Shown here: piece after piece, positions 1 to 46,965 of the stretch
How the letters are laid out: the number at the start of each line of letters is the position of its first letter
Position numbering within the stretch: position 1 is the first letter of the stretch
DNA from: Candidatus Omnitrophota bacterium
GTDB lineage: Bacteria; Omnitrophota; Gorgyraeia; 2-01-FULL-45-10
DNA: 46,965 nucleotides
Assembly: GCA_026387175.1 (NCBI GenBank)
Contig: JAPLME010000001.1
Coordinates: 1 to 46,965 of the forward strand
Direction of reading: 5' to 3'
Translations under genes and position numbers: made by a program
Notes under the pieces: model-generated
Seen by the model: the letters and a program-made list of their open reading frames with translations, nothing else
The model's database searches: none
What the model was told of the DNA's origin: nothing

Positions 1-141
1 ATAGCTCTTCACCGTCGCCTTGCCCTTCTGAGCCAGAGTAGCTAGGATCGATGCTGTAAGGGTGGTCTTGCCATGATCGATGTGACCGATCGTACCGATG
101 TTCACGTGCGGCTTGGATCTTACGAATGCTTCTTTTGCCAT
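1..141 (-). CDS. tuf: Elongation factor Tu, N-terminal 47 codons (runs off the window edge)
   Basis: EF-Tu carries aminoacyl-tRNA to the ribosome as a GTP complex. Only the first 47 codons are present. They include the EF-Tu amino-terminal signature and the P-loop GHIDHGKT at residues 19-26. An AGGAGG Shine-Dalgarno sequence lies about 6 bases before the ATG. The gene sits 24 bases downstream of tRNA-Thr and shares its promoter at 378-405, the common bacterial tRNA-tuf arrangement. The missing part is simply outside the window. Confidence 0.97.
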
Positions 142-165
142 AACGTTCCTCCTATCTATAAACTA

Positions 166-241
166 TGGAGCTGCAGATCGGGCTTGAACCGATGACCTCG
201 TCCTTACCAAGGACGTGCTCTACCGACTGAGCTACTGCAGC
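166..241 (-). tRNA. tRNA-Thr (anticodon GGU)
   Basis: The reverse complement folds as a full cloverleaf: acceptor GCTGCAG/CTGCAGC, D arm, anticodon stem CGTCC/GGACG with loop TTGGTAA (anticodon GGT), and T arm with TTCAAGC. The 3' end is an encoded TCCA. Length is 76 with CCA. It lies directly upstream of tuf, as in many bacteria. Confidence 0.97.
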
Positions 242-267
242 CGCTTTAGCTTTAACGCCAGCGGCTG
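238..267 (-). other. Hairpin abutting and overlapping the tRNA-Thr 5' end
   Basis: A perfect 8-bp stem (CAGCCGCT/AGCGGCTG) with a 14-base loop. Its 3' arm, read on the minus strand, includes the first four bases of the mature tRNA-Thr. It could form in the tRNA-tuf precursor before or instead of the acceptor stem. No known RNA family was recognised in the rest of the roughly 130-base leader (242-371). Confidence 0.4.
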
Positions 268-377
268 TTTTTACGACGTAACCGGGCACAGTAAACTCTT
301 CCTCAGAGTTGTCTCTGCCCTAAAACTCTTCAGGCCTTCATACCATTATGATTGTAGTTCGAAAATTAAGTCTGATT

Positions 378-405
378 ATTATAACAGAAGAGCTATTTAT
401 GTCAA
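378..405 (-). promoter_or_regulatory. Consensus sigma-70 promoter of tRNA-Thr-tuf
   Basis: On the minus strand a perfect TTGACA (405-400) is followed by a 16-base spacer and a perfect TATAAT (383-378). Transcription should start near 371, giving a leader of about 130 bases before the tRNA. It lies between the batE stop codon and tRNA-Thr, so tuf does not depend on the bat operon. Confidence 0.9.
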
Positions 406-428
406 GTATTTATTTAAAAAAATCGGAA

Positions 429-1199
429 TTAAATTTCTTCGACAGCTTCTTTTTTGACCCAGCTGATTTTCCCGTCCGGTCTCCTTACCTGCCGCCACCC
501 GTTTCTGGTATTTAATATGAGAACTTCCCTGCCTTCATGCAGAGTATAATACGTCGTAGACTTTTCTATGGGCTCGTATTTACACTCCACTTCCTTCTGC
601 ACCACTATCCCGTGTTTTAGTATTCTCTCATCAAAGTACCTGGCCGCGACTGCCGATAGATTTAGAATAAATAGAGCGACGACTAAAACTAAAACCGCGC
701 GGAACCGTCTCGCGAAGAACGGCTTGGCGATAAATAAACCGATGAGCAAAAGCAAAAGGAGGTATAGGATAGTGGCGGAAAAAATAATCGCCCGTAAACT
801 GTAGAGCCCGAATATAGCGTCGAGCGCATTTAAGATAAAATTTCCCTGCGTTTCGGTATTCGCGCTCTCTACCAATGAACGCGCATAGGACAGATTTGCC
901 TTGAGATCACTGTCGTGAGGGATCAGCCTCTTAGCTCTTTCGTAACAAAGTATGGCATGTCCGAGACTCCCCATCTTAAGGAAACCATTGCCGATATTGT
1001 AGTAGAGGTTACCGCTCTCCAACCCCGACTCCAGTATGGCTACATATCCTTCCACCGCTTTCAGATAATCCCGTGACTCGTAGTTATGATTCGCCGTATA
1101 AAAGAGCTGATAGGGATCTGCTTTCTTCTCTTCGGCATACGATGCGGCTGTTATTAAAACTGCGAGCACCGACGCTAATATAATGCCAGGTCTTTTCAT
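429..1199 (-). CDS. batE: BatE-like TPR and SH3-like membrane protein of the Bat operon
   Basis: This 256-residue protein is the last gene of the Bat (aerotolerance) operon. It has an N-terminal signal peptide (about 1-22) and TPR-like helices at about 30-110, where 'NLYYNIGNGFLKMG' is typical. Two membrane helices follow at about 133-177, then an SH3-like domain over the last 55 residues ending in 'WRQVRRPDGKISWVKK'. The start overlaps the batD stop as ATGA, which implies translational coupling. In the family, TPR proteins are thought to scaffold the VWA partners BatA and BatB at the membrane. The precise role is not known, and the batE name rests on operon position and domain order. Confidence 0.8.
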   Translation of the reverse strand: MKRPGIILASVLAVLITAASYAEEKKADPYQLFYTANHNYESRDYLKAVEGYVAILESGLESGNLYYNIGNGFLKMGSLGHAILCYERAKRLIPHDSDLKANLSYARSLVESANTETQGNFILNALDAIFGLYSLRAIIFSATILYLLLLLLIGLFIAKPFFARRFRAVLVLVVALFILNLSAVAARYFDERILKHGIVVQKEVECKYEPIEKSTTYYTLHEGREVLILNTRNGWRQVRRPDGKISWVKKEAVEEI

Positions 1200-3040
1200 A
1201 ATTTTTTGCGCTCAAAGTACTTCAGGATATCCTCGAGCTCCTTTTTATCATCCCTCATCTTCATGTCGCCTACATGCAGGAAAGCAAAACGCGCCGTATC
1301 ACAGGCCTCGAAAAGCCTCTTCACCTTACTGACTATCGCCGGGTCTATCTCTTTCGAAACAAGGCATTCGACTGCTGTATTGGCGGTAACACCCGCCGGA
1401 GGGATATGCAGCCGGTAGCCTAAATAGTTTTGAAGGGTATTGAATAAAGTCTCGTAAAAGATCTTTGGGTCCTCCGTCTTCAACTGGCGGCTCAAATCCT
1501 TAAGGCCCTTTTTCGACGATCTGAATGCCATAATACGTCCGGAGTATGCGGTATCGCTCTTAAGGCGTGTCCGCCTCCGCTGCACCACATAATACGCTAT
1601 CAAAAACATAAGCGGCGCGGATATTATAGTGAAGAAGGCGCCGGTCTTATAATAAACTTTTCCTTTTTTAAACCATATACCGGGAGACTCTTTTATGTAT
1701 ATGATATCCCTGCCAAGGTCCGCTTCTTTAGCCGGCGCGGGAGGCTGCACGCCCGGCGTAGGCCCGATCACCTGCGAAGGCGCTTCTTCCTTGCCTTTTT
1801 CGACCTGCAATGGTATGGGGCCCTGGGTTATGGTCTTAAATTCTCTGGCATTTATGTCGAAGTAAGAGAATGCGGCCCTCGGCACCTGTGTGACCGTATC
1901 CGTTTCGGGGATCAGCACCTGTGTAAAACTCTTGTGGTTATCTTCCGTCTTCACCTGAGGCTCGTATGTTTTAAATCCGGAGGTATTATCGAAATTGGGC
2001 ATAAGCACGGTGTTGAAGTTGCCGGTGCCGTTTATATCCATGCGCACGGTTATCGGATCTCCGATTTTGATCTTGGTCGGGCTTGCGGTAAAGATAAATT
2101 GATAATCGCCGACGGCACCCGTAAAGCCGGAGGGGCGGGCCTGTTCAGGGATCGGCGAAACAACTATCTGGGCGTCCTGTGATTTGAGTTCAAGAGGATA
2201 ACGCTCAAAGCGGGTGAAGAAATCGTCGAACATGGATCCGCCGTAGGGATCATTCGGGAAAAAGTCATCGGCCATAGGCCCGCGCGAAGCGGCTCTGGGA
2301 ACCATCACGCTGCATTTTATTTTGGCGGGCCCCAAACGATAGTCGCCGGGCTTTGTGCCGAAGATACTGGTCTTGAATTCGAGGACGTCAAAAAGCATCC
2401 CGGCAACGCGCTCGCGGTATTGTTTCGGTTCTTTAAATTCAACCTTAGAGAAGCCTTCCTGATCGAATGTAGGCAGCTGTATATCGCTCACATTCAGCCT
2501 GTTCACGTAGAGTTTAACCGTAACCGGTATAAGCTCATTGACGTAGGCCGCCGGTTTATCGACAAAAAGCGTAAGGTATATCCTATCCCCCATATTCATC
2601 TGTTGCAGCATATTAGCCCCTGATGCCTGCGCCATAGGCGCAACCCTTTCTTCGACGGCCTCGAGCGACACCATATTGGACGCATAGTCATCGCCCTTAT
2701 ACTTAAACGTAAACGGCCCGAGCTGAAATTTGCCGAGCTTGAGAGGCTGGACATAATACATATGCGTAATAGAACTTGAGACTTGGCCATTTATAACCGT
2801 CATCATAGTGGAGGGTCCGATATATTTTATGTCAAGGCCATCGATGTTGCCGAGGTCCGGTGCCGGCATCGACTGAGTTCCGTAGAAAGCCAGCCCGAGC
2901 TGCGCCTTTTCGCCTATGGCTACACGGTTCCTGTCTAGGCTGACTTCAAACTTCTTCTCCGCAGCATGCGCTCGAGGCGCAATAATGCTTACGATGAGAT
3001 AAGCCAATGTTAATATTTTTATATATCGTTTCATATTCAT
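1196..3040 (-). CDS. batD: BatD family oxygen-tolerance protein
   Basis: The 614-residue protein has a signal peptide (about 1-27), a long periplasmic region of repeated Ig-like beta domains, and one membrane helix near residues 475-495. It ends in a roughly 120-residue cytoplasmic helical tail that includes 'KRLFEACDTARFA'. Size and layout match the BatD family of the Bacteroides-type bat operon. It is separated from batC by 263 bases, the only large gap in the operon, and that gap is filled by a dispersed structured repeat (3058-3250). The stop codon overlaps the batE start. Its molecular function is unknown in the family; envelope-stress protection is the usual inference. Confidence 0.88.
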   Translation of the reverse strand: MNMKRYIKILTLAYLIVSIIAPRAHAAEKKFEVSLDRNRVAIGEKAQLGLAFYGTQSMPAPDLGNIDGLDIKYIGPSTMMTVINGQVSSSITHMYYVQPLKLGKFQLGPFTFKYKGDDYASNMVSLEAVEERVAPMAQASGANMLQQMNMGDRIYLTLFVDKPAAYVNELIPVTVKLYVNRLNVSDIQLPTFDQEGFSKVEFKEPKQYRERVAGMLFDVLEFKTSIFGTKPGDYRLGPAKIKCSVMVPRAASRGPMADDFFPNDPYGGSMFDDFFTRFERYPLELKSQDAQIVVSPIPEQARPSGFTGAVGDYQFIFTASPTKIKIGDPITVRMDINGTGNFNTVLMPNFDNTSGFKTYEPQVKTEDNHKSFTQVLIPETDTVTQVPRAAFSYFDINAREFKTITQGPIPLQVEKGKEEAPSQVIGPTPGVQPPAPAKEADLGRDIIYIKESPGIWFKKGKVYYKTGAFFTIISAPLMFLIAYYVVQRRRTRLKSDTAYSGRIMAFRSSKKGLKDLSRQLKTEDPKIFYETLFNTLQNYLGYRLHIPPAGVTANTAVECLVSKEIDPAIVSKVKRLFEACDTARFAFLHVGDMKMRDDKKELEDILKYFERKKL

Positions 3041-3057
3041 CCGTTTTCCTACAACAT

Positions 3058-3250
3058 CGAAACTTCTGCGGTAAGCCTTCCGCTTGTCGCGAATTTACAT
3101 TAGGCATGTAAATTCGCTGTTGTAAAATCTTGATGGCCAATGAACCTGCCTATAGGTAAAAAGCTGTTGTGCAGTTTCATTGTCCTGGTATATCGCCTAG
3201 AAGTATCAAGATTTTACGAAAGTCGCTCCAGGCTTCCCGCAGAAGTTCCG
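3058..3250 (-). repeat. Dispersed structured repeat, copy A (between batC and batD)
   Basis: In minus-strand order the element has an outer stem arm (3250-3231), a conserved 13-base segment (3233-3221), and an inner stem arm (about 3217-3205). Next come a conserved 16-base segment (3204-3189), a loop, the matching inner arm (3134-3122), and a 46-base core (3120-3075) with a perfect 12-bp hairpin. The outer arm is completed at 3077-3058. The 46-base core is identical to 25314-25359 on the opposite strand. The two stems pair within each copy but differ in sequence between copies. Confidence 0.85.
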
Positions 3251-3303
3251 CTGCCTGAAGATCTCTCCTGGGGCATCTTCCATACGATATTTTCGCCTAC
3301 GCT

Positions 3304-4608
3304 TTACCAGTCCCTCGCCGGTTCTGACATGTTAATAGGCTTCTGGCGCATCTTGATCGTGCGACCGGTAGCCTCTTCGCCTTTATATCCCTCGAGGAGC
3401 ATCTTAGCCTCTTGTTCTGTCATCTCGCCGGGTTCAGCTTCTTTTCCGGCGCCTTGATAAGCTGCTAATCCGCCCTGTTTCTCTTCGGGCTTCTTGGCTT
3501 CTTCGGAACCCTGTTCCCCTTGAGCTTCCTTGCCCTTCTCTTCTTCGCCCGCGCCGGCAGCTTGCTTTTCCTGCTCCTCACCTTGCTTCTCTTCGGGTTT
3601 TTTCTCTTCCTGCCCAGGCGCTGCGCCTTGTTCTTTACCTTCTTCGCCCTTCTTCCCTTCTTCCTTTTCTTTCTTTTGATCAGCCGCAGACTTATCCTGT
3701 CCTTCGGCACTTTCAGGCTTCTTCTCTTTCTGTTCCGCACCCTCGCCACCGCCCTGCTCGCCTTCGGACTTATTCTGCTGCTCTTTATTCTCCTGAGACT
3801 GGCCTCCACCACCTTGTTGGCCGGCTTTTTCTTTATCTTTATCCTGCTGACTTTGCTGGTCCTTATTCTGCTGCTGGTCCTGATTTTGCTGATTCTGGTC
3901 CTTCTTCTTGTCTTCTTCTTTTTGCTGTTTATCTTGCTGATCCTGTTGTTGCTGATCTTGATTCTGCTGTTGCTGGTCCTGATTCTGCTCTTTATTCTGA
4001 TCTTTCTGCTGCTGGTTTTGATTCTGCTGATCCTTGTCTTTTTGATCCTTCTTATCCTGCTTATTCTGTTCCTGCTGTTTCTTCTTCTCTTCTTCCTGCT
4101 TTATCTGAAACAGGGGCTTAAGCTCTTCCAGTTTCTTCGATACAAATTCGTAATTGAATTTAGCGTCTTTATCGCCCGGATTCAGATCTATAGCGCGCTT
4201 ATAATACTGAAGGGCCGTAGCGTAAACTTCGGCGGTCTTCTTAATGTCCTTCTTCTCTTTATCCGCTTTGTCTTTTAACGCGCCTGTCTTATACGTCGAG
4301 TTCCCTATGTTATAGTCCGCGGCACGGATAAGTCCGGCTCGCCCTGAAGCTATCGACTTGTTGAAAACCTCGATAGCTTTAGGATACGCGCCGTTTTTAT
4401 ATAATGCCGCGCCACGGTTGAGATCGGGGATGCCGCTGGACGACTTTTCCAGAGCGGCTTTTTCGTATAGCTTCGCGGCGCCGGCGTAATCACCGTTATT
4501 ATATAATATGTTTCCTTTTTTAACATCATCTTTTTCCGATGCGAAAGATGCCGTCGGAAAGGCCGTCCAAAATACCAGTAAAAACAGCAATAATTTTAAT
4601 CTTCTCAT
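3304..4608 (-). CDS. batC: BatC-like TPR protein with a long Q/K/E-rich region
   Basis: The 434-residue protein has a signal peptide (1-24). Tetratricopeptide helices follow at about 28-165 ('YKNGAYPKAIEVFNKSI' and 'ALQYYKRAIDLNPGDKDAK'). Residues 171-390 are extremely low in complexity and rich in Gln, Lys, Glu, Asp and Gly. A short conserved-looking C-terminus holds 'EQEAKMLLEGYKG'. BatC proteins commonly have TPRs followed by charged low-complexity sequence, but about 220 residues is long. It overlaps batB by four bases (ATGA). The low-complexity coding strand creates a long hydrophobic antisense reading frame that is not a gene. Confidence 0.88.
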   Translation of the reverse strand: MRRLKLLLFLLVFWTAFPTASFASEKDDVKKGNILYNNGDYAGAAKLYEKAALEKSSSGIPDLNRGAALYKNGAYPKAIEVFNKSIASGRAGLIRAADYNIGNSTYKTGALKDKADKEKKDIKKTAEVYATALQYYKRAIDLNPGDKDAKFNYEFVSKKLEELKPLFQIKQEEEKKKQQEQNKQDKKDQKDKDQQNQNQQQKDQNKEQNQDQQQQNQDQQQQDQQDKQQKEEDKKKDQNQQNQDQQQNKDQQSQQDKDKEKAGQQGGGGQSQENKEQQNKSEGEQGGGEGAEQKEKKPESAEGQDKSAADQKKEKEEGKKGEEGKEQGAAPGQEEKKPEEKQGEEQEKQAAGAGEEEKGKEAQGEQGSEEAKKPEEKQGGLAAYQGAGKEAEPGEMTEQEAKMLLEGYKGEEATGRTIKMRQKPINMSEPARDW

Positions 4609-5615
4609 CTTGCCGCCATCTTTCGATCGGGCAGAATCGGCTCCAGCAATAGAAGCAATACGGCAAAGGCCAGAAAATACTGGAACCTCTCCTGAGCGTG
4701 TTTTCTCATCTTTGCCTCTATGTCCCTCTTCTCAAGCTTCGATATGCTCTTATCATATAGAAGAACAAGCCCGAATTCCGCCTGTGTCGCATGGACATAA
4801 TTACCGCCGGTGGATATGGCTATCTTCTTAAGGAGGTCTTCATTGAGGACCGACTTCACCACCTGACCCGAACGATCTTCTACATAGCCCCTTTCCCCCT
4901 TCTCATTTATTACAGGGATGATATCTCCCTCCTGGCTCCCTACGCCGACGCAATATATTTTGATGCCGAGGTCGCTCGCCTCTTTCGCGGCTTTAAGAGC
5001 ATCGCCTTCCAGATCGTCCCCGTCTGTGATAATGACCAGAATCTTATATTTTTTATCCGGCCCTTTGAAGATATTCATGGATTCCCTTATGGCGCTCGTA
5101 ATAGAAGTGCCGCCGCGTGGTATCGTGCCGATACCGAGATCGTCGAGGGCAAGCAGGAACCCGTTATAATCTATCGTGAGAGGGCACTGGAGAAATGATG
5201 TCCCGGCGAAAGCGATAAGGCCTATGCGGTCGCCATTAAGTTTTTTAACCAGGTCTTTTACCGCAAATTTTGACCGTTCGAGCCTGTTCGGTTTCACATC
5301 GGTGGCAAGCATACTCTTCGAAACGTCGATGGCTATCAGCATATCTATGCCGGACCTCTTGGTCTCTTCCCAGACAAACCCCCATTGCGGCCGGGCAAGC
5401 GCTATAAGCGCGAGGACTACGGCGGCGCTTATGACTATGCATTTCAGTATCCTCATTATGGTGCTCGCTGTAGGCGCGATACTATTTACGAGGCGCTTGT
5501 CGGCAAAGCGTTCTATGAGTAAGCGCCGCCGTATCATTGCCCAGACATAGAAGACCGCTAGCGCAGCCGCTGAGGCATATATCAAGGCAACATATTGACG
5601 GTTAGCGAATTCCAT
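4605..5615 (-). CDS. batB: BatB, membrane-anchored von Willebrand A domain protein
   Basis: This 336-residue protein has N-terminal membrane helices (about 7-27 and 55-75), a VWA domain (about 90-290), and a C-terminal membrane helix. The MIDAS metal site is intact: D97-V-S99-K-S101, 'RGGTSITSA' for the threonine, and 'ITDGDDLEG' for the distal aspartate. It lies one base downstream of batA and is probably its paralogue and partner. VWA pairs of this kind are linked to MoxR ATPases across bacteria, and the substrate is unknown. Confidence 0.93.
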   Translation of the reverse strand: MEFANRQYVALIYASAAALAVFYVWAMIRRRLLIERFADKRLVNSIAPTASTIMRILKCIVISAAVVLALIALARPQWGFVWEETKRSGIDMLIAIDVSKSMLATDVKPNRLERSKFAVKDLVKKLNGDRIGLIAFAGTSFLQCPLTIDYNGFLLALDDLGIGTIPRGGTSITSAIRESMNIFKGPDKKYKILVIITDGDDLEGDALKAAKEASDLGIKIYCVGVGSQEGDIIPVINEKGERGYVEDRSGQVVKSVLNEDLLKKIAISTGGNYVHATQAEFGLVLLYDKSISKLEKRDIEAKMRKHAQERFQYFLAFAVLLLLLEPILPDRKMAAR

Positions 5616-5616
5616 C

Positions 5617-6615
5617 TTACGGGATCCTCATAAAGAATGTATTAGTAAGGAATATCTCCAGCGCTAGCATGATAAGCCCCGGGATCAGGAAGAAATAGAA
5701 CAGCTCCTCGTACTCCCTGTAACCGAAGTGCTCTATATTTGACCTTTCCAGCTTATTGATATCATCGTATATCTTACGCAGGGTTTCCGTGTCGCTGGCT
5801 AAATAGTATTTGGCGCCTGTCAGGCTGGCGATCTTCTTCAGTATTTCCTCATCCATCTCTATCGGAATATTTTTATACACCGTCCTGCCGTACATGTCCT
5901 TTAACGGATACGGCACCAGCCCCTTCGATCCGACGCATATGGCATAGACCTTTATCTTCAATGCCTTGGCAGCCTCAGCGGCAACTAAGGGTGATATAGT
6001 TCCGGCGTTATTAACACCATCTGTCAGAAGTATTATAACCTTGCTCTTGGTCTTAGAGGTCCGCAACCGGTTGACCGATGTCGCTATAGCCGAACCTATC
6101 GCGGTCGCATCCTCTATCATGCCGATGCGAACCCTGTCCAGGTTCTCATTGAGCCATGAATAGTCGCTGGTGAGCGGACAGACCGTATACGCGCGGGCGG
6201 CAAACGCAACCAGTGCGATCCTGTCGTCTTTACGTTTCCGGATAAATTCCTTAACGACGTCTTTGACAACATCAAAACGATTCACCCTGTTCGGGCCGAT
6301 CCTGAAATCTTCCGCAAGCATGCTTGTTGAAGTATCGAGGTCCAGCACTATGTCAACGCCTTCGGAAACCGTCTTGGACCCTTCGAGGACAGCCTGCGGC
6401 CTCGCGAGAGCGAATATAAAAAGTATTATGGCTCCCGCCCTGAAGAGAATCAGATATTTACTGAAACGAAGCCGAAAAGTGGGCTTGATACCTTCCAGCA
6501 GATCCTTGGAAGAAAAGACGAATGTGGAATCCTTTCGCCTCATCCTGGCGAGTAAGCCCATCAGCAGGACCAGCGGCACTAAAAGCAATACCCATGGATC
6601 CTTGAACGCGAACAT
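5617..6615 (-). CDS. batA: BatA, membrane-anchored von Willebrand A domain protein
   Basis: The 332-residue protein has two N-terminal membrane helices (about 8-24 and 54-72), a VWA domain, and a C-terminal helix near residues 305-328. Its MIDAS site is D94-T-S96-T-S98, with 'LLTDGVNNAG' as the third loop. Its N-terminal 'LLLVPLVLL' and 'ARPQ' elements are typical of the family. It starts immediately after the preceding BatD-like gene (no gap), so it is almost certainly in one transcript with moxR. The domain probably binds Mg2+ and presents or senses a partner for the MoxR chaperone. Confidence 0.93.
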   Translation of the reverse strand: MFAFKDPWVLLLVPLVLLMGLLARMRRKDSTFVFSSKDLLEGIKPTFRLRFSKYLILFRAGAIILFIFALARPQAVLEGSKTVSEGVDIVLDLDTSTSMLAEDFRIGPNRVNRFDVVKDVVKEFIRKRKDDRIALVAFAARAYTVCPLTSDYSWLNENLDRVRIGMIEDATAIGSAIATSVNRLRTSKTKSKVIILLTDGVNNAGTISPLVAAEAAKALKIKVYAICVGSKGLVPYPLKDMYGRTVYKNIPIEMDEEILKKIASLTGAKYYLASDTETLRKIYDDINKLERSNIEHFGYREYEELFYFFLIPGLIMLALEIFLTNTFFMRIP

Positions 6616-7524
6616 CTATTTTACTTCCTTAGTCTCTTCGATAAAGTTTTTAGCCGTCACGTAAACTTTCTCCGTCTCTTCGCCGGTCGGTTTATATTTC
6701 GCGAATTTTACCAGGTCGCAGGCGTTCATGAACCCTCTCAACAGCTCTTTATGCGTCATTGTTAACGCGTTGGAATCACGCAGTGAATTAAGGAACTCTT
6801 CCGAAGTCATCTCGGGAGCCTTTAAATTAAATGCCCGCTCTATGTAACGCCTGACGCAATCGGAGACTCCGACAAAATATTCTTTAATATCGCCGGAGTT
6901 GATCAGTTGCGAGCGTATGGCCTCCAGCTCCTCGAGAGCGGTCTCATGAGGAAGCCTTAACGGCTTGGTCTCTCTCGCCTTTTTAATTATTACGAGGAGG
7001 GTTATAAGGATGATCAGGCCGGCCAATAGCCCGCCCGTAAGAAACCAATTTATCTCAAAAAAGCTCACAGGGCCTTTTATGTCTTTGATATCGGCGGGAA
7101 ACTCTTTCGGCAGAACGCTCCTGACATCTACCGATAAAGCGCCTGTTTTTTTAACCGCCCAATCCTTAGCGGACGCTGTCTTATATTTTATATCAAGCGC
7201 GGGGATCTCTTTTTTGCCTACGGAATAAGCTGTAATATAATACCAGCTGTGAAATGTCTTTTTACCGAATAAGCCTCCGGTCATCTTACCGGCGGAATCC
7301 TTGATCTCAAAAACACCGATGATATTATTCTTGAAAGCAGGCATCTGTATCTGGGTCCCGCGGGAAGCGGTTATTTCTATCGTGAACTTGATCCTGTCGC
7401 CGATCGTAATTTGATTGCGGTTTATATATGCGCGCAAGGCTATATCATCTCCCGCCTCGGCCACGCAAGCGGCAAGGACCATGACGCAGATAACTAACTG
7501 TAGTATAAAATTACTATTTCTCAT
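6616..7524 (-). CDS. BatD-like single-pass protein between DUF58 and batA
   Basis: The 302-residue protein has a signal peptide (about 1-24), one periplasmic beta domain (to about 150), and a membrane helix ('LLAGLIILITLLVII', about 170-186). The cytoplasmic tail ends in 'MNACDLVKFAKYKP', which resembles the corresponding tail of the full BatD further along the operon. Similar small BatD- or DUF4381-type proteins occur at this position in other bat operons. It is probably a second, minimal BatD-type component. It lies 13 bases after the DUF58 gene and ends in TAG, showing that TAG is a normal stop in this genome. Confidence 0.75.
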   Translation of the reverse strand: MRNSNFILQLVICVMVLAACVAEAGDDIALRAYINRNQITIGDRIKFTIEITASRGTQIQMPAFKNNIIGVFEIKDSAGKMTGGLFGKKTFHSWYYITAYSVGKKEIPALDIKYKTASAKDWAVKKTGALSVDVRSVLPKEFPADIKDIKGPVSFFEINWFLTGGLLAGLIILITLLVIIKKARETKPLRLPHETALEELEAIRSQLINSGDIKEYFVGVSDCVRRYIERAFNLKAPEMTSEEFLNSLRDSNALTMTHKELLRGFMNACDLVKFAKYKPTGEETEKVYVTAKNFIEETKEVK

Positions 7525-7537
7525 TTATTCCCGAAAA

Positions 7538-8413
7538 TCATATTCTATGTCTTCTCATCTTAAAGAACTTTATCAATTCATCTATATATGGCTTATCAGT
7601 GCGAATGTCAATGTGATCGACGCCTATAGATCCGAACATCCGGGTGCGTTCATCGATCTTTCGCGCCGACTTTTCGGAGTAAGTCCGCCTGACCTTGGCG
7701 CTGGACGTATCTACAAGAAAAAACGCTCCCGTCTCAGCATCCGTGAGCTCTATAATGCCCGTTTTAGGCAGTTCCATCTCGCGCGGGTCCGTGATGGTTA
7801 TGGCGACACAGTCATGCCTTTTATTGGCTACCGAGAGCGGCTTCTTGAAGTCCTTGGCGAAGAAGTCCGAAATTATGAACGTGACGGCACGACGCGTGGT
7901 GACGCTGTCCAGGTATTTTAAGGCGTCCTCTATATCGGTGCCTTTACCCTTCGGCTTAAAATAGAGGGCTTCCCTGATAACGCGCAAGACGTGCTGCTGC
8001 CCTTTTCTCGGGGGAATAAATTTCTCTATCTTGTCCGTAAATATTATGAGCCCGACGCGGTCGTTATGCTTTACCGCCGCGAACGCAAGGACCGCCGATA
8101 TCTCGGCGGCGATCTCGCTCTTAAGCCTTTTTGAGGTCCCGAAATACGAGGAGGCCGACGCGTCCAGCAGTATCATTACGGTGAGCTGTCTCTCCTCCAC
8201 GAATTTCTTTATGAACGGGCGGCCCATTCTGGCGGTGACGTTCCAGTCGATCGAGCGTATCTCATCTCCCGGCTGGTATTCCCGCACCTCATCGAATTCC
8301 ATGCCGCGGCCCTTGAAGACGCTCTCATACGAACCCGACAAAAAATCAGTGACCAGGCGTGATGTCGTTACGTGTATACGGCGTATCTTTTGGATTACTT
8401 CTTTTGGGAGCAT
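7538..8413 (-). CDS. DUF58 domain protein (MoxR partner)
   Basis: The protein has 291 residues with no membrane segment. The DUF58 signature is present as 'FDEVREYQPGDEIRSIDWN' at about residues 39-57, followed by a VWA-like fold whose MIDAS-like start is 'LLDASASSYFG'. DUF58 proteins accompany MoxR AAA+ ATPases and the Bat VWA proteins and are believed to be part of the same chaperone-like complex. It lies 11 bases downstream of moxR. Biochemical function is not established. Confidence 0.92.
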   Translation of the reverse strand: MLPKEVIQKIRRIHVTTSRLVTDFLSGSYESVFKGRGMEFDEVREYQPGDEIRSIDWNVTARMGRPFIKKFVEERQLTVMILLDASASSYFGTSKRLKSEIAAEISAVLAFAAVKHNDRVGLIIFTDKIEKFIPPRKGQQHVLRVIREALYFKPKGKGTDIEDALKYLDSVTTRRAVTFIISDFFAKDFKKPLSVANKRHDCVAITITDPREMELPKTGIIELTDAETGAFFLVDTSSAKVRRTYSEKSARKIDERTRMFGSIGVDHIDIRTDKPYIDELIKFFKMRRHRI

Positions 8414-8424
8414 TCTTCTCTTCC

Positions 8425-9417
8425 CTAGGGAACTTTCACTTCATCAAATATGCGCTTTACCACATCGACCGAAGTCTTATCCTCAGCCTCAGCCTCATAG
8501 CTGACTATAACGCGATGCCTTAGCACATCGAGGCCTATCGTCTTCACATCCTGCGGCACCACATAGCCTCTGCCCTGCAGGAACGCATAAGCCTTCGCCG
8601 CGATGGCCAGATTGATGCTCGCCCTGGGAGACGCTCCGTACTGTATCAGTGATTTCAGCTCGTTCAGTCTATAGGCCCCCGGATCCCTGGTGGCGAATAC
8701 GATGTCGATTATGTACCTCTCAATACGTTCATCGATATATACCTCATCAACTATCTTTCTGGCCCTTACGATATCCTGCGGCCCAACGACCGGTTTTACC
8801 GATATCTTCTTATCGGTCATGGCCATCCTCTTCATTATCTTATACTCTTCTTCTTTGGTAGGATATTCGACGTTGAGCTTGAGCATGAAACGGTCCACCT
8901 GGGCCTCAGGGAGAGGATATGTGCCCTCATGCTCAATAGGATTCTGGGTCGCAAGGACCATGAACGGCTCGTCCAGCTTGTATGTGGTATCGCCTATAGT
9001 GACCTGGCGCTCCTGCATTGCCTCCAGAAGCGCACTCTGGACTTTGGCGGGCGCGCGGTTTATTTCATCGGCGAGTATTATATTCGCGAATATCGGGCCC
9101 TTCTTTATCTTGAAATCCCCGTCTTTTTGATTGTATATCAATGTCCCAAGAAGATCTGCCGGAAGAAGATCAGGCGTAAACTGCAGCCTCTGGAATTTAG
9201 TCTCTATCGATTCAGCTAACACTTTAACTGACAATGTCTTTGCCAGGCCAGGCACGCCTTCGATCAGTATGTGGCCGTTCGCGAGGATGCCAACCAGGAG
9301 CCTTTCTATCAGATATCTCTGCCCCACTATCACGGTTTCGATCTCTTCGATGAGCTTCGATACAAACACGCTTTCCTTTTTTACTTTCTCGTTTATCGCT
9401 TCGACTGACTGGACCAT
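8425..9417 (-). CDS. moxR: MoxR family AAA+ ATPase
   Basis: This 330-residue protein is the first gene of the bat operon. Walker A is GVPGLAKT at residues 54-61 and Walker B is IILADE at about 113-118. The family signature 'EINRAPAKVQSALLEAMQE' follows directly. The C-terminal lid includes 'SPRASINL'. MoxR ATPases act as chaperones that assemble or activate protein complexes, working with DUF58 and VWA proteins. An AGGAGG Shine-Dalgarno sequence precedes the ATG. The upstream 67 bases end at tRNA-Gly, so the operon may partly be transcribed through from the tRNA promoter. Confidence 0.96.
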   Translation of the reverse strand: MVQSVEAINEKVKKESVFVSKLIEEIETVIVGQRYLIERLLVGILANGHILIEGVPGLAKTLSVKVLAESIETKFQRLQFTPDLLPADLLGTLIYNQKDGDFKIKKGPIFANIILADEINRAPAKVQSALLEAMQERQVTIGDTTYKLDEPFMVLATQNPIEHEGTYPLPEAQVDRFMLKLNVEYPTKEEEYKIMKRMAMTDKKISVKPVVGPQDIVRARKIVDEVYIDERIERYIIDIVFATRDPGAYRLNELKSLIQYGASPRASINLAIAAKAYAFLQGRGYVVPQDVKTIGLDVLRHRVIVSYEAEAEDKTSVDVVKRIFDEVKVP

Positions 9418-9484
9418 ATGGTATTCCTCCTATTCGTATTTAATAATATAATACTGCAGTTTGAATTAAGCAGATTTACTAGAA

Positions 9485-9558
9485 TGGAGCGGGAGATGGG
9501 AATCGGACCCACGTATCGAGCTTGGAAGGCTCGTGTTCTACCATTGAACTACTCCCGC
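9485..9558 (-). tRNA. tRNA-Gly (anticodon UCC)
   Basis: The reverse complement folds as a cloverleaf with acceptor GCGGGAG/CTCCCGC, anticodon stem CGAGC/GCTCG and loop CTTCCAA (anticodon TCC). The T arm contains TTCCCAT-type pairing. CCA is encoded after discriminator T. Length is 74 with CCA. Confidence 0.96.
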
Positions 9559-9581
9559 GCTTTCCATATAAAATATCGATA

Positions 9582-9610
9582 ATCATAACACCAATTTTTT
9601 GTATGGTCAA
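9582..9610 (-). promoter_or_regulatory. Promoter of tRNA-Gly
   Basis: On the minus strand TTGACC (9610-9605) is followed by a 17-base spacer and TATGAT (9587-9582). The predicted start near 9575 is 17 bases before the mature tRNA. Read-through would enter moxR and the bat operon. Confidence 0.7.
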
Positions 9611-9625
9611 TCAGATTTTAGACAC

Positions 9626-9665
9626 AAAAAAGCCGCCGTTAAACTCATGTTAACGGCGGCTTTTT
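9626..9665 (-). terminator. Intrinsic terminator of the exported PFK fusion gene (possibly bidirectional)
   Basis: A perfect 12-bp stem AGCCGCCGTTAA/TTAACGGCGGCT (9631-9661) has T runs on both sides (six T after it on the minus strand, five T on the plus strand). It lies about 30 bases past the stop codon of the 1272-residue gene and before the tRNA-Gly promoter, insulating the two units. Confidence 0.88.
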
Positions 9666-9691
9666 ATATTCCGAGTCTACAAAACTAACTA

Positions 9692-12600
9692 TTATGCGGC
9701 GGCAGCAAATAAACGCTTAATAATATTCTCATCCACTAGCTTGCCTGTCAGCCTGATCATGCGCGGCATAATTGAAACAAACCAAAGTAAATTATTCTCA
9801 AATTCGCTCGCTATCCTTGCCGGCGGCTCTTCTCCGGTAAAGTTTTTGTAAGCGAGCGCGAAAAGGCGGTAATCTTTATTAAACATACCCACGCCCATCA
9901 TCGCCATCGCATTCAAATTTATAAATGGCACTGCCTCTAGATCCACTTTGTTCAGTTGTTTAAATGAAACTATGCGGAGGTTCTTATCCTGTTTGATATC
10001 AGCTGTTAACTTGCCGTTATCAAGCACTATCACTTTATACCCGAGGCTTAAATAGTCATCGACCGCAAACTCTAAATCAGCTTCGCTATCTACTTCAATA
10101 ACACCTTTGTCATCCCCATGCTGAAACATCTTTACGAGAGACTGTTTCATAATGTGATATTGTTTTTTCAATATCTCCGTTGTGCTGCCACTCCCAGTGC
10201 CAAAATTCGCTATCTTTTTATTTACAATAACTATCATATTGCTAATACCTACAGGGCGGCTATCTCCAAAGAAAAGATGATTAGCGGTTTCTTCTGTTGC
10301 CTGTTTAACTTCCCTGATTGTCGGATTCGCCACAATCTGCATAGCTGTTTCCTGGTCAGGTTCGACAACGGTATACATCTGCCCGAGGAGATTGCAATTC
10401 GCGGAGCTCTTAGATGAAAATTCCTTAGGCGCGTATTTCATGAGAGCCGCCCGGATATAGTGTGAAATATAATTTACCGTCGCCTGCGGGGCCCCGCCGT
10501 ATTCGGCACTTTTAATATTTTTAGCGAAGGTTCCAAACTTCGCGGATAAATAGGCATCGCCGCGTATTAAATCCGCAAAACCTTCATCCCTCATGGAGAA
10601 CTTATAGCCGCTACCGACAACGATAAAGACCAGGCCATTCTCTTTTTTTATCCTTACGGCCTCCTCCACTATCTCTTTAATAGGCTTCTCCTGGCCCGGG
10701 ACAAGCGCCATTATTCCTGGCCTCAGCTTTTCCCAGCTGGACTTATCTACATCATCCCAGTCATCATAGTTGGCCGGATATTTATCAGATAGCGCCAACG
10801 TTAAAAGACCATTATTATCAGGGACCTCAAAAATCGAACTTCTCCTGTGCGTGTAAGCAGAAATACTTGAACTGATCAAATCTTCACGCAGAAGTTTTAC
10901 AGCAGTGAAAAAATCTAATACGGTCTCTTCTGGGCGAGGTTCAAAATCTTTAAGAGGATACCCAATAGCTTCTTTGGTTTCCTCAGCTACCGCTATTCCC
11001 TCTTTTTTGACTATTTTTTGAACAATCGTTTCAAACAACACACCTCGGCTTGCCAACTCCGCGTTCGATAATATTCTAAACCCACGTACAGCCAGATCGT
11101 TTCTAATATATCTAAGCTCATCACCTTGCCCCAGGGTATGTAAATCTTTCGGATATTTTTTCCCGCTTCGGCCATCAAGGACTTCGCTCACCGGTCTGGC
11201 TAAAGGCTGGACCTCATAAGGATGAAGACCCTTATCCGGATATGTCGCCATCCAGCCGGATTTGCCTTCCTCAATAAGCTGAACCGCCATACGGGTAAGC
11301 TTATCGCCCATCTGAAGATCATAGTCGCCCGGCTTCAACCCCCTACCTGTATATCCTAAAATAACATGCTTTACTTGGTCTGGCTTCAATTTTATAGTAT
11401 CATACTTCTTCGCATCTGCGTTTTCCCAACGAGTTGTTAAAATGGCAACGATGAAATCAGTCGCGCCTTCAAGCTTCGGATGACCGTGAGTATCTGTCTC
11501 TATCTTACCGGCATCCACCGATTTCCACACGTCATCGATTAACGGATTCTTGCTGCGCAGTTCCGCAAGAAGCGGATCTTTCGGATCAACCTTATATCCT
11601 TCGGAGACAGACATATTAATAACACCGTGTTTTTCATAAATTTCCTGCACCCTTTTAAGGATAGCGAGTATCGACACGGTCTTTTCGGGAACTATCGTTA
11701 TCACAGTGTTGTTTATAAATTCCGCCTTCTTCTTACCGGCCCTTATATCTCCTTTACCAAGTGTCATTAAGACTTTTTCAGGCACCCTTCCGGCCCTATC
11801 CCCCGCGGCCAGGGCAAGCCATCCGGCATTCCTTCCCATAATCTCCGCGACAAAGACTTTCTTTTCGTTCTGGCCAGTTATAGCGCCGAGCAAGAACCTT
11901 CCGCGAAAATGCTTGGCGGTCTTATAAAATCCTAACATCTGCGTCATAGCATCATTATCTATGCTCTTCGGAACAGCAACGGCCATCTTACCGAATTCCG
12001 CGGCTTTTAACGCAATCCTGCAATGGTCATCGCCGCCGGTAACTATTAACCCGCCGTGTGCATCAAGATTTTTCATAAAATTAACGAACTTATCAAAAGT
12101 CTTCTTGATGTCCTTTTCTTTATCTTTTGATTTCTTCAGGCTCTTATCAGATATGGACGAACTTCTTCTCAGTAAGAGATCCCTCATGTCATCTAAAGCT
12201 TCCGTCTCAGATCTTTCCAAAGCATTCCAGTCTGAAATCTTCATTATGATATTCTCTAAAGCGGATTTGTGAGCATTGGAAAGGCGGGGGTCCTCATCTT
12301 TAATTGAAGCGATAAGCGCCCTATACCAGTCAACCGCCTTAAAGGGTGCTTCTCTCGACGAAAATAGTTCGGTCGAAGGCCGCTCCCTGATTCTCTCCGC
12401 TTGTTTAACATCAAGTTGTATTCTATAATTTTCGTTAAATTTATCGGACGTCATCCCGGCGAAACCTTCCCTTACCCCCATCGGGATATATCCTTTCGCG
12501 GTAAGCTCCTCTGTAGCCGCGGCAACAACCGCGTTTAATCCGGCACAATCGCCGCCTGACTGGGCTATCAGTATAGTCCTCTTCTTTAATGCCTCCACTA

Positions 12601-13510
12601 CGTCATCAATCGGCGCTCTCTTATGCGCTTCTTCCTCTGAAACATTACGATCGGCTATATGCACATACTCGTGCTTAATTAGCTGAATCATCAGCTCTTC
12701 CCAATTTTCGTAAATTTTGGCGTTGGTCAGGATATTATAGTAGAGAGAATCTATATAAATGGATTCTCTGGCTATTCCTGGATGCGATATAACTTCGAGA
12801 GCATATTCATTGATGATCTTTTCCCTTGTCGGCTCATCATATCCTTTTGCCTTCAGTTCCGCGCGGAACAATTCTTTAAACTCAGCAACTAAGTTTTTAA
12901 TGGGGAATATCTTAATTTCCGGTATTCTGGACTCTTCGTCAGAAAACCATACTTGCCTTCTTGAGCTAATTAAATCTTTTACGAGTACAGGCTTTACGTC
13001 AGAAACAAGTTTCGCTATGGTCCTATCAAAAAGATCCCTAACGTTTATGCCATCCACATCGCGCGGAAGATCTTTTCCTGTGAATCCTGCCAAAGCACCA
13101 GGGTTAAGTTCTCTTTTTACTGCAGCCGCTAATCGCTCAGTTAACAGTCCGTCCGGAATTTTACCTGTCGCCACTAAAGCACGGATCTGTCCGATAACCT
13201 CTTTTTCTATTTGTTCACGCCTACTCGAAAACTCTTCTGCTTTAATACCGGCTTTCTCTATATATTTTTTGACTAAAAGAGCCGCAAATGTCTCTATCCA
13301 TTTGGTGGCAAAATCTTCCATTCGAAATTCTGCAGATCCTCCGATTTGTGAAACTTTTCCCAGCTCCGCCGCGAACGTCGGATCAGAAAGAAGTTCAAGA
13401 ATAGACGCAGGGGCAAGCGTCGCTTTCTCAATTTTAATAGAGTCCGCGAAACTTATATTTGACAATAAAAACAGCGGGACGAGAATTAAAGCTGTGATTT
13501 TTCTAAACAT
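9692..13510 (-). CDS. Exported fusion: HExxH metallopeptidase-like region plus PPi-type phosphofructokinase
   Basis: The 1272-residue protein starts with a clear signal peptide (1-22, cleavage after SFA). Residues 23-300 are of unknown fold and carry a zincin motif, HEYVH, at 280-284 with acidic residues just after it. Residues 311 to about 800 are PFK-like: QSGGDCAGLN at 317-326, GGDDH at 492-496, PKSIDND at 514-520, MGRNAGW at 558-564 and GYTGRGLKPGDYD at 719-731. Asp after GGD and Lys in PKSIDND are the known marks of pyrophosphate- rather than ATP-dependent enzymes. An extra charged segment of about 80 residues (about 370-480) precedes GGDDH. Residues 900-1272 were not recognised. A good Shine-Dalgarno sequence (AAAGGAG) and its own promoter and terminator show a single-gene unit. 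Activity and location of the enzyme are unproven. Confidence 0.82.
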   Translation of the reverse strand: MFRKITALILVPLFLLSNISFADSIKIEKATLAPASILELLSDPTFAAELGKVSQIGGSAEFRMEDFATKWIETFAALLVKKYIEKAGIKAEEFSSRREQIEKEVIGQIRALVATGKIPDGLLTERLAAAVKRELNPGALAGFTGKDLPRDVDGINVRDLFDRTIAKLVSDVKPVLVKDLISSRRQVWFSDEESRIPEIKIFPIKNLVAEFKELFRAELKAKGYDEPTREKIINEYALEVISHPGIARESIYIDSLYYNILTNAKIYENWEELMIQLIKHEYVHIADRNVSEEEAHKRAPIDDVVEALKKRTILIAQSGGDCAGLNAVVAAATEELTAKGYIPMGVREGFAGMTSDKFNENYRIQLDVKQAERIRERPSTELFSSREAPFKAVDWYRALIASIKDEDPRLSNAHKSALENIIMKISDWNALERSETEALDDMRDLLLRRSSSISDKSLKKSKDKEKDIKKTFDKFVNFMKNLDAHGGLIVTGGDDHCRIALKAAEFGKMAVAVPKSIDNDAMTQMLGFYKTAKHFRGRFLLGAITGQNEKKVFVAEIMGRNAGWLALAAGDRAGRVPEKVLMTLGKGDIRAGKKKAEFINNTVITIVPEKTVSILAILKRVQEIYEKHGVINMSVSEGYKVDPKDPLLAELRSKNPLIDDVWKSVDAGKIETDTHGHPKLEGATDFIVAILTTRWENADAKKYDTIKLKPDQVKHVILGYTGRGLKPGDYDLQMGDKLTRMAVQLIEEGKSGWMATYPDKGLHPYEVQPLARPVSEVLDGRSGKKYPKDLHTLGQGDELRYIRNDLAVRGFRILSNAELASRGVLFETIVQKIVKKEGIAVAEETKEAIGYPLKDFEPRPEETVLDFFTAVKLLREDLISSSISAYTHRRSSIFEVPDNNGLLTLALSDKYPANYDDWDDVDKSSWEKLRPGIMALVPGQEKPIKEIVEEAVRIKKENGLVFIVVGSGYKFSMRDEGFADLIRGDAYLSAKFGTFAKNIKSAEYGGAPQATVNYISHYIRAALMKYAPKEFSSKSSANCNLLGQMYTVVEPDQETAMQIVANPTIREVKQATEETANHLFFGDSRPVGISNMIVIVNKKIANFGTGSGSTTEILKKQYHIMKQSLVKMFQHGDDKGVIEVDSEADLEFAVDDYLSLGYKVIVLDNGKLTADIKQDKNLRIVSFKQLNKVDLEAVPFINLNAMAMMGVGMFNKDYRLFALAYKNFTGEEPPARIASEFENNLLWFVSIMPRMIRLTGKLVDENIIKRLFAAAA

Positions 13511-13568
13511 TTTCTCTCCTTTTTTAATTTCATTTTTTAAACTGACTTTTGTATATCTACTGTCGGTT

Positions 13569-13597
13569 AAGATATAACATTTTCAGAAAGTTGTCAA
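13569..13597 (-). promoter_or_regulatory. Candidate promoter of the exported PFK fusion gene
   Basis: A perfect TTGACA (13597-13592) is followed 17 bases later by TATCTT (13574-13569), or by TATATC with a 15-base spacer. Transcription would start about 50 bases before the ATG. The 13511-13693 gap holds nothing else recognisable apart from AT-rich sequence. Confidence 0.6.
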
Positions 13598-13693
13598 TAC
13601 ACAAAAACCTAATATTTTATATCTTAACATTTTTAAAATATAACCGTGAGACTTCGACGTGCGGATTTGTTAGTGGTTGGAATTAAATCGGAC

Positions 13694-14218
13694 TTAGCAG
13701 TATTCGTCTTTTATTAAGGAGACGATGGGATATCCTTTTAACTTCTCGCGGCCTTTAAGAGCTGTGAGCTCTATCAGGAACGCTATGGCCTCAATTTTAC
13801 CGCCCATCTTCTCTACGAGGTCTATCACGGCGCGACATGTGCCGCCTGTCGCCAATAGGTCATCTATTATCAGGACTCTTGCGCCTTTTTCGAACGCATC
13901 CTGATGTATTTCAATAGTATCCTTGCCGTATTCGAGATCGTAAGTAACGGAATGAGTTTTGTGGGGGAGTTTTCCTTTCTTGCGAATCGGGGCAATTCCA
14001 ACTCCCAGCTTATACGCTAAAGCCGCGCCGAAAATAAAACCGCGCGCTTCGATGCCAAGAATGATATCTATCTTCTTATCTTTGAGCTCGCCCGCGAAAC
14101 GATCAACGGTTTCCCTGAACGACTTGCCGTTCTTTAGAAGAGTGGTGATGTCTTTGAATATTATCCCCTGTTTCGGAAAATTTGGTATATCTCTGATATA
14201 TGATTTCAGGTCGTTCAT
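13694..14218 (-). CDS. apt: Adenine phosphoribosyltransferase
   Basis: It salvages adenine with PRPP to give AMP and PPi in the cytoplasm. The 174-residue length is normal. The PRPP-binding motif is 'VLIIDDLLATGGT' (about 116-128), with an N-terminal 'IRDIPNFPKQGIIFKDIT' typical of Apt and the flexible loop 'RKKGKLPHKT'. An AGGAGG Shine-Dalgarno sequence lies 8 bases before the ATG. It follows the sigma factor gene by 12 bases and is probably the last gene of that transcript. Confidence 0.97.
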   Translation of the reverse strand: MNDLKSYIRDIPNFPKQGIIFKDITTLLKNGKSFRETVDRFAGELKDKKIDIILGIEARGFIFGAALAYKLGVGIAPIRKKGKLPHKTHSVTYDLEYGKDTIEIHQDAFEKGARVLIIDDLLATGGTCRAVIDLVEKMGGKIEAIAFLIELTALKGREKLKGYPIVSLIKDEYC

Positions 14219-14230
14219 AAAAATGTCCTC

Positions 14231-15058
14231 CTATCTCTGTTTCGCGATCGCCTCGTTTTCCTGTTCGATCATATGCTCGCGCATTTTACGCATTGCCACC
14301 GATTCTATCTGACGCACTCTTTCTCTGGTTATTCCGAAATGTTTTGCAGTGTCTCTAAGCGTATGCCCGATCCCGTCCTTCAATCCAAACCTGAGGCTCA
14401 GTATCTTCTGCTCCCTCTTCGACATCCTGGCGAGAAGCACTTTTATGCGCTCCTTGGTGAAAAAGGTGGAGAGCCCGTCAGCGGCTGTCGGCATATTCTC
14501 GTCTTCTATCAGGTCCATGAATTCCGTCGAGCCTTCTTCGCCTACGGGGGTATTGAGGCTTGTGGTCCCGGTCACCATCTTGCTGAGCTGTTTCACTCTC
14601 TTCATCGGAAGCTTCATGCGCTTGGCAATCTCATTCAGCTTCGGTTTCCTGTTTAGAGAGGTGGTGAGAGTTTCCGTCACCTTCTTATAGCGCATCAATA
14701 GCTCGATGACATAGACCGGCATCCTTACGGTCTTTCCCTGATTCGCTATGGCCCTTGAAACATACTGACGTATCCACCAAGCTCCGTAAGTGGAAAACCT
14801 GTACCCCTTTTTGGGATTGAACTTCTCCACTGCCTTAATGAGGCCCAGGTTGCCCTCTTCTATCAGGTCCATCATCGAAACACCGAGATGAGAATACTTC
14901 TTAGCAATGCTGATGACAAGCCGCAGATTAGCCTGGATCATCTTACCGCGCGCTTTCTTATCACCCTTCTTGATTTTTATGGCAAGAGATATCTCTTCTT
15001 CAGGAGAGAGCAATGCGAGCTTCTTTATATCTTTAAGATAGAGCCTTATGGCATCCAT
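14231..15058 (-). CDS. RNA polymerase sigma factor, sigma-70 group 1/2 without region 1.1
   Basis: The 275-residue protein directs RNA polymerase to -35/-10 promoters. Region 1.2 starts at residue 4 ('[13 protein letters not shown]'). Region 2 contains '[12 protein letters not shown]' and '[17 protein letters not shown]'. Region 2.4 is '[14 protein letters not shown]', which fits TATAAT recognition. Region 3 ('[15 protein letters not shown]') and the region 4 helix-turn-helix ('[20 protein letters not shown]') follow. The lack of region 1.1 fits a group-2 factor, although some lineages have a primary sigma factor of this size. It lies 31 bases after ppdK. Confidence 0.93.
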
Positions 15059-15089
15059 AGTGCACTCGTCCTATTTCCTATTGGTTTGA

Positions 15090-17948
15090 CTATTTCTTCT
15101 TTCCCTCTACAGCCGCCTGCGCTGCCGCAAGGCGGGATATCGGGACCCTGAATGGTGAACAGCTGACATAGTTCATGCCAACGCGATGGCAGAACTTGAC
15201 GCTCTCCGCGTCTCCGCCATGCTCACCGCAGATACCTACTTTCAGGTGTTTGCGGGTCGCGCGGCCGCGGTTTATGGCCATCGCGATAAGCTCACCCACG
15301 CCGTCCTGGTCGATGGTCTGGAACGGATCCGCAGGCAATATCTTTGCGGCAATATAATCCGGCAGGAAACTTCCGATATCGTCGCGGCTGAAACCGAAGG
15401 TCATCTGCGTCAGATCGTTGGTACCGAACGAGAAGAACTCAGCCGTCTCGGCCATCTTGCCGGCCTGGAGCGCCGCGCGCGGTATCTCTATCATCGTACC
15501 GTACATAAACGGTATATCCTTCATTCCGAACTTTGCGCATACCTCTTTATACACTTTATCCACGAGAACTTTTTGATTATCGAGCTCGCTCTTCGCGCAT
15601 GTGACGGGTATCATTATCTCCGCAACCGTCTTCTTGCCGGATTTAATAAGCTCCGCAGTCGCTTCCAGGATTGCGCGCACCTGCATTTCCGTGATCTCGG
15701 GGTATGTGATCCCGAGGCGAACGCCGCGATGTCCTAACATCGGGTTATTTTCACTCAAGCTTTCCGCGCGTTTATGAAGCTCCCCCATATCCACTCCGAG
15801 ATCTTTAGCAAGCGCCTGCAGTTTGTCTTCGCTGTGAGGAACGAACTCATGCAGCGGAGGATCGAGCAGCCTTATAGTGACAGGATACCCTTTCATCGCC
15901 TCGAGAGTAGCCTTCATGTCGCTCTTCACGAACGGGAAGAGCTCCTCGAGGGCCTTTATTCTCTCAGCCTTCGTCTTAGACATGATCATCTTGCGTAAGA
16001 GGAAGAGAGGCTTATCGGAGCCCTCGCCGTAGAACATATGCTCGGTCCTGAAGAGACCTATGCCTTCGGCGCCGAATTTTACAGCCTGAGCGGCATCTTT
16101 AGGAGTATCCGCGTTAGTGCGAACTTTTAGAACTCTGAACTTATCGACCAGTTTCATGAGCTCCGTATACGACTTATTATGATCCACGTCCACATCCACC
16201 AGGGAAAGCTTACCCTGATAGACAAGGCCCGTTGTCCCATTCAAGCTCAGCCAGTCACCTTCCTTAATAACGATGCCCTTCTTGGTTGTGAGCGATTTAT
16301 TATCATCCGCGATATCAAAATCCGTGCAGCCGACGATGCAGCACTTGCCCCAGCCGCGGGCTACGAGAGCGGCGTGTGAAGTCATTCCGCCCTTTAATGT
16401 CAATATCGCCTGCGCCTTATGCATACCATCGACATCTTCGGGAGAAGTCTCCTCACGGACGAGAATCACCTTCTCGCCTCTAGCAGCCCATTCAACGGCC
16501 TCGTGGGATGTGAATACCGCTCGGCCTACTGCGCCGCCCGGACCCGCAGGAAGACCCTTAGCTATAGAGCCTGCAGCCATTTCCGCTTTTGGATCGATCA
16601 TAGGCAGGAGCAGCTCTACCAGCTGGTTAGGCGCTACGCGCATAACTGCCGTCTTGGCGTCTATCAGCTTCTCTTTATACATGTCCACCGCCATGCGAAC
16701 AGCGGCGACGCCGTTACGTTTTCCGATACGGCACTGCAGCATGTAAAGTGTGCCTCTCTCGATCGTGAACTCTATATCCTGCATATCTTTATAATGCTTC
16801 TCGAGCCGCTTACGGATCGAATCCAATTCTTTATACAGAGCCGGCATCAGCTTCTCCAGAGTCGTAAATTGCTTGCTCTGGTCGTTCTTAGAATACTGGT
16901 TAAGAGGAGCCGGCGTACGTATGCCTGCCACAACATCCTCGCCCTGCGCGTTCACCAGATACTCGCCGTAAAACTGAGCTTCGCCGCTGCCGGGGTTACG
17001 ACTGAAGGCAACACCCGTAGCGCTGTCTTCTCCCATATTGCCGAATACCATCGACTGCACAGTGACCGCAGTCCCCCACTCATCCGGTATTCGTTCGATC
17101 CTGCGGTACTCGAAAGCCCGCTTACCGTTCCAGCTCGCGAATACAGCGCCTATCCCGCCCCAGAGCTGTTCCTTCGCATCATCCGGGAAAGGCTTGCCAA
17201 GGACTTCCTTAACCGTGTTTTTAAAATCCACTACCAGCGCCTTCAGGTCACTTACAGTAAGATCTGTGTCGGACTTATATCCTTTGGAATGTTTCAGTTT
17301 TCCCAGTTTCTCATCGAGCGTTTTCCTGATACCCTTGCCGCCTTTAGGCTCGATGCCGGCAGCCTTTTCCATAACGACGTCGGAGTACATCATGATGAGC
17401 CTGCGGTATGCGTCATATACGAAGCGCTCATTACCGGTCTGTTTGATCAATCCGGGGATCGTCTTCTCATTCAAACCCACATTTAAAACCGTCTCCATCA
17501 TTCCCGGCATCGACTTACGAGCGCCGGAACGCACTGAAACTAGAAGAGGATTGATTGGATCTCCGAATTTCTTGCCCATGATCTTTTCGACAGAGGCCAT
17601 AGCCTTCTCGACCTGATCTGACAGGCCCTTGGGATAGCTCTTATTGTTCTTCAGGAAATACGTGCAAACGTCTGTGGTGACCGTAAATCCGGGCGGAACC
17701 GGAAGCTTTAAGCTAGGGTGCCCCGCCATCTCGGCGAGATTTGCGCCCTTTCCTCCCAGAAGATTCTTCATCGATTCATTGCCGTCGGCCTTCCCGCCAC
17801 CGAAGAAATAGACATACTTATTAGACCTCGACTTACTGCCCATTGTTACTCGTGCTCCTTTCGTACTCTTGATAACTTTTTCCGAACCCAACTCCTCACG
17901 CCGAAACGCCAACACAGCGTCCGCCGAAGAACCGCTAGAAGCTTTCAT
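15090..17948 (-). CDS. ppdK: Pyruvate phosphate dikinase
   Basis: PpdK reversibly converts PEP, AMP and PPi to pyruvate, ATP and phosphate. The ATP-grasp domain starts at 'YVYFFGGGKADGN'. The phospho-carrier His is H525 in 'GGMTSHAALVARG', and the C-terminal TIM barrel carries the catalytic Cys in 'GICGEHGGD'. The product is 952 residues, longer than the usual roughly 875. The first 35 residues look unlike a PpdK start and use unusual codons, so an in-frame ATG at 17843, behind AAAGGAG, may be the real start. The gene begins 5 bases after glyS. With the PPi-type PFK it suggests PPi-linked glycolysis. Confidence 0.95.
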   Translation of the reverse strand: MKASSGSSADAVLAFRREELGSEKVIKSTKGARVTMGSKSRSNKYVYFFGGGKADGNESMKNLLGGKGANLAEMAGHPSLKLPVPPGFTVTTDVCTYFLKNNKSYPKGLSDQVEKAMASVEKIMGKKFGDPINPLLVSVRSGARKSMPGMMETVLNVGLNEKTIPGLIKQTGNERFVYDAYRRLIMMYSDVVMEKAAGIEPKGGKGIRKTLDEKLGKLKHSKGYKSDTDLTVSDLKALVVDFKNTVKEVLGKPFPDDAKEQLWGGIGAVFASWNGKRAFEYRRIERIPDEWGTAVTVQSMVFGNMGEDSATGVAFSRNPGSGEAQFYGEYLVNAQGEDVVAGIRTPAPLNQYSKNDQSKQFTTLEKLMPALYKELDSIRKRLEKHYKDMQDIEFTIERGTLYMLQCRIGKRNGVAAVRMAVDMYKEKLIDAKTAVMRVAPNQLVELLLPMIDPKAEMAAGSIAKGLPAGPGGAVGRAVFTSHEAVEWAARGEKVILVREETSPEDVDGMHKAQAILTLKGGMTSHAALVARGWGKCCIVGCTDFDIADDNKSLTTKKGIVIKEGDWLSLNGTTGLVYQGKLSLVDVDVDHNKSYTELMKLVDKFRVLKVRTNADTPKDAAQAVKFGAEGIGLFRTEHMFYGEGSDKPLFLLRKMIMSKTKAERIKALEELFPFVKSDMKATLEAMKGYPVTIRLLDPPLHEFVPHSEDKLQALAKDLGVDMGELHKRAESLSENNPMLGHRGVRLGITYPEITEMQVRAILEATAELIKSGKKTVAEIMIPVTCAKSELDNQKVLVDKVYKEVCAKFGMKDIPFMYGTMIEIPRAALQAGKMAETAEFFSFGTNDLTQMTFGFSRDDIGSFLPDYIAAKILPADPFQTIDQDGVGELIAMAINRGRATRKHLKVGICGEHGGDAESVKFCHRVGMNYVSCSPFRVPISRLAAAQAAVEGKKK

Positions 17949-17953
17949 GATAT

Positions 17954-19282
17954 TTACCCTTTCAGTCTCTCTATTAAATATTTTTTCACGCCAGCGACGT
18001 CAATCCTATCCTGCTTCATCGTATCACGGTCGCGTATAGTGACTTTCTTGTCTGCGAGGCTGTCAACATCGACCGTAATGCAGTAAGGTGTCCCCACCTC
18101 ATCCTGCCTTCGGTAAAGCCTGCCGATCGAAGCTGTATCGTCGTACCTGACTTTCAAGTCTCTCTTAAGATCGTCTGTGATCTTATGGGCTAGCTCGACT
18201 ATATCCGGCCGGTTCCGCAGAAGCGGCAGCACCGCCGCTTTCAATGGCGCGAGGCTTTTATGCAAGCCCAGTACGACACGCTTTTCATCCCTGACCTTCT
18301 CCTCGCGATAAGCGTCAAAAAGAAACGCGAGTATCGAACGGTCGATGCCGCCTGACGGCTCGATAACATACGGAACATACCGCTCATTAGTTACATCATC
18401 GAAATATTCGATATCTTTGCCGCTGAGACGGCTATGCTGCCTAAGGTCAAAATCGGTCCTATTGGCTATGCCCTCAAGTTCGGACCAGCCGAACGGGAAC
18501 TGATACTCGATATCGGTGCAGGCCTTCGCGTAGTGCGCCAGCTCATTTTTTTCATGCTGGCGCATTCTCAGATTTTCTTTTTTGAGGCCGAACTTCACAT
18601 ACCAGTTAAAACGCTCGTCAACCCATTTAGAATACCACTCTTCGTCTGTGCCGGGTTTCACGAAAAATTCTATCTCCATCTGCTCGAATTCGCGCGAACG
18701 GAACGTAAAACTCTTCGTGGTGACTTCATTGCGGAAGGACTTCCCCATCTGCGCTATGCCGAAAGGGACTTTACGCCTCATCGAATCGACGACGTTCTTG
18801 AAGTTAACGAAGATGCCCTGAGCGGTCTCAGGCCTTAGATATGTCAGGCTTGCCGCGTCTTCTATCGGGCCAAGGTGGGTTTTGAGCATCATATTGAACT
18901 GGCGCGGTTCAGTGAGCTCCCCGTCGCACTCCGGGCATTTTTTGCCGGTCACATGCTCTACCTTAAAGCGCTTCCTGCAGGATTTACAATCCACGAGAGT
19001 GTCTTCGAAATTCGATACGTGGCCCGATGCCATCCAGGTTTCCGGCCTCATCAGGATAGCGCAGTCCAGGCCGTCGATATCATCGCGTTCATAGACGTTC
19101 GACCGCCACCAGGCCTCTTTGAGATTGCGCTTGAGTTCTGCGCCAAGCGGGCCGTAGTCCCATGTCGCCGCCAGGCCGCCGTAGATCTCGCTGGACTGAA
19201 AGATAAAACCCCTCCTCTTGCATAGAGAGACGATCTTATCCATCATGTCGGATTGGGGTTCTTTCGGTTCGGGTTGCTGCAT
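17954..19282 (-). CDS. glyS: Glycyl-tRNA synthetase, single-chain class II type
   Basis: It charges tRNA-Gly. This is the alpha2 (bacterial/eukaryal GlyQS) form, starting with 'IVSLCKRRGFIFQSSEIYGGL'. It has class II motif 2 around 'GKSFRNEVTTKSFTFRSREFEQME', motif 3 near 'GGIDRSILAFL', and an anticodon-binding domain at the end. A zinc-binding pattern CxxC...CxxC surrounds 'CKSCRKRF...CPECDG'. ATG at 19282 gives 442 residues. An in-frame TTG ten codons upstream lacks a Shine-Dalgarno sequence and is less likely. ppdK follows after 5 bases. Confidence 0.96.
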   Translation of the reverse strand: MQQPEPKEPQSDMMDKIVSLCKRRGFIFQSSEIYGGLAATWDYGPLGAELKRNLKEAWWRSNVYERDDIDGLDCAILMRPETWMASGHVSNFEDTLVDCKSCRKRFKVEHVTGKKCPECDGELTEPRQFNMMLKTHLGPIEDAASLTYLRPETAQGIFVNFKNVVDSMRRKVPFGIAQMGKSFRNEVTTKSFTFRSREFEQMEIEFFVKPGTDEEWYSKWVDERFNWYVKFGLKKENLRMRQHEKNELAHYAKACTDIEYQFPFGWSELEGIANRTDFDLRQHSRLSGKDIEYFDDVTNERYVPYVIEPSGGIDRSILAFLFDAYREEKVRDEKRVVLGLHKSLAPLKAAVLPLLRNRPDIVELAHKITDDLKRDLKVRYDDTASIGRLYRRQDEVGTPYCITVDVDSLADKKVTIRDRDTMKQDRIDVAGVKKYLIERLKG

Positions 19283-19336
19283 ATTTAGTAATATATCCTG
19301 TAATAATATCAATCGGTAATAACTGCGAATTGCGTT

Positions 19337-19365
19337 ATCCTAACACACGCCATACCTAAAATCAA
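19337..19365 (-). promoter_or_regulatory. Candidate promoter of glyS-ppdK
   Basis: TTGATT (19365-19360), a 17-base spacer and TAGGAT (19342-19337) occur on the minus strand in the 105-base gap between recO and glyS. The gap interrupts an otherwise tightly packed run, which supports a separate promoter here. Confidence 0.45.
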
Positions 19366-19387
19366 GCGAAAAGCTCATACGAAAAAT

Positions 19388-20137
19388 CTACTCGATCTCT
19401 TTGATAAACTGGACGGTCTTCAGGCGGCGCTCTATATGGTAATCGAGGTATCGGCGGAGCAGCCTCTCGAGCTCTTTACCCACCTCGGCGGAGACCTTCA
19501 CCATGGCCGCTCTCTCGAATGATGACGATCGTATGTGCTCCATGAATTTCACCGTGCCGGGCAGTATCGATACCGCCATCCTGTCGGTAGAGAGGCATTC
19601 CTTACATATGAGCCCTCCGTGCTGGAGGCTGAATCTGGGATTGGGGCCGGCTTTCTTGCCGCAGTTCGCGCACTCATCCAGATTGGGCATGAGCCCGAGC
19701 AAGCTCAGGAGTTTTATCTCAAATATCCGCGCGGCGCGCCTGTAGCTCGAAATGCCCTCGAGAAGAGTTATGCTATTTAGGGTTAGGTCGAAGACCTCAC
19801 TGTTTTTATCCGAGAGACTCGTGACCGAATCCAAAAGCTCTATCATATATGCGGCATAGGAAAGTTTCTCGAGCGACATCCTGATAGGGTTGAAATAATT
19901 TAAAAGGTCGCACTGAGATATGGTAAATATCTCGCCTCCCTTTCTCTCATAGAACACTATCTCGTCAAGCGCGAATAGCTCGAAGGCCCCGCCGCCAAAA
20001 GACGCTCTCGGCCCTCTGACGCCGCGGACTATCCCTTTTATCTTGCCAAAGTCCCTGGTATAAAAAGTCAGCAGTATGCTGGTCTCTCTCAGGTCCTGAC
20101 GGCGCAGCAAGATCCCGTCGCTCTTTTGTATCGGCAT
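19388..20137 (-). CDS. recO: DNA repair protein RecO
   Basis: RecO helps load RecA on SSB-coated single strands in the RecFOR pathway. The 249-residue protein begins with the OB fold ('GILLRRQDLRETSILLTFYTRDFGKIKGIVRGVR'-type start, residues 8-41). It has the family's four-Cys zinc site 'CANCGKK' plus 'CKEC' at about 155-180. It starts 4 bases after the dgkA-PAP2 gene. Confidence 0.94.
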   Translation of the reverse strand: MPIQKSDGILLRRQDLRETSILLTFYTRDFGKIKGIVRGVRGPRASFGGGAFELFALDEIVFYERKGGEIFTISQCDLLNYFNPIRMSLEKLSYAAYMIELLDSVTSLSDKNSEVFDLTLNSITLLEGISSYRRAARIFEIKLLSLLGLMPNLDECANCGKKAGPNPRFSLQHGGLICKECLSTDRMAVSILPGTVKFMEHIRSSSFERAAMVKVSAEVGKELERLLRRYLDYHIERRLKTVQFIKEIE

Positions 20138-20141
20138 CGTA

Positions 20142-20840
20142 TCAGCGGAATATCTGGAACACTAATGTCGCGAGAAGGATCCCGAGCACAGCGCCCGCTA
20201 TCACTTCCCACACGGTATGAACGGCGTCTTTCACTCTGTGGCGCGCTATGAGGAACGCCATCAGGAACGACAGTATTATGACGATGGAGTTATTGGTGAA
20301 GAAAGCTATGATAGTCCATATGGCGAAAGCGATCGCGGAATGCCCCGACGGCATGCCGCCGCGCAGAGGAGTGCCTTTATGAAATATGATCTTTCCCAGT
20401 ATGCTCGCGCCGAATACGAGTATCAGCGCTATAAAAGTTATATGCCACGGGGCGGTCCTGACGTTGATAAGCTGCGTACCTACGCTGAATGGAATCTTCT
20501 TATAGAAAAGAATATAACCGACGATCGTAGCATTTATCGCCGTGAGCAGCACCGCGCCAGAGGAGACATCCTTTATTATGCGCACGATCGGATGAAATTC
20601 TTTCTTTATCATATCCACGGTAAGTTCGATAGCGGTATTTATCATCTCGGCGAAGAGCACCAGCGTTATCGTTATGGCCAGTATCATTATCTCGCCGGCC
20701 GAGAAACTGAGGTATATCCCAAGAAGAAGGAAAAGGAGCGCCGTCAGGAAATGCGTCCTCATATTGCGCTCCGTCTTAAGGACGTATATGAAGCCTTCTA
20801 CTGCGGCGTTAAAACTTTCGATAAATTTTTGCAGCTGCAT
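20142..20840 (-). CDS. Fusion of DgkA-type lipid kinase and PAP2-type lipid phosphatase
   Basis: This 232-residue membrane protein joins two small enzymes. Residues 1-112 match the DgkA/undecaprenol kinase family ('AEMINTAIELTVDMI' at 64-78, 'IIKDVSSGAVLLTAINA' at 88-104). Residues 120-232 match PAP2 phosphatases, with PSGH at 164-167 and R202-x5-H208 as the third motif. The kinase half would phosphorylate an undecaprenol or diacylglycerol headgroup, and the phosphatase half removes phosphate, plausibly for lipid carrier recycling. The start overlaps the end of ybeY by 43 bases. Confidence 0.9.
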   Translation of the reverse strand: MQLQKFIESFNAAVEGFIYVLKTERNMRTHFLTALLFLLLGIYLSFSAGEIMILAITITLVLFAEMINTAIELTVDMIKKEFHPIVRIIKDVSSGAVLLTAINATIVGYILFYKKIPFSVGTQLINVRTAPWHITFIALILVFGASILGKIIFHKGTPLRGGMPSGHSAIAFAIWTIIAFFTNNSIVIILSFLMAFLIARHRVKDAVHTVWEVIAGAVLGILLATLVFQIFR

Positions 20841-21274
20841 AATTTATCCAATATCCGGTTCTGTTTTCTATCCATCCTGCGGCTGTCTACGGCCGTACCG
20901 TCATCATAGCCGAACAGGTGCAGTACGCCATGTATAATGTAGAGCACGATCTCATCAGCAAAGCCAGTGCCATAGAGCTTTGAATTTTCAAGAGCCGTAT
21001 CCAGGGATATCATTATCTCGCCCAGAAAGGCTTTCTGCCCGAAATCTTTTCTATCGATCTTAAAACTCAATACGTCTGTCGCCCTGTCCTCGAATTTATA
21101 TTTTCTATTGAATTTCCTGATGGATTTATCATCCAGAAAAATCAGCTCCAGCTCCACCAGACGGTCCTTATTGATTATCTTTAATATTTCCGCTGCCAGG
21201 TCTCGCGCATACCGTTTGTTTAGATTATACGACTTATGGAGATTTACTACCATTATCTTGTTTGACCTTGGCAT
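20798..21274 (-). CDS. ybeY: Endoribonuclease YbeY (rRNA maturation)
   Basis: YbeY is a metal-dependent RNase involved in 16S rRNA 3' maturation and ribosome quality control. The product is 158 residues. The family motif is 'HGVLHLFGYDD', where H115 and H119 are kept but the usual third His ligand is D125, a change also found in some other phyla. 'RATDVLSF' and 'GEIMIS' are also typical. A perfect 14-base palindrome (21284-21297) just after the aspS stop contains the AAGGAG ribosome-binding sequence and could hide it. An alternative ATG lies seven codons in (21253). Confidence 0.92.
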   Translation of the reverse strand: MPRSNKIMVVNLHKSYNLNKRYARDLAAEILKIINKDRLVELELIFLDDKSIRKFNRKYKFEDRATDVLSFKIDRKDFGQKAFLGEIMISLDTALENSKLYGTGFADEIVLYIIHGVLHLFGYDDGTAVDSRRMDRKQNRILDKLCSCKNLSKVLTPQ

Positions 21275-21295
21275 TCGCGTTTTAAGGAGCGCTCC

Positions 21296-23059
21296 TTATC
21301 TCTTTATCTTGATATTAAGTTCGTTGAGCTGCTTCTCATCAACGCCGGAAGGGGCGTTCGTCATCGGACAGAAGGCCTTCTGCGTCTTCGGGAAAGCTAT
21401 AACATCCCGTATCGAATCGCAGCCGACAAATAATGTCATCAGGCGGTCAAGGCCGAACGCCACGCCGCCGTGAGGCGGAGCGCCGTATTTGAACGCGTCG
21501 AGAAGGAAGCCGAACCTTAAATTCGCCTCGTCTTCATCGATACCTATCGTTTTGAATATCAGTTCCTGCATCTGCCTGTCATGTATCCTTATACTGCCGG
21601 AACCTATCTCGGTGCCGTTGATGACGAGATCGTACGAGCGCGATCTCACTTTATCCAGCGACTCGCCCTTTTCGAGCAGTCTCATATCATCCGGGTGGAC
21701 CGATGTGAATGGGTGGTGCTCGGATACCCATCTTTTGTCTTCCTCGCTATACTGAAAAAGCGGGAAGTCAGTGACCCATAGGAACTCGAACCTCTTCTCG
21801 TCTATAAGCCCCAGCCGCTTGCCAAGAAGCTTGCGCAGATTCGACATTGCATCGTATGCGATCTTCTTCTTATCGGCAACGATGAATATCATGTCGCCGT
21901 CGGAAGCATTGAGCGCAATCCTTATAGCTTCCAGCTCTTCTTTCGAGAAGAACTTATCGATCTGGGATACGAGGCCTGACGCTTCACATTTGAAGTTTGC
22001 GAGCCCTTTCGCGCCATACTCTTTTACAAATTCTATCAATTCATCCACCTGAGAGCGGGAATATGAAGCGCATCCTTTGGCGTTTATGGCAATGACCTTA
22101 CCAAGTTTACCCGCAACATCCCGGAATATCTTGAACTGGCAATCTTTAACTATATCCGTTATCTCGACCAGCTCGAGCCCAAACCTTATATCGGGCTTGT
22201 CGCAGCCGTATCTTGCGATAGAATCCGCGTATTTCAGCCTCGGAAACGGGGTCTTCAGCTCGATGCCTATCGCGTCTTTAAAGAGTTTTTTCATCAACCC
22301 TTCCGAGAGCTCATAGACGTCATCTTCCGTGACAAATGACATCTCTATATCGAACTGGGTGAATTCAGGCTGCCTGTCGGCCCTCAAGTCCTCGTCCCGA
22401 AAACACTTTGCTATCTGAAAATAGCGATCGAACGAGGCGACCATTAGTATCTGTTTAAATAACTGCGGCGACTGGGGCAGCGCGTAGAACATGCCCGGGT
22501 TCACTCTCGAGGGCACCAGATAGTCCCTTGCGCCCTCAGGCGTGGATTTGGTAAGTATCGGGGTCTCCACTTCTACAAAATTTCTTTCGTCAAAATAGTC
22601 GCGCGCGGATTTACAGACCTTATGTCTGAGCCTGAGGTTCCTCTGCATAGGGCCGCGCCTCAGATCCAGATATCTGTATTTCAACCGGCTCTCTTCAGTG
22701 ACGGATGCGTCATCCGTTATCTCGAACGGCGTAGTGTTCGCCTTATTCAGGATCTCGAGTGATTCGGCGGCTAGCTCGATCTGGCCCGTCGGAAGCTTCG
22801 GGTTCTCCGTGCCGGCGGGCCTTCTCTCGATCTTGCCGCTCACCCTTATAACGAATTCGGACCTCAGCTCTTCCGATTTTTTGTGCAGTTCCGCATTAAG
22901 CTTAGGATTAAAAACCACCTGAGTCAGACCGTATCCGTCACGGATATCTATAAATATCAGGTTGCCATGATCGCGTCTTGCGCCGACCCAGCCGCAAAGC
23001 GTAGAAGTCTCACCTATGTTCTTAGCTTTAAGCTCGCCGCAGGTATGCGTCCTTAACAT
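21296..23059 (-). CDS. aspS: Aspartyl-tRNA synthetase
   Basis: It charges tRNA-Asp. The 587-residue length and the inserted GAD domain (about 285-415) mark the bacterial type. An N-terminal OB fold binds the anticodon. Class II motif 2 is 'FRDEDLRADRQPEFTQFDIE' and motif 3 is 'GGVAFGLDRL'. The start overlaps hisS by 7 bases, so the two are co-translated. Whether it also charges tRNA-Asn cannot be judged here. Confidence 0.97.
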   Translation of the reverse strand: MLRTHTCGELKAKNIGETSTLCGWVGARRDHGNLIFIDIRDGYGLTQVVFNPKLNAELHKKSEELRSEFVIRVSGKIERRPAGTENPKLPTGQIELAAESLEILNKANTTPFEITDDASVTEESRLKYRYLDLRRGPMQRNLRLRHKVCKSARDYFDERNFVEVETPILTKSTPEGARDYLVPSRVNPGMFYALPQSPQLFKQILMVASFDRYFQIAKCFRDEDLRADRQPEFTQFDIEMSFVTEDDVYELSEGLMKKLFKDAIGIELKTPFPRLKYADSIARYGCDKPDIRFGLELVEITDIVKDCQFKIFRDVAGKLGKVIAINAKGCASYSRSQVDELIEFVKEYGAKGLANFKCEASGLVSQIDKFFSKEELEAIRIALNASDGDMIFIVADKKKIAYDAMSNLRKLLGKRLGLIDEKRFEFLWVTDFPLFQYSEEDKRWVSEHHPFTSVHPDDMRLLEKGESLDKVRSRSYDLVINGTEIGSGSIRIHDRQMQELIFKTIGIDEDEANLRFGFLLDAFKYGAPPHGGVAFGLDRLMTLFVGCDSIRDVIAFPKTQKAFCPMTNAPSGVDEKQLNELNIKIKR

Positions 23060-24324
23060 AAAGCCTTTCTCACTTCCTCGACAATAGAACCCATGCTGAC
23101 CATCGCCTGAGGCTCCTTACCGCTCATGTCTTTTACAGTCGCTTTGCCCTGTTTCAATTCATCCTCCCCTATCATAATAACGATCTTTGCTTTATTCTTA
23201 TCCGCGCTCCGGAGCTGCGATTTTAAAGATGTCTCGCCGATGTCCGTAAGCACCGTTATATTTTCCCGACCCACTCCATCCCTAAGCTTTTGCGCGATCT
23301 TTATTCCCTCTAGCTTTGCCGCGTCTCCCATCGTCGCTATATATATTATATTCCCGGGTTCCGGGCTCCGGCCTTCGGCCTTTAGCGCTATGATCATCCT
23401 TTCGATACCGAGAGCATAGCCTACCGCGCCGACGTCCGCCCCGCCCATATCCTTCACCAGATTGTCGTATCTTCCGCCGGCGCCTATCGCGTCCTGACCG
23501 CCCAAAGACGGATGCGTGATCTCGAAGACGGTCCCCGTATAGTAATCCAGCCCCCTGACGAGATTCTTAGTTTCCTCAAATTTTATTCCGAGCGCCGTAA
23601 GGTTGCCTTTAACTTTTTCAAAATGCCCCCTGCAACCGTCGCAGAGGCTCTCGATGACGTTCGGGGCATCCTTCACAATCTCTTTGCACCCCGGATTTTT
23701 ACAATCGAGCACCCTGAGCACATTCTTTTCCATCCTTGACCTGCAGTCGTCGCAGAGCTGCGAGCTCTTACCGCTCAGGTAGTTCTTAAGGTTCTGCGCG
23801 AATTTGGCCTTATCGGCTTTACAACCGAGCGTATTCAATTTTATATTAAAGCCTTTTAGGGCAAACCTCTTCATCAAATTATTGATCTGCGCTATGGCTT
23901 CTATGTCGGCAAAAGGGGAATTCGAACCTATCACTTCGGCGCCTATCTGGAAGAATTGCCTCAAGCGCCCTTTTTGCGGGCGCTCGGCCCTGAACATCGG
24001 GCCTATATAATATAGCCTGCTGATCGACGCCTCGCGCAGGAGAGCATGTTCAATGTAGGCCCTGACTATGGGCGCGGTACCTTCGGGTCTCATCGTGAGA
24101 GAGCGCTCTTTCCTGTCCGGGAAAGTAAACATCTCCTTCGTAACTATATCGGTGGTCTCGCCGATGCCGCGCACGAAGACAGAGGTATCCTCCAATATCG
24201 GCGTTCGTATCTCGGAATATCCTGAGGACTCAAACTCCCGACGGGCCGCGGCCTCTATATCGTGCCAGATCCACGCATCCTGAGGCAGCATATCCTCCAT
24301 CCCTCGCACGGACTTGTATTCCAA
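23053..24324 (-). CDS. hisS: Histidyl-tRNA synthetase
   Basis: It charges tRNA-His. The product is 423 residues. It begins with the typical 'RGMEDMLPQDAW', has class II motif 2 'FRAERPQKGRLRQFFQIGAE' and the histidine loop 'LVRGLDYYTGTVFE', and ends in an anticodon-binding domain. It follows HU by 26 bases and overlaps aspS. Confidence 0.97.
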   Translation of the reverse strand: MEYKSVRGMEDMLPQDAWIWHDIEAAARREFESSGYSEIRTPILEDTSVFVRGIGETTDIVTKEMFTFPDRKERSLTMRPEGTAPIVRAYIEHALLREASISRLYYIGPMFRAERPQKGRLRQFFQIGAEVIGSNSPFADIEAIAQINNLMKRFALKGFNIKLNTLGCKADKAKFAQNLKNYLSGKSSQLCDDCRSRMEKNVLRVLDCKNPGCKEIVKDAPNVIESLCDGCRGHFEKVKGNLTALGIKFEETKNLVRGLDYYTGTVFEITHPSLGGQDAIGAGGRYDNLVKDMGGADVGAVGYALGIERMIIALKAEGRSPEPGNIIYIATMGDAAKLEGIKIAQKLRDGVGRENITVLTDIGETSLKSQLRSADKNKAKIVIMIGEDELKQGKATVKDMSGKEPQAMVSMGSIVEEVRKALC

Positions 24325-24350
24325 TTTTACATCCTCCCGATAGCTATTAA

Positions 24351-24623
24351 CTACTTAACCTTCTTCTTCATAACCATGCCGACCTTAAAGGATACGACCT
24401 TTCTCTCCGGTATCGGCACCACCGCGCCTGTTTTCGGGTTCCTTCCTATCCTCGACCTTCTCGATTTCACTTTGAAGACCCCAAAATTCCTCAGTTCCAC
24501 CGTCTCGCCGTTCGCAAGAGCCGCGACTATGTGATCGAGCATTCTCTGCACCACCACCTTCACATCGATCTGCTTAATATTCGTCTCTTCCGATATCTTC
24601 AGCACTATCTCTTTTTTTGTCAT
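24351..24623 (-). CDS. HU/IHF family DNA-binding protein
   Basis: This 90-residue histone-like protein dimerises and bends DNA. The core 'LRNFGVFKVKSRRSRIGRNPKTG' region contains the beta-arm signature GRNPKTG. It is preceded by the 59-base two-hairpin element (24631-24689), which forms most of its leader. The N-terminus begins with the usual TKKEIV helix. HU and IHF types cannot be separated by eye. Confidence 0.96.
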   Translation of the reverse strand: MTKKEIVLKISEETNIKQIDVKVVVQRMLDHIVAALANGETVELRNFGVFKVKSRRSRIGRNPKTGAVVPIPERKVVSFKVGMVMKKKVK

Positions 24624-24630
24624 TTCGGCT

Positions 24631-24689
24631 CTCCAAGTTTATTAAGCCATATTACAGGCTAAGTGCTGATGTCTCCGACATCAGCCTTT
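24631..24689 (-). repeat. Two-hairpin 59-base element, copy 1 (upstream of HU)
   Basis: It matches 40132-40190 in 52 of 59 positions, same strand. Hairpin 1 is a 9-bp stem (GCTGATGTC/GACATCAGC) with a 3-base loop. Hairpin 2 is AGCC/GGCT, followed by AATAAACT and the gene's ribosome-binding site. Two of the seven differences form a T-A to C-G swap inside stem 1. The hairpin begins exactly at the TGA stop of the upstream gene. Confidence 0.85.
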
Positions 24690-25118
24690 GCGCGACAATC
24701 CGCCCTTATGTTCAAAGAATCTTTTGAAAAATACGGCTATAGGATTAAAATCTTCCAATCGTTTCCGTTTGTTCTTAAGACGTTCGCTGATACTATTCAG
24801 AAAAACGTACGAATCTCTCCAGTCCTCATTCAATTTTTTAAGGTTCTTCTCGGACATCAGCCTTATGCCTTTTATCGCGAGGACCCCTTCCACCGGATCC
24901 GTCAGCCGGGAGCGCGGCACATACTTAAAGTCCAGGCTATTGCTCAATACCGTATATTTGGATTTTATCACGTCCCTTACCCCAAGAAACTTGCCCTCAT
25001 CTTCGTCAGATATAATATCCTTGGACAGGGTTTCGTCATATATGGAACGAAATTTCGTCCAGAATTCCAGAAAACTCTTGAGCGCCTTTATATCGGCTTC
25101 TGTCTTTTTATCTATCAT
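24681..25118 (-). CDS. Hypothetical charged protein, 145 residues
   Basis: The protein was not recognised. It is soluble and helical, rich in Lys, Glu and Asp, with no signal peptide or membrane helix. 'RSRLTDPVEGVLAIKGIRL' is the most distinctive stretch. It has its own likely promoter (25142-25170) and is followed directly by the HU leader element, whose first hairpin starts at its stop codon. It may be transcribed with HU. The coding status rests on frame length, spacing and a start close to the promoter. Confidence 0.65.
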   Translation of the reverse strand: MIDKKTEADIKALKSFLEFWTKFRSIYDETLSKDIISDEDEGKFLGVRDVIKSKYTVLSNSLDFKYVPRSRLTDPVEGVLAIKGIRLMSEKNLKKLNEDWRDSYVFLNSISERLKNKRKRLEDFNPIAVFFKRFFEHKGGLSRKG

Positions 25119-25141
25119 AACATCCTATTTTTCAACGAGTT

Positions 25142-25170
25142 ATGGTAACATTGCCGCAAAATATTGTCAA
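25142..25170 (-). promoter_or_regulatory. Candidate promoter of the 145-residue gene and HU
   Basis: A perfect TTGACA (25170-25165), a 17-base spacer and TACCAT (25147-25142) lie 24 bases before the ATG. The -10 box is only 4 of 6. The rest of the gap (25171-25399) holds the dispersed repeat copy B. Confidence 0.5.
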
Positions 25171-25219
25171 GGGCAGATTTTTACAACTATCTAATGGCGA
25201 AAATATCCTAGAAACATCT

Positions 25220-25384
25220 CAGTCCGGCGTTTACTTTGGTGGCCCGCCTGGAGCGACTGTCGTGAAAATGCGATACTTTAAGGCGATATAGGCTTTATCA
25301 TCGCATTTTCACCACAGCGAATTTACATGCCTAATGTAAATTCGCGACAAGCGGAAGGCGGCCACCAAGGTAACCGCCTGACTG
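25220..25384 (+). repeat. Dispersed structured repeat, copy B (downstream of dnaE)
   Basis: The outer arms at 25220-25248 and 25357-25384 are nearly perfect inverted repeats of about 28 bases. The inner arms at 25262-25274 and 25300-25312 are perfect 13-base inverted repeats. Segments at 25246-25258, 25275-25290 (14 of 16) and 25314-25359 (46 of 46) match copy A at 3058-3250 in the inverted orientation. The 46-base core holds a perfect 12-bp hairpin with a 5-base loop. Arms differ between copies while keeping pairing. Confidence 0.87.
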
Positions 25385-25399
25385 GGGACGACCAAAAAT

Positions 25400-28300
25400 T
25401 TACGTCCGAAAGTTGACGACGTCCTGGCCGAATATCTTTTCGATATCGCGCACGAGCCCTTCGTGAGGCTCTATAAGGAAATTATTGCCCATCGTCACGA
25501 CGGCCTTAGTGCCGTCCGGTTTGACAAATTTAAGATAGGCGGGCACGGCTCCCGGGTATCTGGAGAGGACTTTTTTCAGCTTATCCAATGCGCCCATCTC
25601 AAGGCCCGCGGTGAGAAGCTCTATGCTTATGGCCTTGGTATACTTCATCTTCACGGATTCGAGGGCGGATATTTCATTGACTATGAGCTTTGGCTCCTCT
25701 TCCCTCAGACTAAGGCGCCCTTTCATGAATAATACCGCGTCCAGCTTTACCAATGCCGAAGCCTTTGCAAATGTGGCCGGGAATATCAGGGCCTCCACCG
25801 ACCCGTCAAGGTCCTCCAGCGTCACTATCGCCATCTTCTCTCCGGTGCGCTTCGTGACCGTGAATTTGGTCTTCGATATTATACCTCCGAGCAGAACCTC
25901 ATCGCCATCCTTGCGGCCCCGCAGGTCCGTGGTAGCGCATGTCGAATATGTGCGGATCACGTTCTCGAATCTCGCCAGAGGATGCTTGGTGATATATAGC
26001 CCCAGCATCTCCTTTTCATACGTAAGAAGCTGGCTCTCGGGCCACTCCGGAATATTCGGTATCTCCTGGAACGTCTTCTTGAAGCTCTCCTCATCCTCGA
26101 ACCTGTCGAAGAACGAGAGCTGCCCGTTCATCCTGTCCTTCTGTATCCCGCCGGCAACATCGAGGGCCTTATCTATCATGGCCGACAACTGCGATCTGAA
26201 CAGACCCAATGAGTCCATCGCACCGCATTTGATCAGGCTCTCTATGACCTTTCTGTTAACGAGTCGTGAGTCCACCTTTTCCGTAAAATCATAGATGGTC
26301 TTGAACTTATCATGTTTTTTCCTGGTCTCGATTATGGACTCTATCGCTCCCGCTCCGACATTCTTGATCGCGGCCAGACCGAACCTTATAGAGCCGCTGA
26401 CTACTGTGAAATTTGAGTAGCTCTCGTTTATATCCGGCGGCAATATCTTTATACCCATCTTATGCGCCTCGCCGATATACTGGGCGATCTTATCGAGATT
26501 GTCCTTTTCACTGGTCAGAAGCGCCGTCATGAACTCGACCGGAAAATTGGCCTTAAGATAAGCGGTCCTGTAGCTTATCAGGGCGTATGCGGTAGAGTGA
26601 GACTTATTGAACCCATAGCCCGCGAAGAACGCGATCTGGTCGAATATCTTGTCGGCGCTGCGTTTATCGATATTGTTTTTGAGACAGCCGGCTACGAACA
26701 AGTTCCTCATCTCGGCCATAACCTCGGGCGTCTTCTTCGCCATAGCCCGCCTTAAGTTATCGGCCTGAGCAAGCGAGAATCCGGCGAGGTTATTCGCTAT
26801 CCTCATGGCCTGTTCCTGATAGAGAATGACTCCGTAAGTCTCTTTCAGTATCGGCTCCAGCAATTTATGGTCGTAGTGGAACTTCATCTCTCCATGCTTA
26901 CGCTTCATGAAATCGTCGAGCATTCCCGATCCTATCGGGCCGGGCCTGAATAGCGCCAGGAGCGCTATGATATCCTCGAATTTCTCAGGATTGAGCTTCT
27001 TCAATAGATCTCTCATGCCGGAACTTTCCAGCTGAAAGACTCCGTTCGACTCGGCATTGGCGAGGAGCTTGTAAGTCTTTTTGTCCTCTATCGAAATACT
27101 ATCCAGATCAAGGTCAATATTTTGCGTCCGCTTTATTATCTTCACCGTTTCGCTTAGCACAGTGAGCGTGCGAAGCCCCAACATATCCATCTTAAGGAGG
27201 CCTATCTTCTCAAGAGAGGTCATCGGATAGGCTGTCGTGATCTGGCCTTCCTGGATCTTATAGAGCGGGACGTAGTTCACCAGCGGCTGTTCGCTTATAA
27301 CTATGCCTGCGGCATGCGTTGAGGCATGGCGCGTCAAGCCCTCGAGCACCATCGACACATCGATGAGCTCGGTTATTTTCGGATCGTTCTTATACAGAGT
27401 TTTTAACTCCGGTTCCTGCTCCATCGCCTGAGCCAGCGTAATGCCCAGTTCCGTCGGGACGAGCTTAGCGATCTTATCGACGTCGGCATAAGCGATACCC
27501 AGGGCCCTGCCTGTATCTCTTATGGCTGCCCTGGCCATCATCGTTCCGAATGTTATTATCTGAGCGACGTTCTCCTTTGAATACTTCTTCACAACATAGT
27601 CTATGACTTCAGCGCGGCGCTCGTAGCAGAAATCTATGTCTATATCGGGCAGGCTGATCCTCTCGGGATTCAGGAACCTCTCAAATAAGAGATCATATTT
27701 GAGGGGGTCAATATTTGTGATGCCGAGGGCATAACTCACCACGCTTCCCGCCGCGCTTCCTCTCCCCGGGCCCACGGGAATACCATTCTGCTTGGCGTAG
27801 TTAACAAAGTCCCAGGCGATCAGGAAGTAGCTGGGATAGCCGAACTTCTCTATGACCTTCAATTCATGATCGACTCGGGCCTTGACAACAGCATCCCCTT
27901 CCGGATATCTCTTCTTAAGCCCTTCATCGACGAGTTCCCTCAGGTACCCTTCCCTCGTATAGCCCTCGGGCACATGATAATTCGGAAGATGGTGCTTCTT
28001 GAAATCGAGTTCGAGATTGCACTTTTCGGCGATGACCATCGTATTTCTTATGGCTTCCGGAGCTATGCCCGCTATGGTGCGGCTCATCTCTTCTTTGGAT
28101 TTAAAATAGAACTCCTCGGTCTGGAACTTCATCCTGTTAGGATCATCCATCGTCGTCTGCGTCTGTATGCAGAGAAGGACCTCGTGAGCCCTGGCGTGTT
28201 CTTTTTCGATGTAATGAACGTCATTTGTCGCGACAAGCCCTATATCCATATCTTTCGCGATCTTTATGATCTCCTCATTGACCTTATCCTGCTCGGGTAT

Positions 28301-28846
28301 GAGGTTATCCTGGATCTCCAGGTAAAAATTATCTTTTCCGAAAATTGACTTGTATTCGTCGACAACTTTTCTGGCCTGGTCTATGCGTCCAGTATTGATC
28401 AGATGCGGTATTTCGCCCTTAAGGCAGGCGGAGGTGCAGATGAGCCCCTTAGAATACTCGGCTAATATCTCTTTATCTATTCTGGGACGGTAATAAAAGC
28501 CTTCGAGGAATCCGCAGGAGACGAGCTTCATGAGGTTCTTGTATCCCGTCTCATTTTTCGCAAGCAATATAAGGTGATACGATGCGTCCTGGATGCCGCG
28601 GCTCGATTTCTCGAACCTGGAATCGGGCGCTATATATACCTCGCTTCCTATGATGGGCTTTATACCGTTCTTCATAGCGAGGTCGTAGAACTCTATAGCG
28701 CCAAACATATTGCCGTGGTCGGTTATGGCGCAGGCGCCCATGCGGTATTCTTTTAATTTCGCTATAAGGGTCTCAAGCTGGCATGCGCCGTCCAGCAGAC
28801 TATACTGTGTGTGGAGGTGAAGGTGGACAAAATCGGAGTGAGTCAT
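25400..28846 (-). CDS. dnaE: DNA polymerase III alpha subunit
   Basis: This is the replicative polymerase, 1148 residues. The N-terminal PHP domain keeps its metal-binding histidines (H8, H10, H12 and 'ITDHGNM'), which suggests it may retain proofreading or phosphatase activity, unlike the E. coli protein. Catalytic aspartates are D401 and D403 in 'PDIDIDF', plus the Asp in 'LLKMDMLGLRTL'. A helix-hairpin-helix and an OB-fold domain ('VLLGGIISKTKFTVTKRTGEKM') follow. It lies 33 bases after guaB3. Confidence 0.97.
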   Translation of the reverse strand: MTHSDFVHLHLHTQYSLLDGACQLETLIAKLKEYRMGACAITDHGNMFGAIEFYDLAMKNGIKPIIGSEVYIAPDSRFEKSSRGIQDASYHLILLAKNETGYKNLMKLVSCGFLEGFYYRPRIDKEILAEYSKGLICTSACLKGEIPHLINTGRIDQARKVVDEYKSIFGKDNFYLEIQDNLIPEQDKVNEEIIKIAKDMDIGLVATNDVHYIEKEHARAHEVLLCIQTQTTMDDPNRMKFQTEEFYFKSKEEMSRTIAGIAPEAIRNTMVIAEKCNLELDFKKHHLPNYHVPEGYTREGYLRELVDEGLKKRYPEGDAVVKARVDHELKVIEKFGYPSYFLIAWDFVNYAKQNGIPVGPGRGSAAGSVVSYALGITNIDPLKYDLLFERFLNPERISLPDIDIDFCYERRAEVIDYVVKKYSKENVAQIITFGTMMARAAIRDTGRALGIAYADVDKIAKLVPTELGITLAQAMEQEPELKTLYKNDPKITELIDVSMVLEGLTRHASTHAAGIVISEQPLVNYVPLYKIQEGQITTAYPMTSLEKIGLLKMDMLGLRTLTVLSETVKIIKRTQNIDLDLDSISIEDKKTYKLLANAESNGVFQLESSGMRDLLKKLNPEKFEDIIALLALFRPGPIGSGMLDDFMKRKHGEMKFHYDHKLLEPILKETYGVILYQEQAMRIANNLAGFSLAQADNLRRAMAKKTPEVMAEMRNLFVAGCLKNNIDKRSADKIFDQIAFFAGYGFNKSHSTAYALISYRTAYLKANFPVEFMTALLTSEKDNLDKIAQYIGEAHKMGIKILPPDINESYSNFTVVSGSIRFGLAAIKNVGAGAIESIIETRKKHDKFKTIYDFTEKVDSRLVNRKVIESLIKCGAMDSLGLFRSQLSAMIDKALDVAGGIQKDRMNGQLSFFDRFEDEESFKKTFQEIPNIPEWPESQLLTYEKEMLGLYITKHPLARFENVIRTYSTCATTDLRGRKDGDEVLLGGIISKTKFTVTKRTGEKMAIVTLEDLDGSVEALIFPATFAKASALVKLDAVLFMKGRLSLREEEPKLIVNEISALESVKMKYTKAISIELLTAGLEMGALDKLKKVLSRYPGAVPAYLKFVKPDGTKAVVTMGNNFLIEPHEGLVRDIEKIFGQDVVNFRT

Positions 28847-28879
28847 CGGAATAAAGCTCGGACCTGCATTTTGATCTAT

Positions 28880-30043
28880 CTATTTTCCCATTCCAACCCG
28901 CTGAGCGGCCTGGAATACTTTTCCTTCTGTCTGGATCGCCGGCGCGATAATGATTTCCGTCTTCTGCATCTCTTTGATGTTCTTCGCGCCTACATTGCCC
29001 ATGGATGTCTGGAGAGCTCCCATCAGATTCTGCGATCCGTCGTCAACCTTCGCCGGGCCGTACAATATCTCTTCGAGCGACCCCATGACGCCGACCCTGA
29101 CCCTCGTGCCTCTGGGCAGGTTAGCGTGCGGCGTAGCCATTCCCCAGTGAAATCCTTTTCCAGGGGCCTCTTTGGATCTGGCGAAAGCGGAACCGACCAT
29201 CACAGCATCCGCGCCGCATGCGAACGCCTTGCATATATCGCCGCCCGTTGACATGCCGCCGTCGGTTATTATTGGAACATACTTCTTCGTCTTTTTGTAG
29301 TAAGCGTCCCTTGCGGCCGCGCAATCTATCGTTGCCGTAACCTGAGGAACTCCGATACCGAGGACGCCTCTGGTGGTACAAGCGGCGCCAGGGCCAATGC
29401 CTACCAGGAGCCCGCTGCAGCCGGTCCCCATAAGCTCCAGCGCGACTTCGTATCCGACGCAGTTACCGATAATAACAGGAAGCTTGGTAGATTTGCAAAA
29501 TTTCTTGAAATCGAGGACCTTATAGGACTTCGAGATATGCTTTACCGTGGTAACTGTGGACTGCACGACGAAAGCGCCCGCTCCGGACTCCTCGGCAATC
29601 GCGGCAAAACGCTCGGCTCTCTGGGGTATAGCGCTCACCACTGCTTCGGCGCCGCCCTTCTTTATCTCTTCGATCCTTCGCGAAATGAGCTTCTCCTTGA
29701 TAGGCTCCAGATATATGCCCTGCACGAGATTTGTCGCTTCCTCCGGGGTGGCGCTCGCGATCTTCTCAAGGACCTCTTCGGGGTTATCGTACCTCGTCTG
29801 CACGCCCTCTAGGTTCAACACGGCGATGCCTCCGAGCTTTCCCATGGCAATGGCAAACTTAACATCGACAACACCGTCCATAGCCGCGGCAAGTATCGGC
29901 ACACGATATTTTTTTCCACCTAGCACCAGCGTGGTATCGACCTCTTCGGGATTTATGGTGACCCTGCCGGGCACCAAAGCGATCTCGTTAAAGCCGTAGC
30001 AACGCCTGACTTTTCTGTCAACGCCTATATAGAACTGTGCCAT
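28880..30043 (-). CDS. guaB3: GuaB3-type IMP dehydrogenase family protein
   Basis: The 387-residue TIM-barrel protein lacks the CBS pair found in ordinary GuaB (about 485 residues). The catalytic loop is 'GIGPGAACTTRGVLGIGVPQ' with C222, followed by 'ITDGGMSTGGDICKAFACGA' for phosphate binding. Length and loop sequence fit the GuaB3 subfamily known from actinobacteria and cyanobacteria. It would oxidise IMP to XMP in GMP synthesis; whether it is the organism's only such enzyme cannot be seen. It has a strong promoter of its own. Confidence 0.87.
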   Translation of the reverse strand: MAQFYIGVDRKVRRCYGFNEIALVPGRVTINPEEVDTTLVLGGKKYRVPILAAAMDGVVDVKFAIAMGKLGGIAVLNLEGVQTRYDNPEEVLEKIASATPEEATNLVQGIYLEPIKEKLISRRIEEIKKGGAEAVVSAIPQRAERFAAIAEESGAGAFVVQSTVTTVKHISKSYKVLDFKKFCKSTKLPVIIGNCVGYEVALELMGTGCSGLLVGIGPGAACTTRGVLGIGVPQVTATIDCAAARDAYYKKTKKYVPIITDGGMSTGGDICKAFACGADAVMVGSAFARSKEAPGKGFHWGMATPHANLPRGTRVRVGVMGSLEEILYGPAKVDDGSQNLMGALQTSMGNVGAKNIKEMQKTEIIIAPAIQTEGKVFQAAQRVGMGK

Positions 30044-30071
30044 CTATTTCTCCGTAATTATTTTAGTTAAG

Positions 30072-30100
30072 ATAATATAAAATTTAATGCCGTTTGTCAA
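30072..30100 (-). promoter_or_regulatory. Promoter of guaB3-dnaE
   Basis: A perfect TTGACA (30100-30095), a 17-base spacer and TATTAT (30077-30072) on the minus strand lie about 28 bases before the guaB3 ATG. Confidence 0.75.
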
Positions 30101-30116
30101 TGCTTAAAACCAAAGC

Positions 30117-30497
30117 CTAAAACCTGCGCGATAATACCGCCTTGATCTTTGAGTCCAGGTCGCCGAGCAGAACAGGTTTTACTATATATTCCTCGTCATA
30201 CAGGCCGAGAGCTTTTTCTTTAGCTTCCTCGCTATCTACCGCCGTAAGCATAATAACCGGTATCGAGGTGGTCTCTTTTTTACTTTTCAGTTCTCGCAGA
30301 ACGTCGAATCCTCCCATCCCGGGCATGATGATATCGAGCAGTATCAAATCGGGCTTATTCCGCAATGCAGCGTCTATTCCGCCTTTGCCGTCCGTAGCAA
30401 CCTCTACACGATAATCGCCCTTCATTTCCAGATTTTGCTTAACCACTCTGCAAAATTCCGCTTCGTCATCGATTATCAATATCTTTTTCATTTTCAA
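30117..30497 (-). CDS. Single-domain response regulator (CheY-like receiver)
   Basis: The 126-residue protein is a bare receiver domain: acidic pair D10-D11, phospho-acceptor D55 ('LILLDIIMPGMGG'), T85 and K107 ('YIVKPV') are all present. There is no output domain, so it probably acts by protein contact. It stands alone between the groE terminator and the guaB3 promoter, and no kinase is adjacent. AAGGAAGG precedes the start. Confidence 0.92.
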   Translation of the reverse strand: MKMKKILIIDDEAEFCRVVKQNLEMKGDYRVEVATDGKGGIDAALRNKPDLILLDIIMPGMGGFDVLRELKSKKETTSIPVIMLTAVDSEEAKEKALGLYDEEYIVKPVLLGDLDSKIKAVLSRRF

Positions 30498-30562
30498 TCC
30501 TTCCTTTATAATATTATCTCATAAAGATATTGTTATGGGAAGCATATATTTTCGATGTTAAA

Positions 30563-30600
30563 TAGAGATGGCCCTGAGTTCTCTCAGGGCCATCTCTATC
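30563..30600 (-). terminator. Intrinsic terminator of groES-groEL
   Basis: A perfect 16-bp stem with a 4-base loop (30563-30598), beginning GAGATGGCCCTGAG at its core, lies about 35 bases past the groEL stop. On the minus strand it is followed by a short TATTTAA stretch, a weak T tract, but the long stem is convincing. Confidence 0.8.
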
Positions 30601-30632
30601 AATAACAACCACAGCTAACAACTGATTACCCT

Positions 30633-32575
<1,943 letters not shown>

Positions 32576-32626
32576 ATTTATTCTCCCCCCTCCTGTTAAT
32601 ATTTACACCCTCTTCTAAACCCGTTA

Positions 32627-32653
32627 TTAGCACTCAACCAAAAAGAGTGCTAA
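32627..32653 (-). promoter_or_regulatory. CIRCE operator (HrcA binding site)
   Basis: TTAGCACTC, nine bases, GAGTGCTAA: a perfect match to the CIRCE consensus. It lies just downstream of the predicted transcription start (about 32656), the standard place for HrcA repression of groESL. Confidence 0.97.
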
Positions 32654-32662
32654 CAAGGTATG

Positions 32663-32690
32663 ATTATACTCAAGCCCGAAAATTTGTCAA
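32663..32690 (-). promoter_or_regulatory. Consensus promoter of groES-groEL
   Basis: A perfect TTGACA (32690-32685), a 16-base spacer and a perfect TATAAT (32668-32663) on the minus strand lie directly upstream of the CIRCE operator. Confidence 0.92.
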
Positions 32691-32713
32691 CTATTATTTT
32701 ATGCAACGAAATG

Positions 32714-33256
32714 TTACTTCGCGTAGCGGCCCATGACGGAGCCCTCGGCCAGGATATTCCCTTTCATGGCCTCCAGGAGCTCGTCCCTGGTAACTCTCGC
32801 GCCGAGATTGAGGCGGGTGTCTAACGCATATACCTTAAAGTAATACCTATGGTTACCGAATGGCGGGCGGGGCCCGTCATAACCGATCCTCTTGGAATCA
32901 TTCAGGCCCTGTATCGTTCCGTCATCAAGCGCTTCATGCGGCGGGATACTCTCTTTCAGCCCCCGCGATTTACCGGGAATATTGAAAACTACCCAGTGGG
33001 TCCATATGCCGATAGGGGCGTCGGGATCTTCGCATATGAGCGCAAAGCACTTAGTGCCTATAGGCGGCTTCGGCCAGCTGATCTCCGGCGAGATGTTCTC
33101 TCCATACGCTGAATATTTTTTCGGGATCATCTCGCCTTCCTTAAACGCGCTCGAAGCAACTTCGAGTTTTTCGATAACTCGCTCTTTAGCGCACACGCAC
33201 GGCTGAAAGATTACGAACAATACAGCCACTGCCACAAAAGCTATTATATAATACAT
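32714..33256 (-). CDS. PEBP/YbhB-family protein with signal peptide
   Basis: The protein has 180 residues from ATG at 33256, chosen because AAGGAGG lies five bases before it; in-frame ATGs at 33271 and 33319 lack this and run into the preceding gene. Residues 1-23 form a signal peptide. The remainder is the phosphatidylethanolamine-binding-protein fold, with 'CEDPDAPIGIWTHWVVFNIP' and 'GPRPPFGNHRYYFKVYALD' lining the anion-binding site. Bacterial members bind phosphate-type ligands, and the role is uncertain. It is the last gene of the long run that begins at recG. Confidence 0.9.
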   Translation of the reverse strand: MYYIIAFVAVAVLFVIFQPCVCAKERVIEKLEVASSAFKEGEMIPKKYSAYGENISPEISWPKPPIGTKCFALICEDPDAPIGIWTHWVVFNIPGKSRGLKESIPPHEALDDGTIQGLNDSKRIGYDGPRPPFGNHRYYFKVYALDTRLNLGARVTRDELLEAMKGNILAEGSVMGRYAK

Positions 33257-33267
33257 AAAAGCCTCCT

Positions 33268-34923
33268 TCATTTGCCGATCTCCATCTGATATAGATCGCC
33301 GTATGTCCCGGTCACCCACATATATTTACCATCCCACGCGACCCCCGTGGTCTTTGAGACCGGCGATTTGAAATATCCGACAATCTCCCATTTATTGATA
33401 TCTACCTTATATACAGTCTTGGCATGCCAGCTCGAGATCCATAGATATTCTCCATCCCAGACAAGCTGGTCCGGTTCCTGTATATTCTTTATCCGGATAC
33501 TGTTAACCACTTTCAGGTCCCTGTCCATCTCTATCATATGGAATTTTGTCCCCATCCCTCTGGTCCATGTCACCACGAATAAGCTCTTACCGTTCCAGGC
33601 AAGTCCGGCCGGATGGGCTGGTTCGAATAAACTCTCTCTTTCCGGGACCAATAGGCCGCCTTCGAGTTTTACACGGTATATCTTTTTAGCATACCATTCC
33701 GTAGTGAAGAGGGTTCCATCTTCCGTCCGGATAAGCGCCTCGGGAAAATCCGCCACGGGCTCCATGCGCGACGTCACCAGGCCCGTGAGGGGGTCTATGA
33801 CCCATATATCTCCCTTTTCGCCGTTAGCCAGCCATAATGATTTACCCTCATAGAATAGCCCCTCATGGTACCATCTCGGTATCTTCACCTGTTTTACAAT
33901 GCCGGACGATATCTCATGGTAGTCCTTGCCTCTTCTTAACTCTCCGGCGAAGGCCTGTTGTGCTATTAAAATAAACACAAGGACAAGCGCCGCGAGACTC
34001 CTGGCGAGGACACCCCTCGGAACTTTAGTCAGGATGTAATTGCAAAAGTGACAATGGCTGTCGGCCTTACCCGGAAAACGCACACCGGCGCGTTCCAGGC
34101 TAGCGCGTATTTTACTCAGGCCCCGGCTAAATACCGCATCTACAAATCTGTTTTCTTTAAGATGTTTCATTATATCTTTGGCAGAGTCCTTTTTAATATT
34201 CCCTATCGAAAGCTCTTTTCTATCCGTGGCATAGCCGCAGCAGGGCTTGACAGCGCCGTCCGGCATCACAAAAAATACGTTACCGGGCCCCCGGCAATAA
34301 TCTTCCTTAAACCACTTACCGCCCCATGGGTCTCTAAATTTTAACGCCCTTCCCACAGGAGCGATCTCCACCTTAAATGTCCTGAGAAATATCCCGCTAT
34401 CACTTCTTTTCACCAATGCATTCAGCACATTTAATTTCGCTCTTGTCTCTCTGTCTTTCGCGCCGGAGGTGTAAGCGATCGACACGATATCAGACCTTCT
34501 CCATATACAGGCGGCAAGCTCTATGAAACGCACCACTTTCCTGATGCTCTGCCTGTGAAACGCGTCGACACTGACGCATATCGAACCGTCGTATCCGGCA
34601 TTGAATAATCTGACGAGAGAGCATTTCAATTCGTTTTCGTCGTGCCACCATACGGCATTGGTCATTATCCTATCAAATAAGAATCCTTCCCCAACCGCCC
34701 TTTTAGTGAGCGCGCATAAAAAATCGAGCGCCAGAAAAGGCTCGCCGCCGGTAAACCCCACTCTCTTCACTCCGACCCTCCTGCATCCAATTAAGAATCT
34801 ATCCGCATGCTTCGCGGAGAGCGTCTTCCTGCTCTTTGGGATATCGCAATGGCCGCAGGACAGGTTGCAATCCGTCGTAGGAGAAAACAGCACCTCTTCC
34901 GGGTAAAAACCTTTTCTACTCAT
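33268..34923 (-). CDS. Radical SAM protein fused to an exported beta-propeller
   Basis: The 551-residue protein has an unusual architecture. Residues 1-300 form a radical SAM domain with C19-x3-C23-x2-C26 for the 4Fe-4S cluster, 'GFTGGEP' at 56-62, and a second set of cysteines (C210, C228, C229, C291, C294) like SPASM-type auxiliary clusters. Residues 304-326 are a membrane helix ending in a signal-peptidase-like AQQAFAG. Residues 327-551 repeat short 'W-D/N-G-K/E-x-L-W-V' strands typical of a small propeller such as glutaminyl cyclotransferase-like proteins. A cytoplasmic catalytic half and a periplasmic propeller are implied. No start signal was seen for a separate second gene. The substrate is unknown. 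Confidence 0.82.
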   Translation of the reverse strand: MSRKGFYPEEVLFSPTTDCNLSCGHCDIPKSRKTLSAKHADRFLIGCRRVGVKRVGFTGGEPFLALDFLCALTKRAVGEGFLFDRIMTNAVWWHDENELKCSLVRLFNAGYDGSICVSVDAFHRQSIRKVVRFIELAACIWRRSDIVSIAYTSGAKDRETRAKLNVLNALVKRSDSGIFLRTFKVEIAPVGRALKFRDPWGGKWFKEDYCRGPGNVFFVMPDGAVKPCCGYATDRKELSIGNIKKDSAKDIMKHLKENRFVDAVFSRGLSKIRASLERAGVRFPGKADSHCHFCNYILTKVPRGVLARSLAALVLVFILIAQQAFAGELRRGKDYHEISSGIVKQVKIPRWYHEGLFYEGKSLWLANGEKGDIWVIDPLTGLVTSRMEPVADFPEALIRTEDGTLFTTEWYAKKIYRVKLEGGLLVPERESLFEPAHPAGLAWNGKSLFVVTWTRGMGTKFHMIEMDRDLKVVNSIRIKNIQEPDQLVWDGEYLWISSWHAKTVYKVDINKWEIVGYFKSPVSKTTGVAWDGKYMWVTGTYGDLYQMEIGK

Positions 34924-34937
34924 TACAATTCCTATCG

Positions 34938-35516
34938 TTAGAAGTTCTCGCTGTAGAGCTCAAAAAATGCCTGCGGATGCTTGCATGCGGGGCACTTGGC
35001 CGGGGCATGGGCGCCTTCTGTGACATATCCGCAATTAGTGCAATGCCACTTAACATTTCCTTTTTTCCTGAAGACTTCCTTCTTACTGATATTAGCTATC
35101 AGCTTTCTATATCTCGCCTCATGGTACTTCTCGACTTTCGATATCTGATCGAAGGAATTACATATCTCCGGGAAACCTTCGCTCCTGGCTGTCTTTGCAA
35201 AGCCTGAATATAAGGTGGTCCATTCCATATTCTCACCCGCCGCGGCGGCCTCCAGGTTAGCCTGGGTATCTTTTATCGAGCCGGCCGGATAGGCCGCGGT
35301 TATCATTACTTCGCCACCCTCGAGATGTTTGAAGAAGACCTTGGCATGCTCTTTCTCGTTCTCCGCGGTCTCGATAAATATATTGGCTATCTGCTCATAG
35401 CCTTCCTTCCTGGCAGCGCTCGCGAAATAGGTATATCTGTTTCTCGCCTGCGATTCTCCGGCGAATGCCGCAAGTAAATTTTTCTCCGTCTCCGTCCCCT
35501 GAATGGATTTACTCAT
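34938..35516 (-). CDS. rbr: Rubrerythrin
   Basis: Rubrerythrin reduces hydrogen peroxide in anaerobes using a di-iron site and a rubredoxin centre. The 192-residue protein has the ferritin-like four-helix domain ('[17 protein letters not shown]' and '[14 protein letters not shown]' supply ExxH ligands) and a C-terminal rubredoxin knuckle pair 'CTNCGY' and 'CPACKH'. It sits 7 bases after the TPR-metallopeptidase and 14 before the radical SAM gene. Confidence 0.97.
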
Positions 35517-35523
35517 TATCTTC

Positions 35524-36966
35524 CTATCCTCCCTGTTTTTTTATATACTTACTCATTACAAAATCCGACCATCTCTTATCGAACTCTTTCTCGCTTAGCA
35601 GGCATTCGTCGTCTATAGCGTTAACAGCATGCCGGCCGGAGGATATAGCCTCGAGAATGCCGTCCAGTCCCTTCATCCCCCAATTATCTATTATATATTC
35701 AACGGCCGTATAGGCAAGTATATACGACAATACCAGTTCGCGGGAATTAGCGCCGGGATTCCTGAAAACCTGGTCGAGCGCCTGTATCGAAATATCGGGC
35801 TTACTGTTCGCGTATGCCGGAATATTGATTACAGCGCCGGGCCTGGTCCGCTTAATCTCCTCGTATACGGCAATGCCTTCACTGAGCCAGACCGGACAAT
35901 TATTATTGGTCTTCGCAGATATTATAGCATGGGTATATTCATGGTATAAATAGCTGACCATCTCCTTTTCCTCCGATACAGATACAGGCAAGGGAATGCG
36001 TATATTGCCGTCATAAAATGCCCTGACCAGATCGCGCATCTTAAATATCTCCCTGAAGTCTTTTTCCGAATAGAAGAAAACCACAGTCCTGGCTTTAGGA
36101 AGATACGATAGATCCTTACCCACGTCAAAATAGGCCCTCTCCAATATCTTCGCCATGATGTCCGCGTTCACGGGAAGATCCTTATCATACCTCATATCGA
36201 AGTAAGGCAGTACCTTTGTCCTCTGATCGACCAATACAGCCTCTTCCTTGTTTGCTTTTTCGCGTTTTTCGGCCAGAGTTTTATTATCAGGATCGAGTTT
36301 AGCCGCCTTATCGAAATAGAAAATAGCCTTCTCTAATTCTGTCTTCTTATAGTAAATATCGCCCAAAAATTCGTATATCCGGCTATCCGCGTACACCAGC
36401 ACAGCTTCTTTAAGCAGCAATATCGCCGCATCATTCCTTACGGCCTTAAATTCATTTACAGCGTCATTAAATAAAGCTATACCCAGGCTTCTCTGGCAGT
36501 TGACGGAATCATCGGCGATCTCGCGGGCCATATCCAGGTCTTCCTGGGCCTTGGCCCAATCGGGCCTCCTTGTCATAAATACCGCCCTCTTGGCATACAT
36601 CAGCGCAAGATTCTGCCTGGTGTAAGTGCTCTGCACGACGCCATATGCCTTCGAAAGATACTCTATTCCGCTATCATACTTTTCTACCTCCGCCATCTTT
36701 ACGGCGTAGGTCGAATATGCGTAAACAAGGCTGTTCCTGATAGCTTCGCTTTCAGGCGATGACTCATAAGCCTTTTCATAATACCGGATCGCATCGGCAT
36801 ACTTGCCCTTATCCATGAGAGCTTCGCCTTTGCGGATATATTCGAAGGAGCCCGGAGTGCTGAGGTTCAACAAGTCCGGAGATAGAAAGTAAACAGCTAG
36901 AAGTATAATGATGGGAGTCAGAATAACGATGAGGACCAAATTCCTGGTACGGGACGTGATTTTCAT
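35524..36966 (-). CDS. Membrane-anchored TPR protein with HExxH metallopeptidase domain
   Basis: The 480-residue protein has one N-terminal membrane helix (about 10-29). Tetratricopeptide repeats follow at about 40-235 ('[20 protein letters not shown]' is a clear unit). The C-terminal gluzincin-type peptidase domain has zinc ligands HEYTH at 342-346 and a downstream Glu in '[11 protein letters not shown]' near 363. This matches the peptidase MA-like family with TPRs. It faces the periplasm if the N-terminus is inside. Its position between fabD and rubrerythrin, with gaps of 21 and 7 bases, indicates co-transcription. The substrate is unknown. Confidence 0.85.
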
Positions 36967-36987
36967 GGTTTGGGGGTTTTGAGAAAA

Positions 36988-37938
36988 TTATGCTGACGTA
37001 ACCGGCTGCTGTATATCCTGCGATGTCCCTATATTCTTCACTTCCAGCTTTGGGTCGATCTTTTTCGCGAGGCCTTTCAGGACCTGTCCGGGCCCGATCT
37101 CGAGAAAGGTCTTCACCCCGGAACGTATCACGAGCCTCATAGACTCTTCCCAGAGGGTCCTGGAGTTGACCTGCGAGATAAGGTTCTCTTTTATCTTTTC
37201 AGGATCGGCCTGGACCTTCGCGTCCACATTACTTATGAACGGTATAACGGGCGGGGCGATTCGGACGTTGTCTATATACTCTTTCAATTTGTCGCGCGCT
37301 GTAGTCATTAGCGATGAATGGAACGGCCCGCTGACATCGAGCATAATAACGCGCTTGGCCCCCTTATCCTTGGCCATGCTCGCGAATAGCTCTACATTAT
37401 TTGTCTTCCCGGATATAACTATCTGCCCCGGGCAGTTTAGGTTCGCTATCTCGCAACCGAACCCTTTGCATAATTCCTCTACCATATGTATGTCCATCCC
37501 GATCACGCATGCCATCTTGCCGGGGTTCTTTTTGGAGGCCTCCTCCATAAACTCTCCGCGCTTTCTCACCAGGAGAAGCGCGTCTTCGAACGATATGCTT
37601 CCAGCGGCGACCAGGGCCGTGTATTCGCCCAGAGACAGCCCCATGCTGAATTTTGGCGCGAAGGTCGCGTAAAGAGGCGACGCCTCAAATACCCGCAGGG
37701 CGGCTATACTGGCAGTCAATATGGCGCTCTGGCTATTCTTTGTAGTGGAAAGTTCTTCCTGGGGGCCTTCGAAGCAGAGTTTCTTCAAATCAAATTTCAG
37801 AATAGCGTCCGCTTTATCAAAGACCTCCCTGGCCTGGACAAAATTCTCATACAGGTCTTTACCCATCCCTGCGGATTGAGCGCCCTGTCCGGGAAATATG
37901 AGAGCCGTGTCTACCATTCTATTACTATCGCTCCCCAT
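36988..37938 (-). CDS. fabD: Malonyl-CoA:ACP transacylase
   Basis: FabD loads malonyl groups onto acyl carrier protein. The product is 316 residues, with 'LIFPGQGAQSAGMGKDLY' at the start and the active-site Ser in 'GLSLGEYTAL'. The catalytic His lies in 'VSGPFHSSLM'. The ATG at 37938 has a good GGAGG six bases upstream but overlaps fabH by 28 bases; an ATG at 37917 gives the more usual N-terminus. The fabG and acpP genes that often follow are absent, replaced by the TPR-peptidase. Confidence 0.95.
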   Translation of the reverse strand: MGSDSNRMVDTALIFPGQGAQSAGMGKDLYENFVQAREVFDKADAILKFDLKKLCFEGPQEELSTTKNSQSAILTASIAALRVFEASPLYATFAPKFSMGLSLGEYTALVAAGSISFEDALLLVRKRGEFMEEASKKNPGKMACVIGMDIHMVEELCKGFGCEIANLNCPGQIVISGKTNNVELFASMAKDKGAKRVIMLDVSGPFHSSLMTTARDKLKEYIDNVRIAPPVIPFISNVDAKVQADPEKIKENLISQVNSRTLWEESMRLVIRSGVKTFLEIGPGQVLKGLAKKIDPKLEVKNIGTSQDIQQPVTSA

Positions 37939-38897
37939 GTAAGCCCTCCGCCGAACGCGTCGAGCAGTATCTTGTCGCCCTTCTTTATCCTGCCTTCCTC
38001 GACGGCTTCCACCAGCGCCACAGCGCTCGAGGCGGCCGACATGTTCCCATACTTTTCAATGTTGAGATATATCTTGTCCGTGCTGAGACCCATGCGCCTT
38101 GCGGCGGCGTGCAGTATTCTGATGTTCGCCTGGTGAGGTATGACGAGATTGATATCTTCGGCCTTTAGCCCAAGGGGCTTCGTGGCCTCGGCCGCCGCGT
38201 CCGCCATTATCCTTACGGCGTGTTTAAAAAGCTCCGAACCGTTCATCTTTATAAAATGAAGCTTATCTTCGATGCTCTTTTTTGTGGCAGGTATCCTGGA
38301 TCCTCCCGCAGGAAGCTTTATCAGGTCACCCTGATGTCCGTCGGCGCCGAGATATGTCGAAAGTATGCCGCCTTCTTCCACCGGGCCCAGCACCGCGGCT
38401 CCGGCGCCGTCTCCGAAGAGAACGCATGTATTGCGGTCGGTCCAGTCCGTTATCGATGACAGCTTTTCAGACGCTATCACGAGGGCGTGCTTATAAACGC
38501 CTGAAGCTATAAACTGTCTCGCGATCGCGAAGCCGTATATAAATCCGGAACACGCGACGCTGATATCGAACGCCGGGACCGTCCTTGCGCCGAGCTTCTC
38601 CTGGACCAAGCACGCGGTCGCCGGGAAGAACATATCGGGCGTAATGGTCGCGACTATTATGAGGTCTATATCCTCCGGCTTTAATTTAGCCGACTCAAGG
38701 GCTCTCCTGGCGGCCATAGTAGCCATATCGCTCGTGGCTTCATCCGCGCGGGCTATCCTTCTCTCTCTTATGCCGGTCCTTGACACTATCCATTCATCGG
38801 TGGTGTCGACTATTTTCTCCAGGTCCTTATTCGTGAGGATCTTGCTGGGCAGATATTTGCCCAATCCCAGTATCCCCACTTTTTTAGGTTCACACAT
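37911..38897 (-). CDS. fabH: Beta-ketoacyl-ACP synthase III
   Basis: FabH condenses acetyl-CoA with malonyl-ACP to start fatty acid synthesis. The product is 328 residues. The Cys-His-Asn triad is present: Cys in 'VACSGFIYG', His in 'VIPHQANIRI', Asn in 'YGNMSAASS'. 'TDEWIVSRTGIRERR' is the substrate-gating segment. It begins one base after plsX and overlaps fabD, the usual plsX-fabH-fabD order. Confidence 0.97.
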   Translation of the reverse strand: MCEPKKVGILGLGKYLPSKILTNKDLEKIVDTTDEWIVSRTGIRERRIARADEATSDMATMAARRALESAKLKPEDIDLIIVATITPDMFFPATACLVQEKLGARTVPAFDISVACSGFIYGFAIARQFIASGVYKHALVIASEKLSSITDWTDRNTCVLFGDGAGAAVLGPVEEGGILSTYLGADGHQGDLIKLPAGGSRIPATKKSIEDKLHFIKMNGSELFKHAVRIMADAAAEATKPLGLKAEDINLVIPHQANIRILHAAARRMGLSTDKIYLNIEKYGNMSAASSAVALVEAVEEGRIKKGDKILLDAFGGGLTWGAIVIEW

Positions 38898-38898
38898 A

Positions 38899-39888
38899 TT
38901 AGTAACTCTCCAACGCTTCCATTATATGCTTGTTGACATTCTGTTCCTTGAATTCAGCGGCCACGCGGATCGCGTTTTTGATAGCTTTCGGTGTCGATGA
39001 GCCGTGGCTTATTATACAAGTGCCGTCGATACCCAGAAGCGGAGCTCCGCCGTATTCGGCATAGTCCATCTTCTTCTTCAGCCCCTTGAAAGCCGTGCTT
39101 ACCAGCACCGCGCCTATCATCGCGATCGGGTTAGATTTGATCTCTTTTTTAATGAGTTTCACCAATGTATCGATAACACTTTCCGACACCTTAAGTATGA
39201 CATTGCCCACAAATCCGTCGCATATTACTATGTCGGCGTTTCCTACATAAATATCGCGGCCTTCTATATTGCCGAGGAAATTAAGCTTCGATTCGCTAAG
39301 AAGAGTATGCGCTTCTTTGATGAACTCGGTTCCTTTGGTCTCCTCTTCACCGACATTCAGAAGCCCTATCTTGGGATTATCTTTATGTAGTATGTAACGG
39401 CAGTAGGCGTCCGCCATAATACCATATTGAAAAAGATGAAGAGCTTTCGGGTCAATATTCGCGCCCACGTCGATGATTACAGAAACACCCGCCATAGTGG
39501 GTATAGCTATAGCTATGCCGGGCCTCTCGATACCGGGCAGCATCCTCAATGAAAGCGTCGCCGCGCAAACCACAGCGCCTGTGTTTCCGGCGCTCACAAA
39601 ACCGTCCGCCTCGTTCCGTTTAAGCAGCTCAAGGCCGACCACTATCGAAGATTTACGCTTACGTCTTACTGAAAGCGCCGCGGGCTCATTCATCTCGATC
39701 CTCTCGGGCGCATGTATCACGGATATCTTGCCATCAGCCCCGGGAAATTTAGCGAGCTCTTTTTTTATAACAGCCTCATCCCCTACGAGAATAACGTCAT
39801 GGCCATACTCTTTTACCGCCTGTATGGCCCCTTCAACCTCTACGGACGTTCCCATCTCGCTGCCCATAGCGTCGACTACTATCTTCAT
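38899..39888 (-). CDS. plsX: Phosphate acyltransferase PlsX
   Basis: PlsX converts acyl-ACP to acyl-phosphate for phospholipid synthesis. The 329-residue protein starts 'IVVDAMGSEMG' (family: DAMGGD) and has 'FVSAGNTGAVV' and 'CDGFVGNVILK', both typical. It follows rpmF by 33 bases, a conserved bacterial pairing. Confidence 0.96.
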   Translation of the reverse strand: MKIVVDAMGSEMGTSVEVEGAIQAVKEYGHDVILVGDEAVIKKELAKFPGADGKISVIHAPERIEMNEPAALSVRRKRKSSIVVGLELLKRNEADGFVSAGNTGAVVCAATLSLRMLPGIERPGIAIAIPTMAGVSVIIDVGANIDPKALHLFQYGIMADAYCRYILHKDNPKIGLLNVGEEETKGTEFIKEAHTLLSESKLNFLGNIEGRDIYVGNADIVICDGFVGNVILKVSESVIDTLVKLIKKEIKSNPIAMIGAVLVSTAFKGLKKKMDYAEYGGAPLLGIDGTCIISHGSSTPKAIKNAIRVAAEFKEQNVNKHIMEALESY

Positions 39889-39921
39889 CGGTCTCTACCT
39901 CCGATCTTAAAAATATTTTCT

Positions 39922-40122
39922 TTATTTCTGCTTCTCTTCGAGTGTCTCGATTACCAGCACAGGCTTCCCTTTATAATATCCGCAATAAGGACAGACGCTG
40001 TGCGACATTCTGGGCTTTTTGCAATTTGAACAGATCGACAGGTTAACAGCGTACATCTTGCTGTTCGCGCTCCTGCGCTTATCGCGCCTGGCCTTCGAAT
40101 GTTTACGTTTTGGATTCGGCAT
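39922..40122 (-). CDS. rpmF: 50S ribosomal protein L32 (zinc-binding form)
   Basis: The 66-residue protein starts 'PNPKRKHSKARRDKRR'. Four cysteines (C31, C34, C44, C47) make a zinc ribbon, the C+ form. It is preceded by the second copy of the 59-base two-hairpin element, which provides its whole leader after ackA. plsX follows. Confidence 0.97.
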   Translation of the reverse strand: MPNPKRKHSKARRDKRRSANSKMYAVNLSICSNCKKPRMSHSVCPYCGYYKGKPVLVIETLEEKQK

Positions 40123-40131
40123 GTTTATTTG

Positions 40132-40190
40132 CTCCTAGTTTATTCAGCCGCATTACAGGCTAAGTGCCGATGTCTCTGACATCGGCCTTT
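40132..40190 (-). repeat. Two-hairpin 59-base element, copy 2 (upstream of rpmF, overlapping the ackA 3' end)
   Basis: It matches 24631-24689 in 52 of 59 positions. Hairpin 1 is GCCGATGTC/GACATCGGC, where copy 1 has T-A in place of C-G. In this copy hairpin 1 lies inside the last codons of ackA and encodes its C-terminal tail. Hairpin 2 (AGCC/GGCT) and AATAAACT lead into the rpmF ribosome-binding site. Confidence 0.85.
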
Positions 40191-41331
40191 TTATTATGTT
40201 GTACGTATCCCTGGCTATCAAAAGCTCCTCATTGGTCGGGATAATAAGAAATTTCGTATTCTTAGAAACCACCCTCCTAAGATCTTTCTTCAGCCGTTTC
40301 ATGATCCACGGATTGTTCTCACCTATTCCGGCGGTCAATATCACCGCGTCGAGCCCGTTCATCGCCGCCTGATACGCGCCAATATACTTCTCGATCCTGT
40401 ATATGAACATCTCCAGCGCCATCCGGGCGCGCGGCAGGCCCTTCGATTTATTCTCGCCTCTGGCGGCTTTCATTATATCGCGCATGTCATTGCTCACACC
40501 CGATATACCCAGAAGCCCGCTCTCCTTGTTCAGAATATCGCTTATGCGGTGCGGCGAAAGCTTCTCTTTCTCCATCAGGTAGAATACCACCGCCGGATCG
40601 AGGTCTCCCGACCGCGTCCCCATGACCAGCCCCTCTAAAGGTGTAAAACCCATAGTGGTATCTATGGATTCGCCGTTCTTGACGGCCGCCATGCTGCAGC
40701 CGTTCCCGAGGTGGCAGGTGACCAGCTTCAGACCTTTCAAAGGACGTTTTAATATTTTTGCGGCCTCGTCGGCTACGAAACGATGGCTTGTGCCGTGAAA
40801 ACCGTATTTCCTTATGCCGTACTTTTTGTAAAACTTGAACGGCAGGCCGTATAGAAAAGCTTCGGGCGGCATAGTCTGGTGAAACGATGTATCGAAGACC
40901 GCTACCTGCCGCACTCCGCTCAATATCTTCAAACAGGCCTTTATCCCTAAAAGAGCTGGAGGATTATGCAGCGGCGCAAGCTCGCTGTACTTCTCTATCG
41001 ACCTTATTACGCCGGGCGTAATCATCGTAGAACGTTTAAACTCTTCACCGCCGTGCACGACCCTATGCCCGATGCCGTTGATAAGATCCTTGGACTTTAT
41101 AACGCCGTGGCCGGGCGAGGTGAGAGAATCGACGATTATGCGTATAGCGACGTAATGATCGGGACAGGCGACCTTCTTATGGAGCTGCTTACCGTTATTC
41201 TGGTATCTCAGGTTAGCGAGAGGGCTGCCTATCCTCTCCACCATTCCGCGCGCGATGCACCGCAGGTTCTTAACATCAAAGAGCTGATACTTCGCGGAAG
41301 AGCTACCGCAATTTATGACTAGAATTAACAT
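40153..41331 (-). CDS. ackA: Acetate kinase
   Basis: AckA makes ATP from acetyl-phosphate and ADP, ending acetate fermentation. The 392-residue protein starts 'VINCGSSSAKYQLFD'. It has 'HRVVHGG', 'FDTSFHQTMP' and 'GLVMGTRSGDLDPA' as substrate motifs and 'TAGIGENNP' near the end. The last eleven or so residues after 'DTYNIIK' are encoded by the two-hairpin repeat, an unusual tail. It is coupled to pta by a TAATG overlap. Confidence 0.97.
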   Translation of the reverse strand: MLILVINCGSSSAKYQLFDVKNLRCIARGMVERIGSPLANLRYQNNGKQLHKKVACPDHYVAIRIIVDSLTSPGHGVIKSKDLINGIGHRVVHGGEEFKRSTMITPGVIRSIEKYSELAPLHNPPALLGIKACLKILSGVRQVAVFDTSFHQTMPPEAFLYGLPFKFYKKYGIRKYGFHGTSHRFVADEAAKILKRPLKGLKLVTCHLGNGCSMAAVKNGESIDTTMGFTPLEGLVMGTRSGDLDPAVVFYLMEKEKLSPHRISDILNKESGLLGISGVSNDMRDIMKAARGENKSKGLPRARMALEMFIYRIEKYIGAYQAAMNGLDAVILTAGIGENNPWIMKRLKKDLRRVVSKNTKFLIIPTNEELLIARDTYNIIKRPMSETSALSL

Positions 41332-42314
41332 TATGCCCTTACCGCCGTAACAGCCACGGCGTCAATAATATCATCGACGTTGCAGCCCCTCGACAGATCG
41401 CTGCAGGGCTTGGTAAATCCCATAAGGAGCGGCCCGACCGCTCTGGCATTGGCGAGCCTCTGAGTGAGCTTATATGAAATATTTCCTGAATTCAGGTCCG
41501 GGAATATCAATACGTTGGCCCTACCTGCTACGTCGCTGGCCGGACATTTTATCTTCGCGACCTCCGGGACAAGCGCGCTGTCGACCTGGAGCTCTCCGTC
41601 TATCGACAGGTCCGGCGCCGATTGCTTAGCCTTCGCGATGGCCTCTTTTATCTTATCCACTAGCGGGCCCTCGGCGCTGCCTTTCGACGAGTAACTCAAG
41701 AAAGCCACCCTCGGCGTCTTCTTCACCAGCTGCTCAAATAATCTTGCTGACAGGACTCCTATGCCGGCGAGCTGTCTGGCGTTCGGCTCCGGATTAACTC
41801 CGCAGTCCGCGAATATAAAGACGCCCTTCTCTCCGTATGGAGAAGAGGGCACTTCCATCAGAAACGCTCCCGCTACGACCGCCAGCTCCTTATCGACTGT
41901 GAGACATCTAAGGCCCGCGCGCACCGTATCCGCGGTCGTATGATTCGCGCCTGCCACAAAACCATCGGCGAGGTCGCGCCTGACTAGCATTGCGCCAAAG
42001 AGGACCCATTCCTCTCTTACGGCCTGGCCGGCCTCCTCGAGGGTCATGCCCTTCGCTTTTCTCAATTCGTAATACTCATTCGCTATCGACTCGATATTTC
42101 CATATTTTACGGGATCTATTATTTCGACATCCTTCAGATTCTTTGACTTTATCTTCGACCTGATATCCTCTTTCCCGATCAATACTATCTTCGCTATCTT
42201 CTTGTCCAGGATGTAATTGAGCGCCGCGAGCGTTCTCGGGTCATCGCTCTCCGGGAGGACTATCCTCCTAGGGTTCTTCGCTGCCTTACTTCTTATCTCA
42301 TCAATGATACTCAA
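41331..42314 (-). CDS. pta: Phosphate acetyltransferase
   Basis: Pta converts acetyl-CoA and phosphate to acetyl-phosphate. At 327 residues it is the short form without the regulatory N-terminal domains of the E. coli enzyme. Motifs 'IVLPESDDPRTLAAL' near the start, 'VAGANHTTADTVRAGLR' and 'FPDLNSGNISYKLTQRL' are typical. It lies 10 bases after coaD and overlaps ackA. Confidence 0.96.
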   Translation of the reverse strand: MSIIDEIRSKAAKNPRRIVLPESDDPRTLAALNYILDKKIAKIVLIGKEDIRSKIKSKNLKDVEIIDPVKYGNIESIANEYYELRKAKGMTLEEAGQAVREEWVLFGAMLVRRDLADGFVAGANHTTADTVRAGLRCLTVDKELAVVAGAFLMEVPSSPYGEKGVFIFADCGVNPEPNARQLAGIGVLSARLFEQLVKKTPRVAFLSYSSKGSAEGPLVDKIKEAIAKAKQSAPDLSIDGELQVDSALVPEVAKIKCPASDVAGRANVLIFPDLNSGNISYKLTQRLANARAVGPLLMGFTKPCSDLSRGCNVDDIIDAVAVTAVRA

Positions 42315-42324
42315 AGCATGCTCC

Positions 42325-42813
42325 TTACAGTTTTAATTTTTTCTTAAGCGCAACGGCGCAGGCCTTCGGAATGAAACTCGTCAGGTCGGCTCCGAGCATC
42401 GCCGCCTCTTTTATCAGCTTGCTCGATACGTATGAATATTCTTCATGCGGCATCATAAATATCGTCTCGATATCGCCCGCGAGCTTCCTATTGGTAAGCG
42501 CCATCTGGAATTCGTATTCAAAATCGGTCAACATTCTGAGCCCCCTGATCATGACGCAGGAACCCTGTTTCTTAACGTAATTCACTACCAGGCCGTCAAA
42601 GTCATCGACCACCACATTCTCCATGCCTTTCACGACGTCCTTGAGCATAGCGACGCGTTCCTGGACATTGAACAATGTCCCCTTAGGTTTATTATGGGCT
42701 ATCGCGACTATTACCTTATCGAATATCCTGGAGGCTCTCTTTATGAGGTCAATGTGTCCGTAGGTAATGGGGTCAAACGTCCCCGGATAAACCGCTATCT
42801 TGGCTTTTGGCAT
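42325..42813 (-). CDS. coaD: Phosphopantetheine adenylyltransferase
   Basis: CoaD makes dephospho-CoA from phosphopantetheine and ATP. The 162-residue protein has the nucleotidyltransferase motif 'GTFDPITYGH', 'IRGLRMLTDFEYEFQMA', and 'YVSSKLIKE' (the ISSS-type loop). It overlaps the end of rsmD by 41 bases, and this adjacency is common in bacteria. Confidence 0.97.
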   Translation of the reverse strand: MPKAKIAVYPGTFDPITYGHIDLIKRASRIFDKVIVAIAHNKPKGTLFNVQERVAMLKDVVKGMENVVVDDFDGLVVNYVKKQGSCVMIRGLRMLTDFEYEFQMALTNRKLAGDIETIFMMPHEEYSYVSSKLIKEAAMLGADLTSFIPKACAVALKKKLKL

Positions 42814-43363
42814 ACTCTCTTCTAAATATAGTTATAACAGTATCCCCATACCTTCTCTCCTGGCTGAGAATAAAGGTTCGGAAACCTGTCGGAAGAATAT
42901 CCTTCTTAAAATGCTCTACCACTATTAGACCAATGGGCGCTAATATATCATAAGCGTCCGCATTTATCAAGCACTTTTTGGCCAACTCCCGGTAATAAGG
43001 CGGATCCATGAATATAATATCGAACTTTTCGCCCTGCCCTAATAGTTTCGGGAAGACTTTAAGGGCATCCGCCTTAATTAGATCGTAACGGTTATTGTCT
43101 ATTTTAAGGGACCCGAGGTTCTCCTTTATCGCCTCAATACACCTGAAGTTATTGTCCACAAAGGCCGCATGGCCGGCGCCTCTCGATATGGCCTCTATGC
43201 CGAAGGCCCCGCTTCCGGCAAATAGCTCCAGGACGCGTTTTCCGGTAATATCGCCCAGTATATTGAAGACGGCCCCCCTCACCTTATCCTGTGTCGGCCT
43301 CATATCAACGCCTTTCGGCATCGAAATAAGCCTGGATTTGAACTCTCCGCCGATTATTCGCAT
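42773..43363 (-). CDS. rsmD: 16S rRNA (guanine-966-N2) methyltransferase
   Basis: RsmD methylates G966 of 16S rRNA. The 196-residue protein has 'MRPTQDKVRGAVFNIL', the SAM motif 'VLELFAGSGAFGIEA', and the catalytic 'DPPY' in 'IIFMDPPYYREL'. It overlaps recG by 10 bases and coaD by 41. Confidence 0.95.
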   Translation of the reverse strand: MRIIGGEFKSRLISMPKGVDMRPTQDKVRGAVFNILGDITGKRVLELFAGSGAFGIEAISRGAGHAAFVDNNFRCIEAIKENLGSLKIDNNRYDLIKADALKVFPKLLGQGEKFDIIFMDPPYYRELAKKCLINADAYDILAPIGLIVVEHFKKDILPTGFRTFILSQERRYGDTVITIFRREYAKSQDSGLSGDV

Positions 43364-45450
43364 AATATCTTATCCTTGAATCTGGAAAAAAGCGCGATCT
43401 TAAGCAATCGATGATGTTCTTCTTTCAATGCCGGGTCTTTCTTCACAAGGTCGAACGCCTCTTTTCGCGCGAGCTCCATTATCCCGAAGTCCTTCAGTAT
43501 ATTGCCGAACCTTATCTCCGGCAGCCCATGCTGGCGGGTCCCGAAGAACTCGCCCGGGCCGCGGATCTCAAGGTCGGCCTCCGCTATCTGAAATCCGTCG
43601 AGAGTTCCTTCGATCGCTTTCAGTCTGCCGGAGGCCTCATCGGTCTTAGGATCAGCGAGCAATATGCAATAACTCTCATGCTCCCCGCGGCCGACCCTTC
43701 CGCGCAGCTGGTGTAGTTGTGACAGGCCGAAACGCTCGGCGTTCTCTATAAGCATTACCGTGGCATTAGGCACATCTATTCCCACCTCGATAACCACTGT
43801 AGATACGAGGACTTTAATCTTGCCCTTCTTAAAGTCCTTCATTACCTTCTCTTTCTCCTTCGGGATCATCCGGCCATGCAACAGCCCTATCTCATATCCC
43901 GCGAATACCTCATTTTTAAGCCTGTCAAATGTCTCGGTAACATTTTGCACTTTATTCTTCGGCAATAGTTCCCAATTATTCGGCCCGGTATCCGATTCAT
44001 CGATCTTGGGGCATACCACATACGCCTGGCGGCCTTTTTCAATCTCCTCCCTTATGAAATCATATGCCTTATCCCTCTTCGATTCATTCACCCAATATGT
44101 AACGATCGGTGACCTGCCTTTAGGCAATTCCTTTATCACAGAAATATCCAGGTCGCCGTAAACCGTAAGCGCCAGGGTCCTCGGTATCGGCGTCGCGGTC
44201 ATTACAAGCATGTGGGGCTTATATCCTTTACTCTGCAATATCGCTCTCTGGTCCACACCGAACTTGTGCTGTTCATCCACTACGGCGAGGCCCAGCTTTT
44301 TAAATTCGACAGCTTCCTGGATTATAGCATGAGTGCCGACGACTATATTTACCGTGCCGTCTTTGATATCCGAATAGAGCCGGCTTTTAGTCTCGGGATC
44401 TATCCCGCCCACCAGAAGCGCGATATTTATACCGAGAGGCATCAGCAATTCGCTTAAGCCTATAAAATGCTGCCGCGCCAAAACCTCGGTCGGAGCCATC
44501 AGGCACCCCTGGAAACCGTTCTGCACGGTCATGACCAGGGAATGAGCCGCAACTACCGTCTTCCCGCTCCCGACATCGCCCTCCAGGAGCCTGTTCATCA
44601 TCTTTCCGGATGACATATCGCCCTCGATATCGGCTATCGCTTTCTTTTGCCCCCCTGTGAGCTCGAACGGAAGTGAATTTTTAAACTCTGTCATCAGTCC
44701 CCCGCCAGCCTTATGCCCGAGCCCCACGGCCTCTTTTGTTCCAGCCTTCTTGATGGCAAGCGCGAGCTGCAGCATAAAGAACTCCTCGAAGACTATCCGC
44801 CTGTACGCCTTCTCGAGATTATCGAACGTCGCCGGGAAGTGGATATTCCTGAATGCAAACCTTACGTCGACCAGATGTTCGCGCGCGATTATATATGTAG
44901 GAAGTCGTTCTGCCAGGGATCTGCAATAGCGCATCACGGCCTGGAACGCAAGGCCGCGCAGATACTTCACAGAGAGCGAACCGGTAGCCGGATATACAGG
45001 CACTATCCGCCTCATGTGAATCGATTCAGCTTCGCCTTCCTTCAATATCTCGTATTCGGGGCTCATTATCTGAACCCTATCGTATCTGTCGACTTTACCG
45101 TACAGCACCACCTTCGCGGATTTGATCAGATAATCTTTAAGATATGGCTGATTGAACCATACGGCGTGAATAATGCCTGTCCGATCCGTCACTGATGCCT
45201 GGAACATCGAGCGGCCGCTCTTGGTGCGCCGGCTCGTCGCAGTCATTATCTCGCCCTCTATGGCCTGAGCCTCACCCATCTTCAGGTCCCGGATCTTTAC
45301 GATCTTTGAACGGTCTTCATATCTGGCAGGAAGATAATACAGGATGTCTTCCGCGGTCTTTATCCCTAATGCGGCAAGGTCGTCGCTCTTCTTTGGGCCG
45401 ACCCCCTTAAAATACCGTACAGGTGTATCCAAACTATTTTTCTCTTGCAT
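43354..45450 (-). CDS. recG: ATP-dependent DNA helicase RecG
   Basis: RecG remodels stalled forks and branched DNA. The 698-residue protein has an N-terminal wedge/OB domain ('VRYFKGVGPKKSDDLAALGI' at the start). Helicase motifs are Walker A GDVGSGKT (291-298), DEQH (392-395), TATPIPRT (418-425), and 'QLRGRVGRG' for motif VI. It is the first gene of a 13-gene minus-strand run and is divergent from rpmB across 47 bases. Confidence 0.97.
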   Translation of the reverse strand: MQEKNSLDTPVRYFKGVGPKKSDDLAALGIKTAEDILYYLPARYEDRSKIVKIRDLKMGEAQAIEGEIMTATSRRTKSGRSMFQASVTDRTGIIHAVWFNQPYLKDYLIKSAKVVLYGKVDRYDRVQIMSPEYEILKEGEAESIHMRRIVPVYPATGSLSVKYLRGLAFQAVMRYCRSLAERLPTYIIAREHLVDVRFAFRNIHFPATFDNLEKAYRRIVFEEFFMLQLALAIKKAGTKEAVGLGHKAGGGLMTEFKNSLPFELTGGQKKAIADIEGDMSSGKMMNRLLEGDVGSGKTVVAAHSLVMTVQNGFQGCLMAPTEVLARQHFIGLSELLMPLGINIALLVGGIDPETKSRLYSDIKDGTVNIVVGTHAIIQEAVEFKKLGLAVVDEQHKFGVDQRAILQSKGYKPHMLVMTATPIPRTLALTVYGDLDISVIKELPKGRSPIVTYWVNESKRDKAYDFIREEIEKGRQAYVVCPKIDESDTGPNNWELLPKNKVQNVTETFDRLKNEVFAGYEIGLLHGRMIPKEKEKVMKDFKKGKIKVLVSTVVIEVGIDVPNATVMLIENAERFGLSQLHQLRGRVGRGEHESYCILLADPKTDEASGRLKAIEGTLDGFQIAEADLEIRGPGEFFGTRQHGLPEIRFGNILKDFGIMELARKEAFDLVKKDPALKEEHHRLLKIALFSRFKDKILCE

Positions 45451-45473
45451 CTATCCTTAACCTATGTTATCAT
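45445..45473 (+). promoter_or_regulatory. Candidate promoter of rpmB
   Basis: TTGCAT (45445-45450), a 17-base spacer and TATCAT (45468-45473) lie 24 bases before the rpmB ATG and overlap the start of recG. Confidence 0.55.
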
Positions 45474-45497
45474 CCATTCCAAAATGGAGTAAAAATA

Positions 45498-45734
45498 ATG
45501 TCAAAAATATGCGAAGTATGCGGCAAAAAACCTGTTGCGGGCAGAACCATCGTCCGTCGCGGTATGTCCAAGCAGAAGGGCGGAGTAGGCTTGAAGATCA
45601 CCGGCATCACGGCCCGCAGGTTCCTTCCAAACCTGAAGAACGTCCGCGCGATAGTAAACGGTACTCCCAAAAGAATAACCGTATGCGTCAAGTGTCTTAA
45701 GGCAGGTAAGGTCGTAAAATCAGTCAAATTCTAA
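45498..45734 (+). CDS. rpmB: 50S ribosomal protein L28 (zinc-binding form)
   Basis: The 78-residue protein starts 'SKICEVCGKKPVAGR'; this ATG is chosen because GGAG lies eight bases upstream and the homologous N-terminus begins here. C5, C8, C63 and C66 form a zinc site. A single-gene unit is indicated by its own promoter and the terminator at 45764-45796. Confidence 0.96.
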   Translation: MSKICEVCGKKPVAGRTIVRRGMSKQKGGVGLKITGITARRFLPNLKNVRAIVNGTPKRITVCVKCLKAGKVVKSVKF

Positions 45735-45763
45735 CACAAAGCTAAGTATATTTCAAAAGAAAA

Positions 45764-45796
45764 AGGGCGCGTTTATGAAAATGCGTCCTCTTTTTT
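45764..45796 (+). terminator. Intrinsic terminator of rpmB
   Basis: An 11-bp stem with two G-T pairs (AGGGCGCGTTT with AAAATGCGTCCT) and a 4-base loop is followed by six T, 30 bases after the rpmB stop. Confidence 0.85.
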
Positions 45797-45827
45797 GCCT
45801 GCCGTTTTCGCCAAATATCAACGGAAC

Positions 45828-45855
45828 TTGACAAAAGCCAAAATCGTGGTATAAT
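45828..45855 (+). promoter_or_regulatory. Consensus promoter giving a probably leaderless XRE-cupin mRNA
   Basis: A perfect TTGACA (45828-45833), a 16-base spacer and a perfect TATAAT (45850-45855). The ATG begins six bases after the -10 box, where transcription itself should start, so the message should have no 5' leader. Confidence 0.88.
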
Positions 45856-45861
45856 GAAAAT

Positions 45862-46413
45862 ATGAATGTCGGCGAAATAGTACACAAACTGCGTAAAGAA
45901 AAGAAGATGACACTCCTGGAGCTTTCCGAGAAGTCGGGCGTCGCCCTGGCCACTTTAAGCCGCATGGAAAACGGCAAGATGACCGGCACGCTCGCCTCGC
46001 ACATCAGTATCTGCCGGGCTCTCGAAGTATCTCTCCCCGATATCTATAAGGACCTCGTCGCTCCCGCGCAAAAGGTGGACCTGCAGGCCGGCAGCGCCAG
46101 AACCGACGTCTTCATCCATGATAAGAGGGCTAAATCGGAACTGCTCACCGCGAATTCATTGAATAAGAAGATGATGCCGACGATGATCAAGATATCGAAA
46201 GGTGGCCGCACCCATCCCGAGGAGACCAGGATGGGTATCGAAAAATTCATCTATGTCCTGGACGGTAAATTGGAAGCGAATATCGGCAAGGAAAAATTCG
46301 ATCTGGTGAAGGGCGACACTTTATATTTCGAGGCATCCACTCCCCACTACTTCAAAAACACCGGCACAGCCGAGGCGCGCCTCATCTCTGTCGTCTCTCC
46401 CCCGGCGCTTTAA
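45862..46413 (+). CDS. XRE-type helix-turn-helix regulator with cupin domain
   Basis: The 183-residue protein has an N-terminal XRE helix-turn-helix (about 1-62, 'MTLLELSEKSGVALATLSRMENGK') and a C-terminal cupin (about 110-180, 'FIYVLDGKLEANIG' and 'FEASTPHYFKNTG' with a metal-ligand-type His). Such regulators sense small ligands or metals through the cupin. There is no ribosome-binding site upstream because the promoter abuts the ATG. A response regulator follows 15 bases later, so the two may be co-transcribed. The target is unknown. Confidence 0.93.
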   Translation: MNVGEIVHKLRKEKKMTLLELSEKSGVALATLSRMENGKMTGTLASHISICRALEVSLPDIYKDLVAPAQKVDLQAGSARTDVFIHDKRAKSELLTANSLNKKMMPTMIKISKGGRTHPEETRMGIEKFIYVLDGKLEANIGKEKFDLVKGDTLYFEASTPHYFKNTGTAEARLISVVSPPAL

Positions 46414-46428
46414 TTTTAAGGAGAACCG

Positions 46429-46785
46429 ATGAAAAAGACAATCCTGATCTGTGACGACGAAGAAGGAATACGGGAATCGCTGAAGTTGATATTGGAGAAA
46501 GATTACAGACTTCTCTTCGCAACGAACGGCAATGAGGCAATAGATGTCCTGAAGAAAAATTCCGTTGACGCTGTCATAATGGATATTAAGATGCCGCGGA
46601 TGGACGGGATCGAAGCCATGCGCAAGCTAAAAGATCTGAAACCCACACTTAAAATCCTAGTAACCAGCGGATATAAAAGCGTAGAGACTGCCATGGAGGC
46701 TGTTAGCGCAGGCGCCTCCGATTATATAGTAAAACCTTTCGATCGTAACAATATCTCAAAAACTATAGAGAAGCTGTTGCTCTAA
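46429..46785 (+). CDS. Single-domain response regulator
   Basis: The 118-residue receiver has acidic D9-D10, phospho-acceptor D52 ('VIMDIKMPRMDG'), 'ILVTSGY', and Lys in 'YIVKPF'. There is no output domain. AAGGAG precedes the ATG. A histidine kinase gene ends just after it on the opposite strand and is a candidate partner. Confidence 0.94.
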   Translation: MKKTILICDDEEGIRESLKLILEKDYRLLFATNGNEAIDVLKKNSVDAVIMDIKMPRMDGIEAMRKLKDLKPTLKILVTSGYKSVETAMEAVSAGASDYIVKPFDRNNISKTIEKLLL

Positions 46786-46790
46786 TTTTG

Positions 46791-46965
46791 CTATTTAGCT
46801 TTATTAAATCTCAGATGGAACACCGCCCCTTCCCCCTCTTTACTCTCCACCGATATATTACCGTCCATGCGAGTTATGAGCTGTTTAATGACATAAAGCC
46901 CTAAACCAACGCCTGTGGCGTCCATCTTGGTGGTGAAGAACGGCTCGAAGATATGTTTGATGTTC
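46791..46965 (-). CDS. Sensor histidine kinase, C-terminal 57 residues (runs off the window edge)
   Basis: The minus strand encodes the end of a HATPase domain: 'IFEPFFTTK' (F box) and 'GVGLGLYVIKQLI' (G2 box), then a final beta-strand segment and TAG at 46791-46793. The gene is complete only outside the window. It converges on the response regulator at 46429-46785. Confidence 0.9.
   Translation of the reverse strand, partial: NIKHIFEPFFTTKMDATGVGLGLYVIKQLITRMDGNISVESKEGEGAVFHLRFNKAK

Follow-up and report, generated by a model that had tools for sequence, protein, structure and literature searches.

The window, a 46,965-nucleotide stretch of DNA from a Candidatus Omnitrophota bacterium, contains two copies of a dispersed repeat that shares a Y-shaped fold with a kissing contact between the loops of its two hairpins. 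Copies of this element are scattered through the same genome and through those of relatives, in both orientations with respect to genes, and sites occupied in one genome are empty in another. Because the sequence changes from copy to copy and the Y shape stays constant, something appears to depend on the shape. We propose, with a probability of about 0.45, that the element is a non-autonomous dispersed DNA repeat whose folded single strand is recognised by a trans-acting enzyme.

A Y-shaped fold with a kissing contact

The two copies lie on opposite strands. Copy A has its sense strand on the minus strand and interrupts the bat operon (BatA, 5617–6615; a VWA/BatB-like protein, 4605–5615; a TPR/BatC-like protein, 3304–4608; BatD, 1196–3040), separating batC from batD. 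Copy B has its sense strand on the plus strand and an overall extent of 25220–25384. Their parts are as follows.

3058–3250, minus: copy A, core element, in the batC/batD interval (covariance-model match 3059–3249, model R1, 147 bits, E 1.9e-37)
3286–3297, minus: copy A, 5′ terminal arm GGCGAAAATATC, right behind the batC stop codon; the partner 3′ arm is absent
3231–3249, minus: copy A, 5′ arm of P1, sense GGAACTTCTGCGGGAAGCC
3221–3230, minus: copy A, conserved TGGAGCGACT, the GGA of the purine internal loop and the GC step into the junction
3205–3217, minus: copy A, 5′ strand of P2
3189–3204, minus: copy A, conserved P2 loop segment ACTTCTAGGCGATATA, in which TAGGC (3195–3199) kisses the P3 loop
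3135–3186, minus: copy A, P2b, an optional extra hairpin within the P2 loop that copy B lacks
3122–3134, minus: copy A, 3′ strand of P2
3089–3117, minus: copy A, P3 hairpin, whose loop GCCTA (3101–3105) kisses the P2 loop
3078–3088, minus: copy A, conserved GACAAGCGGAA, the junction and the 3′ side of the purine internal loop
3059–3077, minus: copy A, 3′ arm of P1
25230–25375, plus: copy B, core element, directly downstream of the dnaE stop (model match 25230–25374, 157 bits, E 3.5e-40)
25196–25207, plus: copy B, GGCGAAAATATC in the 5′ flank, within the inserted stretch
25230–25248, plus: copy B, 5′ arm of P1
25249–25258, plus: copy B, conserved TGGAGCGACT
25262–25274, plus: copy B, 5′ strand of P2
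25275–25290, plus: copy B, conserved P2 loop ACTTTAAGGCGATATA, in which AGGC kisses the P3 loop
25300–25312, plus: copy B, 3′ strand of P2
25317–25345, plus: copy B, P3 hairpin, loop GCCTA (25329–25333)
25346–25356, plus: copy B, conserved GACAAGCGGAA
25357–25375, plus: copy B, 3′ arm of P1

The element is about 150–200 bases long, or about 200–260 with terminal arms. Its outer stem, P1, is variable in sequence. Beyond it, a purine internal loop sets GGA against GGA or GAA and is followed by a G-C/C-G step and a three-way junction, where GACT and GACAAGC are conserved and from which hairpins P2 and P3 emerge. P2 has about 13 pairs and a loop that holds ACnTTATGGCGnTA and, in some copies, P2b. 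P3 has 12 pairs and the loop GCCTAA, and it comes in two styles: one is Watson-Crick throughout, and in the other, GCGAGCGAGG..CCGAGCGAGC, Watson-Crick pairs give way to two tandem G.A steps in the context C-GA-G. A tandem sheared G.A step is stable on the sense strand; the opposite strand would carry T.C mismatches. Since the tandem G.A steps of P3 work on the sense strand only, we take the sense strand to be the one that folds.

A sequence-only reading of the window had described copies A and B as a repeat within the bat operon with covarying stems and conserved unpaired segments, and the larger data set agrees. The two copies share an identical 46-base run, ACAGCGAATTTACATGCCTAATGTAAATTCGCGACAAGCGGAAGGC, as well as GCCTGGAGCGACT and ACTT(CT/TA)AGGCGATATA; their long stems P1 and P2 differ in sequence and keep their pairing inside each copy. 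Across the family the same Y recurs with conserved loop and junction bases, many unpaired positions being more than 90% conserved across genera. As DNA, copies A and B fold with z-scores of −12.0 and −10.3, and 0 of 200 dinucleotide-preserving shuffles did as well. On alignments that were fitted to the model with relatedness left in, and which for that reason give counts and not probabilities, double changes are seen in 15 of the 33 pairs among eight copies from the window's genome (93.5% of cells paired, versus 28–41% with slid partners). Among 82 different copies taken from relatives they are seen in 30 of 33, where 555 cells carry them and again 93.5% of cells pair, versus 30–47% slid. P3 seems invariant when only A and B are compared, yet it covaries family-wide: 64 distinct P3 hairpins are nearly all perfectly paired, or perfect except for tandem G.A steps. 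Those steps are kept in dozens of copies, and the pairs around them covary (GC/GC to GT/AC, as in GCGAGCGAGG..CCGAGCGAGC versus GTGAGTGAGG..CCGAACGAAC). Copies seem to swap entire P3 hairpins as units, so independent compensations are fewer than the cell counts.

The loops of P2 (TGGCG) and P3 (GCCTAA) are complementary, GGC with GCC, and this contact covaries. Its score is 11.82, compared with 10.63 ± 0.14 when P2 loops are re-paired with the P3 loops of other copies, and 0 of 1000 permutations scored as high. In several genera the two loops have swapped in step, from TGGCG/TGCCT to TGCCG/TGGCT, and in distant families the contact takes the form ACGCG/CGCGT or GGCGCC/GGCGCC. It is broken in a few copies, for example L126.

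Pairing of this kind could arise with no selection on the fold. Template switching at replication homogenises the arms of inverted repeats and can invert the spacer (PMC8604942), and it can maintain hairpins with compensatory changes (PMC8794818). The element might then be an ordinary palindromic MITE whose arms are complementary solely by this route, which would fit arms that are near-perfectly Watson-Crick with few intermediates, outer arms that match within each copy too, and the flipped orientations described below. However, template switching would erase the tandem G.A steps that persist in P3, and the explanation sits poorly with a covarying contact between two different hairpins and with unpaired bases conserved across genera. 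The retained G.A steps and the kissing-loop covariation likewise weaken the broader proposal that all of the covariation is arm homogenisation. We consider the palindromic MITE quite unlikely, and we prefer selection on the folded DNA strand because homogenisation of arms should remove G.A steps and should not preserve complementarity between two separate loops.

Outside P1, many copies have terminal inverted repeats as well, GGCGAAAATATC / GATATTTTCGCC or AAATTTTTCGGC / GCCGAAAAATTT, which are absent or different in some. The sequence-only reading had set the element apart from MITEs by its lack of conserved terminal repeats. That contrast survives only in part: terminal repeats are present in many copies, but they vary between copies and are complementary within each one.

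Spread and genomic setting

That reading had suggested a covariance-model search for further copies with compensated arms, and many such copies were found. Even a plain DNA search picks up three other near-full copies in the window's genome, at 94–96% identity and on other contigs. Model R1, built from eight copies, gives 16 matches in that genome, of which 13 are full copies and two are degraded (57 and 35 bits); the last is an echo of copy B on the reverse strand. Among relatives there are 215 matches in 29 genomes. All 25 of the other same-family genomes searched have copies, 1–25 per genome, and R1 also matches the single sister-family genome in the order and 3 of 30 other genomes searched. 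In an even draw of 384 Omnitrophota genomes, 28 have the element: 18 belong to the same family, ten to six other families within the class, and none lies outside that class. Among named GTDB contigs, a scan for the pattern hit Omnitrophota alone, save two Alphaproteobacteria records; the covariance model finds nothing at those two loci, so we regard them as chance or mis-binning. The exact pattern had no match in viral contigs. Rfam gave no credible match over the element at gathering or permissive thresholds, consistent with the earlier impression of no known family, and a literature search limited to open-licence papers returned no report of such repeats in Omnitrophota. The folded repeat is well supported and, going by Rfam and the papers searched, undescribed.

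Empty sites are found in close relatives. In the same-genus genome G002, batC and batD lie three bases apart (TAA CGT ATG), and copy B is missing from the region after dnaE in both G002 and G003, the latter also of the same genus. Copy A comes immediately after the batC stop; judging from the sequence, its 3′ end appears to supply a ribosome-binding-like TAGGA ahead of batD. The 3′ end of copy B meets the dnaE stop codon. In G003 the batC–batD interval (L243), which lacks the element, is occupied at that position by another inverted repeat, GTCATTGCGA..CGCAATGAC.

Of the 123 copies that have a neighbouring gene on each side, 96 sit between genes running in one direction; 60 of these point the opposite way and 36 the same way. 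The 3′ end of the element is near a gene, at a median of 31 nt from the stop when opposite and 72 nt from the start when in the same direction, and 16 of the 60 opposite-oriented copies sit 23–27 nt from the stop codon; on the 5′ side there is about 200 nt of additional non-coding sequence. Eighteen pairs of loci from different genomes share an interval between homologous genes, 8 with the element in the same orientation and 10 with it flipped, which implies either that the same intervals are hit repeatedly or that the element inverts in place.

This placement raises the question of whether the element is a host-beneficial structure at gene 3′ ends, such as a terminator, an mRNA 3′ stabiliser or a protein-binding site, that was spread by an unrelated process. 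The short distance to stop codons and the intervals shared across genera would be expected of such a structure, whereas the position of copy A inside an operon and the copies near gene starts would not. Moreover, the terminal arm is AT-rich and has no GC-rich hairpin with a run of Ts behind it, and termination needs neither a junction nor a kissing loop. We judge this explanation very unlikely.

The 5′ flank is often another repeat, and the element sits in clusters of folded repeats. In seven genomes, a second folded repeat of about 300 nt lies just upstream on the same strand (L068, L069, L047, L063, L133, L136, L139, L022); it is conserved as AACCTAAACC..GTTATGTTCGCAC..GGAACTCG, a hairpin, then CTCAGACATCCTCGG..CATAACTTCGGTTTAGGTT, and has no Rfam match. 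Longer palindromic repeats of the window's genome, with AGATTTTTCGGC ends, a similar outer stem and a different interior (GACGCGAAATTTCCCC..), are found at L152 (G000:C6:36735-37021), L153 and L154; such AGATTTTTCGGC-ended palindromes lie directly 5′ of several copies and also beside L023, L028 and L033. In G016 (e.g. L096, L112, L100), many copies are preceded by yet another hairpin, with a stem that varies and stays paired, followed by AAGACCCCCGTC..ACCGACCC.TCGGGGGCCCC. The window itself has a 59-base repeat at 24631–24689 and 40132–40190 (88% identical), with a short hairpin TGATGTCTCCGACATCA and then Ts; a 49-base part of it recurs at about 25 places in the congener G001. Several copies of the element adjoin tRNA genes (L224, L223, L037). 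Finally, L068 and L071 of G010 have the same flanks on two contigs, and their copies differ mainly in the loops that separate P1 from the terminal arm, which points to strain variants or to an exchange among copies.

Folded DNA or structured RNA

Covarying helices and a tertiary contact on one strand fit a structured RNA and a folded single-stranded DNA alike, and the sequence-only reading had named both. Pair types help to distinguish them. The cells of P2 and P3 comprise 3,245 Watson-Crick pairs, 17 G-U and 16 A-C (G-U 0.5%), against 5.2% G-U in control tRNAs of the same loci, a small sample of 13 distinct tRNAs and 270 pairs (Fisher p 1e-8 versus P2+P3). P2 and P3 thus tolerate G-U no more than A-C, unlike what is expected of RNA, which favours DNA. 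P1 has 3.1% G-U, with 34 G-U versus 11 A-C; for these counts the arms were restricted, since unrestricted arms include unpaired loops. Upstream of the copies, no enrichment of a promoter signal was found.

A structured RNA that has spread as a repeat, be it a free small RNA or a piece of mRNA 3′ regions, is the main rival, though we think it rather unlikely. The fold, the conserved unpaired bases and the kissing loop are what one would expect of an RNA, P1 has more G-U than A-C, a neighbouring repeat resembles an RNA in its long conserved unpaired stretches, and copy A lies in sense within the bat operon and would be transcribed. Set against this are the scarcity of G-U in P2 and P3, the mixed orientation of copies to their genes, the flips at shared intervals, the lack of upstream promoter enrichment and the lack of an Rfam match. 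Of the two possibilities named by the sequence-only reading, then, the single-stranded DNA hairpin gains from the G-U counts, the mixed orientation and the missing promoter signal, and the RNA keeps an appreciable share of the probability. We lean towards selection acting on one folded strand of DNA.

Under our preferred account, the sense strand would fold, when single-stranded, into a fixed Y held by the P2–P3 kissing contact. We infer that this folded single-stranded DNA is the functional form because the inner stems tolerate Watson-Crick pairs and tandem sheared G.A, but G-U no more than A-C. An enzyme acting in trans would recognise the fold and insert the element beside gene ends, in either orientation and in many cases at a stop codon, and arm mismatches would be purged by selection on the fold, possibly aided by template switching within hairpins. 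Several points speak against a DNA element: G-U exceeds A-C in P1, conserved loops and kissing contacts are typical of RNA, and no target-site duplication or mobiliser was found. Comparison of copies A and B with their empty sites revealed no clear target-site duplication, the flanks being too diverged. A non-exhaustive scan of the window's genome for arm motifs did not reveal a parent transposon; the inspected pairs were other small repeats, with no transposase-bearing one among them. As for candidate mobilisers, Y1 transposase was found in none of G008, G009, G014, G015 and G017, while G016 (25 copies) and G010 (18 copies) each gave a single weak match. Reverse transcriptase (of a group II intron or retron) is present in only 6 of 29 genomes and absent from most copy-rich ones. 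For neither family does presence go with copy number.

Two different tyrosine-recombinase (Xer-like) genes adjoin the element, one common to G000 and G002 and the other to four genera (L033, L097; L096, L098, L117, L093). These neighbours may be coincidental or may hint at the enzyme.

Relation to known elements

Integron attC sites are single-stranded DNA that is recognised, once folded, by a tyrosine recombinase; their structure is kept as sequence drifts, one strand folds and unpaired bases matter (PMC2727003, PMC6393395). Our element likewise conserves structure over sequence, has one folding strand and key unpaired bases, and lies just downstream of genes. Unlike integron attC, its arms have no RYYYAAC/GTTRRRY (R″/R′) boxes on either strand, with the consensus read by eye; it is a three-way junction with kissing loops where attC is one hairpin, and it is dispersed, not in cassette arrays. 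REPs and REPINs are palindromes scattered between genes and believed to be processed in single-stranded form (PMC3116915, PMC8266576), REPs being palindromes of 20–40 bp (PMC3733652). The element is also dispersed and palindromic, but it is a three-way junction of 150–200 bases, and its copies are not tracked by the presence of a Y1 transposase, the family of TnpA-REP (RAYT). By analogy, then, it resembles attC and REP as a folded palindrome near gene ends, and fails their defining features where tested. Bacterial MITEs are short, non-coding and dispersed, with terminal inverted repeats (PMC10969869), as are many copies here; in contrast to MITEs, the arms of the element vary between copies, its inner fold is kept by covariation, and neither a target duplication nor a parent transposon was found.

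With the structured RNA families of Rfam, the element has in common helices, conserved unpaired bases, kissing loops and detectability by a covariance model, but it matches none of them, its P2 and P3 are nearly free of G-U, and its orientation is unrelated to transcription. The terminal palindromes of the parvovirus type, with an outer stem and two small inner palindromes, form a Y on single-stranded DNA. The likeness to an outer stem with two inner hairpins is an analogy only: the present element is internal to bacterial chromosomes and has a kissing contact, and nothing in the data speaks for shared ancestry.

What stands out is a tertiary contact backed by covariation, in an element present in every examined genome of one bacterial family. 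The near-absence of G-U beside kept tandem G.A suggests a simple sequence-based way to separate folding at the DNA level from folding at the RNA level, which could serve for other orphan structured repeats. If the element acts as DNA, the small set of folded-single-strand elements (attC, IS200/IS605, REP) would gain a much more elaborate fold, one that points to an unknown recombinase. It is tentatively conceivable, if on the doubtful side, that this is a new kind of mobile element: protein-free, recognised through a folded single-stranded DNA Y with kissing loops, and carried by an enzyme acting in trans across a single class of Omnitrophota, where it lives beside a guild of other folded repeats. 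Confirmation of both the DNA reading and the recombinase would make it one.
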